Source of the DNA: Devosia ginsengisoli | Lineage (GTDB): Bacteria > Pseudomonadota > Alphaproteobacteria > Rhizobiales > Devosiaceae | NCBI RefSeq assembly: GCF_007859655.1 | Contig: NZ_CP042304.1 | Coordinates: 3,350,501 to 3,414,500, forward strand | Direction: 5' to 3' | DNA length: 64,000 nt | In this document: positions 1 through 64,000 of the stretch, in pieces | How the letters are laid out: each line of letters begins with the position of its first letter | Numbering within the stretch: the stretch's first letter is position 1 | Program-made: the position numbers and the translations under genes | Notes under the pieces: model-generated | Told to the model about the DNA's origin: nothing | What the model saw: the letters and a program-made list of their open reading frames with translations, nothing else | Databases searched by the model: none

Positions 1-81
1 TTCGGCACCCAGTTCCACCCGGAAAAAAGCCAGGCGCTGGGGCTGCAATTGATCGAGAATTTCCTGAGGTGGACGCCGTGA
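1..81 (+). CDS. hisH: HisH, imidazole glycerol phosphate synthase glutaminase subunit (C-terminal end only)
   Basis: Only the last 26 codons are in the window. They include [10 protein letters not shown], which carries the His and Glu of the Cys-His-Glu triad of class I glutamine amidotransferases and is typical of the HisH C-terminus. HisH releases ammonia from glutamine for HisF. The TGA at 79-81 overlaps the GTG start proposed for hisA, so the two are probably translationally coupled. The gene begins upstream of base 1. Confidence 0.9.
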
Positions 82-809
82 TCCTCTTTCCCGCCATCGA
101 CCTCAAGGACGGCCAATGCGTGCGCCTCAAGCTGGGCGACATGGATCAGGCCACCGTGTTCAATGACGACCCGGCCGCGCAGGCGAAGAGCTTCGAAGAC
201 CAGGGTTTTGAATATCTCCACGTCGTCGATCTCAACGGCGCCTTTGCCGGCGAGAGCGTCAATGGTGCGGCGGTGGAAGCCATCCTCAAGGCGGTGAACT
301 TCCCGGTCCAGCTCGGCGGTGGTATCCGCACTTTGGCTCATATCGAGTCCTGGCTGAGCAAGGGCCTGAGCCGCGTCATCCTCGGTACGGTGGCGGTGCG
401 CGATCCGGCTCTGGTGAAGGAGGCCGCAAAGCAGTGGCCGGGCCAGGTCGCCGTCGGCATCGATGCGCGCAAGGGCATGGTGGCGGTGGAAGGCTGGGCC
501 GAGACCTCGGAACTGTCAGTCATCGAGCTGGCCAAACGCTTCGAGGGCGCTGGCGTCGCGGCCATCATTTACACCGATATCGACCGCGATGGCGTACTGG
601 CCGGCATCAACTGGGACTCGACGCTGGAACTGGCCCGCGCCACCTCCATTCCGGTCATCGCTTCGGGCGGCCTCGCCTCCATGGCCGATATCGAACGCCT
701 CACCCGGCCCGATGCCGCCGTGCTCGAAGGCGCCATATCCGGGCGGGCGCTCTATGACGGGCGGATTGATTCACGTGAAGCACTCGCGCTTCTGAAAGCC
801 GCAGCATGA
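78..809 (+). CDS. hisA: HisA, phosphoribosylformimino-5-aminoimidazole carboxamide ribotide isomerase
   Basis: HisA opens the ring of the ProFAR ribose by an Amadori rearrangement in histidine biosynthesis. The protein is a 243-residue (beta-alpha)8 barrel of the usual length, with the N-terminal catalytic Asp in [10 protein letters not shown] and a second acidic site in [12 protein letters not shown] chose GTG at 78 because it gives the family's standard MILFPAIDL start and has GAGGTGG at 66-72; a GTG at 69 is the alternative. It follows hisH with a GTGA overlap and precedes hisF with an ATGA overlap. A parS-like motif lies inside its 3' end at 768-781. Confidence 0.95.
768..781 (+). other. 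parS-like motif copy 1 (GATTCACGTGAAGC)
   Basis: Near match to the parS core GTTTCACGTGAAAC, with the 10-bp palindrome TTCACGTGAA intact and a GANTC site (GATTC) at its left end. It lies inside hisA (codons for DSREA). Whether ParB binds this variant is not known. Confidence 0.45.
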
Positions 810-1609
810 CCCTGAAAACCCGCCTCATCCCCTGCCTCGACGTCATGGGCGGCCGCGTCGTCAAGGGCGTGCAATTCGTCGATCTGCGCGATGCCGGCGA
901 TCCGGTGGAAGCCGCCATCGCCTATGATGCGGCAGGAGCGGACGAGCTGACCTTCCTCGACATCACTGCCAGCCATGAAGGCCGCGACACGATTTTCGAC
1001 GTGGTGGCGCGCACCGCCGAACACTGCTTCATGCCGGTGACGGTTGGTGGCGGCGTGCGGACCATCGAGGATATCCGCAAGCTCCTGCTGGCCGGCGCCG
1101 ACAAGGTGGCGATCAATTCGGCCGCGGTGAACGACCCCGATTTCATCTCCCGCGCTGCCGACAAGTTCGGCAATCAATGCATCGTCGTCTCGGTCGATGC
1201 CAAGCAGCGGCTGAGCCAGACTGTGGGCGGCGACAACCGCTCCGAATGGGAAATCTTCACCCATGGCGGCCGCAAGCCGTCCGGGCTCGATGCGGTGGAA
1301 TTTGCTGTCAGAATGGTCGAGCGCGGCGCCGGCGAATTGCTGGTGACCTCGATGGATCGCGACGGCACCAAATCCGGCTTCGACCTGGCGCTGACCCGCG
1401 CCATATCAGATGCGGTGGAAGTCCCCGTCATCGCCTCGGGCGGCGTCGGCACCTTGCAGGATCTGGTCGATGGCGTGAAGGAAGGCCATGCCAGCGCCGT
1501 GCTGGCCGCCTCCATCTTCCATTTCGGCACCTTCACCATTCCCCAGGCCAAGGCCTATCTGCGCGACCACGGCGTGGCGGTGCGCATGGACGCGCCGGCA
1601 GCGGCTTAA
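806..1609 (+). CDS. hisF: HisF, imidazole glycerol phosphate synthase cyclase subunit
   Basis: HisF condenses PRFAR with ammonia from HisH to give imidazole glycerol phosphate and AICAR. The 267-residue barrel has both catalytic aspartates in their usual contexts: [14 protein letters not shown] at about residue 11 and [11 protein letters not shown] at about residue 180. The ATG at 806 overlaps the hisA stop (ATGA). A short palindromic repeat separates hisF from hisE, so transcription probably continues but coupling is lost there. Confidence 0.97.
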
Positions 1610-1659
1610 GTCGAACGTGACGGCGCCGGTGCTTTTGCTTTAAAAGCTGCCCCAAATGC

Positions 1660-1735
1660 GATGTCACCCCGGGCTCGACCCGGGGCCCATCCTGAGATTT
1701 CAAGATGGATCCCGGCTCAAGGCCGGGATGACATC
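1660..1735. repeat. Family A palindromic intergenic repeat (variant form)
   Basis: Starts GATGTCACCCCGGG and ends CCCGGCTCAAGGCCGGGATGACATC-like, so the two ends are inverted copies. It lies between hisF and hisE. The same variant recurs at 40185-40274. Confidence 0.7.
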
Positions 1736-1758
1736 GTGCAGGAGGAGACTTCTCTGCC

Positions 1759-2076
1759 ATGACCCTCGACGACCTCGAAGCCCGCATTGCGACCCGCGCT
1801 GCGGCCTCGCCCGATGAAAGCTACACGGCAAAGCTCATCGCCCGCGGCATGGAGAAATGCGCGCAGAAGCTGGGCGAGGAAGCCACCGAGGCGGTGATCT
1901 CGGCCGTGACAGGCAATCGCGCCGAACTGGTCAAGGAGAGCGCCGACCTGCTCTACCACCTGCTGGTCGTACTGCGCGCCGCCGAACTGCCGCTCTCGGA
2001 GGTCATGGCCGAACTCGATAGCCGCACCGCCCAGTCCGGGCTGGCCGAAAAGGCCGGCCGGAAGGATACGCTCTGA
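1759..2076 (+). CDS. hisE: HisE, phosphoribosyl-ATP pyrophosphohydrolase
   Basis: HisE hydrolyses PR-ATP to PR-AMP, the second step of histidine synthesis. The 105-residue all-alpha MazG-like protein has [11 protein letters not shown] and [12 protein letters not shown], the two acidic helices that bind Mg and substrate. HisE is separate from HisI here, as in other alphaproteobacteria. Its TGA overlaps the coaA ATG by one base. Confidence 0.96.
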
Positions 2077-3026
2077 TGGCAAGGCGTCCCCCGGTCCTCG
2101 CGCCCTATCACCACTTCACCAAGGCGCAGTGGAGCACATTGCGCGATGGCCAGCCGATGACGCTTGATGCCGCCGATATCGAGCGCCTGCGCACCCTGTC
2201 CGACCCGATCTCGCTCGAAGAGGCCGAAGAGGTCTATCTGCCACTGACCCGCCTGCTGTCCTATTATGTCGAAGCGGTGCAGGGCCTGCATAACGTCTCG
2301 ACCCGCTTCCTCGATACGCCCGACCAGAAGGTGCCCTTCATCATCGGCGTGGCCGGCTCGGTCGCGGTGGGCAAATCCACCACCGCCCGTATCCTCCAGG
2401 CTCTGCTGCAGCGCTGGCCTTCGAGCCCCAAGGTCGATCTCGTCACCACCGACGGGTTCCTCCATTCCAATGCAGTGCTGGCCGAGCGCGGCATCATGGA
2501 GCGCAAGGGCTTCCCCGAAAGCTATGACCGCCCCCGCTTCGTGCAGTTCCTCAGCGATATCAAGTCCGGCAAGGCCAATGTGCAGGCGCCGGTCTATTCG
2601 CACCTGGTCTATGATGTGGTGCCCGGAAGCGAGGTGACCATCGACCGCCCGGATATCCTCATCGTCGAAGGGCTCAATATTCTCCAGCCCGGCGAACTGC
2701 CCAAGGATGGCGCGCCCATCCTGTTCGCTTCCGATTTCATGGATTTCTCGGTCTATATCGACGCCGACAATGACGACCTCGAAACCTGGTTCATGGAGCG
2801 CTTCTTCCGCCTGCGCGAAACCGCCTTCAAGGACCCGACCTCGTTCTTCCGCCGCTTCGCCGAGATGAGCCAGGAAGAAGCGGGCGAATTCGGCCGCACG
2901 GTCTGGCGGACGATCAACCTGCCCAACCTGGTGGAGAATGTGCTGCCGACGCGCGGCCGGGCCGACCTGATCCTCAAGAAGGGCAAGAGCCACCTGATCG
3001 AGACGGTGCAGTTGCGGCGGGTCTAA
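2076..3026 (+). CDS. coaA: Pantothenate kinase, type I (CoaA)
   Basis: Phosphorylates pantothenate, the first committed step of coenzyme A synthesis. The 316-residue length is typical of the prokaryotic type I enzyme. The P-loop [13 protein letters not shown] is at about residues 91-103, followed by [11 protein letters not shown] and the substrate-binding region [10 protein letters not shown]. It follows hisE with a one-base overlap, so expression is probably linked to the histidine genes; this hisE-coaA order is common in Rhizobiales. Confidence 0.97.
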
Positions 3027-3061
3027 CGGCCTATCTGTGGGCTCTAGCCGAATTCCCAGTC

Positions 3062-3091
3062 GACACCCTCCCCTCTGAGGGGAGGGTGGAC
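3062..3091. repeat. Short family B hairpin between convergent genes
   Basis: ACCCTCCCCTC and GGGGAGGGT form a perfect GC-rich stem. It sits between the convergent coaA and the VOC gene. There is no clear T-run, so any terminator role is uncertain. Confidence 0.5.
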
Positions 3092-3116
3092 GACTACAAT
3101 GTCGGCGCAAAATTCC

Positions 3117-3467
3117 TCAATACGTCCCCGGCTGCGGTTGGCTGAAGATGATCTGGTTGCCATCCCCGTCGCGGAATTTCGCCGTCTTGAAGAAATCCCC
3201 GATCGCCTTGGAGACCGGCTTGAGCCCCTGCAACTCCAGCCGGCCCAGTTCTTCGCCGAGGTCATCGACGACAAGCGTGAGCGAGGAGGCGCCGGCGCGG
3301 TCGCCATCGGTGAAGACCTGCACCCAGCCGCCGCCGGCCAGCTTCCATTCGGCAACATCCTTCATCGGCCGTGCATCGGCTGTTCGGCCGAACAGCCGCT
3401 CATAGAAGTCGAGCGCGTCGGCAATATCGTCTACCGCGATGCCGGCCAGCGCATTGGTGATGGTCAA
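3117..3467 (-). CDS. VOC-superfamily (glyoxalase/bleomycin-resistance fold) protein
   Basis: A 116-residue protein with the paired beta-alpha-beta-beta-beta units of the vicinal oxygen chelate fold: IAVDDIADALDFYERLFGR at the start and KFRDGDGNQIIFSQ at the end. No residue set that would fix the substrate is recognisable, so only the superfamily is assigned. It is divergently oriented from dapB and stands alone. Confidence 0.75.
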   Translation of the reverse strand: MTITNALAGIAVDDIADALDFYERLFGRTADARPMKDVAEWKLAGGGWVQVFTDGDRAGASSLTLVVDDLGEELGRLELQGLKPVSKAIGDFFKTAKFRDGDGNQIIFSQPQPGTY

Positions 3468-3584
3468 ATCACTCCCCTTGGTTCTGCAGCAACCTCAACC
3501 TTACCATGTTGACGGCAATGGGGCAGCGCTGTTGGCGTTTGGCCAAGGCGCTGCTATAGGGCAAGCCGAATTCGGGAGAGCGCA

Positions 3585-4412
3585 ATGGCGGAACTCAAGG
3601 TCGTGGTGGCGGGCGCCGGTGGGCGCATGGGCGCGGCCAATATCCGTGCCGTCGCGGCCCTCAACGGTCTGGCCCTGCACGGCGCCGTCGCCAAGCTCCA
3701 TGCCGCCGTCGACCGGCCGGGCACCCCTGCCATCGGCCAGGATGCCGGCCTCTTCGCCGGCATCGGCCCGCTGGGCATCGCCATTACCGACGATATCGAC
3801 GCCGCCCTTGCTGGCGCCGATGCCATTATCGACTTCACTGCCCCCCAGGCCAGCGTAGCCCTTGCCGCCAAGGCCGCCGAGCGTGGCCTCATCCACGTCA
3901 TCGGCACGACAGGCTGTTCCGAGGCCGACGACGCCGCCATCGCCCAGGCGGCGCAGGCCGGCGCCCGGATCGTCAAGTCAGGCAATTTTTCCATGGGCGT
4001 CAACGTGCTGGCGAGCCTGGTGCGCAAGGCCGCCGCGACGCTGGCCGAATACGACATCGAGATTCTCGAAATGCATCATGGCCGCAAGGTCGATGCCCCC
4101 TCGGGCACGGCCCTGTTGCTGGGGGAAGCTGCCGCCGAAGGCCGCAATATCGCCCTGCGCGACCATTCCATCCGCGTCCGAGACGGCCATACCGGTCCGC
4201 GCGAGGCCGGCACGATCGGCTTTGCCACCCTGCGCGGCGGCACGGTGGTTGGCGATCACTCGGTGATCCTGGCCGGCCCCTCCGAGCGTATCGAGCTCAA
4301 TCACCGCGCCGAGGATCGCGCCATTTTCGCCAATGGCGCCGCCCGTGCGGCGCTCTGGGCCGCGGGCAAGCCGGCCGGGCTTTATTCCATGACCGACGTG
4401 CTGGGGCTGTGA
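3585..4412 (+). CDS. dapB: DapB, 4-hydroxy-tetrahydrodipicolinate reductase
   Basis: NAD(P)H-dependent reductase of the diaminopimelate/lysine pathway, which supplies cell-wall DAP. The 275-residue protein has the Rossmann signature GAGGRMG near residue 10 and the catalytic segment [15 protein letters not shown] with the conserved His and Lys. [13 protein letters not shown] near the C-terminus is also typical. The stop overlaps a GTG of the following EVE gene, suggesting coupling. Confidence 0.96.
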
Positions 4413-4417
4413 CCGGC

Positions 4418-4864
4418 ATGGCCACGCCGACCTGCTGGATCGGTGTGGCGGCGGCGGCGCATGTGCGCGTGGGTCGCCAGCAGGGCTTCGTCATGTTCGC
4501 CCATGGCAAGCACAGTGCGGTCAAACGGCTGCAGCCGGGCGATGCCTTCGCCTATTATTCGCCGACCGAAACTCTTGGCGGCAAGGATGCGGTGCGCCGC
4601 TTCACTGCCATCGGCACCATTGCCGAAGGGGCGCCTGAACCCAGCGCCATGATGGGCACCACCGAAGCCTGGATGCGCCGCGCGCATTATCTCGACGCCC
4701 AGGAAGCCGATATCTACCTGCTGCTGCCCCAGCTCGATTTCGTCAGCGATCCCGGCCATTGGGGCATGTATTTCCGCAAGTCGCTGTTTTCAGTCAGCGC
4801 CGCCGACTTTTCCCGCATTGCCGCCGCCATGGGCGTCGGCCAACACTTCAATTTCGGAGACTAG
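4418..4864 (+). CDS. EVE-domain protein (UPF0310-like)
   Basis: The protein starts with WIGVAAAAHVRVGRQQGFV and contains LQPGDAFAYYSP, matching the EVE/PUA-like fold, which binds modified bases in nucleic acids. It is about 148 residues from ATG 4418; a GTG at 4409 overlapping the dapB stop is an alternative start. It is tightly placed between dapB and gpmA. EVE proteins of this type are often stand-alone; the target modification cannot be read from the sequence. Confidence 0.75.
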   Translation: MATPTCWIGVAAAAHVRVGRQQGFVMFAHGKHSAVKRLQPGDAFAYYSPTETLGGKDAVRRFTAIGTIAEGAPEPSAMMGTTEAWMRRAHYLDAQEADIYLLLPQLDFVSDPGHWGMYFRKSLFSVSAADFSRIAAAMGVGQHFNFGD

Positions 4865-4867
4865 CCA

Positions 4868-5482
4868 ATGACCGGTACCCTGATCCTCGTGCGCCACGGC
4901 CAGAGCGAGTGGAATCTCAAGAACCTCTTTACCGGCTGGCGCAATCCGGACCTGACGGAAAAGGGCATCGAGGAAGCGCGCGATACCGGCAAGGCGCTCA
5001 AGGCCAGGGGCATCGTGCCCGATTGCTATTACACCTCGGCCTTGCGCCGCGCCCAGCACACGCTCGACCTGATGCTGGAAGAGATGGCAATCGACAATGT
5101 CACCATCGTCAGGAACACCGCCCTCAACGAGCGCGACTATGGCGACCTCTCCGGTCTCAACAAGGACGATGCGCGCGAAAAGTGGGGCGAGGAACAGGTG
5201 CTGGTCTGGCGCCGCAGCTTCGACGTGCCCCCGCCGGGCGGCGAAAGCCTCAAGGATACCGCCGATCGCACCCTGCCCTATTACCAGGCCGAAATCGTGC
5301 CGCTGCTGCAAGAGGGCAAGACCGTGCTGGTGGCGGCGCATGGCAACTCCCTGCGCGCGCTGGTCATGGCCATCGAGGGCCTGACGCCGGAGGAGATTTT
5401 GAAGCGCGAAATCGCCACGGGCGAGCCGACGATCTACAGGATCGGGCCGGACGGCAAGCTGGTGGAGCGGGTGGAGCTGTAG
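4868..5482 (+). CDS. gpmA: GpmA, 2,3-bisphosphoglycerate-dependent phosphoglycerate mutase
   Basis: Interconverts 3- and 2-phosphoglycerate in glycolysis. The phosphohistidine motif [10 protein letters not shown] is at residues 7-16, followed by [15 protein letters not shown], and the second catalytic His is in [10 protein letters not shown]. The 204-residue length matches the short alphaproteobacterial form. The start lies 3 bp after the EVE gene, so dapB, EVE and gpmA look like one operon. Confidence 0.95.
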
Positions 5483-5520
5483 GCTCCACTCTCGCCACCG
5501 GCGTTTCCCCAACCGCGATC

Positions 5521-5604
5521 GTCACCCTCGGGCTTGACCCGAGGGCTCTATACTTGCCGCAAGTCCATCAAGTGCAGTGTCCTCGGGTCAAGCCCGAGGA
5601 TGAC
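5521..5604. repeat. Family A palindromic intergenic repeat
   Basis: Two inverted arms, GTCACCCTCGGGCTTGACCC at the left and its near complement at the right, separated by about 40 bp. It lies between convergent gpmA and the AraC-MGMT gene. Close copies are at 13714, 50750 and 62550. Confidence 0.8.
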
Positions 5605-5647
5605 GGCTGGTGGGTGTGGCGCTGGCGGTAGCAAGATAAAACCGCCG

Positions 5648-5661
5648 GATTCACGTGAAAC
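5648..5661 (+). other. parS-like motif copy 2 (GATTCACGTGAAAC)
   Basis: Exact copy of the recurring 14-mer, in the gap between the convergent gpmA and AraC-MGMT genes, 4 bp beyond the stop codon of the latter. Confidence 0.5.
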
Positions 5662-5665
5662 GCAG

Positions 5666-6550
5666 CTAATGCGCCGCCGAAACCACCCCGGCTTCCCACC
5701 CCAATATCGCCCGTTTGCGCGGCACGCCCCAGTGATAGCCGGTCAGCGCCCCTGACGTGCCCACCACGCGATGGCAGGGCACGACGAACGAAATCGGGTT
5801 CTTGCCCACCGCCGCACCCACCGCCCGCGCGGCCGTCGGCCGGCCGATCTGGTTGGCGACATTCTGGTAGGTCGTGGCCTGGCCGCAGGGGATCTTCAGC
5901 AAAGTCTCCCACACCTTGACCTCGAAATCGGTGCCGATCAGCACCACCCGCACCGGATGTTCCGGCGACCAGCGGGCCGGATCGAAGGCCTGCGCAATCA
6001 TCGGCGCTACGCGGGCATCGTCCCTGACGAAGCGGGCATTGGGCCAGCGATTGGCCAGGTCTTCGAAGGCCTGCTCGATCGTCATGTCCGCATCGGCAAA
6101 GCCCAGGCCGGACATGCCGTAATCGGTGGCCGTCACCACCGCCATGCCGAAGGGCGATGGCGCGGCGCCCCAGACCATGTCGATGCCTTCGCCGCCAGCC
6201 CGGAAAATGCCCGGCGGCATGGCTTCATAGGTCACGAACAGGTCATGCAGCCGCGAGGTTGAGCTCAGGCCCACTTCATAAGTGGTGTCGAGCACGCTCT
6301 CCTTGGCCCGCAACAGGCTCTTGGCATGGTCCAAAGCCACGGCCTGGGCGAAGCTCTTGGGCGAAAGGCCGCACCAGCGGCGGAACAGCTCGGTCAACTG
6401 CCGCTCGGTCAGGCCCAGGCCCTGGGCAAAACGGCCGAGATCGGTGCCGTCAGGTCCGTTCTCGCTCAGATAGCGGATGGCGGCGCGGATGGTGTCATAG
6501 TCCGTCGCAGGGGTCATATGCGTGATCTGGTTCATCGGAACACCCGTCAT
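5666..6550 (-). CDS. AraC-type HTH fused to methylated-DNA-[protein]-cysteine S-methyltransferase (Ada-like)
   Basis: The N-terminal 110 residues are an AraC-type DNA-binding region ([22 protein letters not shown]). The C-terminal half is an O6-alkylguanine methyltransferase with the suicide cysteine in VPCHRVVG and the helix-turn motif [20 protein letters not shown]. The N-terminal zinc/phosphotriester domain of E. coli Ada is absent. It removes alkyl groups from guanine and may regulate its own or other repair genes. Starts at 6550, 6535 or 6517 are all possible; no ribosome site decides between them. Confidence 0.9.
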
Positions 6551-6617
6551 TTGTCTGGGTGTCTATGTAGGCGGGACAGGCCGTGGATGCGACCCGGTTT
6601 TGACGGCTTCAGAGGTT

Positions 6618-7103
6618 TCAGGCGGCCTGCCGCGCCCGGCGCAAAGCCGTGCCAAAGGCCTTGGCGAAGCTCGAGCGGTCCTCGGGCTTGAGGAAGGCGC
6701 CCAGCTCCATATTGTCCGTGCCGGCGCGCAGCCGCATGGCGACGGTTTTCTCATTCTCGTCGCGCTCCAGCACCAGCCGGACACTGGCGGGGTCGAAGCG
6801 GCGCAAGGTGCGCACGCCATGGCGGTCCGTACTGGCGATTTCGAGCTGGTCGGGCCAGAGTGTGACCTGCTGCGTCAGCTTGCGTCGCCGCGATTGCCGC
6901 AGTGACAGCGCCACGAGGCCCGCTCCGCCGATAGCGAAGGCAATGGCAGTGGGCAGCAGGACGCCGGGCACCAGCACCGCCAGCGGCATGACAGCAATAC
7001 CGGCCAGCACATAGGCCAGCCAGCCGCCGAACAGGCGCGGCGAATGGTCCGGCTTCAGCGCGGCGGCGAACAGGGGCGTAGTGGTTGTGGCTTGCATTGG
7101 CAT
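6618..7103 (-). CDS. DUF2244-family membrane protein
   Basis: A 161-residue protein with two adjacent hydrophobic helices (LAYVLAGIAVMPLAVLVPGV and an alanine-rich second helix) followed by a basic stretch RQSRRRKL and a soluble C-terminal domain. This matches the DUF2244 family of unknown function, usually found in alphaproteobacteria beside nth as here. I chose ATG 7103 because longer starts would run into the divergent nth gene. Confidence 0.7.
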   Translation of the reverse strand: MPMQATTTTPLFAAALKPDHSPRLFGGWLAYVLAGIAVMPLAVLVPGVLLPTAIAFAIGGAGLVALSLRQSRRRKLTQQVTLWPDQLEIASTDRHGVRTLRRFDPASVRLVLERDENEKTVAMRLRAGTDNMELGAFLKPEDRSSFAKAFGTALRRARQAA

Positions 7104-7151
7104 GGCTGACTCTTCACCACTGACTATAGGCGCAGAATCAGAGGCGAGAGA

Positions 7152-7826
7152 ATGGCGGCGGCGAAAAAAGTGAAGGCCCTTCCCAAGGCTGATGTCGAGG
7201 CGATCTTCGCCCGCTTCCACCAGATCGAGCCCGAGCCCAAGGGCGAGCTCGACTATCTCAATGCCTTTACCCTGCTGGTCGCGGTGGTGCTGTCGGCCCA
7301 GGCCACCGATGCGGGGGTCAACAAGGCCACCAAACGCCTGTTCGAACTGGCCCCCTCGCCATCAGCCATGGTGGCTTTGGGGGTCGAGCAGATTACCGAA
7401 CTGGTCAAGACCATTGGCCTCTATCGCGGCAAGGCGAAAAACGTCTTCGCGCTGAGCCAGCTTCTCCTCGACAGGCATGGCGGCGAAGTGCCGGAAGATC
7501 GCGAAGCGCTGGAAGCCCTGCCCGGCGTCGGCCGCAAGACGGCCAATGTGGTACTCAACATCTGGTTCAAGCAGCCCACCATCGCGGTGGATACCCACCT
7601 GTTCCGCGTCGGCAACCGCACCGGCCTCGCCCCCGGCAAGACGCCGCTCGAAGTGGAACAGAAGCTGCTCAAGGTGGTGCCGCCGCACTATATGCTGCAT
7701 GCCCATCACTGGCTGATCCTGCATGGCCGCTATGTCTGCAAGGCCCGCAAGCCCGAATGCTGGCGCTGCGCGATTCGCCAATGGTGCCAGTTTGAGCCCA
7801 AGACGCCGCTGCCGAAGGGGGCGTGA
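7152..7826 (+). CDS. nth: Nth, endonuclease III
   Basis: Bifunctional DNA glycosylase/AP lyase that removes oxidised pyrimidines. The helix-hairpin-helix LPGVGRKTANVVLN contains the catalytic Lys, and VDTHLFRV holds the catalytic Asp. The C-terminal cysteines fit the C-x6-C-x2-C-x5-C iron-sulfur loop (CKARKPECWRCAIRQWC). The 224-residue length is normal. It is divergent from the DUF2244 gene. Confidence 0.97.
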   Translation: MAAAKKVKALPKADVEAIFARFHQIEPEPKGELDYLNAFTLLVAVVLSAQATDAGVNKATKRLFELAPSPSAMVALGVEQITELVKTIGLYRGKAKNVFALSQLLLDRHGGEVPEDREALEALPGVGRKTANVVLNIWFKQPTIAVDTHLFRVGNRTGLAPGKTPLEVEQKLLKVVPPHYMLHAHHWLILHGRYVCKARKPECWRCAIRQWCQFEPKTPLPKGA

Positions 7827-7849
7827 GGTTTCGGTGGAGCAGTGCCTGT

Positions 7850-7980
7850 GACACCCCCACCCTCATTCCCTCCCCACAAGGGGGAGGGAAGCCTGTCCGG
7901 TGGGTGAAAAAGCATTGGAACACTGACGTCGCCCATGCGCCTCCCTCCCCTTGATGGGGAGGGATTGAGGGTGGGGTGGG
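7850..7980. repeat. Family B GC-rich palindromic repeat
   Basis: Two hairpin arms, CCCTCCCCACAAGGGGGAGGG and the CTCCCTCCCCTTGATGGGG type, flank a variable centre of about 60 bp. It lies between convergent nth and the DUF2214 gene. Confidence 0.8.
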
Positions 7981-7998
7981 GCAACGCGCTCCGGCGCC

Positions 7999-8445
7999 TC
8001 AGCTCACCCCATACCCCCGCGCCATCGCCGCGGCAAAGATCGGAATCAGCAGCAGCACGCCCGCCTGCAGGTGGATGAAGCGCCGGCTCGCGGCAATCTC
8101 GTCCGCCGGCACGGCATGGTCCTGCCCTGCCTTGGCCCAGCGGCGGATGGCCAGTGTCGGCGGCACGGTCAGCAGGCCCATGATGAGGAAAGCCGCCATC
8201 TTGGCCCAGAAGGCGTAATTGCCCACATAATATTCCCAGCCCATGGCGCCGAAAATCACCCGCAGCACGCCGACCACGATGACCAGAGTCGCCACGCCGC
8301 CATAGGCCGCGTCGAGCTTGGCCAATTGCCCGATGCGCGCGCCGGACAGCCCCGGCCGCAGCATGGCGAATTCGGCGGCGAACAGCCCGACCAGAGCGAA
8401 CACCACGAGGTGATGGGCGCTGGCGAGAATAAGGTCGATATCCAT
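7999..8445 (-). CDS. DUF2214-family integral membrane protein
   Basis: A 148-residue protein with four predicted membrane helices: LVVFALVGLFAAEFAML, GGVATLVIVVGVLRVIF, MAAFLIMGLLTVPPTL and AGVLLLIPIFAAAM. It matches the DUF2214 family, whose function is unknown. It is divergent from a TetR-type regulator only 60 bp away and is a plausible target of that regulator. Confidence 0.7.
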   Translation of the reverse strand: MDIDLILASAHHLVVFALVGLFAAEFAMLRPGLSGARIGQLAKLDAAYGGVATLVIVVGVLRVIFGAMGWEYYVGNYAFWAKMAAFLIMGLLTVPPTLAIRRWAKAGQDHAVPADEIAASRRFIHLQAGVLLLIPIFAAAMARGYGVS

Positions 8446-8505
8446 TTGCGAGCCCTCAATGGGTCATGTTATCACTGCTCACATATATCTACCCAGAAGT
8501 AAGCA

Positions 8506-9072
8506 ATGTCAACATCCCTTCCGAACGCGCCCTATCACCATGGCGACCTGCGCAATGCCCTGCTCGAAGCTGCTTTGGTTATCCTCGAACGTGATGGCGA
8601 AGCCGGGCTCGGCCTGCGCGACCTGGCGCGGGCGGTGGGCGTGTCCCCGGCAGCGCCATACCGACATTTCGATAACAGAGCCGCTTTGCTCGAAGCGCTC
8701 GCCGTCACCGGCTACCAGCGCTTCACCCGCGCCATGGAAGATGTGGCCGAAGCCAATCCGCCCGACATGCTCTCGGTCATGGGCAAGACCTATGTGCTCT
8801 TCGCTTTGCGCAATGCCGCTCTGTTCCGGCTGATGTTTTCGCCCCAGCTCAAGCGCGACAATCGCCCCGGCCTGCGCATGGCCGCCGATGCGGCCTTCGC
8901 CACGCTCCGCCATGTCGGCGGCAGCGGCGATACGCGCGCCAGCCGCGTCACCGCCCTGGCCGCCTGGGCCCGCGTGCATGGCCTGGCCGTGCTGCTGCTC
9001 GACGGCCAGATTGCCCTGCAGGCCGGCGAGGATATCGAGGCGTTGATCAGCGATATCATCGAGCGCCACTAG
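8506..9072 (+). CDS. TetR/AcrR-family transcriptional regulator
   Basis: A 188-residue protein with an N-terminal TetR helix-turn-helix (LRDLARAVGVSPAAPYRHF at about residues 35-53) and an all-alpha ligand domain. The C-terminal half resembles the WHG-type TetR domain. The likely target is its own promoter and the divergent DUF2214 gene in the shared 60-bp gap. The ligand is unknown. Confidence 0.88.
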   Translation: MSTSLPNAPYHHGDLRNALLEAALVILERDGEAGLGLRDLARAVGVSPAAPYRHFDNRAALLEALAVTGYQRFTRAMEDVAEANPPDMLSVMGKTYVLFALRNAALFRLMFSPQLKRDNRPGLRMAADAAFATLRHVGGSGDTRASRVTALAAWARVHGLAVLLLDGQIALQAGEDIEALISDIIERH

Positions 9073-9147
9073 ACCGGTCTCGAAGGTTGCCGAGCTTTCC
9101 CTCTTGCTCTAAACCGGCTGACGGCTTTTCTCGCGCCGGAACCCCTG

Positions 9148-10152
9148 ATGACCCAGACCCGCTTCGACGTCCTCACCATCGGCAATGCCATTGTCGATAT
9201 CATCGCCCCGGTGGAAACGGGCTTCATCGAGCGGGAGGGCATGAAAGAGGGCATCATGCACCTGATCGATACCGATCGGGCCGAGGACCTCTATGGCAAG
9301 ATGCCGCTGGGCCGGCAGCAAATCTCGGGCGGCAGCGCCGCCAATACCGCCGCGGGTGTCGCCTCCCTGGGCGGCCGCGCGGCCTTTGTCGGCAAGGTGG
9401 CCGATGATCCGCTGGGCGACGTGTTCGAAAGCGATCTCGACGCCATCGGCGTGCATTACGCCACCTCCCGCCTCAAGAACGGCGCCCTCACCGCCCGCTC
9501 GATGATCTTCCTCAGTGAAGATGGCGAGCGCACCATGAACACCTATCTCGGCGCCTGCCACCAGCTCACCGAGCAGGATATCAAGCCCGACGAGATCGGC
9601 GCCGCCGCCATCACCTATATGGAAGGTTTTTTGTGGGACCCGGTGGAGGCCAAGAAGGCCTTCGTGCTGGCCGCGCACTATGCCCACAAGAACGAGCGCG
9701 CCGCCGCCTTCACCCTCAGCGACCCCTTCTGCGTCGATCGCTACCGCGCCGAATTCCTCGACCTGATGCGCTCCAAGACCATCGATTACGTCTTCGCCAA
9801 TGTGCACGAGCTGAAATCGCTCTACGAAACCGACGATCTGGGCGAAGCGGTGCGCCAGGTGGCCAAGGATACCGAACTGGCCGCCATCACCATGGGCGCC
9901 GATGGCGCCATGGCCATCTATAATGGCGAAGTGACCTCGGTCCCCGCCTTCCCCGTCGACAAGGTGGTCGACGCCACCGGCGCCGGCGACCTCTTCGCCT
10001 CGGGGTTTTTGCTCGGCATGGCGCGTGGCCAAACGCTCGAATCGGCGCTCAAGACCGGGTGCCTGGCGGCGAGCGAAGTCATTTCCCACATCGGCGCACG
10101 GCCGCAGTTGGATCTGCAGGATCTGACGGCCGAGCACGGGCTGGTGGGGTAA
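9148..10152 (+). CDS. PfkB-family carbohydrate kinase, probable adenosine kinase
   Basis: A 334-residue ribokinase-like protein with both PfkB signatures: GGSAANTAAGVASLGG near residue 65 and DATGAGDLFASGF near residue 275, the latter holding the catalytic Asp and anion hole. The N-terminus (FDVLTIGNAIVDIIAPV) and the overall pattern fit the bacterial adenosine kinase branch common in Rhizobiales. Substrate assignment is by family resemblance only. Confidence 0.85.
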   Translation: MTQTRFDVLTIGNAIVDIIAPVETGFIEREGMKEGIMHLIDTDRAEDLYGKMPLGRQQISGGSAANTAAGVASLGGRAAFVGKVADDPLGDVFESDLDAIGVHYATSRLKNGALTARSMIFLSEDGERTMNTYLGACHQLTEQDIKPDEIGAAAITYMEGFLWDPVEAKKAFVLAAHYAHKNERAAAFTLSDPFCVDRYRAEFLDLMRSKTIDYVFANVHELKSLYETDDLGEAVRQVAKDTELAAITMGADGAMAIYNGEVTSVPAFPVDKVVDATGAGDLFASGFLLGMARGQTLESALKTGCLAASEVISHIGARPQLDLQDLTAEHGLVG

Positions 10153-10173
10153 TTCCAGCCGTTAGCGAGCGTG

Positions 10174-10312
10174 ACTCACCCCCACCCTCACTCCCTCCCC
10201 ACAAGGGGGAGGGAAGCCCGGCCGGTGATCGATAAATATCCGAGATGATCCCTTGAAGGTCGATCTAGCGCCTCCCTCCCCTTGATGGGGAGGGATAGAG
10301 GGTGGGGTGGGG
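10174..10312. repeat. Family B GC-rich palindromic repeat
   Basis: Same two-arm arrangement as at 7850-7980, with the right arm reading CTCCCTCCCCTTGATGGGG. It sits between the convergent kinase and isomerase genes. Confidence 0.8.
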
Positions 10313-10327
10313 TCAAGAACGCCGAGG

Positions 10328-11101
10328 CTAGTGGAGCCCCAGGCTCCCCCGCATCTGCCGCAGCGCATCCGCCGTCGTCCCCGTCGGCTTGAACTCCAGC
10401 CCCACGGCGCCGTCATAGCCCTGCCCCAGCAGCCAATCGAGCTTCTGCCTCAGCGGCAGCACCCCGCTGCCCGGCTGGTTGCGCCCCGGATGGTCGGCGA
10501 CATGCACATGGACGATGCGGTTCAGATGTCCGGCGGCGACCACTTCGGGGTCTTCGCCCATCACCATGGAATGATAGAGATCATAGGTGATGCCGATTTC
10601 CGGCCGATCCACCTTGTCGACAATATCGAAGCCCTCGGCGCTGCTGGTGAGGTAATAGCCGGGATGATCGACCCGGTCATTGAGCGGCTCCAGCCCCAGC
10701 TTCACGCCCGACCCGGCCAGCACTTCCGCCGACCGCGCCATGGCACTCACCAGCGCGTCATGCTGGCGGGCGTGGTCCACGCCATCGAGCAGCGGCCCCG
10801 ACTGGCAGATCAGCACCGGCGCACCCAAGCGCAAAGCCACGTCGCGGCTCTTTTCCAGTCCGGCCAGGAACCGGTCATGGTCGGTTTCGCGCGTCAGTTC
10901 GGCAAAGGGCTCGGCCACGATGCCGGCCAGCTTGACTCCGGTCTCGTTGAGCGCGCCTTCAATGGCGTCAAGATCCTTGTTGGACCAGAGCCAGAATTCG
11001 ACCAGATCGAATCCCTCTTCCTTGGCGAGGCGGATACGCTGTGCGACATCCGCCGTCTCGGGAACGAACAGCATTTCGATACAGGCGGAAAGCCGCATCA
11101 T
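10328..11101 (-). CDS. Hydroxypyruvate isomerase-like TIM-barrel protein
   Basis: A 257-residue xylose isomerase-like barrel. Metal-binding acidic residues are seen in LGLEPLNDRVDHPGYY, GITYDLYHSMVMGED and GLEFKPTGTT, and IVHVHVADHPGRNQPG is characteristic of the hydroxypyruvate isomerase (Hyi/Gip) group. The start ATG overlaps the pyrF stop region by 4 bases (pyrF is upstream on this strand), so the two are co-translated. A sugar epimerase role is possible instead. Confidence 0.8.
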   Translation of the reverse strand: MMRLSACIEMLFVPETADVAQRIRLAKEEGFDLVEFWLWSNKDLDAIEGALNETGVKLAGIVAEPFAELTRETDHDRFLAGLEKSRDVALRLGAPVLICQSGPLLDGVDHARQHDALVSAMARSAEVLAGSGVKLGLEPLNDRVDHPGYYLTSSAEGFDIVDKVDRPEIGITYDLYHSMVMGEDPEVVAAGHLNRIVHVHVADHPGRNQPGSGVLPLRQKLDWLLGQGYDGAVGLEFKPTGTTADALRQMRGSLGLH

Positions 11102-11796
11102 GCCACGCGCAGGCCGGTATTCATCTCGGCCAGGATGGACCGTGCCGCCGCGGCGGGATCGGCAGCCGCGATGACAGGGCGGCCCACTACCAGATGCGTC
11201 GCGCCGGCTGCCAGCGCATCGCCGGGCGTCATGGCGCGCTTCTGGTCGCCCAAAGCCGAGCCGGCCGGGCGAATGCCGGGCGTGACGATGGCCATTTTCG
11301 GGCCCACGATGGTGCGCACCATTTCGGCTTCATGCGCCGAGGCCACCAGCCCGCCAATGCCCGCATCGCGCGCCTGCTGCGCCCGCAGCGCCACCAGCCC
11401 CGCCGTGTCGCGGGCAAAGCCGGCTTCCGCCACGTCGGCATCGTCCATCGAGGTCAGCACCGATACGCCCAGCACGCAGAGGTCCGAACCGGCTGCGCCG
11501 CGCATGGAAGCCCGCATGCATTGCGGATAGGCATGCACGGTCAGCATGGTGGCGCCGCTTTCGGCAATCGCCGCCACGCCCTGCTCGACCGTATTGTCGA
11601 TATCGAGCAGCTTGAGATCGAAGAAGACCTTCTTGCCCGCCTTGAGCAGGTCCTTGCCCAGCGCGAAGCCGTCGGCGCCATAGAAGCACTGGTAGCCGAT
11701 CTTGTAGAAATCCACGGCGTCACCAAGCAGCGACACGATTTCCTCGGCGCGCCCGCGTGACGAAACGTCGAGGGCCACGATCAATTGGCCTGCCAT
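11098..11796 (-). CDS. pyrF: PyrF, orotidine 5'-phosphate decarboxylase
   Basis: Final step of UMP synthesis. A 232-residue barrel with the catalytic FFDLKLLDIDNTV (Asp-x-Lys-x-x-Asp) at about residues 59-71 and VTPGIRPAG in the phosphate-binding loop. ATG 11796 gives the family's MAGQLIVALDV start; a longer frame reaches 11856 but lacks family similarity. It is co-transcribed with the isomerase gene through a 4-base overlap. Confidence 0.96.
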   Translation of the reverse strand: MAGQLIVALDVSSRGRAEEIVSLLGDAVDFYKIGYQCFYGADGFALGKDLLKAGKKVFFDLKLLDIDNTVEQGVAAIAESGATMLTVHAYPQCMRASMRGAAGSDLCVLGVSVLTSMDDADVAEAGFARDTAGLVALRAQQARDAGIGGLVASAHEAEMVRTIVGPKMAIVTPGIRPAGSALGDQKRAMTPGDALAAGATHLVVGRPVIAAADPAAAARSILAEMNTGLRVA

Positions 11797-11883
11797 TGAG
11801 TCTTCCTCCGATGTCGCTATTGGACCTGCGTTAGAGCAAAAGCCGCCGCTTCGCAAGCTGCGGCAGAGCCACGGCTATCCAGC

Positions 11884-11988
11884 AGACCTCATCCTGAGCT
11901 TGTCGAAGGACGAGGTCGTGGCATGATTGAGACACGCCCTCGTGGTTCGACACCCTGAGCTTGTCGAAGGGGCACCATGAGGTCTTGA
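11884..11988. repeat. Family C (REP-like) intergenic repeat pair
   Basis: Left unit contains CCTGAGCTTGTCGAAGGACG, right unit a second CCTGAGCTTGTCGAAGG with GTGGTTCGAC between. It lies between pyrF and the histidine phosphatase gene. Confidence 0.8.
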
Positions 11989-11992
11989 GGCA

Positions 11993-12598
11993 CTAGTCGA
12001 ACCAGCCCGGCGCCAGCGCCTCCATCGGCATCCAGTCGCTATGCAGGTGCATGGCCGCGAGGTCGAAGACAAAGGCATTGCCGCCGCCCGGATCGGCCAT
12101 GCGGCGCTGGTCCTCGTCGCGGGCAATCACACGGCCGCCCACGAAGCATTTGAGCAAGGTCCCCACCGCCCCATGCCCGCAGAATACTGCCGGCGTTCCG
12201 GCCGGCACAGTCTCCAGCGCCCGGCGCACCGCCGCCACGATCCGCTCCTGCGCGTCGCGGGCGGTTTCCCAGCCATCGATATTGCTGTCCGGCTGGGCAA
12301 AGAAGCGGTCAGCCGTCGCCTCGAACTGTTCCGGGGCCAGGAAGCCGGTGCTGCTGCGATCATTCTCGCCCATGGCGGTATCGACGATCACTTCCGCGCC
12401 GATGGCCGCTGCTATGGCCCCGGCCAGATCCGTCGCCTTGGTCTCGTCGCTGGCAAAGATCATCGCGCCATCGGGCACCACGCCACGCGCGGCAAAGGCC
12501 CGCGCCCGCGCCAGGCCCTTTTCGTTGAGCCCCCAGCGCGGCGTCGGCACATTGGGGTCGATCACCACCTGCGGATGGGTCACGTAAAGCGCCTTCAT
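11993..12598 (-). CDS. Histidine phosphatase-superfamily protein
   Basis: A 201-residue protein starting MKALYVTHPQV and with a second conserved histidine in VFCGHGAVGTLL. The usual RHG catalytic triplet reads THP: the phospho-acceptor His is kept, but the preceding Arg and following Gly are not. It could act as a phosphatase with altered specificity. It starts one base after the FMN reductase stop, so the two genes form an operon. The substrate is unknown. Confidence 0.7.
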   Translation of the reverse strand: MKALYVTHPQVVIDPNVPTPRWGLNEKGLARARAFAARGVVPDGAMIFASDETKATDLAGAIAAAIGAEVIVDTAMGENDRSSTGFLAPEQFEATADRFFAQPDSNIDGWETARDAQERIVAAVRRALETVPAGTPAVFCGHGAVGTLLKCFVGGRVIARDEDQRRMADPGGGNAFVFDLAAMHLHSDWMPMEALAPGWFD

Positions 12599-12599
12599 G

Positions 12600-13145
12600 T
12601 CAGCCCCGCTTGATATGGATGAGATCGTGCACCAGCTGGTCCACCTTGCGGATAATGGCCGGCTCGACGAAATCGCCATTCTCGTCGAACACGTCCTCGT
12701 CCGGCCCGATGCCGAGCAGGCCCGGCGCCACCAACCCGCCCACCTTGGACAGGCTGTCGCGCAAATGGCTCAGCGCCCAGATCGTCCCGTATTTGCCCGA
12801 GCTCACCCCGCCAATGCCAATAACCGGGTGGCGGAACGGGCTGGGCCGCTGCCGGCTCAGCCAGGCCAGCGCATTGACCAGCAGGGGCGGCAAGCCGCCA
12901 TTATATTCGGGCGTGGCGATGAAGACCGCATCATGGCTGCGCCACAGCTCGGCCAGCCGACCGGCTGCCTCGGGCACATGGTCGGGCTCCAGGTCCTCGT
13001 TGAAGATCGGCATGTCGAAATCGGCCAGGCTGATGGCATTGACCGTGACCCCTGCAGCGGTGAGCTTGCGCCCCATGTGATCCTGCAATATCCGGTTGCG
13101 CGAGCCTGTGCGGATGGAGCCGGAAAGCGTGAGGGCGGTGGTCAT
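12600..13145 (-). CDS. NADPH-dependent FMN reductase-like flavoprotein
   Basis: A 181-residue flavodoxin-like protein. SGSIRTGSRNR at residues 8-18 is the phosphate-binding loop for FMN and PEYNGGLPPLLVNALAWLS is the second family signature. It belongs with the quinone/azo/chromate reductase group. It is divergent from a VOC gene, across a gap that holds a perfect inverted repeat (13234-13255), which suggests joint control, perhaps in electrophile or quinone stress. Confidence 0.85.
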   Translation of the reverse strand: MTTALTLSGSIRTGSRNRILQDHMGRKLTAAGVTVNAISLADFDMPIFNEDLEPDHVPEAAGRLAELWRSHDAVFIATPEYNGGLPPLLVNALAWLSRQRPSPFRHPVIGIGGVSSGKYGTIWALSHLRDSLSKVGGLVAPGLLGIGPDEDVFDENGDFVEPAIIRKVDQLVHDLIHIKRG

Positions 13146-13233
13146 TCTATATCCTGTGCTGGTTGCCTGTCGAAATTGCCGTGGCCGGTTCGTCGTGGCA
13201 AGAGCATTGACGGACCCGCCGTCATGCCTTATT

Positions 13234-13255
13234 CACTTAAGACAAGACTTAAGTG
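13234..13255. promoter_or_regulatory. Perfect inverted repeat, candidate operator
   Basis: Left arm CACTTAAG and right arm CTTAAGTG are separated by 6 bp (ACAAGA). It is AT-rich within a GC-rich genome, lies 15 bp upstream of the VOC start at 13270 and about 90 bp from the divergent FMN reductase. The geometry fits a dimeric repressor. No regulator gene is adjacent. Confidence 0.55.
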
Positions 13256-13269
13256 TAGAGGAAAACCCC

Positions 13270-13677
13270 ATGTCCACCATGATCTTCGTCAACCTTCCGG
13301 TCCGGGACCTGGCTGCCTCCATGGCCTATTACAAGGCGCTCGGCTTCGACCATAATCCGCAATTCACCGATGATACCGCTGCTTGTATCGTCATCAGCGA
13401 CACCATTTTCGTGATGGCCCTGACCCACGACAAGTTCGCCGAATTTTCCAGCAAGCCCATTCCCGATCCGAAAACCACGACGGGTGCCCTCTACGCGCTG
13501 TCGTGTGACAGCCGCGAAGCCGTCGACGCCATTGCCGGGGCAGCCATCAAGGCGGGCGGCACGGAAACTCGGGACGCGCAGGACTATGGCTTCATGTATG
13601 GGCGCGCCGTCGCCGATCCGGATGGCCATGTCTGGGAATATACCTGGATGGATATGAGCCAGATGCCGAGCGAATAA
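13270..13677 (+). CDS. VOC-superfamily protein (glyoxalase-like)
   Basis: A 135-residue protein: FVNLPVRDLAASMAYYKALGF is the first half-site and VADPDGHVWEYTWMDMSQM the second, typical of the small dimeric VOC proteins often annotated as lactoylglutathione lyases. ATG 13270 has GAGG just upstream; upstream in-frame codons are not conserved coding sequence. Its neighbour across the inverted repeat is a flavin reductase. Confidence 0.8.
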   Translation: MSTMIFVNLPVRDLAASMAYYKALGFDHNPQFTDDTAACIVISDTIFVMALTHDKFAEFSSKPIPDPKTTTGALYALSCDSREAVDAIAGAAIKAGGTETRDAQDYGFMYGRAVADPDGHVWEYTWMDMSQMPSE

Positions 13678-13713
13678 GGCGGGGCAGGCGCAGCGCGCTT
13701 CACATACGCGATA

Positions 13714-13796
13714 GTCACCCTCGGGCTTGACCCGAGGGCTCTTCACTTGCGGAGCGTCTGGTAAGTACAGAGCCCTCGGGTCAAGCCCGAGGGTGG
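13714..13796. repeat. Family A palindromic intergenic repeat
   Basis: Arms GTCACCCTCGGGCTTGACCC and the inverted counterpart ending CAAGCCCGAGGGTGGC; lies between the convergent VOC and GT8 genes. Confidence 0.8.
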
Positions 13797-13817
13797 CGCG
13801 GTGGGTAGAGGCGCCGC

Positions 13818-14681
13818 TCACGCCAGCTTCAGCCAGCCCCGGACCAGCCGCACCATCCGCTCGCAGCGATAGCGGTAGTAATATTCATTGGTCATCAGGT
13901 GCCGATAGGTGCGCTTGAACGCCACCCGCGACCAGGCGAACCACGGCTTGGGATTGGCCGAGTAATGCACGATGGCCGGGTTGAACACTTCATGTGCCGG
14001 TTCGGCATTCTGCAGGTTCCAGCGCGGATCCACTTCCATGATGCGGCCCTGGAAGCAGAAATTGATCATGTCCTGGTCGTAGTAGAACAGCGCCAGTTCG
14101 GCCGGCGGCAGCTGCGCCAGCTCGGCGGCAAAGTCCATCTGGCGGTATTGCGCCATGTCGATCAGCATGACCCCGGCATTGAAATAGGGTTGCGCCATGG
14201 AAAAGGCGGTGCGGGCGCGCAGGTCCTTGCCGGCGATGACATGCATGCGGTCGGGCTGCAGCACGGCGGCAATGGCATGGCCAGCCATGTCCATGCCATA
14301 GAGCGGATCGAGCGCCGTGCGCACGAAGATATCGCTGTCGAGATAGAGCACCCGCGCAATGTCAGGGTCGAGCAGATCCCCCAGGAACAGCCGCGCATAG
14401 ACGATGGGGTTAAGCCGCCGCAGCTTGATCTTGGGAAAGCCTGCAATCCGGTCGGTCAGGATACCGCGCGCATCGATATCGATGAAATCGAGTTGGGCGC
14501 CATAATCCCGCCCGATGCCGGCAATCGCCGCGTGATGCTCCGGCGTCAGCGTGCGGTGCAGCAGGTGGAAGCGTAGCCGCTCGGGATGGGGCGTCGTCAG
14601 GCAGATCGAGCGCATCGTGGCATAGGTCGGTGCCCAGAAGGCGTCGTCGAACGCCATGACGATCTCGATCTGCTGGGACAC
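13818..14681 (-). CDS. Glycosyltransferase family 8 protein
   Basis: A 287-residue GT-A fold enzyme. VLYLDSDIFV at about residue 113 provides the DxD metal and sugar-nucleotide site, YFNAGVMLID and YYDQDMINF are further GT8 signatures, and HYSANPKPW near the C-terminus is typical. GT8 enzymes transfer glucose or galactose to lipopolysaccharide or other acceptors. It starts with GTG one base after the dnaJ stop, so it is read from the dnaJ transcript; that pairing is not an expected functional link. Confidence 0.88.
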   Translation of the reverse strand: MSQQIEIVMAFDDAFWAPTYATMRSICLTTPHPERLRFHLLHRTLTPEHHAAIAGIGRDYGAQLDFIDIDARGILTDRIAGFPKIKLRRLNPIVYARLFLGDLLDPDIARVLYLDSDIFVRTALDPLYGMDMAGHAIAAVLQPDRMHVIAGKDLRARTAFSMAQPYFNAGVMLIDMAQYRQMDFAAELAQLPPAELALFYYDQDMINFCFQGRIMEVDPRWNLQNAEPAHEVFNPAIVHYSANPKPWFAWSRVAFKRTYRHLMTNEYYYRYRCERMVRLVRGWLKLA

Positions 14682-14682
14682 G

Positions 14683-15822
14683 TCAGGCCTCGAACATCTT
14701 CTTGAGTTTGGTGAAGAAGCCGCCCGAGGTCGGGCTGTTCTCCGCGGTCTCGAGCTTGGCGAATTCTTCCAGCAATTCGCGCTGCCGCCGGCTCAGCGCC
14801 TGCGGCGTTTCGATGTCGAGCTGCACATAGAGGTCGCCCACATCCTTGCTGCGCAGCACCGGCATGCCCTTGCCCTTGAGCCGCACGCGCTGCCCCGGCT
14901 GGGTGCCGGTCGCGACCTTCACCTTGGCCCGCGCGCCATCCAGCGTCGGCACTTCGAATTCTCCGCCCAAAGCCGCCGTGGTCATGGCGATGGGCACGCG
15001 CGCATAAAGGTCGGCGGCATCGCGCTGGAACAGGTCATGCGGGCGGATGGAGATGAAAATATAGAGATCGCCCGGCGGGCCGCCGCGCAACCCGGCTTCG
15101 CCCTCATTGGCGAGGCGGATGCGCGTGCCGTCCTCGATCCCCTTGGGGATATCGACGCTGAGCTTGCGGTTTTCCTGCCGGCGGCCCTGGCCGCCGCAAT
15201 CGGTGCAGGGCTGGTCCATCATCTGCCCGCGGCCCTGGCAGACCGGGCAGGTGCGTTCGATGGTAAAGAACCCCTGCGCCGCGCGCACCTTGCCATGGCC
15301 GTTGCACTGGCGGCAGGTATGGGTACCGGTGCCCGGCTTTGCGCCCGAGCCGTCGCAGGTGGTACAGCCCACCAGGGTCGGCACGTCGATTTCGACGGTG
15401 CGGCCCTCAAAGCTCTCTTCGAGGCTGATTTCCAGATTATAGCGCAGGTCGCTACCGCGCAGCTTGGCCGCCCCGCCACCGCCGCCGCGGCGTTGCCCGC
15501 CGCCCATGAAGTCGCCGAAAATATCGTCGAAGATATCGGACATGGACGAGGTGAATTCCGGCCCGAACCCGCCAGGGCCGCCGCGTCCGCCGCCATTCTC
15601 GAAGGCAGCATGGCCGAACCGGTCATAGGCGGCCCGTTTCTGGCCGTCCTTGAGCGTGTCATAGGCCTCGTTGATTTCCTTGAACTTGGCTTCCGCCTCG
15701 GCATTGCCGGGGTTGCGGTCCGGATGGTGCTGCATGGCCAGCTTGCGATAGGCGCTCTTCAGCGCCGCGTCGTCGGCGCCCTTCTGCACGCCGAGCACCT
15801 CGTAGAAATCCCGTTTGGACAA
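14683..15822 (-). CDS. dnaJ: DnaJ, Hsp40 co-chaperone
   Basis: Stimulates DnaK ATPase and delivers unfolded substrates. The J-domain has HHPDRNPGN at about residue 32, then a Gly-rich linker rich in GGGRGGPGG, four zinc repeats ([32 protein letters not shown]) and the C-terminal beta domains. Length 379 is standard. The start is TTG at 15822 with GGAG about 10 bp upstream; no ATG is available. dnaK lies about 2 kb away with two genes between, which is less compact than the usual dnaK-dnaJ pair. Confidence 0.96.
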
Positions 15823-15893
15823 AAAACCGTTCTCCGATGCAGCCGGTCGCGACAGGCGCGCCCCGCTCGAAATCTAGCCCCTAGATGGCAATC

Positions 15894-15923
15894 GACCCCA
15901 CGCCCTGCAAGGGGTCTGGGGTC
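15894..15923 (-). other. Stable hairpin in the dnaJ leader
   Basis: GACCCCA and TGGGGTC at the ends close a strong GC-rich stem-loop. It sits downstream of the hydrolase and about 70 bp upstream of dnaJ. There is no T-run, so it may be a leader structure rather than a terminator. Confidence 0.35.
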
Positions 15924-15994
15924 GGTAACTCATGGCCTCATATCAAGCACAGGCCCGGGGGGCAACAGAAGTGCTTGCCTGACGTGCCGTCGAT

Positions 15995-17059
15995 TTAGCT
16001 GTGCCGGGCCGGTGCAAAGGCCTTGCCCAGCGCATCGGCCGTGTCCGATTGCGCGAACAGCGCCTTGGTGACGACCAGGCCCAACCCAAAAAAGCCCTGC
16101 GTCACGCCCTCATAGGTCCAGCAATTGACCGCGACACCGGCCTGTTCCAGCGCATCGGCCAAGGCTTCGCCTTCCGAGCGCAGCGGATCGATCCCGGCCA
16201 GCACGATCGTTGTCGGCGCTAATCCAGCCCAGTCCGTGCGCGCCACGAGATTGATGCGTTCGTCGCCCGATGCGGCTTCATCGGCAAACACCTGCCGGAA
16301 GCGCCAGCGCATCGCCGGCAGCCCGACCGGTCGCGCCCGCAGGGTCTCACCATAGGAGGCGGCGGTCATGTCATTGCCGGCAATGGGGTGGATCAGCACT
16401 TGGTGCACCGGCTGCGCGCCACGCCCATCTCGCGCCCGCAAGGCCACATGGGCGGCCAGGTTCGCCCCGGCATCCTCGCCGGCCAGCGCCAGCCGCTTCT
16501 TGTCGCCGGCCAGCGCCTTGACCTGCTGGTTCAGCCAGCGCCACGCTGCCCAGGCGTCATCATGCGCCGCCGGAAACGGATGCTCGGGCGCCAGCCGATA
16601 GGCCACCGACACCACGATGGCCCCGGTGCGCCGGGCAATGGCGCGCGCCGAAGCGTCATGGCTGTCGAGATCGCCGGTAACAAAGCCACCACCATGGAAA
16701 TATAGCACCACCGGATTGAGCCGACTCAGCAGGCCCAGCGGCCGATAGACCCGCCCCGGCAGGTCGCCCTCGGCCCCGGTAATGGTGATATCCTCCGCCT
16801 CGACCCCATCCTCGGGCCGCTCGCGCCCCTGCCGGCCCAGAATGGCGCTGATCGCCTCGGCCGCCCGCGGCTGGCGTCGCGCCACTTCGGGCGACAGCAA
16901 TTCCAGCGGTCGTGCGCCCATATCGGCCAGCCGGTCCAGCACATGCTTCATGTCGGCATCGAGCCGCTGCATCGGATCGCCGCCGATCAGCTCGGCAATG
17001 CGGCCGATGGAATCATCTTGCCGGTTGTTGGACGGCTCGTGGCTGTGGGGTTCGGACAT
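15995..17059 (-). CDS. Alpha/beta hydrolase of the HSL/acetyl-esterase type lacking the catalytic Ser and His
   Basis: A 354-residue protein from ATG 17059. The oxyanion-hole motif YFHGGGFVTGD is intact and the cap and core match the hormone-sensitive lipase group. However, the nucleophile elbow, normally GDSAGG or GESAGG, reads GEDAGA, so Ser is replaced by Asp. The position of the catalytic His (usually THEF or IHGF) reads VTQGFF, so His is Gln. The acidic residue in IDPLRSEGE is kept. The codons are clean (GAT and CAG), so this is not a frame error. It may be a non-catalytic binding protein or use an Asp nucleophile. Confidence 0.8.
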   Translation of the reverse strand: MSEPHSHEPSNNRQDDSIGRIAELIGGDPMQRLDADMKHVLDRLADMGARPLELLSPEVARRQPRAAEAISAILGRQGRERPEDGVEAEDITITGAEGDLPGRVYRPLGLLSRLNPVVLYFHGGGFVTGDLDSHDASARAIARRTGAIVVSVAYRLAPEHPFPAAHDDAWAAWRWLNQQVKALAGDKKRLALAGEDAGANLAAHVALRARDGRGAQPVHQVLIHPIAGNDMTAASYGETLRARPVGLPAMRWRFRQVFADEAASGDERINLVARTDWAGLAPTTIVLAGIDPLRSEGEALADALEQAGVAVNCWTYEGVTQGFFGLGLVVTKALFAQSDTADALGKAFAPARHS

Positions 17060-17176
17060 GGCGAGGCCTCGCGCTTTCGTGACTGCTTCTTGGACAGCCA
17101 AAAGCGGGAGGGAGTTGGGCGCGATTGAGCCCATTTTGCGGCGAAGCCTGTTACCGAGAGTGCGTCGGCGGGCGCT

Positions 17177-17190
17177 GATTCACGTGAAAC
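17177..17190 (+). other. parS-like motif copy 3 (GATTCACGTGAAAC)
   Basis: Exact copy. With its flanks it reads TGATTCACGTGAAACT, 14 of 16 matches to the parS consensus TGTTTCACGTGAAACA. It ends immediately before the stop codon of the 198-residue membrane-anchored protein. Confidence 0.5.
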
Positions 17191-17787
17191 TCAACTGCCC
17201 GGTGTGAGCTCGGTATTCTTTTCGGTCGGGTTGAGCCGCCCCACTTCGCCGATGCGCACATAGAGTTCGAGCAGCGGCACCACCAGCGCATTGGTGGCCG
17301 CCATCACCTCGGCCTGGTAGGCGGCCAACTGCTCGTCGGTCTCGATGACCTTGCCGGCATTGGCAAAGATCACATTGATCATGCCATTCATCGCCGCATT
17401 GACCTCGGCCGTCGCCTTGGGCCCGGCTTCGGCGGTGAACATGGGTAGCAGCGCCAGGTTCTGCGCGCCGACCCGCGCCACCAGTTCCTGCAGGCGCAAC
17501 ACCTCGTCCTGCACCGGCTCCCCTGTCACCAGTTTCTGCACCACCACCGAATAGAGGCCTTGGAAATCCTCCATCTTGACGCGCAGGTCATTGTAGTTGC
17601 GCACCACGAAATCGGTGCGCAGCTTCTGTGCCTCGAACTGGGCATTGACCTGCGGGGCGAGGAAATAGGTGCCGGCCGCACCGGCCAGCAATACGATCAG
17701 CGTGAACCACATCGGCGTGCGATCGCCGCCCAGGAAGCTGGTGACGATGCGGCGCCTCGATGGGGGCGGCGTAGGCGTGTCGGTCAA
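17191..17787 (-). CDS. Membrane-anchored protein of unknown function
   Basis: A 198-residue protein with a proline-rich, basic N-terminal tail, one transmembrane helix at about residues 25-44 (PMWFTLIVLLAGAAGTYFLA) and a helical C-terminal domain likely in the periplasm. I recognise no family. It lies between dnaK and the hydrolase on the same strand, but the dnaK terminator separates it from dnaK. Confidence 0.6.
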   Translation of the reverse strand: MTDTPTPPPSRRRIVTSFLGGDRTPMWFTLIVLLAGAAGTYFLAPQVNAQFEAQKLRTDFVVRNYNDLRVKMEDFQGLYSVVVQKLVTGEPVQDEVLRLQELVARVGAQNLALLPMFTAEAGPKATAEVNAAMNGMINVIFANAGKVIETDEQLAAYQAEVMAATNALVVPLLELYVRIGEVGRLNPTEKNTELTPGS

Positions 17788-17842
17788 GGCGGGGCCGTGG
17801 CGTTGGTGTCGCGCTGGCCGATCCTAGTCGATGCCCTGGACA

Positions 17843-17874
17843 ACGAAAAGGGCCCGGCTCGCGCCGGACCCCTT
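17843..17874 (-). terminator. Rho-independent terminator of dnaK
   Basis: On the minus strand GGGGTCCGGC, a GCGA tetraloop and GCCGGGCCC form a stem followed by TTTTCGTT. It lies about 20-50 bp downstream of the dnaK stop. Confidence 0.85.
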
Positions 17875-17892
17875 GCATTCATGAGAAGGGCG

Positions 17893-19806
17893 TTAGGCCG
17901 ACTTCTTGTCGTCGTCGTCCTTGACCTCTTCGAAGTCGGCATCGACCACGTCGTCGTCGCCATCTTCGTCCGTGCCATTGGCCTTGGCTTCGGCTTCCGC
18001 CTGGCTAGCCTTGTACATGGCCTCGCCCAGCTTCATCGAGGCCTGGGCCAGCGCGTCGGTCTTTTCCTTGATGGCATCGCCATCTTCGCTCTCGAGCACG
18101 CCCTTGAGATCGGCGATCGCGGTCTCGATGGCCGTCTTGTCCTCGGCCGTGACCTTGTCGCCATATTCGCCCAGCGACTTTTCGGTCGAGTGGATCAGGC
18201 TCTCGCCCTGGTTCCTGGCTTCAACGGCTTCGCGCTTCTTCTTGTCGGCCTCGGCATTCTGCTCGGCTTCCGCGACCATCTTCTCGATATCGGCATCGCT
18301 GAGGCCACCCGAGGCCTGGATGCGGATCTGCTGCTCCTTGCCGGTGCCCTTGTCCTTGGCCGAAACCTGCACGATGCCGTTGGCGTCGATGTCGAAGGTC
18401 ACTTCAATCTGCGGCACGCCACGCGGTGCGGGCGGAATGCCGGTCAGGTCGAAATTGCCCAGCAGCTTGTTGTTGGCGGCCATTTCGCGTTCGCCCTGGA
18501 ACACGCGAATAGTCACCGCGCTCTGGCTGTCCTCGGCGGTCGAGAAGGTCTGGCTCTTCTTGGTCGGGATCGTCGTGTTGCGGTCGATCAGCCGGGTGAA
18601 CACGCCGCCCAGCGTTTCGATGCCCAGCGACAGCGGGGTCACGTCGAGCAGCAGCACGTCCTTGACGTCGCCCTGCAGCACGCCGGCCTGGATGGCCGCG
18701 CCCAACGCCACGACTTCGTCCGGGTTCACGCCCTTGTGCGGCTCCTTGCCGAACAACTGCTTCACTGCTTCCTGCACCTTGGGCATGCGGCTCATGCCAC
18801 CCACCAGCACGACTTCGTCGATCTGGCTGGCCGACACGCCGGCATCCTTCATCGCCTGCTTGCAGGGCTCGATGGTGCGGTTGATCAGGTCATCGACCAG
18901 CGATTCCAGCTTGGAGCGGCTGAGCTTGAGCGTCAGGTGCTTGGGGCCCGAGGCGTCGGCGGTGATGAAGGGCAGGTTGATTTCGGTCTGCGTCGCGCTG
19001 GAGAGCTCGATCTTGGCCTTTTCCGCAGCTTCCTTGAGGCGCTGCAAAGCGAGCTTGTCGGAGCGCAGGTCGATGCCCTGCTCCTTCTTGAACTCGTCGG
19101 CCAGGTAGTCGACCAGGCGCATGTCGAAGTCTTCGCCACCGAGGAACGTGTCGCCATTGGTCGACTTCACCTCGAACACGCCATCGCCGATTTCGAGGAT
19201 GGAGATATCGAACGTGCCGCCGCCCAGGTCATAGACCGCGATCGTGCCGGTATTCTTCTTGTCGAGGCCATAGGCCAGAGCGGCCGCAGTGGGCTCGTTG
19301 ATGATGCGCAGCACCTCAAGGCCGGCAATCTTGCCCGCATCCTTGGTGGCCTGGCGCTGAGAATCGTTGAAATAGGCCGGAACCGTGATGACAGCCTGCG
19401 TGACGGTCTCGCCGAGGTAGGATTCGGCGGTTTCCTTCATCTTCTGCAGGATCATGGCCGAGACCTGGCTCGGCGAATACTTGTCGCCCGATGCCTCGAC
19501 CCAGGCGTCGCCATTGTCGGCCTTGACGATCTTGAACGGCACCAGGTTCTTGTCCTTGGCCACGACCTGGTCGTCGAAACGACGGCCGATCAGGCGCTTG
19601 ACGGCAAACAGGGTATTTTCGGGGTTGGTGACCGCCTGGCGCTTGGCCGGCTGGCCCACGAGACGTTCGCCATCCTTGGAAAAGGCGACCATCGAGGGGG
19701 TGGTGCGCGCCCCTTCCGCGTTTTCGATAACCTTGGGATTGGCGCCATCCATGACGGCGACGCAGCTATTGGTAGTACCCAGGTCGATACCGATGACTTT
19801 AGCCAT
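17893..19806 (-). CDS. dnaK: DnaK, Hsp70 chaperone
   Basis: ATP-dependent chaperone working with DnaJ and GrpE. The 637-residue protein begins [18 protein letters not shown], has [13 protein letters not shown] and [10 protein letters not shown] in the ATPase domain, [16 protein letters not shown] at the linker and a C-terminal acidic tail ([12 protein letters not shown]). An RpoH-type promoter is at 19922-19951 and a terminator follows the gene, so it can be transcribed alone. A long antisense frame over it is a codon-usage shadow. Confidence 0.98.
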
Positions 19807-19921
19807 TACTCTAGCCTCTCTTTCAGCAAACCCATGGTGGAACCCCTCTCGCGAGGCAGTCCCGCGGCCGCAAGGGCCGGGTTCCTTGCATTGGAATACG
19901 CCCGTATCTGGGCTTGCTGGC

Positions 19922-19951
19922 TATATAGGGGGGTGGCCCGGTTGCTTCAAG
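19922..19951 (-). promoter_or_regulatory. RpoH (sigma-32) heat-shock promoter of dnaK
   Basis: Minus strand reads CTTGAA, 13 bp, then CCCCCCTATATA, close to the sigma-32 consensus CTTGAAA-N11-15-CCCCATNT. It lies about 115 bp upstream of the dnaK ATG. Confidence 0.75.
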
Positions 19952-20020
19952 CGCTTCCCTGCCCCAAAAGCAGCGGCACCGCTCCTGACCCGGAACGGTG
20001 CCCCACGGACGAGCGCCGGC

Positions 20021-20353
20021 CTAGTCGTAGATCGTGTATTCGTTGAGCGAGCAGATATCGACGCCGCTGATCACCGTTTCGCTGGAATCGTCCATCACGA
20101 ACTTGAAATCATATTCGCACTGGTCCGAACCGTCGCCGATCGTCACCGTGCCCTGATAGCCCGATTCCAGGATGCCATCGTCGCCGAGCAGGTCATAGCC
20201 CCAGTTGGTATCGGTGCTGGGCGAGGTGTAGAAATAATGCAGGGCGCGGGCGCTGTTATTGATCAGCGTGAATTCCACGGTCTGCGCGGCAGCCGGCATG
20301 GCGCCGGCCAGCAGCGCCAGGGCGGCAAGGCCGCCCCTGAGATTCGATGTCAT
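20021..20353 (-). CDS. Small secreted protein, tandem paralogue 1
   Basis: 110 residues from ATG 20353 with a signal peptide (LAALALLAGAMPAAAQ, cleavage after AAA) and a mature part of about 85 residues predicted to be beta-rich. Two cysteines (QCEYDFKF and DICSLNEY) could form a disulfide. It ends YTIYD, as does its neighbour. I recognise no named family. It has the same length and layout as the gene at 20444-20776, indicating tandem duplication. Confidence 0.65.
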   Translation of the reverse strand: MTSNLRGGLAALALLAGAMPAAAQTVEFTLINNSARALHYFYTSPSTDTNWGYDLLGDDGILESGYQGTVTIGDGSDQCEYDFKFVMDDSSETVISGVDICSLNEYTIYD

Positions 20354-20443
20354 GAAAAAGTCTCCCAAACCGGCGGCACATCGCCGCCAGCCGGACGGTT
20401 TCATACCATGCCGGATCGAATTGGCCAGAGGCTGTCGTCTGGA

Positions 20444-20776
20444 TCAGTCGTAGATCGTATAGCTGCCCAGGTCGCAGATATTGATGTCGTTCACGACCGT
20501 CTCGCTGCGGTCGGCCATGATGAACTTGAAATCGTAATAGCACTCGGTCGAACCATCGGCGATGGTGACCGTGCCGTTGTAACCGGCCCGCAAGGTATGC
20601 CCGCCGCGCAGCAGGTCCGGCCCCCAGCGCGTCGAGGCCGACGGGCTGGCATAGAAATAGTGCAGCGAGCGGTTGCTCTCGTTGTAGAGCGTGAAATAGA
20701 TGTCCTCGGCCGCCACAGGCAAGGCGCTGCCCAGCAGCACCAATGCGGCAACGCCACCCCCAATGATCGTCTTCAT
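20444..20776 (-). CDS. Small secreted protein, tandem paralogue 2
   Basis: 110 residues from ATG 20776 with a signal peptide (ALVLLGSALPVAAE). The mature part parallels the downstream paralogue: FTLYNESNRSLHYFYASPS against FTLINNSARALHYFYTSPS, and ECYYDFKF against QCEYDFKF, with the same YTIYD end and the same two cysteines. Function is unknown; a periplasmic or surface role is inferred from the signal peptide only. Confidence 0.65.
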   Translation of the reverse strand: MKTIIGGGVAALVLLGSALPVAAEDIYFTLYNESNRSLHYFYASPSASTRWGPDLLRGGHTLRAGYNGTVTIADGSTECYYDFKFIMADRSETVVNDINICDLGSYTIYD

Positions 20777-20936
20777 AAGCGCGTCCCCAGATGACCGGCC
20801 TCGCATCCTGCGGCCGACGGGGAAATCTGCCCCGGCCCCCCACCCCCTCCAACCCCTGTTCATGGGGGCGGGCGAGGCTGCGGGGGCCGGTGTTTACTTC
20901 GGCGGTTGGGCGTTTCTCCTTCTCCGCCGCCGCAGA

Positions 20937-21027
20937 GACCTCATGGTGAGCTTGTCGAACCACGAGGTTGCGCGAGTGAAGGCCGCCATGCCACGCCCTC
21001 GTGGTTCGACAAGCTCACCATGAGGGC
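20937..21027. repeat. Family C (REP-like) intergenic repeat pair
   Basis: ACCTCATGGTGAGCTTGTCG and the inverted unit TTCGACAAGCTCACCATGAG enclose about 30 bp. It fills much of the 348-bp gap between the secreted paralogue and pabBC. The rest of that gap (20777-20936 and 21028-21124) shows no coding signal. Confidence 0.85.
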
Positions 21028-21124
21028 TACTGGTGCGCCAGATGGGCCTTCAGTCACGCACCGGCTCCCGATCCCATCACTTCCCTGTTCCACCCCGCCC
21101 CCGAAATGCTCTAGAAGCGCTGGC

Positions 21125-22905
21125 ATGTTCGCCCCCGGCTCAGTCCTGCTGCATGACACGCTCGCCCCCAGGGGGAGAACCTGTTATTCACCGCCCCGCG
21201 CGATAGTCTCGTCGCCCATGATGCGGTAGGGGTCCGCTCCGCCCTGCAGCAGCTCGAAGCCGCCAATAAAGCCGGCCTCCATGCCGCCGGCTTCCTCGCC
21301 TATGAACTGGGCTTCCTGTTCGAGGAGCGGCTGGCGCAATTGCTGCCACCGCCCGGCCCGACGCCCCTGCTCTGGCTCGGCCTCTACAATGCCCCCGAAC
21401 GCCTGACCGCCGCCGAGGTGGAAACCCGCCTTGCCGGCACCAGCACCGGCGCAGCGCTCGATATCGTCCCGCGCATGGATGAGGCCGCCTATGGCCACGC
21501 CTTTGACACCGTCAAGGCGCTGATCTCAGCTGGTGACACCTATCAGGTCAACCTCACCTTCAAGGCCGGCTTCCGCCTCGAGGGCGATCCCGTGGCGCTT
21601 TATCGCGATCTGGTGCGCAAGCAGCCCGTCGCCTATGGCGCGCTGATCAATACCGGGGAGCAGTGGATTCTCTCCCGCTCGCCCGAACTGTTCGTCTCCA
21701 GCCGCGACGGCATGCTCGCCGCCCGCCCCATGAAGGGCACGCTGAAGCGCGGTCGCACCCTCGCCGAAGACCAGGCGGGCCGCGCCGCTTTGGCCGGCGA
21801 CGAAAAGAACCGCGCCGAAAACCTGATGATCGTCGATCTGCTGCGCAACGATCTCGGCCGCATCGCCGAAATCGGCTCGGTCAAGGTCACGGATCTCTTC
21901 ACCGTGGAAACCTATTCGACGCTCCACACCATGACCTCGGGCATAGTGGCCCGCCGCCGCCCCGGCGTCACCACGTCGGATCTTCTGGCCAACCTCTTCC
22001 CCTGCGGCTCCATCACCGGTGCGCCCAAGCTGCGCGCCATGGAAATCATCCATTCTGTCGAAGCCGGTCCGCGCGGCGTCTATACCGGCTCCATCGGCCA
22101 TTTCGCCCCCAATGGCGACCTGACCCTCAATGTCGCCATCCGCACCGCTGTCATCGACAATGCCGGCAATGGCGAAATCGGCATTGGCGGCGGCATTGTC
22201 GCCGACAGCGTCGCCGCTGACGAATATCGCGAGGCCCTGCTCAAAATGGCATTCTTCACCGAACCGGCCCGCAAGGTCACCCTGATCGAAACCCTGCTCT
22301 GGGACCGCGCGGACGGCTATTACCTGCTCGACCGGCACCTCGATCGCCTGGCCGCCTCATCAGCCTGGTTCAGCCTGCCTTGCGACCGCGCGGCCATCCA
22401 GGCCTTGCTCGAAAGCCAGCCCTTCCCCGAGTCCCGCATGCGCGTTCGCCTGACGCTCGACGCTTCTGGCCCCGCGGTGACCGCAGTGCCCCTGCCGCCC
22501 AATCCGCCGGTTTTCCGCTTTGCCATCGCCCCGGAAAAACTCGATTCGCAAAGCCTCTGGCTCATGCACAAGACCACCACCAGGGCCTTCTACGATGAGC
22601 CGCGCCAGCGCGCCCATGCCAGCCACGGCGTGGATGAAGTCGTCTTCCTCAACGAGCGCGACGAACTCACCGAAGGCTCGATCACCAGTCTCTTCGTGGA
22701 GCGCGACGGCAAGCTGCTCACCCCGCCTTTATCCTCCGGCCTCCTCCCCGGCACGCTGCGCGCCGAACTTCTCGCCACGGGTAAGGCTGAAGAGCAGGTC
22801 CTGACCCTTGCCGATCTCGAAGCCGCTGAGGCAATCTGGCTCGGCAATTCCGTGCGGGGCCTCATCCGCGCCGAATGGGTGAAATTTGAAGGAGACGGCC
22901 GATGA
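21125..22905 (+). pseudogene. pabB: PabB-PabC fusion, aminodeoxychorismate synthase component I and lyase, with a frame break near its N-terminus
   Basis: The first about 400 residues are the chorismate-binding PabB domain (PMKGTLKRGRT, LIVDLLRNDLGRIAEIGSV-like, GSITGAPK) and the last about 200 the PLP-dependent PabC lyase (LDRLAASSAWFSL, VFLNERDELTEGSITSLF). Together they make p-aminobenzoate for folate. The true start is probably ATG 21125 (MFAPGSVLLHD). That frame must drop one base near 21165-21175 (CCCCCAGGGGG) to join GENLLFTAPRDSL and AAGFLAYELGFLFEERLA, which are clearly PabB-like but lie upstream of any start codon in the downstream frame. Restoring one base gives 593 residues, the normal size. 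It overlaps pncA by 4 bases. Confidence 0.85.
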
Positions 22906-23534
22906 TCGAAATCACCCCCAAGGACGTCCTCGTCGTCGTCGACATGCAATATGATTTCCTGCCCGGCGGGAGCCTGGCCGTATCCGGCGGCGACGAGATC
23001 GTGCCGCTGATCAACACGCTGGCCAAACGCTTCACCAATGTCGTCTTCACCCAGGACTGGCACCCGGCAGACCACATCTCCTTCGCCAGCCAGCATCCCG
23101 GCAAGAACCCCTTCGAAACCGTGGACCTGCCCTATGGCACCCAGGTCCTCTGGCCCGACCATTGCATGTGGAATACGCGTGGCGCCGAACTCTCCGCCGA
23201 TCTCGACATCCCCCACGGCCAGCTCATCATCCGCAAGGGCTATGTCAGGACAATCGATTCCTATTCCGGCTTCCAGGAAGCCGACCGCGAAACCCTCACC
23301 GGCCTCGCCGGTTATCTGAACGAACGCGATGTCGACCGGCTCTACGTGGTCGGCCTCGCCACCGACTTCTGCGTCGGCTGGACCGCCATAGACGGCGCCG
23401 CCGGTGGCTTCGACGTGACCGTCATCGAGGACGCGACGCGCGCCATCGACAATGCAGGCAGCCTCGCCAAGGCTTGGGCCGACATGGCGGAAGCGGGGGT
23501 GGAGCGGGTGATGAGCAAGGATATTCTGGGGTAG
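22902..23534 (+). CDS. pncA: PncA, nicotinamidase
   Basis: Converts nicotinamide to nicotinate for NAD salvage; the same fold can hydrolyse pyrazinamide. Catalytic Asp in VVVDMQYDFLPGG, metal-binding DWHPADHISF (Asp-x-His-x3-His), and nucleophile Cys in ATDFCVGWTA. 210 residues is normal. The ATG overlaps the pabBC stop (ATGA). Confidence 0.95.
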   Translation: MIEITPKDVLVVVDMQYDFLPGGSLAVSGGDEIVPLINTLAKRFTNVVFTQDWHPADHISFASQHPGKNPFETVDLPYGTQVLWPDHCMWNTRGAELSADLDIPHGQLIIRKGYVRTIDSYSGFQEADRETLTGLAGYLNERDVDRLYVVGLATDFCVGWTAIDGAAGGFDVTVIEDATRAIDNAGSLAKAWADMAEAGVERVMSKDILG

Positions 23535-23539
23535 TTCAG

Positions 23540-23670
23540 TGCCACGCCTCGTGGTTCGAGGGTCGCTACGCTCCCGCCTCACCATGAGGCTGTTTTGAAC
23601 GCGGTGTATCAACAGCCCTCATGGTGAGGTGCGAGTTCTTCACGAGCCTCGAACCACGAGGGCGTGGCAC
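23540..23670. repeat. Family C (REP-like) repeat, expanded form
   Basis: GCCACGCCTCGTGGTTCGAG at the left and the inverse CGAACCACGAGGGCGTGGC at the right frame two CTCATGGTGAGG-type arms. The gap is between convergent pncA and grpE. Confidence 0.8.
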
Positions 23671-23683
23671 AGTACCCCAAAAC

Positions 23684-23708
23684 GAAAAATCCCCGCTCGC
23701 GCGGGGAT
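23684..23708 (-). terminator. Rho-independent terminator of grpE
   Basis: On the minus strand ATCCCCGC, a GCGA tetraloop and GCGGGGAT form a perfect 8-bp stem followed by TTTTCG. Its 5' arm overlaps parS-like copy 4 by 3 bases. Confidence 0.85.
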
Positions 23709-23719
23709 TCACGTGAAAC
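23706..23719 (+). other. parS-like motif copy 4 (GATTCACGTGAAAC)
   Basis: Exact copy between the grpE stop and its terminator hairpin, in the gap between convergent pncA and grpE. Confidence 0.5.
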
Positions 23720-23734
23720 GCTCGGGCGAAACCC

Positions 23735-24316
23735 CTAAGCGCTCTTGTCCACGGCTTCGTCCACCGGGGCATGGCTCGGGCCGCCCTTGGCGACGCCGAC
23801 CATGGCCGGGCGCAAGACGCGGTCGCCGATGGCAAACCCGGCCTGCACCACCTGCACGACAGTGCCCTCGGGCTTGCTGGGATCGGGCACTTCGAACATG
23901 GCCTGGTGCTTGTGGGGATCGAATTTCTGCCCCTCGGCTTCGATCGGCGTCACGCCATGTTTGGCCAGCAGGCGCTGCATTTCGCGTTCGGCCAGCTCGA
24001 TGCCCTCGATCAGGCTCTTGGTCGTGGCGTCGCCGTTTTCGCGCGCCTCCGCCGGCAGCATGACCAAGGCACGGCTCAGCGCATCGGTGGCGCTCAGCAT
24101 GTCGCGGGCAAAGCCGGAAATGGCGTAGCTGCGCGTGTCGTTGACGTCGCGCTCGGTGCGCTTGCGCAGGTTTTCCATCTCGGCAATGGTCCGCAGCACC
24201 CGGTCCTTGAGTTCGGCATTCTCGGCTCGCAGCGCCTCGACGGGGTCGATCTCCGGCTCGGCCGGATTTTCGACTTCAGGGTTTTCGTCCGGGGCGGCGT
24301 TCTCGTCGCTCATCAT
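23735..24316 (-). CDS. grpE: GrpE, nucleotide exchange factor for DnaK
   Basis: Releases ADP from DnaK. About 193 residues: an acidic N-terminal tail ([17 protein letters not shown]), a long coiled-coil helix ([33 protein letters not shown]), and a C-terminal beta domain with [20 protein letters not shown] and GYRL-like end replaced by [16 protein letters not shown]. The start is one of two adjacent ATGs (24316 or 24313). It follows hrcA on the same strand and has its own RpoH-like promoter. Confidence 0.95.
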
Positions 24317-24349
24317 TGTTCTGTTCCGCAAGTTTGAGATTTGTGCCGG

Positions 24350-24378
24350 ATATCGGCCAAATGGCCGGTCTTTTCAAG
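24350..24378 (-). promoter_or_regulatory. RpoH-like promoter of grpE
   Basis: Minus strand CTTGAAA, a 15-bp spacer and CCGATAT. The -35 is a perfect sigma-32 match and the -10 is weaker. The position between hrcA and grpE suits heat induction. Confidence 0.55.
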
Positions 24379-24389
24379 CCTGACGCGAC

Positions 24390-25466
24390 CTAGGGCCGCT
24401 TCCGCGCCATCATCGCGCTGATCACATTGGCGGTATAATCCACCACCGGCACGATGCGCGCATAGTTGAGCCGCGTCGGCCCGATCACCCCCAATACGCC
24501 CACCACCTTGTCATTGGCATCCTTGTATGGCGAAAGGATCACCGAAGATCCCGACAGCGAAAACAGCTTGTTCTCGCTGCCGATGAAGATGCGCACCCCC
24601 TCGGCCTTTTCCGCGTCGCCCAGCAGGTCCAGCAGCCCGTCCTTGCTTTCCAGCTCATCGAATAGCTGCCGCATGCGCAGCAGGTCGTCGCTCGCCATGG
24701 CGTCATTGATGAGGTTGGCCCTTCCGCGCACGATCACCGTCGGTTGGCTGGCCGGCGAGGCCTGCGCCAGCGTGGCAATGCCGGCATCCACCAGCTTCTG
24801 CGTCAATTCGTCCAGCTCGGCCCGCTGCTCGGCGCGCAATGCGGCCAGCGCCTTGCGCGCCTCGGCAATGGTGCGGCCCACCACATGGCGCGCCAGGTAA
24901 TTGCCCGCCTGGGTCAGCGCCGAAGCGGTAAGCCCGGGCGGAATATCCATGATGCGGTTTTCCACCTGTCCGTCCTGCCCGACGAGAATGGCCATGGCCC
25001 GCGTCGCGTCGAGCCGCACGAATTCGATATGCCGCAAGATGATGTCGGCCTTGCTGGCAATGACCACGCCCGCGCCCTGGCTCAGCCCGCTCAGCAACTG
25101 GCTGGCCTCGGTGAGCACATCCTCCACCTGCCCGCGATGCTGCCCCTCGATGCTCTGGGCGATCTGGCTGCGCTCGCTTTCATTGACCGCGCCCACTTCG
25201 AGCATGGCATCGACGAAAAACCGCAAGCCTTCCTGCGTCGGCGCTCGTCCGGCCGAAGTATGCGGCGCCGCGATCAGCCCGAGATCCTCGAGATCGGCCA
25301 TCACATTGCGCACCGAGGCCGGCGAGAGCCCCACCTGCAGCATGCGGGAAAGGTCGCGCGATCCCACCGGCGATCCGGTGTCCAGATACCGCTCGACGAT
25401 CTTCTTGAAAATGTCCTGGCTGCGGGCATTGAGCACGCTCAGGAAGTCTTCCGGGGGCCTGACCAT
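24390..25466 (-). CDS. hrcA: HrcA, heat-inducible transcription repressor
   Basis: Represses groESL through the CIRCE element. 358 residues with an N-terminal winged helix (RSQDIFKKIVERYLDTGSPVGSRDL and GLSPASVRNVMADLEDLGLI) and a GAF-like dimer/inserted domain, including PHTSAGRAPTQEGLRFF. The order hrcA-grpE on one strand with rph divergent is the usual Rhizobiales arrangement. I found no CIRCE palindrome in this window. Confidence 0.95.
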   Translation of the reverse strand: MVRPPEDFLSVLNARSQDIFKKIVERYLDTGSPVGSRDLSRMLQVGLSPASVRNVMADLEDLGLIAAPHTSAGRAPTQEGLRFFVDAMLEVGAVNESERSQIAQSIEGQHRGQVEDVLTEASQLLSGLSQGAGVVIASKADIILRHIEFVRLDATRAMAILVGQDGQVENRIMDIPPGLTASALTQAGNYLARHVVGRTIAEARKALAALRAEQRAELDELTQKLVDAGIATLAQASPASQPTVIVRGRANLINDAMASDDLLRMRQLFDELESKDGLLDLLGDAEKAEGVRIFIGSENKLFSLSGSSVILSPYKDANDKVVGVLGVIGPTRLNYARIVPVVDYTANVISAMMARKRP

Positions 25467-25606
25467 AGGGAGTTCGATAAAATCGTCCGCTTTAACCGTG
25501 CTCCCTCATTTAAGCGCATTGCAGCCATCAGCCAAGCCGCCGCCGCTTGTGAGGCGGGCCGCGTAGGGTTAAGAGGCGGTTAACTGCAATTTCTGACGGA
25601 TACCCG

Positions 25607-26323
25607 ATGCGCCCTTCCGGACGTGAGCCCAACCAGATGCGCCCCGTGACCATCGAGCGCAATGTCGCCCAGAAGGCGGAGGGCTCCTGCCTCGTCAGCT
25701 TCGGCAATACCAAGGTGCTCGTCACCGCCTCGGTCGAGACCAGCCTGCCCGGCTGGCTGCGCGGCAAGGGCCAGGGCTGGGTCACCGCCGAATATGGCAT
25801 GCTGCCCCGCGCCACCGGCTCGCGCACCCGCCGCGAAGCCACGGCCGGCAAGCAAAGCGGCCGCACCCAGGAAATCCAGCGCCTCATCGGCCGCAGCCTG
25901 CGCGCCGTAGTCGATATGCAGCTTCTGGGCGAAAACCAGATCACCGTCGATTGCGACGTGCTCGAAGCCGATGGCGGCACCCGCACCGCCTCGATCACGG
26001 GCGCCTATGTCGCTTTGGCCGACGCCATCAAATGGATGGACGAGCGCAAGCTGACCAAGGGCGCGGCCTTGCGCGATTCGGTCGCCGCCGTCTCCTGCGG
26101 CATCTATCGCGGCGCCCCGGTGCTCGATCTCGACTATCTCGAAGATGTCGAAGCCCATACCGACGCCAATTTCGTCATGACCGGTTCCGGCAAATTCGTC
26201 GAAATCCAGGGCACGGCCGAGCAGGTGCCGTTTTCGCGTGACGAGCTGAATTCACTCATGGCCCTGGCCGAGTCCGGCATCGGCGAACTGACCCTGATGC
26301 AACAGGCGGCGCTGGAAGCATGA
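25607..26323 (+). CDS. rph: RNase PH
   Basis: Phosphorolytic 3' exonuclease that trims tRNA ends. 238 residues; [19 protein letters not shown] at the start, [20 protein letters not shown] in the middle and the catalytic Asp in [21 protein letters not shown] sequence. It is divergent from hrcA. The stop overlaps an ATG (26320) opening a 59-codon ORF. Confidence 0.97.
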
Positions 26324-26499
26324 AGAAACGAGTAGACCTCATGGTGAGCCTGTCGAACCACGAGGTCGTGGCACCGCGGCAGGCCGACCTCGCCCTTCGA
26401 CAGGCTCAGGGTGAGGTCTCCCGGACGCCCGCCCCCACCTGTGCCATCTGGAACGACATCACCCGCGCCCTCGATGCCAAGCCGCGAGGCGCCAAATGA
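26320..26499 (+). CDS. 59-residue ORF bridging rph and rdgB, containing a family C repeat in frame
   Basis: ATG 26320 overlaps the rph stop and the TGA 26497-26499 overlaps the rdgB ATG, so both junctions are ATGA. The first half ([28 protein letters not shown]) is the translation of a family C repeat. The last 25 codons ([19 protein letters not shown]) look like ordinary coding sequence. It may be a real coupled mini-gene, or the remnant of a gene or rph tail after a repeat insertion. No family is recognised. Confidence 0.4.
26335..26418. repeat. Family C (REP-like) repeat pair inside a small ORF
   Basis: GACCTCATGGTGAGCCTGTC at the left and the inverted CCTTCGACAGGCTCAGGGTG at the right. 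Unlike the other copies it does not break translation between its neighbours. Confidence 0.75.
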
Positions 26500-27140
26500 C
26501 CGCCATTCCAAAACTCCGCGAAGGCGACCGCCTCGTCCTGGCCACCCACAATGCCGGCAAGCTCAAGGAATTCCAGGAACTGTTCGAGCCCTTTGGCCTT
26601 GAACTGGTCTCGGCCGGCGAACTCGGCCTGCCCGAGCCCGAGGAAACCGGCACTACCTTTGCCGAAAACGCCCGCCTCAAGGCGCATGCCGCCGCCCAGG
26701 CCTCCGGCATGCTGGCGCTGAGTGACGATTCCGGCCTCTGCGTCGACGCGCTCAACGGCGATCCCGGCGTCTATACCGCCGACTGGGCCGGCGTGCCGCG
26801 CGATTTCAACCGCGCCATGAAGCGCGTCGAAGATGCCTTGCAGGCGGCCAATGCCACCGAGCCCTCGCGCCGCCGCGCTGCCTTCAACGCCACGCTCTGC
26901 CTCGCCCATCCCGATGGCCGCGACGTGATCTATCACGGCGTCTGCCCCGGCACCCTGGTCTGGCCGCCGCGCGGTGAGCGTGGTCATGGCTACGATCCCA
27001 TGTTCATGCCCGATGGCTATGACATCACCTTCGGCCAGATGCCGCCGGAAATGAAGCATTCCTGGTCCCCCGGCCAGCAGGGCCTGAGCCATCGCGCTCG
27101 CTCCTTCGCCAAATTCGTGGAGGGTCAGATTGAGCGGTGA
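26496..27140 (+). CDS. rdgB: RdgB/HAM1-family dITP/XTP pyrophosphatase
   Basis: Removes non-canonical purine nucleoside triphosphates from the pool. 214 residues with the substrate motif ATHNAGKLKEFQELF near residue 16, ALSDDSGLCVDALNGDPGVYT with the catalytic Asp, and a C-terminal GHGYDPMFMPDGYDITFGQM and SHRARSFAKF. It overlaps the preceding 59-codon ORF by ATGA, with CGAGG upstream as a ribosome site. Confidence 0.95.
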   Translation: MTAIPKLREGDRLVLATHNAGKLKEFQELFEPFGLELVSAGELGLPEPEETGTTFAENARLKAHAAAQASGMLALSDDSGLCVDALNGDPGVYTADWAGVPRDFNRAMKRVEDALQAANATEPSRRRAAFNATLCLAHPDGRDVIYHGVCPGTLVWPPRGERGHGYDPMFMPDGYDITFGQMPPEMKHSWSPGQQGLSHRARSFAKFVEGQIER

Positions 27141-27170
27141 GCTGGGTGTCATTGGAGCGGCGGCTTTTGC

Positions 27171-27290
27171 GCCTCCCTCCCCCTTGAGGGGAGGGACCGA
27201 GGGTGGGGGTGTCGGAACCTCCACCGGCATGGCGCATGGGGCGGCCGCGACACCCCCACCCCTAACCCCTCCCCTCAAGGGGGAGGGGGA
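27171..27290. repeat. Family B GC-rich palindromic repeat
   Basis: Arms of the CTCCCTCCCCCTTGAGGGG and CCTCCCCTCAAGGGGGAGGG type with a variable centre. It ends 18 bp before the hemW start, so it lies in the hemW leader. Confidence 0.8.
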
Positions 27291-27308
27291 TTCGTTCGGT
27301 GAAGGCCC

Positions 27309-28462
27309 ATGACCAATCCCAACGACCTCTTTGGCGTCTACGTGCATTGGCCGTTCTGCGCATCCAAATGCCCCTATTGCGACTTCAATTCCCACGTCCA
27401 TCGCGGCCCCTTCGACGAGATCGACTATGTCGCCGCCTATGAGCGTGAAATCGCCACGGCCGCCGAACTGGCGCCGGGCCGCGTCGTGCAGTCGGTCTTC
27501 TTTGGCGGCGGCACCCCGTCGCTGATGAACCCGCAATCCACCGGCCGGATTCTCGACGCCATCGCCAGGCACTGGACGATGGACCGCAATGCCGAAATCA
27601 CGCTGGAGGCCAATCCGACCAGCGTCGAGGTCGATCGCTTCAAGGGCTATCGCGCTGCCGGCGTCAACCGCGTCTCGCTCGGCGTGCAGTCCCTGCGCGA
27701 AGGGCCGCTGGCCGAACTGGGTCGCCGCCACACGGTGGATGAAGCCATCGCGGCCGTGCGCATCGCCCAGTCGGTCTTCGAGCGCTCCAGCTTCGACCTG
27801 ATCTATGCCCGTCCGAAACAGACGCTGGAAGATTGGGAAGACGAGCTCAAGGAAGGCCTCTGGCTGGCCCAGGGCCATATCAGCCTCTACCAGCTCACCA
27901 TCGAGCAGGGCACGCGCTATTTCGACCTGCACCAGGCCGGCAAGCTCAAAATGCCCAACGAAGACCTGGCGGCCGATTTCTACGAAATGACGCAGGAGCT
28001 GACCTCAGCGGCCGGCCTGCCCGCATACGAGATTTCCAACCACGCCCGCCCCGGCCAGGAGTCGCGGCACAACATGCTCTATTGGCGCTATGGCGAATAT
28101 GCCGGCATCGGCCCCGGCGCGCATGGCCGCCTCATGATCAACAACCAGCGCCACGCCACCGCCGCCGAAAAAATGCCCTTCGACTGGCAGAAAAGGGTCA
28201 AGGCTTCAGGTCATGGCATGGTGGTGGACGATGTCCTCACCTGGGAAGAGCAGGGCGACGAATTCCTCGTCATGGGCCTGCGCCTCAAAGAAGGCATCTC
28301 CCCGCCCGCTTCACCGCCATTTCCGGCCGCCAGATTTCCAAGACCCAGATCGAAGCCCTCAAAGGCTACGGCTTCGTCGAAAGCCTGCCCAACGGCAATC
28401 TCCGCGTCACCGACAAGGGCTTCCCGGTGCTCGATGCCGTGGTCGCGGATTTGGCGGCCTAA
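27309..28462 (+). pseudogene. hemW: HemW-like radical SAM protein (heme chaperone family), frame break near the C-terminus
   Basis: The radical SAM cluster motif CASKCPYCDFNSH (C-x3-C-x2-C) is near residue 22, followed by FFGGGTPSLM and GVQSLREGPLAELGRRH. The lone N-terminus lacks the extra Cys of HemN, which favours HemW. After LRLKEGIS the frame slips at 28300-28303 (a run of four C); the missing tail (ARFTAISGRQISKTQIEALK to VVADLAA) is intact in the -1 frame and ends at 28462. Restoring one C gives 384 residues, the normal length. Confidence 0.85.
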
Positions 28463-28486
28463 CCTCAACCTGATGCCTCGGCTCCA

Positions 28487-28706
28487 GCCCACCCCTCCCC
28501 CTTGAGGGGAGGGTAGCGCCGCCTGGCCCGCAGGGCCTTGGCAAAGCTGGGGAGGGGGTGTCGGGGCTTCATCTGGCATCGAAGTCGTGGCGGGCCCGAC
28601 ACCCCCCACCCTTGATCCCTCCCCACAAGGGGGAGGGAGACGATGAACACCGGCCTCAGCGCTGGCGCCTCCCTCCCCTTGATGGGGAGGGATTGAGGGT
28701 GGGGTG
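28487..28706. repeat. Family B GC-rich palindromic repeats, long compound copy
   Basis: At least four arms of the CCTCCCC/GGGGAGG type in 220 bp, i.e. two units side by side. Fills most of the 285-bp gap between convergent hemW and the MBL gene; nothing else is seen there. Confidence 0.8.
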
Positions 28707-28747
28707 ACGGGAGCCACAGAAGCCTGAGAACACTCTGGAAAGAGCCC

Positions 28748-29554
28748 CTAATCCAGCGCCCTGACATACCGCGCTGCCGACCGCGCCACGACATCCTGGC
28801 CATTGGCCTGCACCACCCGGTCCCACCAGCCGCCATAGATGCGGTCGAAGCGCAAAGCCGCCGCCCGGTCGGCAATGCGCCGTACCTCGCGCGCCGGCAG
28901 CGGGATCATGTTGGGATAGGAGCGCATGAAGCTCACCCAGTTCGGGTCGGGCGCCACCTGGATCGTATCGCCGACCAGGATCGCCCCCTTGCCGCCGGCA
29001 CCAGCGGCCCATTCCAGCACGCTGCTGCCGGTAAAATGCCCACCCAGCCGATGCACAGTCACGCCGGGCAGCACCTCCAGCACATCCCCGCTCCACGGCT
29101 CGATCAGCGAACTCGGCCGCATCACATTGTCCAGGTCCGCCTCGGGCAGCTTGATCGGCACGCCGCCCAGGGCTTCGCTCCACTCCACCATGCCGGTATA
29201 GAAATGCGGATGCGAGAATGTGATGGCCGAGAGCCCGCCCAGCGCCCTGATCTTGTCGACGGTCTTGCCATCGACCATCGGCACGCAGTCCCACAGCACA
29301 TTGCCGTCAGGCGTCTGCACCAGCAAAGCGCGCTGGCCGATGCCGATCGTCGGTGTCAGGCCGATACCTGACAGCCCCGGCTCGATCTCGCGCCAGTCAT
29401 TGGCGTGCGTGGCATTGATGGTATCGCGGTCGATCCATTCCTGCCCGGCGGCGCCGACATATTGCCGCTCATCCTCGCAGATGGCGCAATGGTCGGGCGA
29501 ATTGGCGCTCGGCGCATGCTGCGCGCCGCAGGTCTTGCAGATCCAGATCGTCAT
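28748..29554 (-). CDS. MBL-fold protein with N-terminal zinc ribbon
   Basis: 268 residues from ATG 29554. The first 30 residues carry CKTCGAQH and CAICEDERQYV, a four-cysteine rubredoxin/zinc-ribbon-like motif. The rest is a metallo-beta-lactamase fold with FSHPHFYTGMVEW, GGHFTGSSVLEW and LVGDTIQVA. The usual HxHxDH motif is only partly kept (HPHFYT), so metal content and activity are uncertain. RIYGGWWDRVVQ near the end is typical of this subgroup. Substrate unknown. Confidence 0.75.
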   Translation of the reverse strand: MTIWICKTCGAQHAPSANSPDHCAICEDERQYVGAAGQEWIDRDTINATHANDWREIEPGLSGIGLTPTIGIGQRALLVQTPDGNVLWDCVPMVDGKTVDKIRALGGLSAITFSHPHFYTGMVEWSEALGGVPIKLPEADLDNVMRPSSLIEPWSGDVLEVLPGVTVHRLGGHFTGSSVLEWAAGAGGKGAILVGDTIQVAPDPNWVSFMRSYPNMIPLPAREVRRIADRAAALRFDRIYGGWWDRVVQANGQDVVARSAARYVRALD

Positions 29555-29597
29555 GGCGGGCTCCTTTGGAGCCACCTTACGTCCGCGCTGCGATGAC

Positions 29598-30812
29598 CTA
29601 AAGCCCCGCGCCCTCCACCATCTGCGCGCCGCCCGGTGCGATTTTCTTGATCGCCAGCGCATATTCGGCCCGCCCATTGCCGAGGAAACGGAACACCCCG
29701 TCGCGGCCGTTGAAGCCCTGCGCTGATGTCATCAGCACGGGATTATAGGGCGGTGTCGCCATGGACAGCGTGTTCACATTGGCGAGGATGACAGCCGTAT
29801 AGGCGATAGTGGCGAGCGCATGCGGCTGGCCGCCGAACTGGCGCTGGTAGTCGCCTGATATCGCCATCATGCCGGCCGGATCGACCGCAGGATAGATGGC
29901 GCCGCTGAGCTGGGTCGCGCCGGCAATGGCCGGGTCGCCCTCCCAGTCCGCCGAGCCGACGATCTGCACCATCTCATTGGTGATGCCCGCCTGCGCCAGC
30001 AATGCGCCAAAGCTCGGCGCCGTCGCGCGGTCAGGCAGGTAGAGCGTATCGATCATGCCCTTCTGGATTTGCGGCAGCGCCTGGTCGATGATCTGCTTGG
30101 CTTCGCTGACATTGGAGAATGTATAGACCGCCGATGGTGCAAAGCCGGCGATCACGGCCTGCTGGCGGAACGCGGTCTGCTGCGCCTGCCCGAAATCGGT
30201 GGAAGGGAACACCCCGGCATTGCCGCGTCTGCCCTGTTGCTTGACCCAGTTCAGCGAGCGCTTCATCTCCATGTCGGGCAAAACGCTCAGCAGGTACACG
30301 CCCGGGCTCGCCGCGGTCGGATTGTTGGAAAAGCCGATGACCGGCACGCCGCTCGAGCGCGCCACCGCGCCCACCGCCGTCACCGCATCGGCCTTGAGCG
30401 GTCCCAGGATCAGCTTGGCTCCGCCGGCCAAAGCCGCATTGGCCGCCGCCGTCGCCCCGGCCACCGTGCTGCCTGTATCGCGCAGGCTGATGGTGATATT
30501 CTCGGCGATATTGGGATTGGCCTCGATAAAGCTCATGGCCAGCCGGCTGGCATTGGCCAATGACTGCCCCACCTGCGCCAATCCCGGATCGCCGGTCAGC
30601 GGCAGCAGCAGCGCCACCTGCACCGGCCCGCGGCCAATGCTCTGGGACGGGCCTGATGGCATCATGCCGGTCTGGCCGGGAATGGGTTGGGCGGGCGCAT
30701 CCCCACCGAAGTCGAGCACGCGCGAGCCGATCTGAATGGGCGAACAGGCGGCAAGCGCAAAGACGCCCACCGCGCCCAACCCCCGTGCTATGACTTTCCC
30801 GAGCTTCCGCAT
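29598..30812 (-). CDS. Penicillin-binding protein activator-like lipoprotein (LpoA/YraM, periplasmic-binding fold)
   Basis: 404 residues. A lipobox ALAAC at residues 19-23 anchors it in the membrane; the rest is a type 1 periplasmic-binding fold (VQVALLLPLTGDPGLAQVGQ at about 65-84, GAKLILGPLKADAVTAVG). It is divergent from rsmI, as yraM/lpoA is in E. coli, supporting a role in activating peptidoglycan synthesis. It lacks the long N-terminal repeat domain of enterobacterial LpoA. A plain ABC transporter binding protein is the alternative, but no permease is near. Confidence 0.75.
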   Translation of the reverse strand: MRKLGKVIARGLGAVGVFALAACSPIQIGSRVLDFGGDAPAQPIPGQTGMMPSGPSQSIGRGPVQVALLLPLTGDPGLAQVGQSLANASRLAMSFIEANPNIAENITISLRDTGSTVAGATAAANAALAGGAKLILGPLKADAVTAVGAVARSSGVPVIGFSNNPTAASPGVYLLSVLPDMEMKRSLNWVKQQGRRGNAGVFPSTDFGQAQQTAFRQQAVIAGFAPSAVYTFSNVSEAKQIIDQALPQIQKGMIDTLYLPDRATAPSFGALLAQAGITNEMVQIVGSADWEGDPAIAGATQLSGAIYPAVDPAGMMAISGDYQRQFGGQPHALATIAYTAVILANVNTLSMATPPYNPVLMTSAQGFNGRDGVFRFLGNGRAEYALAIKKIAPGGAQMVEGAGL

Positions 30813-30887
30813 GTCGGGCCTCTCAACGCTAGCAGTCTGTTAACAATTGGCAGCAAAGTGCTAACCAATTCTCAACCCCGTGAAAGC

Positions 30888-31775
30888 ATGACCGACCCCA
30901 CGCAAGGCTATTTCATCGCCGGCTCCGCCTTCACCGCGCCCCCGCTTTCGCCCGGCCTCTATGTCGTCGCCACCCCGATCGGCAACCTGCGCGACATCAC
31001 CATCCGCGCCCTCGAAACCCTGGCCGCCGCCTCGGTAATTCTTTGTGAAGACACAAGAATGTCGGCCCGCCTGCTCGATCACTATGGCATCAAGGCCCGC
31101 CGCGTGGCCCTGCACGAACACAATGAACGCGCCAAGGCCGACGACATCGTCGCCCGCGTCGCGGCCGGCCAGGCCATAGCCCTCATCTCCGACGCCGGCA
31201 CCCCCCTGCTGTCAGATCCCGGCTTCCCCCTGATTCGCGCCATGGCCGAAGCGAACCAGCCGGTCTTCCCCATTCCCGGCGCCTCGGCGCTTCTCTCGGC
31301 TTTGGTCGTCGCGGGCCTGCCCACCGACGCCTTTGCCTTTCACGGCTTCCTGCCGCCCAAGGCGGGCGCCCGCGCCAATGCCTTGAAGGCGCTGAGCGAT
31401 TCACGTGAAACCATGGTCTTCTACGAAAGCCCCCGCCGTCTCGACGATACGCTGGCCGCCATGGCCGAACTCTGGGGCAACCGGCAGGCCGCCGTGGCTT
31501 TGGAGCTGACCAAGCGCTTCGAGCGCGTCCATCGCGGCACCTTGCCCGAACTCGCCGCCACCTTCGCCGGAGCCGAAACCAAGGGCGAAGCGGTCATCGT
31601 CGTGGCCGGCGCCGATGCCCCCGCCGCGCCCGACGCGGCCGACTGGCAGGCGGCGCTGACTGCGGCGATGGAGAACCAGCCTCTGCGCGCGGCAGTCGAC
31701 GAAGTGACCAAAAATTTCGGACTCAAGCGCAAGGAGGTCTATGATGCCGCCCTCGCCCTCAAAGCCGAAAAGTAA
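30888..31775 (+). CDS. rsmI: RsmI, 16S rRNA (cytidine1402-2'-O)-methyltransferase
   Basis: 295 residues from ATG 30888 (MTDPTQGYFIAG). LYVVATPIGNLRDITIRALE and CEDTRMSARLLDHYGI are the RsmI signatures; ISDAGTPLLSDPGF and FPIPGASALLSALV form the SAM and RNA sites. The yraN gene overlaps its 3' end by 35 bp in another frame. A parS-like motif lies inside it at 31398-31411. Confidence 0.96.
   Translation: MTDPTQGYFIAGSAFTAPPLSPGLYVVATPIGNLRDITIRALETLAAASVILCEDTRMSARLLDHYGIKARRVALHEHNERAKADDIVARVAAGQAIALISDAGTPLLSDPGFPLIRAMAEANQPVFPIPGASALLSALVVAGLPTDAFAFHGFLPPKAGARANALKALSDSRETMVFYESPRRLDDTLAAMAELWGNRQAAVALELTKRFERVHRGTLPELAATFAGAETKGEAVIVVAGADAPAAPDAADWQAALTAAMENQPLRAAVDEVTKNFGLKRKEVYDAALALKAEK
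31398..31411 (+). other. parS-like motif copy 5 (GATTCACGTGAAAC)
   Basis: Exact copy, inside the rsmI coding region (codons for DSRET). Its presence inside a conserved gene suggests selection on DNA or simple repeated codon choice; the sequence alone does not separate these. Confidence 0.45.
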
Positions 31776-32133
31776 AGCCCGTATCGAGGCTTATCTCGGC
31801 GGCCATCGCGGCGAGGCGCTGGCCGCCTGGTTCCTGCGCCTCAAGCTCTACCGCATCGTCCAGCGCCGCTGCAAAACCCCAGTCGGAGAGATCGATCTCA
31901 TCGCAGAGCGCTTCGGCACCACCGTCTTCATCGAGGTCAAGGCGCGCAGCGTGGCCGCGCGGGAAATGGAGGCACTGGAGGCGGTCAACCGCTCCCGCAT
32001 CACCCGCGCCGCGCAATATTGGCTGGCGCACCATCCTGCCAAGGCGGGCACGAACCTCCGTTTTGACGTAATTTTCCTTGCACCCGGCCGATGGCCGCGC
32101 CATGTCATCAACGCCTTCGACGCTTCCTCCTGA
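31741..32133 (+). CDS. yraN: YraN/UPF0102-family protein
   Basis: 130 residues with GEALAAWFLRLKLYRIVQRR and the PD-(D/E)xK-like core GEIDLIAERFGTTVFIEVKARS, which resembles endonuclease folds. Its place after rsmI matches the conserved neighbourhood. The start is one of two ATGs at 31741 and 31744, within rsmI. Function not established in the family. Confidence 0.88.
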   Translation: MMPPSPSKPKSKARIEAYLGGHRGEALAAWFLRLKLYRIVQRRCKTPVGEIDLIAERFGTTVFIEVKARSVAAREMEALEAVNRSRITRAAQYWLAHHPAKAGTNLRFDVIFLAPGRWPRHVINAFDASS

Positions 32134-32140
32134 GACCTAA

Positions 32141-33091
32141 ATGGCCAAAAAACTCAAAGTCGCGGTCCAGATGGACCATGTCGCCACGATCAACCCGCGC
32201 GGCGATTCCACCTTCGCCATGATGCTGGAAGCCCAGGCGCGCGGCCACCAATTGCTGCATTACACGCCCGATACGCTGGCTCTGCGCGGCAATGTCGTCT
32301 CGGCGCTGGCCGCGCCCATCGAGGTCTTCGACAAGCCCAAGGGCGAGCATTTCACGCTGGGCGAAGAAAGCCGGGTCGACCTGTCGACCCAGGACGTGAT
32401 CCATATGCGCCAGGATCCGCCCTTCGACATGAACTATATCACGCTCACCCACCTGCTCGAGCGCCTGCATCCGAAAACCCTGGTGGTCAATCCGCCGGCC
32501 GCCGTGCGCAATGCGCCGGAAAAGATCCTCGTCACCGACTTCCCCGAGCTGATGCCACCGACCCTGGTGACGCGCGACCGGGCGATGATCCACGATTTCC
32601 GCAAGGAACACGGCAACATCATCGTCAAGCCGCTCTACGGCAATGGCGGGGCCGGCGTGTTCTTCATCCAGGAGGGCGACCACAACCTGGTGAGCCTGCT
32701 CGAACTGTTCGAGAACAATTACCGCGAACCCTTCATGATCCAGAAATACCTGCCGGATGTGCGGAAGGGCGACAAGCGCATCATCATTATCGATGGCGAG
32801 CCGGTGGCCGGCCTCAACCGCATCCCCGCCGAAGGCGAAGCGCGGAGCAACATGCATGTCGGCGGCCGCCCGGAACTGTCGCCGCTGACCGAGCGCGAGA
32901 AGGAAATCTGCGCCACTATCGCGCCCGCGCTGAAAGAGCGTGACATGATCTTCGTCGGCATCGACGTCATCGGCGACTATCTCACCGAAATCAATGTCAC
33001 CTCCCCCACCGGCATCCGCGAAATCAAGCGCTTCGGCGGGCCTGACATTGCCGTGATGATCTGGGACGCCATCGAAAAGCGCCGCGCCTGA
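32141..33091 (+). CDS. gshB: GshB, glutathione synthetase
   Basis: ATP-grasp ligase adding glycine to gamma-glutamylcysteine. 316 residues; [20 protein letters not shown] at the start, [18 protein letters not shown] and [11 protein letters not shown] in the nucleotide domain, then [19 protein letters not shown] with Mg-binding residues. Its stop overlaps the next start by one base (TGATG). Confidence 0.97.
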
Positions 33092-33471
33092 TGTATCTGC
33101 TGGTCACGGCGATTCTCGGTGCGGTTGGCTGGTTCCTGTTCCGCCGCTGGCGCAGGAACCTGCCGGTCGATCCACGCCTGACGGCCGCCTATTGGCAGAA
33201 ATCAGCCATTGTGCTGGCCGTCTACCTGCTCTCCATCCTCGCCGGCGCCGGGGTGACCCGCATCATGGTCGGCTTCAATCGCTCCGGCTGGGCCGACCTG
33301 CTCATGGTCGCCTTCTTCGCCGTCTGGGTGCTTTATGGCGCCGTCTGGCTATTGCGCTTCCTGCCCACGAGCAAGCCCCGCCCCGCCTGGCTCACCCGCT
33401 CCCGCGGCTGGATCGACGGCGCGGCGCTGGCGCTGCTGGCCGGCCTGGCGGCCGGCGCCCGCATGCTGTGA
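33091..33471 (+). CDS. Small integral membrane protein of unknown function
   Basis: 126 residues with an N-terminal helix ([17 protein letters not shown]), two further helices (IVLAVYLLSILAGAGV, LLMVAFFAVWVLYGAVWLL) and a C-terminal alanine-rich helix. Basic residues follow the first helix. It overlaps the gshB stop by one base, so it is co-translated with glutathione synthetase. I recognise no family. Confidence 0.65.
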   Translation: MYLLVTAILGAVGWFLFRRWRRNLPVDPRLTAAYWQKSAIVLAVYLLSILAGAGVTRIMVGFNRSGWADLLMVAFFAVWVLYGAVWLLRFLPTSKPRPAWLTRSRGWIDGAALALLAGLAAGARML

Positions 33472-33536
33472 TGCCGGGGGTGGGCAAAGCCCGGTGAAAC
33501 CGCTAGGTCTATACCTGTCTTGAGGGGACCAGCATC

Positions 33537-34174
33537 ATGCCCACCACCACCTTTCTCGTCGCTTTCGCGACCCTGTTCGCCACGGTGGGCGTGGCCGATA
33601 TCGCCTTCATCTTCGCGGCGCTCACCAAGCACAATACGGCCAGGCAACGCTTTGTCTTCGCCACGCGCGGCGTCATCATTGCCGGGGTGATCCTGCTGCT
33701 GTTCGGGGTGCTGGGGAATCCCATCCTCGAAGTCTTCGGCATCACCATTCCGGCTTTGCGCACAGCCGGTGGCCTGCTGCTGTTCCTCATCGCCATCGAC
33801 ATGGTGTTCGCCCGCCATTCGGGCGGCACCGGCACGACCGACGAGGAAGAGGTCGAGGCCCGCCAGCGCGACGATATCGCCGTCTTCCCGCTGGCCATGC
33901 CGCTATTGGCCGGTCCCGGCGCTATCAGCGCCGTCATCCTTTGACCACGGGCACCAAGACCGACCTCGAATTCTGGGCCGTGCTGGTCGCTGTCGTGGTG
34001 ATCCTGTTCCTGGCCTGGCTGACGCTGCTGGTCGCCATTCCCATCCAGCGGCTGCTCGGCGTCACCGGCCTTGCCGTGGTGTCGCGCATGGTCGGCATCC
34101 TGCTGGCGGCCCTGGCGGTGCAGTTCGTTTTCGACGGTGTCAGGACCAGTGGCTTGCTCGGTGGCGCCGCCTGA
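33537..34174 (+). pseudogene. MarC-family (UPF0056) inner membrane protein, frame break in the middle
   Basis: The first 135 residues (FATLFATVGVADIAFIFAAL, GIVIAGVILLLFG-like, PLAMPLLAGPGAISAVIL) and the second frame from 33941 (LTTGTKTDLEFWAVLVAVVV, RMVGILLAALAVQFVFDGV) together make one 212-residue MarC protein with six membrane helices. The frame is lost near 33939-33943, where CTTTGA would read CTxTTGA with one more base. Function of MarC proteins is unclear despite the old multiple-antibiotic-resistance name. Confidence 0.8.
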
Positions 34175-34294
34175 AATTCGCGTCGCAATTTCGTAAAATT
34201 GCCATGTTAATCAAGTCTTAACGCTGTCGTTGACCACGAGAGCTGGCGGGCGCATCTGAATGAATCAGAACCCTCCGTCCGAGGACCTGATTTC

Positions 34295-34411
34295 ATGCGT
34301 GTCGCCACCGCAATCGCCCTGATGATCCTGGCCATGCTGGCCGCCAGCTCGGCCCAGACCACCGTCGCCCGCTCCGAATTGCTGCTGCCCATCGAGGCCA
34401 CCGCGGTCTAG
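34295..34411 (+). CDS. Possible 38-residue secreted or membrane peptide
   Basis: MRVATAIALMILAMLAAS begins like a signal peptide and is followed by SAQTTVARSELLLPIEATAV. A GAGG lies about 10 bp before the ATG. Too short for a family call; it lies between marC and a convergent small gene and could be real or chance. Confidence 0.4.
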   Translation: MRVATAIALMILAMLAASSAQTTVARSELLLPIEATAV

Positions 34412-34469
34412 CGGAAAACAAAGGCGGCCCGCATCAGCCGGCCGCCCACTTCCAGATTCGTGACAGATC

Positions 34470-34592
34470 TTATTTCTTGGCGGTATTGCCTGCGCTGCCG
34501 GCGCCCAGGCCCGTCACCGGCTTGGCGGCGGCCAGCTTGTCCTTCTTGGGCTTCTTGGCTTCCTTGTTGCTCCGCATCTGACCTTTTGCCAT
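34470..34592 (-). CDS. Small basic MAKGQ-type protein
   Basis: 40 residues: MAKGQMRSNKEAKKPKKDK followed by a low-complexity tail. The opening resembles a widespread family of small lysine-rich proteins in proteobacteria. A strong AGGAGG precedes the ATG at 34592, which decides this start over the longer frame reaching 34724. Function unknown; the charge suggests binding to nucleic acid or membranes, which is inference. Confidence 0.65.
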   Translation of the reverse strand: MAKGQMRSNKEAKKPKKDKLAAAKPVTGLGAGSAGNTAKK

Positions 34593-34705
34593 TCCATCCT
34601 CCTGGGGGCATCCGCCCGGTTCGTAACGGGCAAAAGCTATTCCTGCCCTCTGAGACTGGCAAGCCGAACCGCGGCACCGCGCCCGATTTGACTTTCCGCC
34701 GGGTT

Positions 34706-34870
34706 CTGCTTTGATAGCAGGCATGTGCGCATCTTTTTCCGATCAACGCCCGCATCACCGGTTTCGCCTCCTTCGAGGCGTTTGACCTGGTTCGGCGACC
34801 TGCTTTTGCAGAGGCCGGGCCAGGCTAATCTCTCCATTCCCCGCTGATCCCTAAACCCGCGCAAGCGGGT
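34706..34870. other. Structured intergenic region with four hairpins, function unknown
   Basis: In the 351-bp gene-free stretch 34593-34943 I see four hairpins: CTGCT/AGCAG at 34706-34720, CGCCTC-CTTC-GAGGCG at 34765-34780, a 10-bp stem CCTGGTTCGG/CCGGGCCAGG (two G-U pairs) at 34786-34824 with an inner CCTGC-TTTT-GCAG, and ACCCGC-GCAA-GCGGGT at 34855-34870. The coding strand of any transcript is not clear, as neither end has a strong T-run. It may be an RNA gene or leader of the gene at 34944. It does not look like tmRNA, RNase P or SRP RNA. Confidence 0.35.
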
Positions 34871-34943
34871 GACCTGTCATCGCCTGCGGTTTGCTTCCCA
34901 TCGAAGCCAGCCTGCGGCGATGCGCGTGCTCGGACAAATCACC

Positions 34944-35150
34944 ATGACGTTCAAATATTCCCTCACCCTTCCCATCAGCGGCAGCCACAAGCTGAAGCGC
35001 TTCACCGATTGGGCCGATACGACCCTGCCGGGCCTTGAATATCGCCTGCCCCCGCAGACCCCAATCAAGACCGAAACCATGACCATCCGTCTGCGCGCGC
35101 TCGACGATCGCGCCCGCATCCTCACCGCTCTGGGCTCGTCCAAGCCCTGA
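34944..35150 (+). CDS. Small hypothetical protein
   Basis: 68 residues from ATG 34944 (MTFKYSLTLPISGSHKLKRF), rich in basic residues and ending with RLRALDDRARILTALGSSKP. A longer reading from 34869 is possible. It precedes the Rnk-like gene by 70 bp. I recognise no family; reality is supported only by its position and codon pattern. Confidence 0.45.
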   Translation: MTFKYSLTLPISGSHKLKRFTDWADTTLPGLEYRLPPQTPIKTETMTIRLRALDDRARILTALGSSKP

Positions 35151-35219
35151 CCATCAGGCGCCGTGCCCCGGCCCGGCGCCCCTTCTTTCCCTCTCATTCT
35201 GACAAGGAGCTTCAACACA

Positions 35220-35651
35220 ATGTCGGACTTGCCCCAGTTCGTCATGACCGATCGGGACTATGCCATTCTGCGCGGCATCGCCATGGCGCGGCCTTCCGGA
35301 GAGCGCGGCTATTTCGACCTGCTGCGGCACAAGCTGGTGCAGGCCGATATCGTCGAATCCGACCAGATCGACCCGGGCGTGGTCACCATGAACAGCCAGG
35401 TGCGCTATCGCGTCGGCGATGGCCGCTGGCTGGAGCACAAGCTGGTGCTCGGGGCGGCCCGTGAAATCATCGGGCAGACCGTCTCGCTGCGCTCGCTCTA
35501 TGGCCTGGCCCTGCTGGGCATGCGCGACGAGCAGGAATTTACCTATGACGCGGAGCTGGGTCCCGTCACCGTCAGCTCGGTGCTCTACCAGCCGGAGGCC
35601 GATGCCGAAATCGTCGACTATGGCCGTGCCCGGATGTGGCGCGGGCAATAG
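35220..35651 (+). CDS. GreA/Rnk-like nucleoside diphosphate kinase regulator
   Basis: 143 residues. The C-terminal part (MNSQVRYRVGDGRWLEHKL, TVSLRSLYGLALLGMRDEQEF, VSSVLYQPEADAEI) matches the GreA/GreB C-terminal domain found in Rnk and related secondary-channel proteins. It lacks the long Gre coiled coil, so it likely binds RNA polymerase without cleavage activity. ATG 35220 is the first start with a plausible ribosome site (AAGGAG at 35201-35206). Confidence 0.75.
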   Translation: MSDLPQFVMTDRDYAILRGIAMARPSGERGYFDLLRHKLVQADIVESDQIDPGVVTMNSQVRYRVGDGRWLEHKLVLGAAREIIGQTVSLRSLYGLALLGMRDEQEFTYDAELGPVTVSSVLYQPEADAEIVDYGRARMWRGQ

Positions 35652-35666
35652 AGCGTTTCCTTGCCG

Positions 35667-36506
35667 CTATTTGGCCGACTGGCAGCGTCCCGTCGGCCCC
35701 AGCGAGGCGATGGCGCGTGGATCGCACCCGGTCAGCAGGAAGGTGATCCAGTCATTCTGGTTGCCGTAGAAAGCGTTGCGATCCACCTCGCCGCGCACGC
35801 CACGCACCACGCCGGTCTGCGTCCACTGCCAGAAGGTCCAGACGCGATTGCCATAGCGCTCATGCGGCTCGGCAGCCGTGGAGCGCAGCCAGAAGGCATT
35901 GGGGAAGTACTCGCCCTGCAGGATGTCGCGGTGGAAGGTCATGTCGGTATAGATGATGGGGAGCTTGCCGGTATGGTGCTCCATCGCGTCGAGCATGTAG
36001 CGGATTTTTTCCAGCGCATCGGCGCGGCTGGGCTTGGTCTTGCAGCTCGAATGATTGTTCCATTCGAGGTCGAGCACCGGCGGCAGCGCATCGAAATCGT
36101 TCGGCACATTCTGCACGAACCAGGCTGCCTGTTCCGAGGCCAGCGAGCACCAGGTCATGAAGTGATAGGCGCCGCGCGGCATGCCGGCATCGCGCGCCCG
36201 CACCCAATTGGTACGGAAATTGGGGTCGAGATAGTCCTTGCCCTCGGTCGCCTTCATGAAGACGAAGTGGATGCCGGACTGGAAGGCCGTGCGGAAATCG
36301 ACGTTTTCCTGGTAGCGCGCCACGTCGATCCCCTGGATCGGCATATTGCGCGCGCGGTCCACGCCCGAATGGGGTCGGTTGTCGCCCTGGATGGGGCCAT
36401 AAAGCCCGCCGCCCGACGAACAGGCTACCAGCAGCGCCGCCAGCATGGCCGTAGCAGCGCCCTTTGCGATCGCGGAAAACGAGGGAAAAGGTCGGCTGAG
36501 AAGCAT
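35667..36506 (-). CDS. GH25-family lysozyme-like lipoprotein
   Basis: 279 residues. A signal and lipobox LLVAC at residues 25-29 indicate a lipoprotein. The GH25 barrel begins QGIDVARYQENVDFR, continues FMKATEGKDYLDPNF and has catalytic acids in LPPVLDLEWNN. GH25 enzymes cut the glycan strand of peptidoglycan. It faces comM on the other strand; the shared 182-bp gap holds a LexA-type box nearer to comM. Confidence 0.88.
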   Translation of the reverse strand: MLLSRPFPSFSAIAKGAATAMLAALLVACSSGGGLYGPIQGDNRPHSGVDRARNMPIQGIDVARYQENVDFRTAFQSGIHFVFMKATEGKDYLDPNFRTNWVRARDAGMPRGAYHFMTWCSLASEQAAWFVQNVPNDFDALPPVLDLEWNNHSSCKTKPSRADALEKIRYMLDAMEHHTGKLPIIYTDMTFHRDILQGEYFPNAFWLRSTAAEPHERYGNRVWTFWQWTQTGVVRGVRGEVDRNAFYGNQNDWITFLLTGCDPRAIASLGPTGRCQSAK

Positions 36507-36618
36507 CGGGCCAGAACTCTACGCATGACGAAACTGAGCCTTTGATTCAACATGGCCCGGTTAACGCCGGATTAGGTTTACCAGTGTGGCAAGCGGCGTG
36601 GTTAACAGGCCATAATTC

Positions 36619-36633
36619 GTTCGCTTTACGTTC
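36619..36633. promoter_or_regulatory. LexA (SOS) box upstream of comM
   Basis: GTTC-GCTTTAC-GTTC is an exact match to the alphaproteobacterial LexA consensus GTTC-N7-GTTC. It lies 55 bp before the comM ATG. ComM has been placed in alphaproteobacterial SOS regulons, which makes the site plausible. Confidence 0.6.
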
Positions 36634-36688
36634 TTGTTCTCCGCCATTCGCTTTGCTAAGCTCGCCCGAGGGCTTGGGGCATTGGGCG

Positions 36689-38212
36689 ATGGTCACCCGC
36701 GTAGCGACAGTGGCGTTTCAGGGCATCGAGGCGGTGCCGGTCGATGTGCAGGTGCAGATCACGCCCGGCTTCCCGAAATTCATCCTGGTCGGCCTGCCCG
36801 ACAAGGCGGTCAATGAATCGGGCGAGCGCGTCCGTGCTGCTTTGGTCGCCTCGGGCCTCGGCCTGCCGCCCAAGCGCATCACCGTCAATCTGGCGCCGGC
36901 CGATCTCCCCAAGGAGGGCAGCCATTACGACCTGCCCATCGCGCTGGGCGTCATGGCCGCCATCGGCGCCATTCCGCAGGATGCGCTCGATGGCTATCTG
37001 GCACTGGGCGAACTGGGGCTCGACGGGCGCCTGGCCCATGTCGGCGGCATATTGCCGGCCGCCATCGCCGCACAGGCGCGCGACCTCGGCCTGATCTGCG
37101 CCGAACCCTCGGGCGCCGAAGCCGCCTGGGCCGGCGACGGGCTCGATATCGTCGCCGCCGAAAGCTTGCTGGCGATTGCCAATCACCTGACCGGCCACCA
37201 GCTCGCTGCCCGGCCCGTGCCCAGCAAATACCTGCCGCAGGGCGGCCTGCCTGATCTTGCAGACGTGCGCGGTCAGCAGGTGGCGCGCCGGGCGCTGGAA
37301 GTGGCGGCGGCCGGAGGCCACAATATGCTGATGGTCGGCCCACCCGGCGCGGGTAAATCCATGCTGGCGGCGCGCCTGCCCTCCATCCTGCCGCCGCTCG
37401 AACCGCGCGAGCTGCTCGATATTTCGATGATCCAGTCCATTGCCGGCGAATTGGCGGGCGGCGCCATTTCCGATCGCCGACCTTTTCGCGCGCCACACCA
37501 TTCCGCCTCCATGGCGGCTTTGGTCGGCGGTGGCCTGCGGGTGCGGCCGGGCGAAGTCAGCCTGGCCCACAATGGCGTATTGTTCCTCGACGAACTGCCC
37601 GAATTCGCCCCCAGCGTGCTCGACAGCCTGCGGCAACCGCTGGAATCCGGCGAAACCGTCATCGCCCGCGCCAATGCGCGGGTCAGCTATCCCAGCCGCG
37701 TTCAGCTCATCGCCGCGATGAATCCTTGCAAATGCGGCATGGCTGGCACGCCCGGCCATACCTGCCGGCGCGGCAAGGCCTGTGCTGACGATTATCAGTC
37801 CCGCGTCTCCGGCCCCTTCCTCGACCGCATCGATATCCGCATCGACGTGCCGGCGGTTACCGCCGCCGACATGATCGCGCCATCGGCGGTGGCTGAAAGT
37901 TCGGCTGCGGTGGCCGAGCGGGTCGCCCGGGCCCGCGCATATCAGCGTCAGCGTTTTGCCGAACACGGCGCTCCTGACGTCTTCACCAATGCTGCGGCCA
38001 GCGCCACGCTGATCGAAAAAGTGGTCAATCCCGACAAGGAAAGCCAGGCTTTGCTGCTACAGGCCGCCGAGCGCTTTAACCTCTCGGCCCGCGCCTATCA
38101 CCGCGTGCTCAAGGTCGCCCGCACCCTGGCCGACCTGGCCGGCGCGGAACGTGTAGCCCGTCCTCATATCGCCGAAGCCCTGAGCTATCGGCTCAATTTC
38201 GGCACGACCTAG
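36689..38212 (+). CDS. comM: ComM/YifB-family Mg-chelatase-like AAA ATPase
   Basis: 507 residues from ATG 36689 (MVTRVATVAFQGIEAVPVDV). An N-terminal Lon-like S5 domain is followed by the P-loop MVGPPGAGKSMLAARLP at about residue 215, Walker B VLFLDELPEF, a cysteine cluster NPCKCGMAGTPGHTCRRG and the C-terminal lid. ComM is a helicase that helps integrate incoming DNA in natural transformation. An SOS box lies just upstream. Confidence 0.95.
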   Translation: MVTRVATVAFQGIEAVPVDVQVQITPGFPKFILVGLPDKAVNESGERVRAALVASGLGLPPKRITVNLAPADLPKEGSHYDLPIALGVMAAIGAIPQDALDGYLALGELGLDGRLAHVGGILPAAIAAQARDLGLICAEPSGAEAAWAGDGLDIVAAESLLAIANHLTGHQLAARPVPSKYLPQGGLPDLADVRGQQVARRALEVAAAGGHNMLMVGPPGAGKSMLAARLPSILPPLEPRELLDISMIQSIAGELAGGAISDRRPFRAPHHSASMAALVGGGLRVRPGEVSLAHNGVLFLDELPEFAPSVLDSLRQPLESGETVIARANARVSYPSRVQLIAAMNPCKCGMAGTPGHTCRRGKACADDYQSRVSGPFLDRIDIRIDVPAVTAADMIAPSAVAESSAAVAERVARARAYQRQRFAEHGAPDVFTNAAASATLIEKVVNPDKESQALLLQAAERFNLSARAYHRVLKVARTLADLAGAERVARPHIAEALSYRLNFGTT

Positions 38213-38222
38213 CCCGGTGCCC

Positions 38223-38243
38223 TGTGCATAAGCCTGTGGATAA
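38223..38243 (-). other. Two perfect DnaA boxes in tandem
   Basis: TGTGCATAA (38223-38231) and TGTGGATAA (38235-38243) are both the reverse complement of TTATNCACA, in the same orientation and 12 bp apart start to start. They lie in the 49-bp gap between convergent comM and cfa, 2 bp from a parS-like motif. Confidence 0.7.
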
Positions 38244-38245
38244 GT

Positions 38246-38259
38246 GTTTCACGTGAATC
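38246..38259 (-). other. parS-like motif copy 6 (inverted, GTTTCACGTGAATC on +)
   Basis: Reverse complement of the recurring 14-mer; TGTTTCACGTGAATCC matches 14 of 16 bases of parS. It adjoins the two DnaA boxes. Confidence 0.55.
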
Positions 38260-38261
38260 CG

Positions 38262-39380
38262 TCAGCGGATGCTCTGATAGCCGCCCGCTACGCCGCTGGG
38301 CGATAGCACCACCTGCCACAGGCTGATATGGCGGGCGCGGAACAGCGCGGCGAAGGTGCTGAGATAGTAGCGCCACATGCGCTGGAACCGCGCGTCGTAT
38401 TTCTCGCCCTGCAGGCCGGGCCAGGCGGCGTCGAACCGGTCGCGCCACGCCATCAGCGTGCGGTCATAATCGGCGCCGAAATTGTGCCAGTCCTCCATCA
38501 CGAACAAGCCCTCGATGGCTTTGCCGATCTGGGCGATGGAAGGCAGCATGCCATTGGGGAAAATATACTTTTCGCTCCACGGGTCGCCATGCGTGGTGGA
38601 AGTGTGCCCGCCAATGCTGTGCAGCAGGAAAAGTCCGTCCGGCTTGAGCAGGCTGGCGGCCTTCTCGAAATAGGCGCGGTAATTCTTGTAGCCGACATGC
38701 TCGAACATGCCGATCGAGATGATGCGGTCGAACTGTCCGTCCAGCGCCTGATAGTCGAGCAACCGCGTCTCGACCGGCAGGTCTTTGGTCCGCTCATTGG
38801 CCAGAGCCGCCTGCTCCTTGCTGACGGTGACGCCCAGTCCCGACACGCCATAGCGTTCGGCGGCGAATTGCAAAAAGCCGCCCCAGCCCGAGCCGATATC
38901 GAGAATGCGCATGCCGGGCGCCAGGCCGACCTTGCGGCAGATCAGGTCCAGCTTGGCCTCCTGCGCCGCGTCGAGATCCTTGGCATCCTTCCAATAGCCG
39001 CAGGAATAGATCATCCGCCGGTCGAGCATGGCGGCATAGAGATCGTTGCCGATATCGTAATGCTTCTCGCCCACCTCGGTTACATGCAGGCGCTGCAGGT
39101 TGAGCAGGCGCCCCTTGACCACGCTCCACATGACGGCGAGATCCTTGGGAAAAGCGTCCTGCACATTGGCGCTGATCAGGCGGAACAGGAACTGGTCGAG
39201 CGCCTCGGCGTCCCACCAGCCATCCATGTAGCTCTCGCCCAGCCCCAGCGTGCCATCGCGCAGCAGGCGCGCCCACAGGCGATCGTCATGGATCTGCGGG
39301 TCCCATGGATCGGTGCCGTTGAGGGTGACACCGATATTGTTCAACTGGCTGGTGACGAAACGCTTGGCGGATGCGGACAT
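38262..39380 (-). CDS. cfa: Cfa, cyclopropane-fatty-acyl-phospholipid synthase
   Basis: 372 residues from ATG 39380. Methylates unsaturated acyl chains of membrane phospholipids with SAM. AEVGEKHYDIGND-type sequence (VTEVGEKHYDIGNDLY), the SAM motif RILDIGSGWGGFLQFAAERY and the bicarbonate/active-site region SIGMFEHVGYKNYRAYF are present. The N-terminus is shorter than in E. coli but normal for this group. Monocistronic by layout. Confidence 0.95.
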   Translation of the reverse strand: MSASAKRFVTSQLNNIGVTLNGTDPWDPQIHDDRLWARLLRDGTLGLGESYMDGWWDAEALDQFLFRLISANVQDAFPKDLAVMWSVVKGRLLNLQRLHVTEVGEKHYDIGNDLYAAMLDRRMIYSCGYWKDAKDLDAAQEAKLDLICRKVGLAPGMRILDIGSGWGGFLQFAAERYGVSGLGVTVSKEQAALANERTKDLPVETRLLDYQALDGQFDRIISIGMFEHVGYKNYRAYFEKAASLLKPDGLFLLHSIGGHTSTTHGDPWSEKYIFPNGMLPSIAQIGKAIEGLFVMEDWHNFGADYDRTLMAWRDRFDAAWPGLQGEKYDARFQRMWRYYLSTFAALFRARHISLWQVVLSPSGVAGGYQSIR

Positions 39381-39517
39381 GGCGGCAGCATGATTTGATC
39401 GCAATACGAGACAGGTTACCTCCATCGTCGTTTGACGATCAACCACTTATTTCGCGCGATCAGGACCCGTTAACGAAGGCGGCATATTGGTCATGCTGAC
39501 ATGCCGGCAGGATAGTG

Positions 39518-40150
39518 ATGCGCAGATCGGGCGAACTGGTTCAGTGGAATAACAAGGGCGGCTATGGCTTTGTGCGGGATGACGCCGGCCGGGACTATTA
39601 CGTCCACATTTCCAAGGTCGCAGGCGGCAACCGGCCCCGCATCGGCGATCAACTGAGCTTCGAGATCGCCAGCGGCCGCAAGGGCCGTCCCTCTGCCATC
39701 GACGTCAGCATCACCGCGACCACATCCGCGCCCCAGGCCACCCTGCGCGACGTCAAGCAGGCGCCGGATAATGTCTCCCGCTTCAAGCTGGGCCTGCGCA
39801 CCGCCGCGGCCACATTGATGACCCTGCTGATCCTCGGCGCCATCGGCAGCGAACGGGCGCCGCAATGGATCGGCCTGCTCTATGCCGCCATGGGCGCCGG
39901 CTCGGCCTTGCTCTATCGCTTCGACAAGCTCTATGCGCTGACCGGCAAGTACCGCGTCAGCGAGAATAACCTCCATGTGGTGGACATGGCCTTCGGCATT
40001 ATCGGGGGCCTGGCCGCGCAGGAAGTCTATCGCCACAAGACGGTCAAGCCGCGCTTCGTCGCCACCACCTGGGCTATCGCATTGGTTCACACGCTGGCGC
40101 TGGCCGCCTTGACCTTCGGCTGGTTTGGCGTGCTGCTGCCTGCTGGCTAG
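39518..40150 (+). CDS. Cold-shock domain fused to DUF1294 membrane protein
   Basis: 210 residues. The N-terminal 65 residues are a CSD-like fold (GELVQWNNKGGYGFVRDDAG, DYYVHISKV) with the RNP-type aromatic pattern. Then come three to four membrane helices and the DUF1294 motif FDKLYALTGKYRVSENNLHV. Such fusions tether a nucleic acid-binding domain to the membrane; the biological role is not known. Start ATG at 39515 or 39518. Confidence 0.85.
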   Translation: MRRSGELVQWNNKGGYGFVRDDAGRDYYVHISKVAGGNRPRIGDQLSFEIASGRKGRPSAIDVSITATTSAPQATLRDVKQAPDNVSRFKLGLRTAAATLMTLLILGAIGSERAPQWIGLLYAAMGAGSALLYRFDKLYALTGKYRVSENNLHVVDMAFGIIGGLAAQEVYRHKTVKPRFVATTWAIALVHTLALAALTFGWFGVLLPAG

Positions 40151-40184
40151 ATCCGTCCATTTTCACTGCAGTCGCCACACCCAC

Positions 40185-40274
40185 GATGTCACCCCGGCCC
40201 TGAGCCGGGGTCCATCCTGAGATCGTGGTTGAGGCACGATCCTGGGATAGCCCCGCTTTCGCCGGGATGACATC
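40185..40274. repeat. Family A palindromic repeat (variant form)
   Basis: GATGTCACCCCGGCCCTGAG at the left and GCCGGGATGACATC at the right; matches the copy between hisF and hisE. Lies between the DUF1294 and aceA genes. Confidence 0.7.
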
Positions 40275-40299
40275 GCGGGTGGGCGATTCCCATGGATAG

Positions 40300-41583
40300 T
40301 CAGTGGAACTGCGCCGTCTCCGTGCTCTCGCCCATGGCGGTCGTGGCGCTCTTGCCTTCGCTCACCGCCAGCGACACGGCGTCGAAATAGCTGGTGCCCA
40401 CTTCGCGCTGGTGGCGCACCGCCGAAAAGCCATGCGTCTCGGCGGCGAATTCGGCCTGTTGCAGCCTGGAATAGCCGGCCATGCCGTCCGTCTTGTAGGC
40501 GCGGGCCAGTTCGAACGTGGTCAGGCTGAGATTGTGGAAGCCGGCCAGCGTGATGAACTGGTATTTGTAGCCCATGGCCGCGATTTCACGCTGGAAACTG
40601 GCCATGGCAGCCTCGTCCATATGCTTGGCCCAGTTGAAGCTGGGCGAGCAATTATAGGCCAGCATCTGCTCGGGATGGACCTTGCGCACCGCCTCGGCAA
40701 ACTTCTTGGCTTCGGCCAGATCAGGCGTACTGGTTTCGCACCAGATCAGGTCGGCATAGGGTGCATAGGCGATGCCGCGGGCAATGGCCGCGTCGATCCC
40801 GCCCTTGAGCCGATAAAACCCCTCGGCCGTGCGCTCGCCAGTGACGAAAGGCGCATCATAATCGTCGATATCGGAGGTGATGAGCCGCGCCGCTTCGGCA
40901 TCGGTACGCGCCATGATCAGCGTCGGCACGCCCATCACGTCGGCAGCCAACCGCGCCGCATTGAGCGTGCGGATGAACTGGCTGGTCGGCACCAGCACCT
41001 TGCCCCCCAGATGGCCGCATTTCTTCTCCGAGGCCAACTGGTCCTCGAAATGCACCGCGGCGGCACCCGCTTCGATCATGGCCTTCATCAGCTCGAAGAC
41101 GTTGAGTGCCCCGCCAAAGCCGGCCTCGGCATCGGCGATAATGGGCACGAAGAAATCGAGATCAGTCGTAGCAATGCCGTCGGCCTGTTCCATGGTCTGG
41201 ATCTGGTCGGCCCGCTGCAGGGCCTTGTTGATCCGCTTGACCACCGATGGCACGCTGTCGACCGGATAAAGGCTCTGGTCGGGATACATATTGCCCGACG
41301 AATTGGCATCGGCCGCCACCTGCCAGCCACTGAGATAGATGGCCTTGAGCCCGGCCTTGACCTGCTGCACCGCCTGGTTGCCGGTAAACGTGCCAAGCGT
41401 CGGCACGAAATCTTCGCTCTGCAGGAGCTCCCACAGCCGCTTGGCGCCGTTCTCGGCCAGCGTATGGCGAACAGGCAGCGAACCGGACAGCCGCGCCACA
41501 TCGGCCTGGCTATAGGTGCGGGCAATATTGCGCCACCGGTCGGGCGCATAATCGGGCGTCGGGAAAATCGGCTTGTCGAGCAT
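40300..41583 (-). CDS. aceA: AceA, isocitrate lyase
   Basis: Splits isocitrate to succinate and glyoxylate in the glyoxylate shunt, allowing growth on acetate and fatty acids. 427 residues with the catalytic [11 protein letters not shown] and [14 protein letters not shown] (Mg site), plus [13 protein letters not shown] 41583 is chosen because AAGGAGG precedes it; a longer frame is not conserved. Its promoter region holds TGTAAAG-type sites shared with the divergent ScfR-like gene 600 bp away. Confidence 0.97.
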
Positions 41584-41639
41584 GGTGTCTCCTCCTTGGG
41601 ACATGGCTTCGCCGGTCCGGTGGAGCGGCGGATTTCGAT

Positions 41640-41653
41640 GATTCACGTGGAAC
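41640..41653 (+). other. parS-like motif copy 7 (GATTCACGTGGAAC)
   Basis: One mismatch to the recurring 14-mer (A to G in the right arm). It lies 57 bp upstream of the aceA start codon, so any protein bound here could affect aceA transcription. Confidence 0.4.
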
Positions 41654-41662
41654 AAGTTCTTT

Positions 41663-41813
41663 TCCCTTCTCCCCTTGAGGGAGAAGGTGGCCGAAGGCCG
41701 GATGAGGGGTTGCTTCCGCAACCATCAAGCATGGGCGAACGCAGCACCCCTCACCCTGACCTTCCGCTGAACGCGTCAGGTCGTCCCTCTCCCTCAAGGG
41801 GAGAGGGAGAAGG
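41663..41813. repeat. Family B-like palindromic repeat (CTCCCTTGAGGG type)
   Basis: CTTCTCCCCTTGAGGGAGAAG at the left and CCCTCTCCCTCAAGGGGAG at the right flank an internal AGGTGGCCGAAGGCCGGATG. Located between aceA and the small gene at 41819. Confidence 0.7.
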
Positions 41814-41818
41814 CCCAA

Positions 41819-42046
41819 CTACCCCAGGACCTTCCGGCTGAAAGTGGCGGCGATCATGCCGCTGCCGGCGAACAGTTCCGTACTGCCCTCGCCGCCGACC
41901 AGCGAAAACTGGTGCCGGCCGATCTTTCCGGCAATGGCATAGCCCTGTTCGTCAAGGTGGCGTGCCTTGAACTGCGCCATGGCTTCGCCCGCCGTGGGGG
42001 CGATGATGGTCAGGTATTCCTCGCGTTCGCTGCTGGACGGGCTCAT
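41819..42046 (-). CDS. Small hypothetical protein between aceA and its regulator
   Basis: 75 residues, MSPSSSEREEYLTIIAPTAG, then AMAQFKARHLDEQGYAIAGK and a short beta-rich end (HQFSLVGG, MIAATFSRKVLG). I know no characterised member. It shares the regulatory gap with the ScfR-like gene and could be co-regulated with aceA. Confidence 0.6.
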   Translation of the reverse strand: MSPSSSEREEYLTIIAPTAGEAMAQFKARHLDEQGYAIAGKIGRHQFSLVGGEGSTELFAGSGMIAATFSRKVLG

Positions 42047-42070
42047 CCGAAAGTCTCCTCACTTGTCTGA

Positions 42071-42177
42071 TGTAAAGATTTGACAAATGCCCGGAAGATG
42101 CAAGAAATAAGCGCATAGCGGCCAGTAAAGCTGTAAAGGTGTGGTCAAGTTTCCATGGCGGATTTGTAAAGTCTGTC
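42071..42177. promoter_or_regulatory. Three TGTAAAG direct repeats, candidate ScfR/RamB operators
   Basis: TGTAAAGATTTGACAAA at 42071, TGTAAAGGTGTGGTCAAG at 42132 and TGTAAAGTCTGTCAAG at 42165 share TGTAAAG-N2-4-TG-N0-2-TCAA-like sequence. They lie in the 153-bp gap between the divergent small gene and the regulator. RamB of corynebacteria also binds an AAAG-rich box, so these fit its homologue here. Confidence 0.5.
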
Positions 42178-42199
42178 AAGAAGTGCCGGAGGAGGACGC

Positions 42200-43609
42200 A
42201 TGAACGATGTCAAGGACATGCAGATCGGCGGCCGCATCAAGCGGCTGCGGCGGCAGAAGAAGATCGCCCAGGCCGACCTGGCCCAGGCTTTGGGCATTTC
42301 CGCCAGCTATCTCAATCTCATCGAACATAACCGGCGCAAGGTCACCGTGCCCCTGCTGTTCTCCATCGCCGGTCATTTCGGCGTCGAGCCGGGTGAGCTG
42401 GTTGATGGCGACGAAGGAAGGCTGGTCGGCGACCTGATGGAAGCCTTCGGCGATGACCTGTTTGCCGATAGCGACGTGACCAATCTGGAAATCCGCGACC
42501 TGGCCCATGCCAATCCGGCCGCCGCCCGCGCTATTCTCAAGCTCTATGACCGCTATCGGCTGGTGGCTAAATCCGGTCCGGCGCCGGTTGCCGCTGATGA
42601 AGCCGAGCCCTTCCACCTCGCCACCGATGCGATTTCCGATTTCCTGCAGGAAAACGCCAACCACTTCCCTGATCTGGAAGCGGCGGCCGAGCGCGTCCGT
42701 GCCGATATCGACCATAGCGGCGACAATTTCGACTTCGGCCTGCGGACCTATCTGTTCAATGTCTTCGGCGTGGATGTGCGGCTGGCCTCCCTGCCCCATG
42801 GCATTGCCCGCCAGTTCGACCAGCGGCGCAGCCACCTGCTGGTGTCCGATATCCTGCCGGCTGAATCGGCCCTGTTCCTCATCGCCCACCAGCTCGGCCA
42901 ATTGGCTGCCGGCAGCGAGATTGCCGCCATTATTGCGGATTCCACCCTGCCCGAAGGCGATGCACCGGCTTTGGCGCGCAATGTGCTCTCGGCCTATTTC
43001 GCCGCCGCGCTCATCATGCCCTATGAGCCCTTCCTGCGCGCCTGCCGCGATTATCGCTACGATATCGAGCGTATCGCGCGCCGCTTCGGCGCCAGTTTCG
43101 AGCAGGTCTGCCACCGCATGACCACCTTGCAGCGCAAGGGCGCCTCCGGCATTCCGCTGCATCTGGTGCGCACCGATATTGCCGGCAATATCAGTAAGCG
43201 CTTCTCGCTGTCCGGCATTCATATTCCGCGCCATTCCGGCGCCTGCCCGCGCTGGAATGTCTATTCGGCTTTCCTCAGCCCGGAGCGCATCAATATCCAG
43301 CTTTCCCAGATGCCCGATGGCCAGCGCTATTTCTGCATCGCCCGCACTATCGCCAAGGGCGATCATCGCTACAATGCGCCCCGCCGCTACATGTCCATCG
43401 GCCTGGGCTGCTCGATCCACCATGCGCGGGAAATGATCTATTCCGACGGCATGGACCTGACGGGCGACAGCCAGCTCGTGCCGGTCGGCGTCGGCTGCCG
43501 CATCTGTCCGCGGCTCGAATGCGGCCAGCGCGCCCATCCCCCGGCCGATCATCGTTTCCGGCTGGACGATGATGTCAGGCCGGAAAGCCTCTATGCGCGG
43601 ATGGCTTAA
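42200..43609 (+). CDS. XRE-family regulator of the ScfR/RamB type
   Basis: 469 residues. An N-terminal HTH (IKRLRRQKKIAQADLAQALG and ISASYLNLIEHNRRKVTVPL) is followed by a long ligand domain that includes an ImmA-like segment and the C-terminal DUF2083 part with the cysteines of VGCRICPRLECGQRAHPP. Such short-chain fatty acyl-CoA responsive regulators control the glyoxylate and methylcitrate cycles. Placement next to aceA supports that role. Confidence 0.85.
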   Translation: MNDVKDMQIGGRIKRLRRQKKIAQADLAQALGISASYLNLIEHNRRKVTVPLLFSIAGHFGVEPGELVDGDEGRLVGDLMEAFGDDLFADSDVTNLEIRDLAHANPAAARAILKLYDRYRLVAKSGPAPVAADEAEPFHLATDAISDFLQENANHFPDLEAAAERVRADIDHSGDNFDFGLRTYLFNVFGVDVRLASLPHGIARQFDQRRSHLLVSDILPAESALFLIAHQLGQLAAGSEIAAIIADSTLPEGDAPALARNVLSAYFAAALIMPYEPFLRACRDYRYDIERIARRFGASFEQVCHRMTTLQRKGASGIPLHLVRTDIAGNISKRFSLSGIHIPRHSGACPRWNVYSAFLSPERINIQLSQMPDGQRYFCIARTIAKGDHRYNAPRRYMSIGLGCSIHHAREMIYSDGMDLTGDSQLVPVGVGCRICPRLECGQRAHPPADHRFRLDDDVRPESLYARMA

Positions 43610-43616
43610 TCATTGA

Positions 43617-43702
43617 GACCTCATGGTGAGCCCGTCGAACCACGAGGTCGGACACACTGATCTTGCCACGACCTCGTCCTTCGACAGGCTCAGGATGAGG
43701 TC
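43617..43702. repeat. Family C (REP-like) intergenic repeat pair
   Basis: GACCTCATGGTGAGCCCGTC at the left and the inverted CCTTCGACAGGCTCAGGATG at the right; between the convergent regulator and WYL genes. Confidence 0.8.
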
Positions 43703-43722
43703 TACTGAAGGATCGCGACTTT

Positions 43723-44433
43723 CTAAGCGCCGCCCTGCCAGCGCGGATCGTGCTGCCAACTGTCGCGCCATTCCCGTTCCAGCACGGCGCGCCGCTTGCC
43801 ATAGCGCGCGTCGGTTATCGTCAGTTCGACAATGCGATCGGTGCGGAAATTGCGGAAGGCGGTGCGCAGGCAGCACCAGGCGGCAATCACCTGCTTGCCC
43901 TCGTAATAGGCCAGTTGTACCGGCCAGATGGCGCGCTCGCTCGGATTGCCGTTCTCGTCCGCGTAAGAAATCTGCAGCGCCTTTTCCGTGCGCATGGCCT
44001 GCCGCACCTGGCCGAGAACAGGCATGGGCTGCCGCGAATTGGCGCTCCACACCGCGACGGGCCAGAGCCCGGTATCGTTGATGCGGTCGCGCAAATCCTC
44101 GGGCGAGGCCGTGGCGATCTTGGCAAGGGCATTCTGAGCGGCATGGCCCAGCCCGTCATCGGGCTGCGCGCCGACCCAGCGCGCGCCCAGCACCAGCGCT
44201 TCCAGCTCTTCGGGCGTGAACATCAGCGGCGGCAGGAAGAAGCCGGGTTTCAGCATATAGCCCACCCCCGCTTCGCCATCGATGGGTGCGCCCAGCCCGA
44301 TAAGCGTCTGCACGTCGCGATAGAGCGTACGCACGGAAACGCCCTGTTCCTCGGCCAAAGCTGCTGCCGTAACGGGCCGTCTGTGCCGCCGCAAGGCATC
44401 CATGACGGCAAACAGGCGCTCGGTTTTGTCCAT
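43723..44433 (-). CDS. YafY-type HTH and WYL-domain transcriptional regulator
   Basis: 236 residues. The winged HTH (RLFAVMDALRRHRRPVTAAA, EQGVSVRTLYRDVQTLIGLG) is followed by a linker and a WYL-like domain (ISYADENGNPSERAIWPVQL, GKQVIAAWCCLRTAFRNFR). WYL domains often sense nucleic acids or small ligands. It is on the same strand as and just downstream of the epoxide hydrolase gene, which may be its target. Confidence 0.85.
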   Translation of the reverse strand: MDKTERLFAVMDALRRHRRPVTAAALAEEQGVSVRTLYRDVQTLIGLGAPIDGEAGVGYMLKPGFFLPPLMFTPEELEALVLGARWVGAQPDDGLGHAAQNALAKIATASPEDLRDRINDTGLWPVAVWSANSRQPMPVLGQVRQAMRTEKALQISYADENGNPSERAIWPVQLAYYEGKQVIAAWCCLRTAFRNFRTDRIVELTITDARYGKRRAVLEREWRDSWQHDPRWQGGA

Positions 44434-44496
44434 GTTTCGTTCTCCCCTGGCCGGTCTGGATGCCAGATTCCCGCCCCGGAGCCAAGCGCGCTGTCG

Positions 44497-45612
44497 CTAC
44501 GCGATCTGGCCATGGAACGCACGGATGTCATGGGCCAGCGTCTCGGGGATTTCGAGCGCCGGAAAATGCCCGCCGCAGGGCAGTTCCGTCCAGCGCACGA
44601 TGTTCCACAAATGCCGCTCACCCCAGGCCCGCGGCGCCGGATTGTCGGTCGGCGGCAGCAGCACGGCATGGGGAACGGCATGTTTCGGCGCCTTTTTGGG
44701 CAGTTCTGTGTCGGCAAAGGCCTCCTTGTAGAGCCGCACCGAGGAGCCGATGGTCTGGGTGAACCAATAGACCGACAGGATCGTGCAGAGATCGTCCAGC
44801 TCGAAGGCATTGAGCACGTCGCCGCCGGTATCGCCCCATTTCTGGTATTTTTCGAGCACCCAGCTGGCCAGCCCCGCCGGGGAATCGTTGAGCCCCACGG
44901 CTAAAGTGGCCGGCTTGGTGCCCTGGATCATGGCATAGGCGCCCTCGGCAAAGGCCCAATAGTCCGCCGTGCCGAAATAGGCCTGCTCCTCCGGCGTCGG
45001 CTGTTCGGGTCGCGGAAAGCCGGAATAGACATTGACGTAATGCGCCCCGATCAGCCGCTCGGGAAATTGCCGCACCAGCGCCATTTCGGCCCCCGCGCCC
45101 ATATCCGAGCCCGAGATCAGGAATTTTGGATAGTTGAGCCGCGTCATCAACTCGGCCCAGAGCGGCGCGACCTGGCTCAGATTCATGCCCGGTTTCGTCG
45201 GCTGGCCGGAAAAGCCGTAGCCGGGCAGCGAGGGAATGACCACATCGAAGGCCACGCCATCGACCGGCTCGGTTAGCAGCGGCACCAGCGGCAGTAATTC
45301 GACGAAATTGCTCGGCCAGCCATTGGTCAGCAGCAGTGGCACGTTACTCTCGCCCCGGCCTCGCACATGCACGAAATGCACGCTCTCGCCGTCGATCTCC
45401 TCGATGAATTGCGGGAAAGCATTGAGCCGGGCTTCCGCGGCGCGCCAGTCATACTGCTCGCCCCAATAGGCGACGAAGCGGCGCAGGAAGCCATCCTCGG
45501 TGCCATAGTCCCAGCCGACGCCGTCCAGCGTGCGGGGAAAGCGGGTCGCGGCCAGCCGCGCCTTGAGGTCGGCCAGCTCGGCATCTGCTATCGCGATGGT
45601 GAAGGGAGTCAT
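44497..45612 (-). CDS. Epoxide hydrolase (alpha/beta hydrolase fold)
   Basis: 371 residues with an N-terminal epoxide hydrolase domain (FTIAIADAELADLKARLAAT, GWDYGTEDGFLRRFVAYWGE) and the fold core: oxyanion segment LTNGWPSNFVELLP, nucleophile elbow SGSDMGAGAEM with Asp, and catalytic His in GGHFPALE. This arrangement is the microsomal-type epoxide hydrolase. Substrate unknown. Confidence 0.9.
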   Translation of the reverse strand: MTPFTIAIADAELADLKARLAATRFPRTLDGVGWDYGTEDGFLRRFVAYWGEQYDWRAAEARLNAFPQFIEEIDGESVHFVHVRGRGESNVPLLLTNGWPSNFVELLPLVPLLTEPVDGVAFDVVIPSLPGYGFSGQPTKPGMNLSQVAPLWAELMTRLNYPKFLISGSDMGAGAEMALVRQFPERLIGAHYVNVYSGFPRPEQPTPEEQAYFGTADYWAFAEGAYAMIQGTKPATLAVGLNDSPAGLASWVLEKYQKWGDTGGDVLNAFELDDLCTILSVYWFTQTIGSSVRLYKEAFADTELPKKAPKHAVPHAVLLPPTDNPAPRAWGERHLWNIVRWTELPCGGHFPALEIPETLAHDIRAFHGQIA

Positions 45613-45678
45613 GCTGTCTCTCCAGGGTCATTGGAGAGACAATGCATTCAGGCCCTGACAGGTCGCGTCAGCAGCGAA

Positions 45679-46689
45679 TCAGGCGATTTCGAACTCGCAC
45701 CAGTGGCGATAGGGCCGTTCAGGCGAATGGATCACATTGGGGAAATGCGGATTATGCACCGCATCGGCAAAGGCCTGGTCCTCGAGGCAGAAGCCGGAAT
45801 GCTTGCCATAGGTCCTGCCATTGAGGCCCGGCACCGGGATGTCGGTCCACACGCCATTATAGACCTGCACGCCCGGCCGATCGCTCCACAGCTTCAGCGT
45901 CAGATCCTTGTCTGGCGAGACCACTGTGGCGATCGGGTCAGCATTGCTGCGGCCGGTATCGAGCGCCATGCCGATATCGTAGTCGACCGGCTTGCCCGCC
46001 GCGTCGCGCATGCTGCGCGGCATGCGCAGGTCATAGGCCGTGCCCCGCGACGGCAGGATGGCCCCGGTCGGCGCCAGGTCCGCGCCCAGCTCGGTATAGG
46101 CCGAAGAATTGACCTGGATCGTGTGATCCAGCACATCGGCCCCTGTGCCCAGGTTGAAATACTGGTGCTGCACCAGGCTGATCGGCGTGGGCTGGTCGGT
46201 CGTGGCGCTCAGCTCCAGCCGCAGGCGGTTGCCCCGCAAGGTATAGGTCGCCGAGAAATTGACATTGCCGGGATAGCCCATGGCGCCATCGGGCGAAAAA
46301 TGGGTGAAGCGCACGGCATTGTTGGCCTCGTCCACCTGCCCGTCCCACACCTGCCGGCCCAGGCCTTCCTCGCCGCCATGCAACTGCAAATCGCCGGCAT
46401 TGGCCGCCAGCTTGTAGGTCTTGCCGTTGAGCTCGAACGAGGCGCCCTTGATGCGGTTGGCCACGCGCCCGGCCAGCGAGCCGAAATGCGGGCTATGCGC
46501 GACATAGGCATCGAAATTGTCGAACCCGAGCACCACCGAGCGCTCGCCGCCCGCCACCGGCACGCGCCAGTCGCGCACCACCACGCCATAGGAAATGAGG
46601 TCGACGGTAACGCCGGTATCGCTGACCAGGCGGAACTGATCCACCCTTTTGTCCCCAAACGCGCCGAACGCCGTTACCGCGATACCCAT
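45679..46689 (-). CDS. galM: Aldose 1-epimerase (GalM/Mro)
   Basis: 336 residues from ATG 46689. Interconverts sugar anomers. LAGRVANRIKGASFELNGK, the catalytic His in LQLHGGEEG, the second His in VQHQYFNLG and the catalytic Glu in SGFCLEDQAF are all present. It is divergent from the LacI-type gene in a xylose cluster, so xylose is a likely substrate. Confidence 0.93.
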   Translation of the reverse strand: MGIAVTAFGAFGDKRVDQFRLVSDTGVTVDLISYGVVVRDWRVPVAGGERSVVLGFDNFDAYVAHSPHFGSLAGRVANRIKGASFELNGKTYKLAANAGDLQLHGGEEGLGRQVWDGQVDEANNAVRFTHFSPDGAMGYPGNVNFSATYTLRGNRLRLELSATTDQPTPISLVQHQYFNLGTGADVLDHTIQVNSSAYTELGADLAPTGAILPSRGTAYDLRMPRSMRDAAGKPVDYDIGMALDTGRSNADPIATVVSPDKDLTLKLWSDRPGVQVYNGVWTDIPVPGLNGRTYGKHSGFCLEDQAFADAVHNPHFPNVIHSPERPYRHWCEFEIA

Positions 46690-46808
46690 GAGCCGTCCCC
46701 TGAAATTGCGGGCCACGTTTAGCCTGCTTTCTCGCCCGCCTGCAACGATGCACTTGACGTTTTGCCACGGCCTGACGATCCTTCGCCCGAGCATAAGGGG
46801 ACCCTCGG

Positions 46809-47852
46809 GTGAACGAGATCGGGTTGCGGCGCCGGGCAACGGTGCATGATGTGGCGCGGGCCGCCGGCGTTTCCCTCGCCACGGTCGATCGCGTGCTCAA
46901 TGGCCGTCCGGGCGTCCGCGCCGCCACCGCCGAAAAGGTCGAGGCGGCTATTGCCGAGATCGGCTTCCAGCGCGATCTTGGCGCGTCGCTGCTGGCGCGC
47001 GCCCGCGACCTCAAGCTCACTTTCATCATTCCCGATGGCTCCAACGAATTCATGGCGAGCTTGGCCGAGGCGGTGGAGCGGCGGGCCGGTCCGGCCCTGA
47101 CCGACCGCATGCATATCGAAACCCATCGCATCAAGGCGCTGGACGCCCATGCTTTGGCACGGAGCCTCGACGCCCTCGATATCAGGCATTGCGACTGCGC
47201 CGTCATCGTCGCCGGCGAAGAGCCTTCCGTGCAGGCGGCGGTCGATGGCGCCACGCGGCGCGGCATCGTGGTGATGACGCTGGTCTCCGACCTGCCCGGC
47301 ACGCAGCGCCGACATTTCATCGGCATCGACAATGAAGCCGCCGGCCGCACTGCCGCATCGCTGATGGGCCGCTTCCTGCCTCAGGGCGGCAAGGTGGCCG
47401 TCATCGCCGGCTCGCTGCATCTGCGCGACCATGCCGACCGACTGGCCGGTTTCCGCGCCGGCTTGGCTGCCGAATTCCCCGCCATTGACCTTATCGGCCC
47501 CATCGAAGGCCATGACGAACGCAGCGAAACCCAGGCCATCGTTGCCGAGCTGCTGGAACGCCATGGCGATCTGGCCGGCCTCTACAATCTCGGCGCCGGC
47601 AATGCCGGTCTGGTTGCGGCGCTGGAGGCCTCGAGCCGATCAGGCACCATCCGCGTCATCGCCCACGAACTGACCGAGCCGACGCGGCGGGGCCTGCATT
47701 CGGGCGCCATCGATGTGGTGCTGGACCAGAACCCCGATGGCGAAATCCGCGAGGCCATTGCCGCGGCGCGCAGCCTGGCTTTGGGGGGCAATGGGCAGGC
47801 GCTGACCGACCCCATTGAAATCGGGATTTTCCTGCGCGACAATCTACGCTAA
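46809..47852 (+). CDS. LacI-family regulator, probable xylose-operon repressor
   Basis: 347 residues from GTG 46809 with AAGGGGA upstream. The HTH and hinge (ATVHDVARAAGVSLATVDRV, LNGRPGVRAATAEKVEAA) are classic LacI. The ligand domain resembles periplasmic sugar-binding proteins (FIIPDGSNEFMASLAEAVE). Position between galM and xylB-xylA suggests control by xylose; the effector is not shown by the sequence. Confidence 0.9.
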   Translation: MNEIGLRRRATVHDVARAAGVSLATVDRVLNGRPGVRAATAEKVEAAIAEIGFQRDLGASLLARARDLKLTFIIPDGSNEFMASLAEAVERRAGPALTDRMHIETHRIKALDAHALARSLDALDIRHCDCAVIVAGEEPSVQAAVDGATRRGIVVMTLVSDLPGTQRRHFIGIDNEAAGRTAASLMGRFLPQGGKVAVIAGSLHLRDHADRLAGFRAGLAAEFPAIDLIGPIEGHDERSETQAIVAELLERHGDLAGLYNLGAGNAGLVAALEASSRSGTIRVIAHELTEPTRRGLHSGAIDVVLDQNPDGEIREAIAAARSLALGGNGQALTDPIEIGIFLRDNLR

Positions 47853-47907
47853 GAAGCGCCACTCATCACACAGGCGTGGCCCGAAAACGGGCCGGGAGGA
47901 CGTTCCG

Positions 47908-47946
47908 ATGATTTCTGCTCCCCGCAATGAGGTACGTGCCTCATGA
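47908..47946 (+). CDS. Possible 12-codon leader ORF before xylB
   Basis: ATG 47908 ([12 protein letters not shown]) follows a strong GGGAGGA at 47894-47900 and its TGA overlaps the xylB ATG (ATGA). xylB itself has only a weak site, so translation could be coupled through this leader. It may instead be chance. Confidence 0.35.
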   Translation: MISAPRNEVRAS

Positions 47947-49406
47947 CCTATCTTGGCATCGATATCGGCACGTCGGGCGTCAAGGCGCTGCTCATCGACG
48001 AGCATGGCCGCGCTTTGGGTGAAGCCTCGGCCGCATCGGTCGAGCCGGTTCGCCCGCATCCCGGCTGGTCCGAGCAGAATCCGGCCGATTGGTGGACGGC
48101 AACGCTTGAGGCTGTGGACAAGCTCAAGGCATCTCATCCGTCTGAACTGGCCTCGGTGCGTGGCATTGGCCTGTCCGGTCACATGCATGGCGCGACCCTG
48201 CTCGGCAAGGACGATGAAGTGCTCCGCCCCTGCATTCTCTGGAATGACGGCCGCTCGGCCGCCGAGTGCCAGGTGATGGAAGCCGCTCTCCCCAGCCTGC
48301 GCCAGATATCGGGCAATATCGCCATGCCCGGCTTCACGGCGCCCAAGATCGCCTGGATCCGCAAGCACGAGCCACAGATTTACGAGAAAATCGCCAAGGT
48401 CCTGCTGCCCAAGGCCTATATACGCCTGCTGCTGACGGGCGAATATGTGGAAGACATGTCCGACGCGGCAGGCACCCTGTGGCTCGATGTCGGCAAGCGC
48501 GACTGGTCCGACGAACTGCTCGCCGTCACCGGCCTTACCCGCTCGCACATGCCGCGCCTGGTCGAGGGCTCGGCCGTATCGGGCAATCTCAAGCGCGAAC
48601 TGGCCCAGCGCTGGGGCATGGATGGCCTGGTCGTCGTGGCCGGCGGCGCCGGCGACAATGCCGCCTCCGCCTGCGGCATCGGCGCCATCAGGCCGAGCGA
48701 GGGCTTCGTGTCGCTTGGCACGTCGGGTGTGCTCTTCGTCTCCAACGAGCGCTTCAGCCCCAATACCGAAGGGGCCGTCCACGCTTTCTGCCACGCCATC
48801 CCCGAGACCTGGCACCAGATGGGCGTCATCCTCTCGGCCACCGATAGTCTCAACTGGCTGAGCAGGATTACCGGCCAGAAACAGGCCGAACTGTCCGCTG
48901 CTGCCGAGGCGCAGTTCACCGGGCCGGGCGAGGAAATCTTCCTGCCCTATCTCTCGGGCGAACGCACGCCGCACAACAATGCCGGCGCCCGCGGCTCCTT
49001 CGTCGGCCTCTCCCATCTCTCCGATCCGGCACGACTGGCCCAGGCGGTCATGGAGGGCGTCACCTTCGCCTTCCGCGACAGCCAGCGCGTGCTGTCAGAC
49101 GCCGGCACGAAGATCGACCGGCTGCTGGCCGTCGGCGGCGGCAGCAAGTCTGCGCTCTGGCTCAAGCTGATCGCCACCAATCTCGACATGGAAATCGCCC
49201 TCCCCGAGGACGGCGATTTCGGCGGCGCGCTCGGCGCTGCCCGGCTCGGCCTCTGCGCCGCCGAGGGCGCCAGCCCCGCAACGGTGATGACCATGCCGCC
49301 CATCAAGACAGTCATTGCGCCCGACAAAAACCTGTCGGCCGCCTATTCCGACCAATATGCGCGCTATCGCGCACTCTATCCTGCCATCGAGGAGGCACGT
49401 AAGTGA
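47943..49406 (+). CDS. xylB: XylB, xylulokinase
   Basis: Phosphorylates D-xylulose. 487 residues of the FGGY kinase family: [18 protein letters not shown] at the start, [35 protein letters not shown] and the C-terminal [14 protein letters not shown]. Its stop overlaps the xylA GTG. Confidence 0.97.
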
Positions 49407-50710
49407 CGGATTTTTTCAAGGGCATTTCGCCGGTGAAGTATGAGGGTGCGGACAGCACCAACCCGCTGGCCTACCGCCACTACAACAAGGACGAAATCGT
49501 CCTCGGCAAAAGGATGGAAGACCATATCCGCCCCGGCGTCGCCTATTGGCACACCTTTGCCTGGGAGGGCGGCGACCCGTTCGGCGGCCGCACCTTCGAT
49601 CGTCCCTGGTATGACAAGGGCATGGAAGGCGCGCGCTTCAAGGCCGACGTGGCCTTCGAGCTGTTCGACCTGCTCGATATCCCCTTCTTCTGCTTCCACG
49701 ACGCCGATATCGCCCCCGAAGGCGCCACGCTCGCCGAGAGCAATCGCAATGTGCGCGAAATCGGCGAAATCTTCGCCCGCAAGATGGAAAAGAGCCGGAC
49801 CCGCCTGCTCTGGGGCACGGCCAATCTGTTCTCCAACCGCCGCTATATGTCCGGCGCCGCGACCAATCCGGACCCCGAAGTCTTCGCCTATGCCGCCGGC
49901 CAGGTGAAGAATGTGCTGGAGCTGACCCATGAACTGGGCGGCGCCAATTACGTGCTATGGGGCGGCCGCGAGGGCTACGAAACCCTGCTCAATACGAAAA
50001 TCGGCCAGGAACAGGACCAGATGGGCCGCTTCCTGCATATAGTCATCGAGCATGCGGAAAAGATCGGCTTCAAGGGCCAGATCCTGATCGAGCCCAAGCC
50101 GCAGGAACCGAGCAAGCACCAGTATGATTTCGACGTGGCGACGGTCTACGGCTTCCTGAGGAAGTACGGCCTTGAGACCAAGGTGAAGTGCAATATCGAG
50201 GTCGGCCACGCCTTCCTCGCCAATCACTCCTTCGAGCACGAACTGGCTCTGGCCGCCTCGTTGGGCATTCTCGGCTCGGTCGATGCCAACAGAAACGACC
50301 TGCAGTCCGGCTGGGATACCGATCAATTCCCCAATTCGGTGCCGGAAACCACCTTGGCCTTCTACCAGATCCTCAAGGCGGGCGGCCTCAACTCCGGCGG
50401 CTGGAATTTCGACGCCAAGGTGCGCCGCCAGTCCATCGATCCGGCCGACCTGCTGCATGGCCATATCGGCGGCCTCGACGTGCTCGCCCGTTCGCTCAAG
50501 GCGGCCGCGGCTCTCATCGAGGACGGCACCTATGACAGGACCGTCGATGCCCGCTATGCCGGCTGGAACGGCGCCATGGGCAAGGACATCCTCGCCGGCA
50601 AGCTGTCGCTCGCCGATCTGGCTGCCAAGGTCGACGCCGAAAACATCAACCCGCAGCCCAAATCCGGCCAGCAGGAATATCTCGAAAACCTGATCAACCG
50701 CTTCGTTTGA
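49403..50710 (+). CDS. xylA: XylA, xylose isomerase
   Basis: Converts xylose to xylulose, using two divalent cations. 435 residues (long class II form) with [12 protein letters not shown] (catalytic His), [32 protein letters not shown] and [20 protein letters not shown] (metal ligands). The start is GTG at 49403, coupled to xylB. Confidence 0.97.
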
Positions 50711-50749
50711 TTTTGGGGGGTGGGCGCCGAAACCCACCCACCCACCGCC

Positions 50750-50833
50750 GTCACCCTCGGGCTTGACCCGAGGGCCCTTCACTTGCCGAGCGCACCTCAA
50801 GTACAGAGCCCTCGGGTCAAGCCCGAGGGTGAC
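50750..50833. repeat. Family A palindromic intergenic repeat
   Basis: Arms GTCACCCTCGGGCTTGACCC and the inverse at the right, as at 5521. It lies between xylA and the GH43 gene, where it may attenuate read-through. Confidence 0.8.
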
Positions 50834-50875
50834 GCGCGGTGATAGTGGTCGCATTCGTGCTGTCGAGAACCCATC

Positions 50876-52497
50876 ATGCCCCAGCTAACCAACCCCATCC
50901 TGCCCGGCTTCAATCCGGACCCGTCGATCCTCCGCGTCGGCGACGACTATTACATCGCCACCTCGACCTTCGAGTGGTTCCCCGGCGTGCAGATCCATCA
51001 CAGCAAGGACCTGGCCAATTGGGAGCTGGTCACGCGCCCGCTGACCCGCAAGGCACAGCTCGATATGCGTGGCGATCCCGATAGCTGCGGCGTCTGGGCC
51101 CCCTGCCTCACCCATGACGGCGAAAAATTCTGGCTGGTCTATACCGACGTCAAGCGCAAGGACGGCTCGTTCAAGGACGCGCATAACTACATCATCACCG
51201 CCGACAGTCCGATCCGGTCTACACCAATAGCTCGGGGTTTGACCCGTCGCTGTTCCACGATAATGACGGCCGCAAGTGGTTCGTCAACATGATCTGGGAC
51301 CACCGCACCCGCCCGCTCAAATTCGCCGGCATTGCCCTGCAGGAATTCGATCCCAAGGCCGGCAAGCTGGTCGGCCCGATCAAGAACATCTATCAGGGCA
51401 CCGACCTCAAGCTGGTCGAGGGCCCGCATCTCTACAAGCGCCAGGGAAAGGATGGAAAGCCCTGGTACTATCTGCTCACCGCCGAGGGTGGCACGGCCTA
51501 TGACCATGCCTGCACCTTCGCCCGTTCGCGCAATCTCGACGGGCCCTACGAAACCCATCCCGACAAGCACATCCTGACCAGCAAGGATGCGCCCCTCGCC
51601 GCCCTGCAACGCGCCGGCCATGGCGACATCGTCGAGACGCCCGAAGGCAAGACCTATCTCGTTCACCTCACCGGCCGCCCCACTACCCAGGAGCGCCGCT
51701 GCGTGCTGGGCCGCGAAACCGCGATCCAGGAGGCTTACTGGGGCGACGACGACTGGCTCTATGTGAAGAACGGCCCCGTCCCCTCGCTGCATGTCGAGGT
51801 ACCCGGCACGCGCGACGAGGGCAAATACTGGGCTGAGCGGCGCTACACGTTCGAAAACGGCCTGCCCATCGACTTCCAGTGGCTGCGGACGCCCGAAACC
51901 GAGCGCATTTTCAAGACCGAGGGCGGCAAGCTGACCCTGTTCGGCCGCGAGTCGATCGGCTCCTGGTTCGAGCAGGCCTTGGTGGCCCGCCGCCAGACCC
52001 ATTTCTCCTATGATGCCGAGACCATGGTCGATTTCGCGCCCACCGACGAACGCACCATGGCAGGCCTCACGGCCTATTACAGCCGCTACAACTTCTTCTA
52101 CCTGGCGGTAACAGCGCATTCCGACGGGCAGCGCGAACTGCTCATCATGAATTCGGAAATCTCCTGGCCCGATGGCAACCTGACCTTCCCGACCGAGCCG
52201 GTGCAGATTCCCAATAAGGGCAAGGTGAAGCTGGCGCTGACCATTCGCGGGCGGAAGCTGCAATTCTTCTACGCGCTGGAAGGCCAGGACTTGCAACCCA
52301 TCGGCCCGGTCTTCGATGCCTCGATCCTGTCCGACGAATGCGGCGGCCACCAGGCCCATGGCAGCTTCACCGGCGCCTTTGTCGGCATGGCGGCGCATGA
52401 TCTCAACGGCACCGCCAGCCCGGCCAGCTTCGACTATTTCACCTATCGCCCGCAGCACGATCCGTCCGACCGCTACGAGATCGATTCCCTGCAATAG
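50876..52497 (+). pseudogene. GH43-family beta-xylosidase, with a short deletion and frame break
   Basis: Starts [20 protein letters not shown] with the catalytic Asp and [20 protein letters not shown]. The first frame runs to about 51209, then continues cleanly in the -1 frame from about 51217 ([20 protein letters not shown] and on to 52497). Across GTCCGATCCGGTC at 51207-51219 the expected GPWSDP-type residues are missing, so a deletion of 16 bp between two CCGAT direct repeats fits. No signal peptide, so it acts on oligoxylosides in the cytoplasm and feeds xylA. Confidence 0.85.
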
Positions 52498-52507
52498 TCA
52501 TCGCGTT

Positions 52508-52529
52508 CGGCGCTCCATCAGGGGCGCCG
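52508..52529 (+). terminator. Hairpin downstream of the GH43 gene
   Basis: CGGCGC and GCGCCG form a stem with a 10-base loop about 10 bp after the stop. There is no clear T-run, so the terminator role is tentative. Confidence 0.35.
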
Positions 52530-52650
52530 ATCACGTTTGCCCGATAAAGGGCGACAATCGGTCGCACCTGAACTAGACTGGTCCTGTTGCCGGTCGCGAG
52601 TTCGCGGTTTGTCAGCGAGCCCGTGGCCTCCGTTATGGAGGAGCAAGGCC

Positions 52651-53466
52651 ATGTCCACTTTCCACGTCATTTCCGGCGCGGGCGACAAGCTCGATATGCC
52701 GGTCATCCGCACGATCACTCTGGGCGACCTGGGCGATGCCCTGCGCCGGGGCATTGCCGATTTCTGGGAAAAGCCCAGCCACTATGTGCTGCTGGTTCTG
52801 ATCTACCCCATTGTCGGCATCGTGCTGACCGTGTGGATGAATGGCTATTACACCTGGCCTTTGCTCTATCCCCTGGTGGGCGGCTTCGCGCTGCTCGGCC
52901 CCTTTGCCGCCATCGGGCTCTACGAGATTTCCCGGCGTCGCGAACAGGGCCTTGATACCTCCTGGTATCATGCTTTCGAAGTGCTGAAATCCCCCGCCAT
53001 CGGCTCGATCGCCGCTTTGGCGGTCATGCTGCTGGCCGTCTTCACCCTGTGGCTGACGGCGGCGCAGACGCTGTATGAAAGCCTGTTCGGCGCCTCGACG
53101 CCGCAGACGCTGGGCGCGTTGCTGAACCAGATTCTCACCGAGCCCGGCGGCATGACGCTGATCATATCAGGCACCATGCTGGGGTCGCTCTTCGCCATCT
53201 TCACCCTCTGCACCACGGTCATCGCCTTCCCGCTGCTGCTCGATCGCGACGTGGGAGCGTTTGTCGCTGTCGAAACCTCGTTCCGCGCCGTCATGCACAA
53301 TCCGGTGCCCATGCTGGCATGGGGCATTATCGTGGGCGTGGGCCTGTTCCTCGGCTCGCTGCCGCTCTTTGTCGGGCTGGCCGTGGTCATCCCCATTTTC
53401 GGCCATGCGACATGGCACCTCTACCGCAAGGTGGTGGAGCCGGCCTCCGTCATCAGGGGGTCCTAA
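52651..53466 (+). CDS. DUF2189-family integral membrane protein
   Basis: 271 residues from ATG 52651 with GGAGGAG upstream. A short cytoplasmic N-terminus (VIRTITLGDLGDALRRGIAD) is followed by about six membrane helices (YVLLVLIYPIVGIVLTVW, LLYPLVGGFALLGPFAAIGL, MLAWGIIVGVGLFLGSLPLF and others). The DUF2189 family occurs in alphaproteobacteria with no known function. Confidence 0.75.
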   Translation: MSTFHVISGAGDKLDMPVIRTITLGDLGDALRRGIADFWEKPSHYVLLVLIYPIVGIVLTVWMNGYYTWPLLYPLVGGFALLGPFAAIGLYEISRRREQGLDTSWYHAFEVLKSPAIGSIAALAVMLLAVFTLWLTAAQTLYESLFGASTPQTLGALLNQILTEPGGMTLIISGTMLGSLFAIFTLCTTVIAFPLLLDRDVGAFVAVETSFRAVMHNPVPMLAWGIIVGVGLFLGSLPLFVGLAVVIPIFGHATWHLYRKVVEPASVIRGS

Positions 53467-53519
53467 ACACCGGGACAAACTCGCCTCCGGCGGTTGGATT
53501 TCCGCCCCGAACGCCATAA

Positions 53520-53543
53520 GGTCTCGGCTTCCTTGCCGAGACC
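53520..53543 (+). terminator. Hairpin just upstream of mutS
   Basis: GGTCTCGGC, a TTCCTT loop and GCCGAGACC make a perfect 9-bp stem ending 10 bp before the mutS ATG. CTTTGCCCTT follows, a weak T-tract. It may end the upstream transcript or control mutS initiation, since no Shine-Dalgarno is visible. Confidence 0.5.
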
Positions 53544-53553
53544 CTTTGCCCTT

Positions 53554-56258
53554 ATGGATCAGTCGCCCATCGAACCCGCGCAGACCCCGGCCCTGACGCC
53601 GATGATGGCGCAGTATTTCGAGATCAAGGCGGTCAATCCCGGCTATCTGCTGTTCTATCGCATGGGCGATTTCTACGAGCTGTTCTTCGAGGATGCCGAG
53701 ATCGCCAGCGCCGCTCTGGGCATCGTGCTCACCAAGCGCGGCAAGCATCTGGGCGAGGATATCCAGATGTGTGGCGTGCCCATCCACGCCGCCAACGACT
53801 ATCTCAACAAGCTGATCAAGCTCGGCCACCGCGTCGCCATCTGCGAGCAGGTGGAGGACCCCAAGGAAGCCAGAAGCGCGGCGCCAAATCGGTGGTGAAG
53901 CGCGACGTGGTTCGTCTCATCACCGCGGGCACGCTGACCGAGGATGATCACCTCGATGCCCGCGCCTCCAACTTCCTCGCCGCCCTGGCCATGGTGCGCC
54001 ATGGCGAAACCGATTTCGCTTTGGCCTGGGCCGATGTCTCGACCGGCGAGACCTTTACCGCCGACCTCTCGGCCGAACAGCTCCAGGACGAACTGGCCCG
54101 CATCGATCCGGCCGAATTGCTGCTGACCGAGGCGACGCGCGCGGCCCTGGTCGAGCGGCATCTTTTCGCCCCGGCCTGGGCCGCCATCACCCATACGGCG
54201 CCATCGGAGAGCTTCGACAGCGAAACGGCGACAGCGGGCCTGCGCGCCGCCTTTCCCGATAGCGCCTTCGACCCCACATCGCTGTCCCGCGCCGCGCGGG
54301 CAGCTCTGGGCGCGGTAGTGGCCTATGTCAGCGAAAGCCAGAAGGGCGTCGGCGTGGCCCTGCGCGCGCCTTTGGCCGATACCGCGACCCGCCGCATGGC
54401 CATCGACCAGGCGACCCGCGCCAGCCTCGAACTGCACCAGACCCAGCGTGGCCAGGTCAGGGGTTCGCTGCGCCAGGTGATCGACCTGACAGTCACCGCC
54501 CCCGGCTCCCGTCTGCTCTCGGCAAGGCTGGCAGCCCCGCTTGCCGACGCCACCGGTATCAATGAGCGTCTCGACGCGGTGGGCCTCCTCGCCAATGACA
54601 CCTTGCTGACCGGCCGCCTGCGCGCCGATCTCAAGGCGGTGCCCGACCTGGCCCGCGCTTTGACCCGGTTGGCGCTCGACCGCGGCGGCCCGCGCGACCT
54701 CGCCGCCATCGGCAAGGCCGTTTCCGCCGCCTCGGCGCTATCAGGCCACTTTGCCCGCCTCGATGATGTCCCCGCAGTGCTAGCCCGCCTCGCGACAACG
54801 CTGGCCGCTGCCCCGATGCCGCTGGCGTCCGAACTGGCGCTGGCGCTGGATGACGAATTGCCGCTTATGAGCCGCGACGGCGGCTTCGTGCGCAAGGGCT
54901 ACGACCAGGCGCTGGACGACGAGCGGGCACTGGCCAGCGAGACCCGCGCCGTCGTCGCCGCCCTGCAGGCCCGCCTCATTGAGGAAACCGACGTTCGTTC
55001 CCTCAAAATCCGGCACAATGGCGTGCTCGGCTATTTCGTCGAAGTGCCGGCCGCGCATGGCACCCGCCTGCTCGAAGAGCCGCATCGCCAAAACTTCATC
55101 CATCGCCAGACGCTGGCCAATGCCATGCGCTTCACCACGACCGAACTGGCCGATCTCGAAGGCCGCATTGCCCGCGCGCATGAGGCGGCGCTGGAAATCG
55201 AGCTCAAGGTCTTTGCCAGCCTGCGCTATGACGTGTTGAGCCGCACCGCCGACCTGCGCATCCTGGCCGATGCCCTGGCCGAACTCGATGTGACCACGGC
55301 CCTCGCCCATCTCGCCGCCACCCGCGCCTACACCCGCCCAGAAATCGACGACTCCCTGGCTTTTGCCATCGAGGGCGGCCGCCATCCCGTCGTGGAAGAC
55401 ATGGTCTCCGCCGAGGGCCAGAGCTTCGTCGCCAACGACGCCGACCTCTCGGGCGACGACGCCATTGGCGGCGGGCGGCTCTGGCTGGTCACCGGCCCCA
55501 ATATGGGCGGTAAATCCACCTTCCTGCGGCAGAATGCCTTGATCGCGATCATGGCGCAGATGGGCTCTTTCGTGCCGGCAAACTCGGCCCATATCGGCGT
55601 CGTCGACCGCGTCTTCTCCCGCGTCGGCGCCAGCGACGACATCGCCCATGGCCGCTCGACCTTCATGGTCGAAATGGTCGAAACATCGGCCATCCTCAAT
55701 CGCGCCACGCGGCGGAGCCTTGTCGTGCTCGACGAAATCGGCCGCGGCACCGCCACCTTCGATGGCCTGTCCATCGCCTGGGCGGCCGTCGAAGCCCTGC
55801 ACGAAACCACCGGCTGCCGGGCCCTTTTCGCCACCCATTTCCACGAACTGACCAGCCTCGCCAAGACGCTCAGCCGCGTTTCCAACGTCACCATGAAGGT
55901 GCGCGAATGGGAGGGCGAGGTGGTCTTCCTGCACGAAGTGGGTTCGGGCGCCGCCGACCGCTCCTATGGCATCCAGGTGGCGCGGCTGGCCGGCCTGCCC
56001 GAGCCGGTGCTGGCGCGGGCGCGGCAGGTGCTTGACGTGCTCGAGCAGCGCTCGGCGGGCACGGCCTCTTCCAGCCAGAAGGCCAGCGTGCTAGACGATC
56101 TGCCACTTTTCGCCCATCAGCCGCCCTCCCGGCCGGTGGGGCCGGACCCCGTACATCTGGCGCTCGACGCCGTTCGACCCGACGAGATGACCCCCAAACA
56201 AGCGATCGAAGCGCTCTACGAGTTGAAGAAAATCCGCGATGACGCTCGCCGAAGCTGA
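53554..56258 (+). pseudogene. mutS: MutS, DNA mismatch repair ATPase, frame break near residue 107
   Basis: MutS binds mispairs through the FYE motif ([11 protein letters not shown] at about residue 50) and has the P-loop TGPNMGGKSTFLRQ and the ABC-type signature SRVGASDDIAHGRSTFMVEM. After EDPKEA the frame is lost at 53871-53876 (GCCAGAAG, expected GCCAAGAAG). The intact downstream frame continues at [20 protein letters not shown] to 56258. Adding one A restores 901 residues. The 3' end overlaps glnD by 20 bp. Confidence 0.88.
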
Positions 56259-59031
56259 GGCAAAGCCGCGCAAACCGCTCTTCTCGCTCAAGCCAGCCGA
56301 GGTCATTCTCGGCGAGCTCGATGCCGCGATCGGTGAAGCAGCGCCCAAATCCGCCGCCGCGCGCGCTGCCGTATTGGCCCATATCCGCCAGACCCTGGCC
56401 GAGGCGCGCCGCGGGGCCGAGGCCGAACTGCTGGCCTCGGGCAAGGGCACGCGCTGCGCGCAGAACCTGTCCAATGCGCAGGACGAGATCATCGCCGCCG
56501 TGCATCTCTTCGCGACGCGCCGGGTCTATCCGGTCGACAACCCCTCCGGCGCCGAGGCTATCGCGCTCTCCGCCGTCGGCGGCTATGGCCGCGGCACGCT
56601 GGCGCCGGGCTCGGACATCGACCTGCTGTTCATCCTACCCTACAAGCAGACGCCCTGGGGCGAGCAGGTCACCGAATATATCCTCTATATGCTGTGGGAC
56701 CTCGGCCAGAAGGTTGGCCATGCCGTGCGCTCGGTGGATGAATGTATCCGCATGGCCCGCGCCGACATGACGGTGCGCACCGCCACGCTCGAAGCGCGTT
56801 TCCTCACCGGCGACCGTACGCTGTTCGACCAGATGGTGCAGCGTTTCGAAGCCGAGATCATGCCCAAAACCGGCCCCGAATTCATCGCCGCCAAGATGGC
56901 CGAGCGCGACGAGCGCCACAAATTGATGGGCAATACCCGCTATGTGGTCGAGCCCAATATCAAGGACGGCAAAGGTGGCTTGCGCGACCTCAATACGCTG
57001 TTCTGGATCGGCAAATATTTCTACCAGGTCAAGACATCACACGAACTGGTCGGCAAGGGCGTGCTGTCAGCCGCCGAATATCGCCTCTTCTCCCGCGCCG
57101 AGGATTTTTTGTGGGCGGTGCGCTGTCACCTGCATTTCGTCACCGGTCGTGCCGAGGAAAAGCTGACTTTCGACATGCAGCCCGAGCTGGCCCAGCGCAT
57201 GGGCTATGCCCAGCGCGTCGGCATGCTGGGCGTCGAACGCTTCATGAAGCGCTATTTCCTCGTCGCCAAGGATGTGGGCGATTTGACCCGCATCATCTGC
57301 GCCAGCCTCGAATTCAACCACGCCAAGGATATGGACCTGGTCGGCCGCGTGCTGGCCCCGTTCCGCTCGGGGCGCAGCCGCATTAAGGGCGAAACGGATT
57401 TCGTGCTCGATACCGGGCGGCTCAATCTGGCCAGCCCCGACGTATTCGAAAAGGACCCGGTCAATCTCATCCGCATGTTCCTGGTGGCCGGGCGCGAGGA
57501 ACTGCTGTTCCACCCCGACGCCATCAAGGTCATCACCCGCTCGCTGCGGCTGATCGACAACAGGCTGCGCAGCGACCCCAAGGCCAACGAGCATTTCCTC
57601 ACCATTCTGACCGCGCCGCAATCGGTCGAGCGCATCCTGCGGCAGATGAACGAGAGCGGCGTATTGGGCAAGTTCGTGCCCGATTTCGGCAAGATCGTCG
57701 CGCTGATGCAGTTCAACATGTACCACCACTATACGGTGGACGAGCACCTGATCCGCTCGGTCGGCGTCATGGCCGATATTGCCAATGGCGGCCTGCGCAA
57801 CGACCTGCCGCTGACCCATGAATTGCTGCCCCAGCTCAATGACACGCGCCTCATCTATGTCGCGCTGTTCCTGCACGACATCGCCAAGGGCCGCCCGGAA
57901 GATCATTCCATTGCCGGCGCCCGCATCGCCCGAAAACTCTGTCCCCGCTTCGGTCTCTCCCCCGCCGAAACCGACACCGTCTCCTGGCTCATCGAATATC
58001 ACCTGCTGATGAGCGAGATCGCCCAGGCCCGCGATATCCAGGACCCCGAAACCGCCAAGGCCTTTGCCGATGTGGTGCAATCGCCCCAGCGCCTGGCCTT
58101 GCTGATGATCCTCACCGCCTGCGATATTCGCGCGGTCGGTCCGGGCGTCTGGACCGGCTGGAAGGGCAGCCTGCTGCGCGCGCTCTACTACGCCACCGAG
58201 CCCCTGCTCTCAGGCGGCCACAGCCAGGTCACCCAGTCCGACCGCATCCACGAAGCCCGTCGCGCGCTGGCCCAGGCGCTTGCGGCCTGGCCCCCGGCCG
58301 AGGTCGACGCCTATATCAACAGGCACTACGATCATTACTGGCTGCGTGCCGAGCCCGAATTGCAGGTCGAGCACGCCCGCATGATCCGCCAGGCCGACCA
58401 GACCGGCGAGAACTTTGCCGGCTCCATCAGGGTCAAGGCCTTTGAGGGCATTACCGAAGTCAGCTTCTATACGCCCGACCACCCGCGCCTGCTCTCGCTG
58501 ATCGCCGGCGCCTGCACCATGCAGGATACGTCCATCATCGGGGCGCAGATCTTTTCCACCCGCGATGGCCATGCCCTCGATACCTTCCGCCTGCGCCGCT
58601 CCTTCACCTCGGACGAGGACGAAAAGGTCCGCGCCACCCGCATCATCGATACGGTCAAACAATTGCTGCAGGGCAAGCGGCAGATCCTCATCGATCTGGG
58701 CAAGGAAAGCCGCCACAACAAGCGCCTGCGCCCCTTTGCCGTGCCCTCGCAGGTCACCGTGTCCAATGCGCTATCGGAAAAATTCACCGTCATCGAGGTC
58801 AGCGGGCTCGACCGCATGGGGCTGCTTCACGCGCTCACCCGCCAGATTTCCGACCTCAACCTCACCATCGGTTCGGCCCATATCGGCACCTATGGCGAAA
58901 AGGCGGTGGACGTCTTCTACATCACCGATCTCACCGGCCAGAAGATCACCTCCAAGCCCCGCCAGCGGAAAATCCACGACGCGCTGATGGGCGTGTTCCA
59001 CCCGCAGGGCGAGAAGGTGGCCAATGGGTAG
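56239..59031 (+). CDS. glnD: GlnD, PII uridylyltransferase/uridylyl-removing enzyme
   Basis: Senses nitrogen status and modifies PII proteins. 930 residues. An N-terminal nucleotidyltransferase domain (GGYGRGTLAPGSDIDLLFI at about residue 115) is followed by the HD domain (LFLHDIAKGRPEDHS at about residue 550) and two C-terminal ACT domains (VSFYTPDHPRLLSLIAGAC and IEVSGLDRMGLLHALTRQIS). The mutS-glnD-murJ order is conserved in Rhizobiales. Confidence 0.96.
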   Translation: MTLAEAEAKPRKPLFSLKPAEVILGELDAAIGEAAPKSAAARAAVLAHIRQTLAEARRGAEAELLASGKGTRCAQNLSNAQDEIIAAVHLFATRRVYPVDNPSGAEAIALSAVGGYGRGTLAPGSDIDLLFILPYKQTPWGEQVTEYILYMLWDLGQKVGHAVRSVDECIRMARADMTVRTATLEARFLTGDRTLFDQMVQRFEAEIMPKTGPEFIAAKMAERDERHKLMGNTRYVVEPNIKDGKGGLRDLNTLFWIGKYFYQVKTSHELVGKGVLSAAEYRLFSRAEDFLWAVRCHLHFVTGRAEEKLTFDMQPELAQRMGYAQRVGMLGVERFMKRYFLVAKDVGDLTRIICASLEFNHAKDMDLVGRVLAPFRSGRSRIKGETDFVLDTGRLNLASPDVFEKDPVNLIRMFLVAGREELLFHPDAIKVITRSLRLIDNRLRSDPKANEHFLTILTAPQSVERILRQMNESGVLGKFVPDFGKIVALMQFNMYHHYTVDEHLIRSVGVMADIANGGLRNDLPLTHELLPQLNDTRLIYVALFLHDIAKGRPEDHSIAGARIARKLCPRFGLSPAETDTVSWLIEYHLLMSEIAQARDIQDPETAKAFADVVQSPQRLALLMILTACDIRAVGPGVWTGWKGSLLRALYYATEPLLSGGHSQVTQSDRIHEARRALAQALAAWPPAEVDAYINRHYDHYWLRAEPELQVEHARMIRQADQTGENFAGSIRVKAFEGITEVSFYTPDHPRLLSLIAGACTMQDTSIIGAQIFSTRDGHALDTFRLRRSFTSDEDEKVRATRIIDTVKQLLQGKRQILIDLGKESRHNKRLRPFAVPSQVTVSNALSEKFTVIEVSGLDRMGLLHALTRQISDLNLTIGSAHIGTYGEKAVDVFYITDLTGQKITSKPRQRKIHDALMGVFHPQGEKVANG

Positions 59032-59065
59032 GCTGTTTGGCCCCCCTGAACGTGCGGTTCCATCG

Positions 59066-59190
59066 CCTCCCTCCCCCTTGAGGGGAGGGATCGAGGGTGG
59101 GGGTGTCGGACTATCGGCATACCCCGAATACCGCGTGTGCAGCGCTCTCGACACCCCCACCCCTAACCCCTCCCCTCAAGGGGGAGGGGA
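59066..59190. repeat. Family B GC-rich palindromic repeat
   Basis: CTCCCTCCCCCTTGAGGGG at the left and CCTCCCCTCAAGGGGGAGGG at the right. It ends 4 bp before the murJ ATG and covers the position of its ribosome site. Confidence 0.8.
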
Positions 59191-59193
59191 ATC

Positions 59194-60756
59194 ATGAGCC
59201 TCTACCGCAATTTCCTCTCCGTTGGAGGCCTCACCCTCATCTCCCGCGTCGCCGGCTTCGTCCGCGATGCGCTGATGGCGGCCGTGCTCGGCACCGGTCC
59301 GGCGGCCGATGCTTTCTTCGCGGCATTCCGTTTTCCCAACCTGTTCCGGCGCCTCTTTGCCGAAGGCGCCTTCAACACCGCCTTCGTGCCGCTTTTCTCG
59401 GGCGCGCTGGAGCAGCAGGGCCGCGACGGCGCGCTCGACCTGGCCTCGCGCATCATGGCCTGGCTGGTCGCCATGCTGGTCGGCGTGACGATCCTTGCGG
59501 AAATCTTCATGCCGCAGATCATGATCGCCTTCGTCCCCGGCTTCATCGACGACAAGGAAAAATTCGATCTCACCGTGCTGCTGACGCGGATCATGTTCCC
59601 TTACCTGGCCTGTATGTCGCTGATGGCCGCCTATGGCGCTATCCTCAATTCGCTTGGCCGCTTCTTTGCCGCCGCCTTCGCCCCGGTCATTCTCAACCTG
59701 GTCAATATCGCCGCCATGATCCCGCTGGTGACCTTCTGGGTCATGGATCCGGCGGGCTCGGCCATGTGGGTGTCCGTCGCCACCATGGCGGGCGGTCTGG
59801 CGCAACTGGCTTTGGTCTATGGCGCCATCCGCCGGGCGAATTTCGTGCCGGCTCTGCGCCTGCCCCGTCTCGATCCGGAAGTGCGCCGCTTCTGGGTGCT
59901 GGCCGTACCGGCCATCCTCACCGGCGGCATTACCCAGATCAATATCTTCGTCGGCACCATCATCGCCTCGGGCGCCGACAATGCCATTTCCATCCTCAAT
60001 TATGCTGATCGGCTCTACCAGCTGCCGCTCGGCATTATCGGCATTGCCATCGGCACGGTGCTGCTGCCCGAGCTTTCCCGCCATCTCAAGGGCAACCGTG
60101 AGGCCGAAGCCCGCGCTACGCAGGACCAGTCATTGCTGGCCGCCATGCTGCTTTCCATGCCAGCCGCCACCGCACTCATTGCCATGGCCGAGCCCATCGT
60201 GCGCGTGCTGTTCGAGCGCGGCGCCTTCGACGCGCTGGCCACTACCCAGACCGCGCAGGCGCTGATCGCCTTTGCCACCGGCCTGCCCGCCTATGTGCTG
60301 ATCCGCGTGCTGCAGCCGGGCTATTTCGCCCGCGAGGATACGGTGACGCCCACCGTCTTTGCCGGCATTTCGGTGGTGGCCAATATCGCCCTGTCGCTGC
60401 TGCTGTTCCCCAGCCTCGTCCATGTCGGCATTGCCATCGCCACCTCGGTTTCGGCCTGGCTCAATGCCGTGCTGCTGGCCCTGTTCCTGGCGCGGCGCGG
60501 CCATTTTGCCCTGACCGGTGCCGAATGGCGCAAGCACGGCCTCATCATCGCCATCAGCGCCATCATGGGGGGAGCGCTCTATCTTCTGGTCGAGCGCGGC
60601 GCCAGCCACTTCGCCAGCGGCGCACCCCTTTGGCTTCAAGCCGGCCTCTTGGCCGTACTCGTCGTCTTCGGCATGGCCACCTATTTCACCTTGGTCCACG
60701 TCACCGGCGCCCAGAAGCTGGACCTGCTGCTCAGGCGGCTGCGGCGCTCCAAGTAG
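59194..60756 (+). CDS. murJ: MurJ/MviN, lipid II flippase
   Basis: Flips lipid II for peptidoglycan synthesis. 520 residues with about 14 membrane helices. TLISRVAGFVRDALMAAVLG and FAAFRFPNLFRRLFAEGAFN are family signatures, and Arg residues in the first helices match the central cavity. The ATG lies directly after a family B repeat, with GGGGGAGGGG serving as a strong ribosome site. Confidence 0.96.
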   Translation: MSLYRNFLSVGGLTLISRVAGFVRDALMAAVLGTGPAADAFFAAFRFPNLFRRLFAEGAFNTAFVPLFSGALEQQGRDGALDLASRIMAWLVAMLVGVTILAEIFMPQIMIAFVPGFIDDKEKFDLTVLLTRIMFPYLACMSLMAAYGAILNSLGRFFAAAFAPVILNLVNIAAMIPLVTFWVMDPAGSAMWVSVATMAGGLAQLALVYGAIRRANFVPALRLPRLDPEVRRFWVLAVPAILTGGITQINIFVGTIIASGADNAISILNYADRLYQLPLGIIGIAIGTVLLPELSRHLKGNREAEARATQDQSLLAAMLLSMPAATALIAMAEPIVRVLFERGAFDALATTQTAQALIAFATGLPAYVLIRVLQPGYFAREDTVTPTVFAGISVVANIALSLLLFPSLVHVGIAIATSVSAWLNAVLLALFLARRGHFALTGAEWRKHGLIIAISAIMGGALYLLVERGASHFASGAPLWLQAGLLAVLVVFGMATYFTLVHVTGAQKLDLLLRRLRRSK

Positions 60757-60847
60757 ACCTCATCCTGAGCCTGTCGAAGGACGAGGTCGTGGCACCCAAG
60801 CCTCCACTCACTCGACCCCGTGGTTCGACAAGCTCACCATGAGGTCT
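60756..60847. repeat. Family C (REP-like) intergenic repeat pair
   Basis: GACCTCATCCTGAGCCTGTC at the left and the inverted TTCGACAAGCTCACCATGAG at the right, between murJ and trpS. Confidence 0.85.
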
Positions 60848-60918
60848 TTGAGAAGACGGTTTCAAACCGGGTCTTTCAGCGATAGAAGTTCGCGACTATC
60901 GCGAATATCGGGCATCCT

Positions 60919-61959
60919 ATGACCTTCACCAATCGTGTGTTTTCCGGCATCCAGCCTTCGGGCGACCTGCATCTGGGCAATTATCTCGGCGCTATCAGGC
61001 GCTTCGTGCCGCTGCAGGATACGCATGACTGCATCTATTGCGTCGTCGACATGCATGCCATCACGGTCTGGCAGGACCCGGATGACCTGCGCCGCGCCAC
61101 CCGCGAAGTGGCCGCCGCCTATGTCGCTGCCGGCATCGACCCCAAGCGGGCGATCATCTTCAACCAGTCCCAGGTCATGCAGCATGCCGAACTGGCCTGG
61201 ATATTCAACTGCGTCGCCCGCATCGGCTGGATGAACCGGATGACCCAGTTCAAGGACAAGGCCGGCAAGAATTCGGAAAATGTCTCGCTGGGCCTCTTGG
61301 CCTATCCGAGCCTGATGGCGGCCGACATCCTGCTCTACAAGGCCACCCATGTGCCTGTCGGCGACGACCAGAAGCAGCATCTGGAACTGACGCGCGACAT
61401 CGCCGCCAAGTTCAACAATGACTATGCCGCTTCCATCGCAGCGCAAAATGTCGGGCAGGATGACGGGAGCTTCTTCCCCATCACAGAGCCGCTGATTGCC
61501 GGCCCCGCCACCCGCATCATGAGCCTGCGCGACGGCACCAAGAAGATGAGCAAGTCGGACCCGTCCGACCAGTCGCGCATCTCCCTGCTCGACAATGCCG
61601 ATGGCATTGCCAAGAAGATCAAGAAGGCCACTACCGATCCCGAGCCCCTGCCCGAGACCGTGGAGGGCCTGGCCGGGCGGCCCGAAGCCGACAATCTTGT
61701 CGGCATCTATGCCGCACTGTCGGACCAGAGCAAAACCCAGGTCATCGCCGAATTCGGCGGCAAGGGTTGGGGCACGTTCAAGCCGGCTTTGGCCGACCTG
61801 GCCGTCTCGGTGCTTGGCCCCATGGGCGAGGAAATGCGCCGGCTGGTCGAGGACACGACGACGATCGACGCCATCCTGCGCGACGGCGCCGAGCGCGCGC
61901 GTGCGCTGGCAGAGGCGACAATGGTCGATGTCCGCTCTATTGTCGGCTTCATCCGCTAA
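60919..61959 (+). CDS. trpS: TrpS, tryptophanyl-tRNA synthetase
   Basis: Class I aminoacyl-tRNA synthetase, 346 residues. The HIGH-type motif is in [18 protein letters not shown] and the KMSKS loop in [29 protein letters not shown] marks the tRNA-binding region. Located between murJ and a universal stress protein. Confidence 0.97.
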
Positions 61960-62035
61960 AAAGCGTTTCAGGAAAAGTGCAGCGCGGGTTTTCCGCCCGG
62001 AAACGCGACAAAGAGACAAAACCAAGGGGGCGCGC

Positions 62036-62509
62036 ATGGTTTCCCAGACCGAATACAAGCGCAAATTCCTCGTCGTCATCGACGAGACGCCCGAATGCGA
62101 ACGGGCGCTGACCTTCGCGGCTTACCGTGTGAAGCGCACGGGCGGCACCGTGGTGCTGATGAGCGTCATCCAGAAGCCCGAATTCATCGGCCTGGGGGTC
62201 GAGGATGTGCTGCGCGCCGAAGCCGTCGAGGAAGCCGAGCGCAATCTCGACGCCCGCCTCGTCCGCATCCGCGACATCGGCGAAGTCCGCAGCGAATCGG
62301 TGATCCGCGAGGGCAGTGCCGCCGAGGAAATCGAGCGTGTCATCGACCAGGACCGCGACATCGCCATCCTGGTGCTGGCCGCCTCCACTTCCGGCGAAGG
62401 CCCCGGCCCGCTGGTCATGCATTTCGCCAGCCGCGCCAACGCCCTGCCCATCCCGCTGACCATCGTGCCCGGCCGCATGAGCGACGAGGAGATCATCGCC
62501 ATCTGCTGA
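62036..62509 (+). CDS. Universal stress protein (UspA family)
   Basis: 157 residues. FLVVIDETPECERALTFAAY at the start and ILVLAASTSGEGPGPLVMHF with the G-x2-G-x9-like ATP-binding loop. The ATP-binding pattern is partly kept (SGEGPG), so binding is uncertain. A short gap after trpS and the nfuA promoter beyond suggest independent control. Role in stress tolerance is inferred from the family. Confidence 0.85.
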   Translation: MVSQTEYKRKFLVVIDETPECERALTFAAYRVKRTGGTVVLMSVIQKPEFIGLGVEDVLRAEAVEEAERNLDARLVRIRDIGEVRSESVIREGSAAEEIERVIDQDRDIAILVLAASTSGEGPGPLVMHFASRANALPIPLTIVPGRMSDEEIIAIC

Positions 62510-62549
62510 GCGTGCGGTGGGTCGCACGAAGGCATTATTCCAACTGCGC

Positions 62550-62633
62550 GTCATCCTCGGGCTTGACCCGAGGACACTTCACTTACCCCGCGGCCCGCAA
62601 GTGTAGAGCCCTCGGGTCAAGCCCGAGGGTGAC
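62550..62633. repeat. Family A palindromic intergenic repeat
   Basis: GTCATCCTCGGGCTTGACCC at the left and the inverse CAAGCCCGAGGGTGAC at the right; between usp and nfuA. Confidence 0.8.
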
Positions 62634-62728
62634 GGCCGGTGAGTGACGGCTTGGGATGAGGAAGCATCGGCCTGACGCATACCCCTCCTCCGCTCATCCC
62701 CCCTTGCATCCTGAGCGCAAAAGTCTAT

Positions 62729-62745
62729 TTTAGAAGCGTTCTAAT
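62729..62745. promoter_or_regulatory. Irr-type iron control element upstream of nfuA
   Basis: TTTAGAA-GCG-TTCTAAT matches the alphaproteobacterial Irr/ICE palindrome TTTAGAA-N3-TTCTAAA with one mismatch. It lies 22 bp before the nfuA ATG, where a bound protein would block transcription. Irr acts mainly in iron shortage. Confidence 0.6.
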
Positions 62746-62766
62746 CGTAAAATCGCAGGCGCCCCG

Positions 62767-63333
62767 ATGTTCATCCAGACCGAAGCCACGCCCAACCCAG
62801 CGACCCTCAAATTCCTGCCGGGGCGCGATGTGCTGGTCGGCGAACCGCGCGATTTCCGTAGCGTCGAAGCATCGGGCAGTTCCCCGCTGGCCCAAGGCCT
62901 GTTCGGTATTTCCGGCGTCACCGGCGTCTTCCTCGGTTCCGACTTCATCTCGGTGACCAAGGACGATACCAACTGGGCCCATATCAAGCCGGCCATTCTC
63001 GGCGTCATCATGGACCATTTCCTGTCCGGCAAGCCTGTCATAGTCGAGGGTGGCGTGGATGTCGCCAATTTCGACGAGGTTGATGAATTCTTCGAGGAAG
63101 AAGACAGCGAGACCGTCGAAGTCATCAAGGAATTACTGGCTACCCGCGTCCGTCCGGCCGTGGCCATGGATGGCGGCGACATCACCTTCAAGGGTTTTAA
63201 GGAAGGCACGGTCTTCCTGCACATGCAGGGCGCCTGCTCCGGCTGCCCCTCCTCGACCGCCACGCTCAAGAGCGGCATCGAAAACCTGCTCCGCCACTTC
63301 GTGCCGGGCGTCGAGGCCGTTCAGCAGGTTTAG
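62767..63333 (+). CDS. nfuA: NfuA-type iron-sulfur carrier (NifU-like)
   Basis: 188 residues: an N-terminal Nfu_N domain (IQTEATPNPATLKFLPGRDV) and a C-terminal NifU domain with the cluster-binding CSGCPSSTATLKSGIENLL. Carries Fe4S4 clusters to target proteins. The candidate Irr box upstream ties it to iron control. Two hairpins follow, the second with a T-run. Confidence 0.95.
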   Translation: MFIQTEATPNPATLKFLPGRDVLVGEPRDFRSVEASGSSPLAQGLFGISGVTGVFLGSDFISVTKDDTNWAHIKPAILGVIMDHFLSGKPVIVEGGVDVANFDEVDEFFEEEDSETVEVIKELLATRVRPAVAMDGGDITFKGFKEGTVFLHMQGACSGCPSSTATLKSGIENLLRHFVPGVEAVQQV

Positions 63334-63347
63334 GAACGGCCGCAGGC

Positions 63348-63372
63348 AAAATCGCTCCGGTGGAGCGATTTT
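63348..63372 (+). terminator. First hairpin after nfuA
   Basis: AAAATCGCTCC and GGAGCGATTTT form a perfect 11-bp stem with a 3-base loop. The 3' arm ends in TTTT, so it resembles an intrinsic terminator. Confidence 0.7.
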
Positions 63373-63438
63373 AGTGACTAAAGCCATGAGGGCTATGCCC
63401 CGAATGGCCCCTGAGCGACATCAGTTAAGCAGCAAGCC

Positions 63439-63475
63439 AAGGGTCTGGAGAGCAATCTCCGGACCCTTAGTTTTT
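63439..63475 (+). terminator. Second hairpin after nfuA, strong Rho-independent terminator
   Basis: AAGGGTCTGGAGA, a GCAA loop and TCTCCGGACCCTT form a 13-bp stem (one G-U pair) followed by AGTTTTT. Confidence 0.85.
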
Positions 63476-63480
63476 GGGAT

Positions 63481-63594
63481 ACCCCCTCCTAACCTTCCCC
63501 TGATAGGGGGAGGAACAGATCGAGAGTTTGGCAGCTTCTTGCCCCATTCACTGCGCGGCTCCTCCCCCTTTTCAGGGGGAGGTTGGGAGGGGTA
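63481..63594. repeat. Family B-like GC-rich palindromic repeat
   Basis: CCTTCCCCTGATAGGGGGAGG at the left and CTCCCCCTTTTCAGGGGGAGG at the right. Fills the end of the 284-bp gap between nfuA and the CorC-type gene; only the two nfuA hairpins and this repeat are seen there. Confidence 0.7.
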
Positions 63595-63617
63595 CTCTTG
63601 CGGAAGGACCAAAGTCC

Positions 63618-64000
63618 CTACTCCGCCGCCGCCTTCTCCGCCGGTGTCCGCTGATCGGTAATCGCCAGCGGCTCGGCACTATCGCCTTCCCGCTTGCGCC
63701 TTATGCGCAGCCGCTTGATGCGGCGGCTGTCGGCGGCCAGAATTTCGAATTCGAAGCCGTCGAGCCGCGTCACCCGCTCGCCCCTTTTGGGCACATGGCC
63801 GGCCAGGTCGAACACCAGCCCGCCGATCGTGTCCACATCCTCGGCATAGTCGCCGGGGTCGAAATCCGGACCGATCATGCTCTGCACATCGCTCAGTTCC
63901 GCGCGGGCATCGGCGATATAGGTATCGGCGCCCACCTTGCGGATCAGCGACGCCGCCAGTTCGTCATGCTCGTCCTCGATCTCGCCGACCACGGCCTCGA
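63618..64000 (-). CDS. CorC/HlyC-type protein, C-terminal part (partial)
   Basis: The start lies beyond the window. The visible 127 residues contain the end of the CBS region (GEIEDEHDE) and the CorC_HlyC transporter-associated domain (FDPGDYAEDVDTIGGLVFDL, AGHVPKRGERVTRLDGFEFE, LAADSRRIKRLRI). Such proteins are membrane-linked CBS proteins tied to Mg or Co handling; often called hemolysin-like. The C-terminus ends in a variable charged tail. Confidence 0.88.
   Translation of the reverse strand, partial: EAVVGEIEDEHDELAASLIRKVGADTYIADARAELSDVQSMIGPDFDPGDYAEDVDTIGGLVFDLAGHVPKRGERVTRLDGFEFEILAADSRRIKRLRIRRKREGDSAEPLAITDQRTPAEKAAAE

Follow-up and report, generated by a model that had tools for sequence, protein, structure and literature searches.

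A tandem DnaA-box pair beside one origin-region parS site as a candidate DnaA-ParB composite site in Devosia

A pair of DnaA boxes abutting a parS-type site

The short gap between comM and cfa in Devosia ginsengisoli raises the question of why two DnaA-box sequences should stand directly beside a parS-type site at a place that is not the replication origin. This gap occupies positions 38213..38261 (49 bp) of the 64-kb stretch of DNA that we analysed, referred to here as the window, which spans 3,350,501-3,414,500 of a single 4,480,314-bp contig. Its neighbour on the oriC side is comM, which encodes a YifB/ComM family AAA ATPase (36542..38212, plus strand; TIGR00368, 513 bits, cut-off 362), and its other neighbour is cfa, which encodes a cyclopropane fatty acyl phospholipid synthase (38262..39446, minus strand; NF008686, 571 bits, cut-off 400). 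The two genes converge, with the comM stop codon ending at 38212 and the minus-strand cfa stop codon starting at 38262.

The original prediction placed two boxes and a parS-like site in this gap, and that description proved exact. Box 1 (TTATGCACA, 38223..38231), which is distal to parS, and box 2 (TTATCCACA, 38235..38243), which is proximal to it, both lie on the minus strand and are both exact copies of the DnaA-box 9-mer TTATNCACA; they point in the same direction with a start-to-start distance of 12 bp, leaving 3 bp between them. A spacer of 2 bp (38244-38245) separates box 2 from the parS-type site GTTTCACGTGAATC (38246..38259, plus strand), a 14-bp palindrome that differs from GTTTCACGTGAAAC by one mismatch, belongs to the GWTTCACGTGAAWC class and carries GAATC, an instance of the GANTC motif, in its distal half. 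Boxes and parS together make up a unit of 37 bp that in this genome could be removed without touching any gene.

Exact boxes are scarce in this genome. The two described here are the only copies of TTATNCACA in the 64-kb window, where 0.28 are expected and where two or more were found in 3 of 100 shuffles. Chromosome-wide there are 18 copies compared to 33 for the reversed control, and the box is therefore not a common sequence here. The comM-cfa pair is also the only one in the genome with boxes within 20 bp of one another, a spacing for which about 0.0014 chance pairs are expected if 18 sites are placed at random, and only one of the 11 exact parS sites, that of the module, has a DnaA box within 60 bp when up to one mismatch is allowed.

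The parS cluster and its distance to oriC

All 11 exact GWTTCACGTGAAWC sites of the 4,480,314-bp chromosome fall within 3,331,121-3,388,759 (58 kb), and the reversed control pattern occurs nowhere on the chromosome. This cluster includes parB (TIGR00180, over the cut-off) and hemE (TIGR01464) together with, as judged by motifs, a ParA-type P-loop frame and a gidA-type frame. Because every exact site on the chromosome lies within these 58 kb around parAB and oriC, the parS of the module is credible as a centromere site. Exact sites at 5648..5661 (GATTCACGTGAAAC), 17177..17190, 23706..23719 and 31398..31411, all on the plus strand, have no DnaA box within 60 bp. The module parS is the outermost exact site on its side of oriC in this genome; two relatives (G011 and G012) each have another exact site beyond the module. 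A near-parS site with one mismatch (GATTCACGTGGAAC, 41640..41653, plus strand) lies 3.4 kb beyond the module, away from oriC, at the 5' end of an isocitrate lyase frame, and similar sites, which were not counted, lie downstream of the module in many relatives. Exact parS sites number 737 in 75 Devosia genomes (median 10) and 295 in 61 genomes of other genera of the family (median 5), such that Devosia has about twice as many.

The hemE-maf gap, which we take to be the location of oriC as in Caulobacter, contains two TTAA-N7-TTAA sites, presumably CtrA-like, and imperfect DnaA boxes in this genome. The corresponding gaps of four relatives hold one to three TTAA-N7-TTAA sites along with boxes, the sites being present in all five genomes looked at, and on account of this recurrence the hemE-maf gap was taken as oriC. 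The oriC boxes are imperfect in the five genomes, with a single exact box, in G011. The original prediction had proposed that the distance to oriC be computed from GC skew, which, both locally and in sampled form, was too irregular for this purpose; a distance could be obtained by way of the hemE-maf gap, whose middle lies 48.6 kb from the module. Worked out by hand from coordinates, the same distance is 40.4, 50.7, 47.5 and 49.7 kb in G011, G012, G059 and G024, respectively. We rejected the module as a second origin: it has only two boxes, its gap has no TTAA-N7-TTAA site, and the conserved oriC with boxes and CtrA-type sites lies elsewhere, 48.6 kb off in this genome.

Two further features of this region and of its initiator gene were recorded. 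GANTC, a CcrM-type motif, is scarce (1.12 per kb versus 3.31 expected over the 464 kb scanned), and exactly one half-site is present in 9 of the 11 exact parS sites, with two half-sites in none; the GANTC-bearing half faces oriC in seven of these nine, the exceptions being the hemE-side site and the module parS. Extracts of one study mention GANTCs at the Caulobacter parS locus (PMC5172544). The dnaA gene (G000, ~3,512,530-3,514,185) lies outside the window, about 173 kb from oriC, and is in two frames with domain IV in another frame, perhaps owing to a sequencing indel.

Conservation of the unit within Devosia

Across 136 genomes of the family, the strict pattern TGTGNATAA occurs within 30 bp of GWTTCACGTGAAWC in 33, and this number rises to 45 when Y and R variants are included (TGTGNAYAA within 30 bp of parS). 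All 45 belong to one genus of 75 genomes, taken to be Devosia on the strength of Cfa similarity, since the closest named relatives of Cfa come from Devosia. No pairing was found among the 136 genomes with reversed-pattern controls, with the opposite box direction near parS or in other genera of the family. Leaving this genome aside, the other 44 have 45 such places, and all but one of these fall inside the stretch downstream of comM. The remaining one, a second pair in G010 on contig C143, was rejected as a separate locus: its sides are 98% and 100% identical to those of the pair on contig C202, and it therefore represents a single locus that recurs at the end of a different contig. When the class was sampled evenly and searched in this box direction only, 3 of 387 genomes had a match, one of them this genome; in the other two the spacers measure 15 and 29 bp, and they were not accepted as the same unit. 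Among the open-access papers retrieved, no title or abstract opening reported a box-parS unit in Devosia.

We compared the stretch downstream of comM in 72 Devosia regions, from this genome and 71 others (three of the 75 genomes were left out for want of a usable comM end), with the corresponding stretch from 9 of the 61 other-genus genomes. Of the 72 Devosia regions, 65 have GTTYCACGTGAAWC no more than 2.4 kb from the end of comM; it is missing there from the other seven, one of which is only 713 bp long. The nine other-genus regions have no GTTYCACGTGAAWC in that orientation; one of them (G001) has GATTCACGTGAAAC 1.7 kb on, without boxes. A lack of box conservation in related species had been named beforehand as a finding that would count against the original prediction, but boxes and spacing are conserved: box 2, as TGTGNAYAA at -11..-3 from parS, matches exactly in 40 of the 65 regions and, if one mismatch is allowed, in 44; for box 1, at the same offset as here, the corresponding counts are 22 and 28. 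The background among 6,890 flanking 9-mers is 0 exact and 1 near match. These counts are dependent events since the genomes are related. Neither box is at its standard place in 21 of the 65 regions. In three of these (G020, G034 and G083) a box lies 1-2 bp off that place, and 18 of the 65 parS-bearing regions have no recognisable box, indicating that boxes are dispensable in some lineages. Information content per column is 0.32-1.20 bits in box 2, 0.30-0.60 in box 1 and at most 0.42 in the flanks, with parS columns near 2 bits by construction. Variation within the boxes consists of N at position 5 and alternation between TTATCCACA and TTGTCCACA, positions at which DnaA tolerates variation, a pattern that fits the predicted DnaA boxes.

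The unit keeps its shape as its neighbours change. On account of intervening genes, its distance from comM ranges from ~20 to ~1,740 bp, and among 24 of 80 named loci that were fetched with cfa, the unit lies within the fetched flank in eight. The modules of G013 and G036 (loci L169 and L192) have a different arrangement, in which two opposite parS sites 23 bp apart stand beside a single box. In six Devosia genomes comM itself is interrupted by other DNA of ~3 to 75 kb, in several cases near codons 250-268, and there appears to be an integration hotspot beside the parS cluster.

Conservation was also assessed in pairs chosen irrespective of boxes. Fifty-eight of the 65 regions, seven being left out because no 930-bp comM stretch had been fetched, were arranged in 29 nearest pairs that have no genome in common, although they are not strictly independent on the tree. 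Within pairs, box 2 has an identity of 0.70 and box 1 one of 0.52, compared to 0.35 in the flanks. Box 2 exceeded its flanks in 26 of 29 pairs (Wilcoxon p 2e-5) and box 1 did so in 20 of 29 (p 0.014), such that both are conserved beyond their flanks, box 1 moderately so. An earlier version of this test, in which box 2 won in 22 of 22 pairs, was discarded for selection bias, its 44 regions having been picked for box 2, and some of its comM tails were misaligned. On a quick comM tree of 74 rows (65 Devosia and 9 others), in which 29 of 71 inner branches are open, each of the two main branches includes lineages with boxes, and one cluster of lineages is without them. Presence versus absence of the boxes takes at least eight changes on this tree, and boxes have therefore been lost, or gained, several times.

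A centromere site that DnaA may influence, and its rivals

Given the position of its parS within the oriC cluster, 48.6 kb from the origin, and the conservation of the unit, the proposal of a DnaA/ParB-type module outside the origin is supported at the level of sequence. We consider it somewhat better than an even chance that the unit is a composite site through which DnaA could influence ParB at one origin-region centromere. The main rival is titration, in which high-affinity boxes close to oriC, copied early after initiation, would soak up DnaA and the neighbouring parS would be there by chance. The scarcity of exact boxes (18 in 4.48 Mb), the weaker boxes at oriC and the location of the module 40-51 kb from oriC in five genomes speak for it, and E. 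coli datA and the DnaA-box clusters of B. subtilis likewise place boxes outside oriC. Those, however, are larger arrays that are not tied to a parS, and a datA-type cluster is defined by many boxes in one place, whereas the module has only two and often one. Titration further leaves unexplained why the distance to parS is nearly fixed at 2 bp and the side constant, and in this genus the boxes are found at this parS locus only. We therefore regard it as unlikely, if still the strongest competitor.

It is improbable that some other DNA-binding protein reads the TGTGSATAA repeats beside parS. DnaA is assigned by motif only, and direct repeats are bound by many proteins, but the repeats match the DnaA consensus and vary at positions where DnaA is tolerant, and imperfect copies of this core motif are present in oriC. 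Similarly, we think it quite improbable that the boxes are a functionless relic that arose once near parS and is now decaying: boxless lineages, a decayed-looking copy in G062 and frequent degradation of box 1 are in its favour, yet box 2 retains an identity of 0.70 against 0.35 in the flanks among pairs not picked for boxes, and boxes persist in both main branches of the tree. Very improbable, finally, is a DnaA-controlled promoter or operator, or a terminator, of a neighbouring gene. The original prediction held that the convergent genes leave no promoter role, and this stands for the present genome and for several other relatives in which genes also converge on the module (16 genomes inspected), but not for the genus at large: in at least ten relatives, all with boxes (shifted in G034), the gene on the right of the module is of cold-shock type and points away from it. 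The unit is nevertheless kept though neighbours differ. Between 38000 and 38500 no promoter-like site was found, nor was there a terminator-like one at the module itself, the single terminator-like match (38377-38395) lying inside cfa, and a transcriptional role in this genome, where the genes converge, is unlikely.

How could DnaA act at such a composite site? The DnaA of this genome has the DHTT motif, which belongs to the box-binding domain of the protein. DnaA would bind head-to-tail on the tandem boxes, the proximal one 2 bp from parS, and, given the footprint sizes of DnaA and ParB, the two footprints should touch or overlap. Bound DnaA might then alter the action of ParB at the module parS by direct contact, by competition where the two footprints overlap, or by acting as a barrier to ParB clamps that slide towards oriC; the boxes are always on the same side of parS, which in this genome is the oriC-proximal side. 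A single parS of about ten would in this way read the level or state of DnaA, and this reading could link the initiation of replication with either the onset of segregation or the extent of the ParB domain. The imperfect oriC boxes in five genomes suggest that DnaA might occupy the module before it occupies oriC. A more specific version, an initiator-gated centromere in which DnaA, by occlusion or contact, controls both ParB loading and the direction of clamp sliding, so that one parS in ten serves as a DnaA sensor setting the ParB domain in step with initiation, is a tentative proposal that we hold to be less likely than its negation.

DnaA binding at the parS/centromere of Caulobacter crescentus was reportedly described by Mera, Kalogeraki and Shapiro in 2014. 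According to extracts of published accounts, DnaA in Caulobacter binds the parS region and promotes parS movement (PMC6399470; PMC9945499), and parS moves at DnaA levels too low for replication (PMC6399470). ParB, as described in part of another study, loads at parS and slides off as a clamp, and its spreading on one side can be attenuated by a protein bound to the DNA (PMC7053999). That spreading can be attenuated and that Caulobacter DnaA binds parS and promotes its movement are among the grounds on which we favour a DnaA-responsive parS. Like Caulobacter, Devosia has DnaA-box sequences in an origin-proximal parS region, where in Caulobacter the replication initiator helps parS-ParB to move and where in Devosia the module consists of predicted boxes. 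In a comparison made without the Caulobacter box layout, Devosia differs in having tandem near-consensus boxes 2 bp from one parS, ~48 kb from oriC.

Two systems on other replicons show related arrangements in the portions of the literature consulted. At rctA/parS2 of Vibrio cholerae chromosome II, a centromere and initiator-binding sites likewise adjoin, but the initiator there is RctB rather than DnaA, and the locus is described as seeming to titrate it (PMC6399470). The cisII/cisMP elements of Deinococcus radiodurans bind both DnaA and ParB, a likeness in which the module takes part as a prediction from its sequence; they differ in being repeat arrays with ori-like function that lie on secondary replicons, upstream of parAB, and the poor affinity of DnaA for two repeats of these elements counts against a DnaA-ParB reading (PMC7671480).

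How replication initiation is tied to segregation is an open question, and the evidence for DnaA at a centromere that we found in the open-access literature comes from Caulobacter. Devosia offers a unit of 37 bp with nearly fixed geometry that is present in many genomes of the genus and absent from sister lineages. With a unit so small and so unevenly distributed, such coupling can be tested both through point mutants and by setting natural strains side by side. One of about ten parS sites in these bacteria may tie the copying of the chromosome to the separation of its copies.
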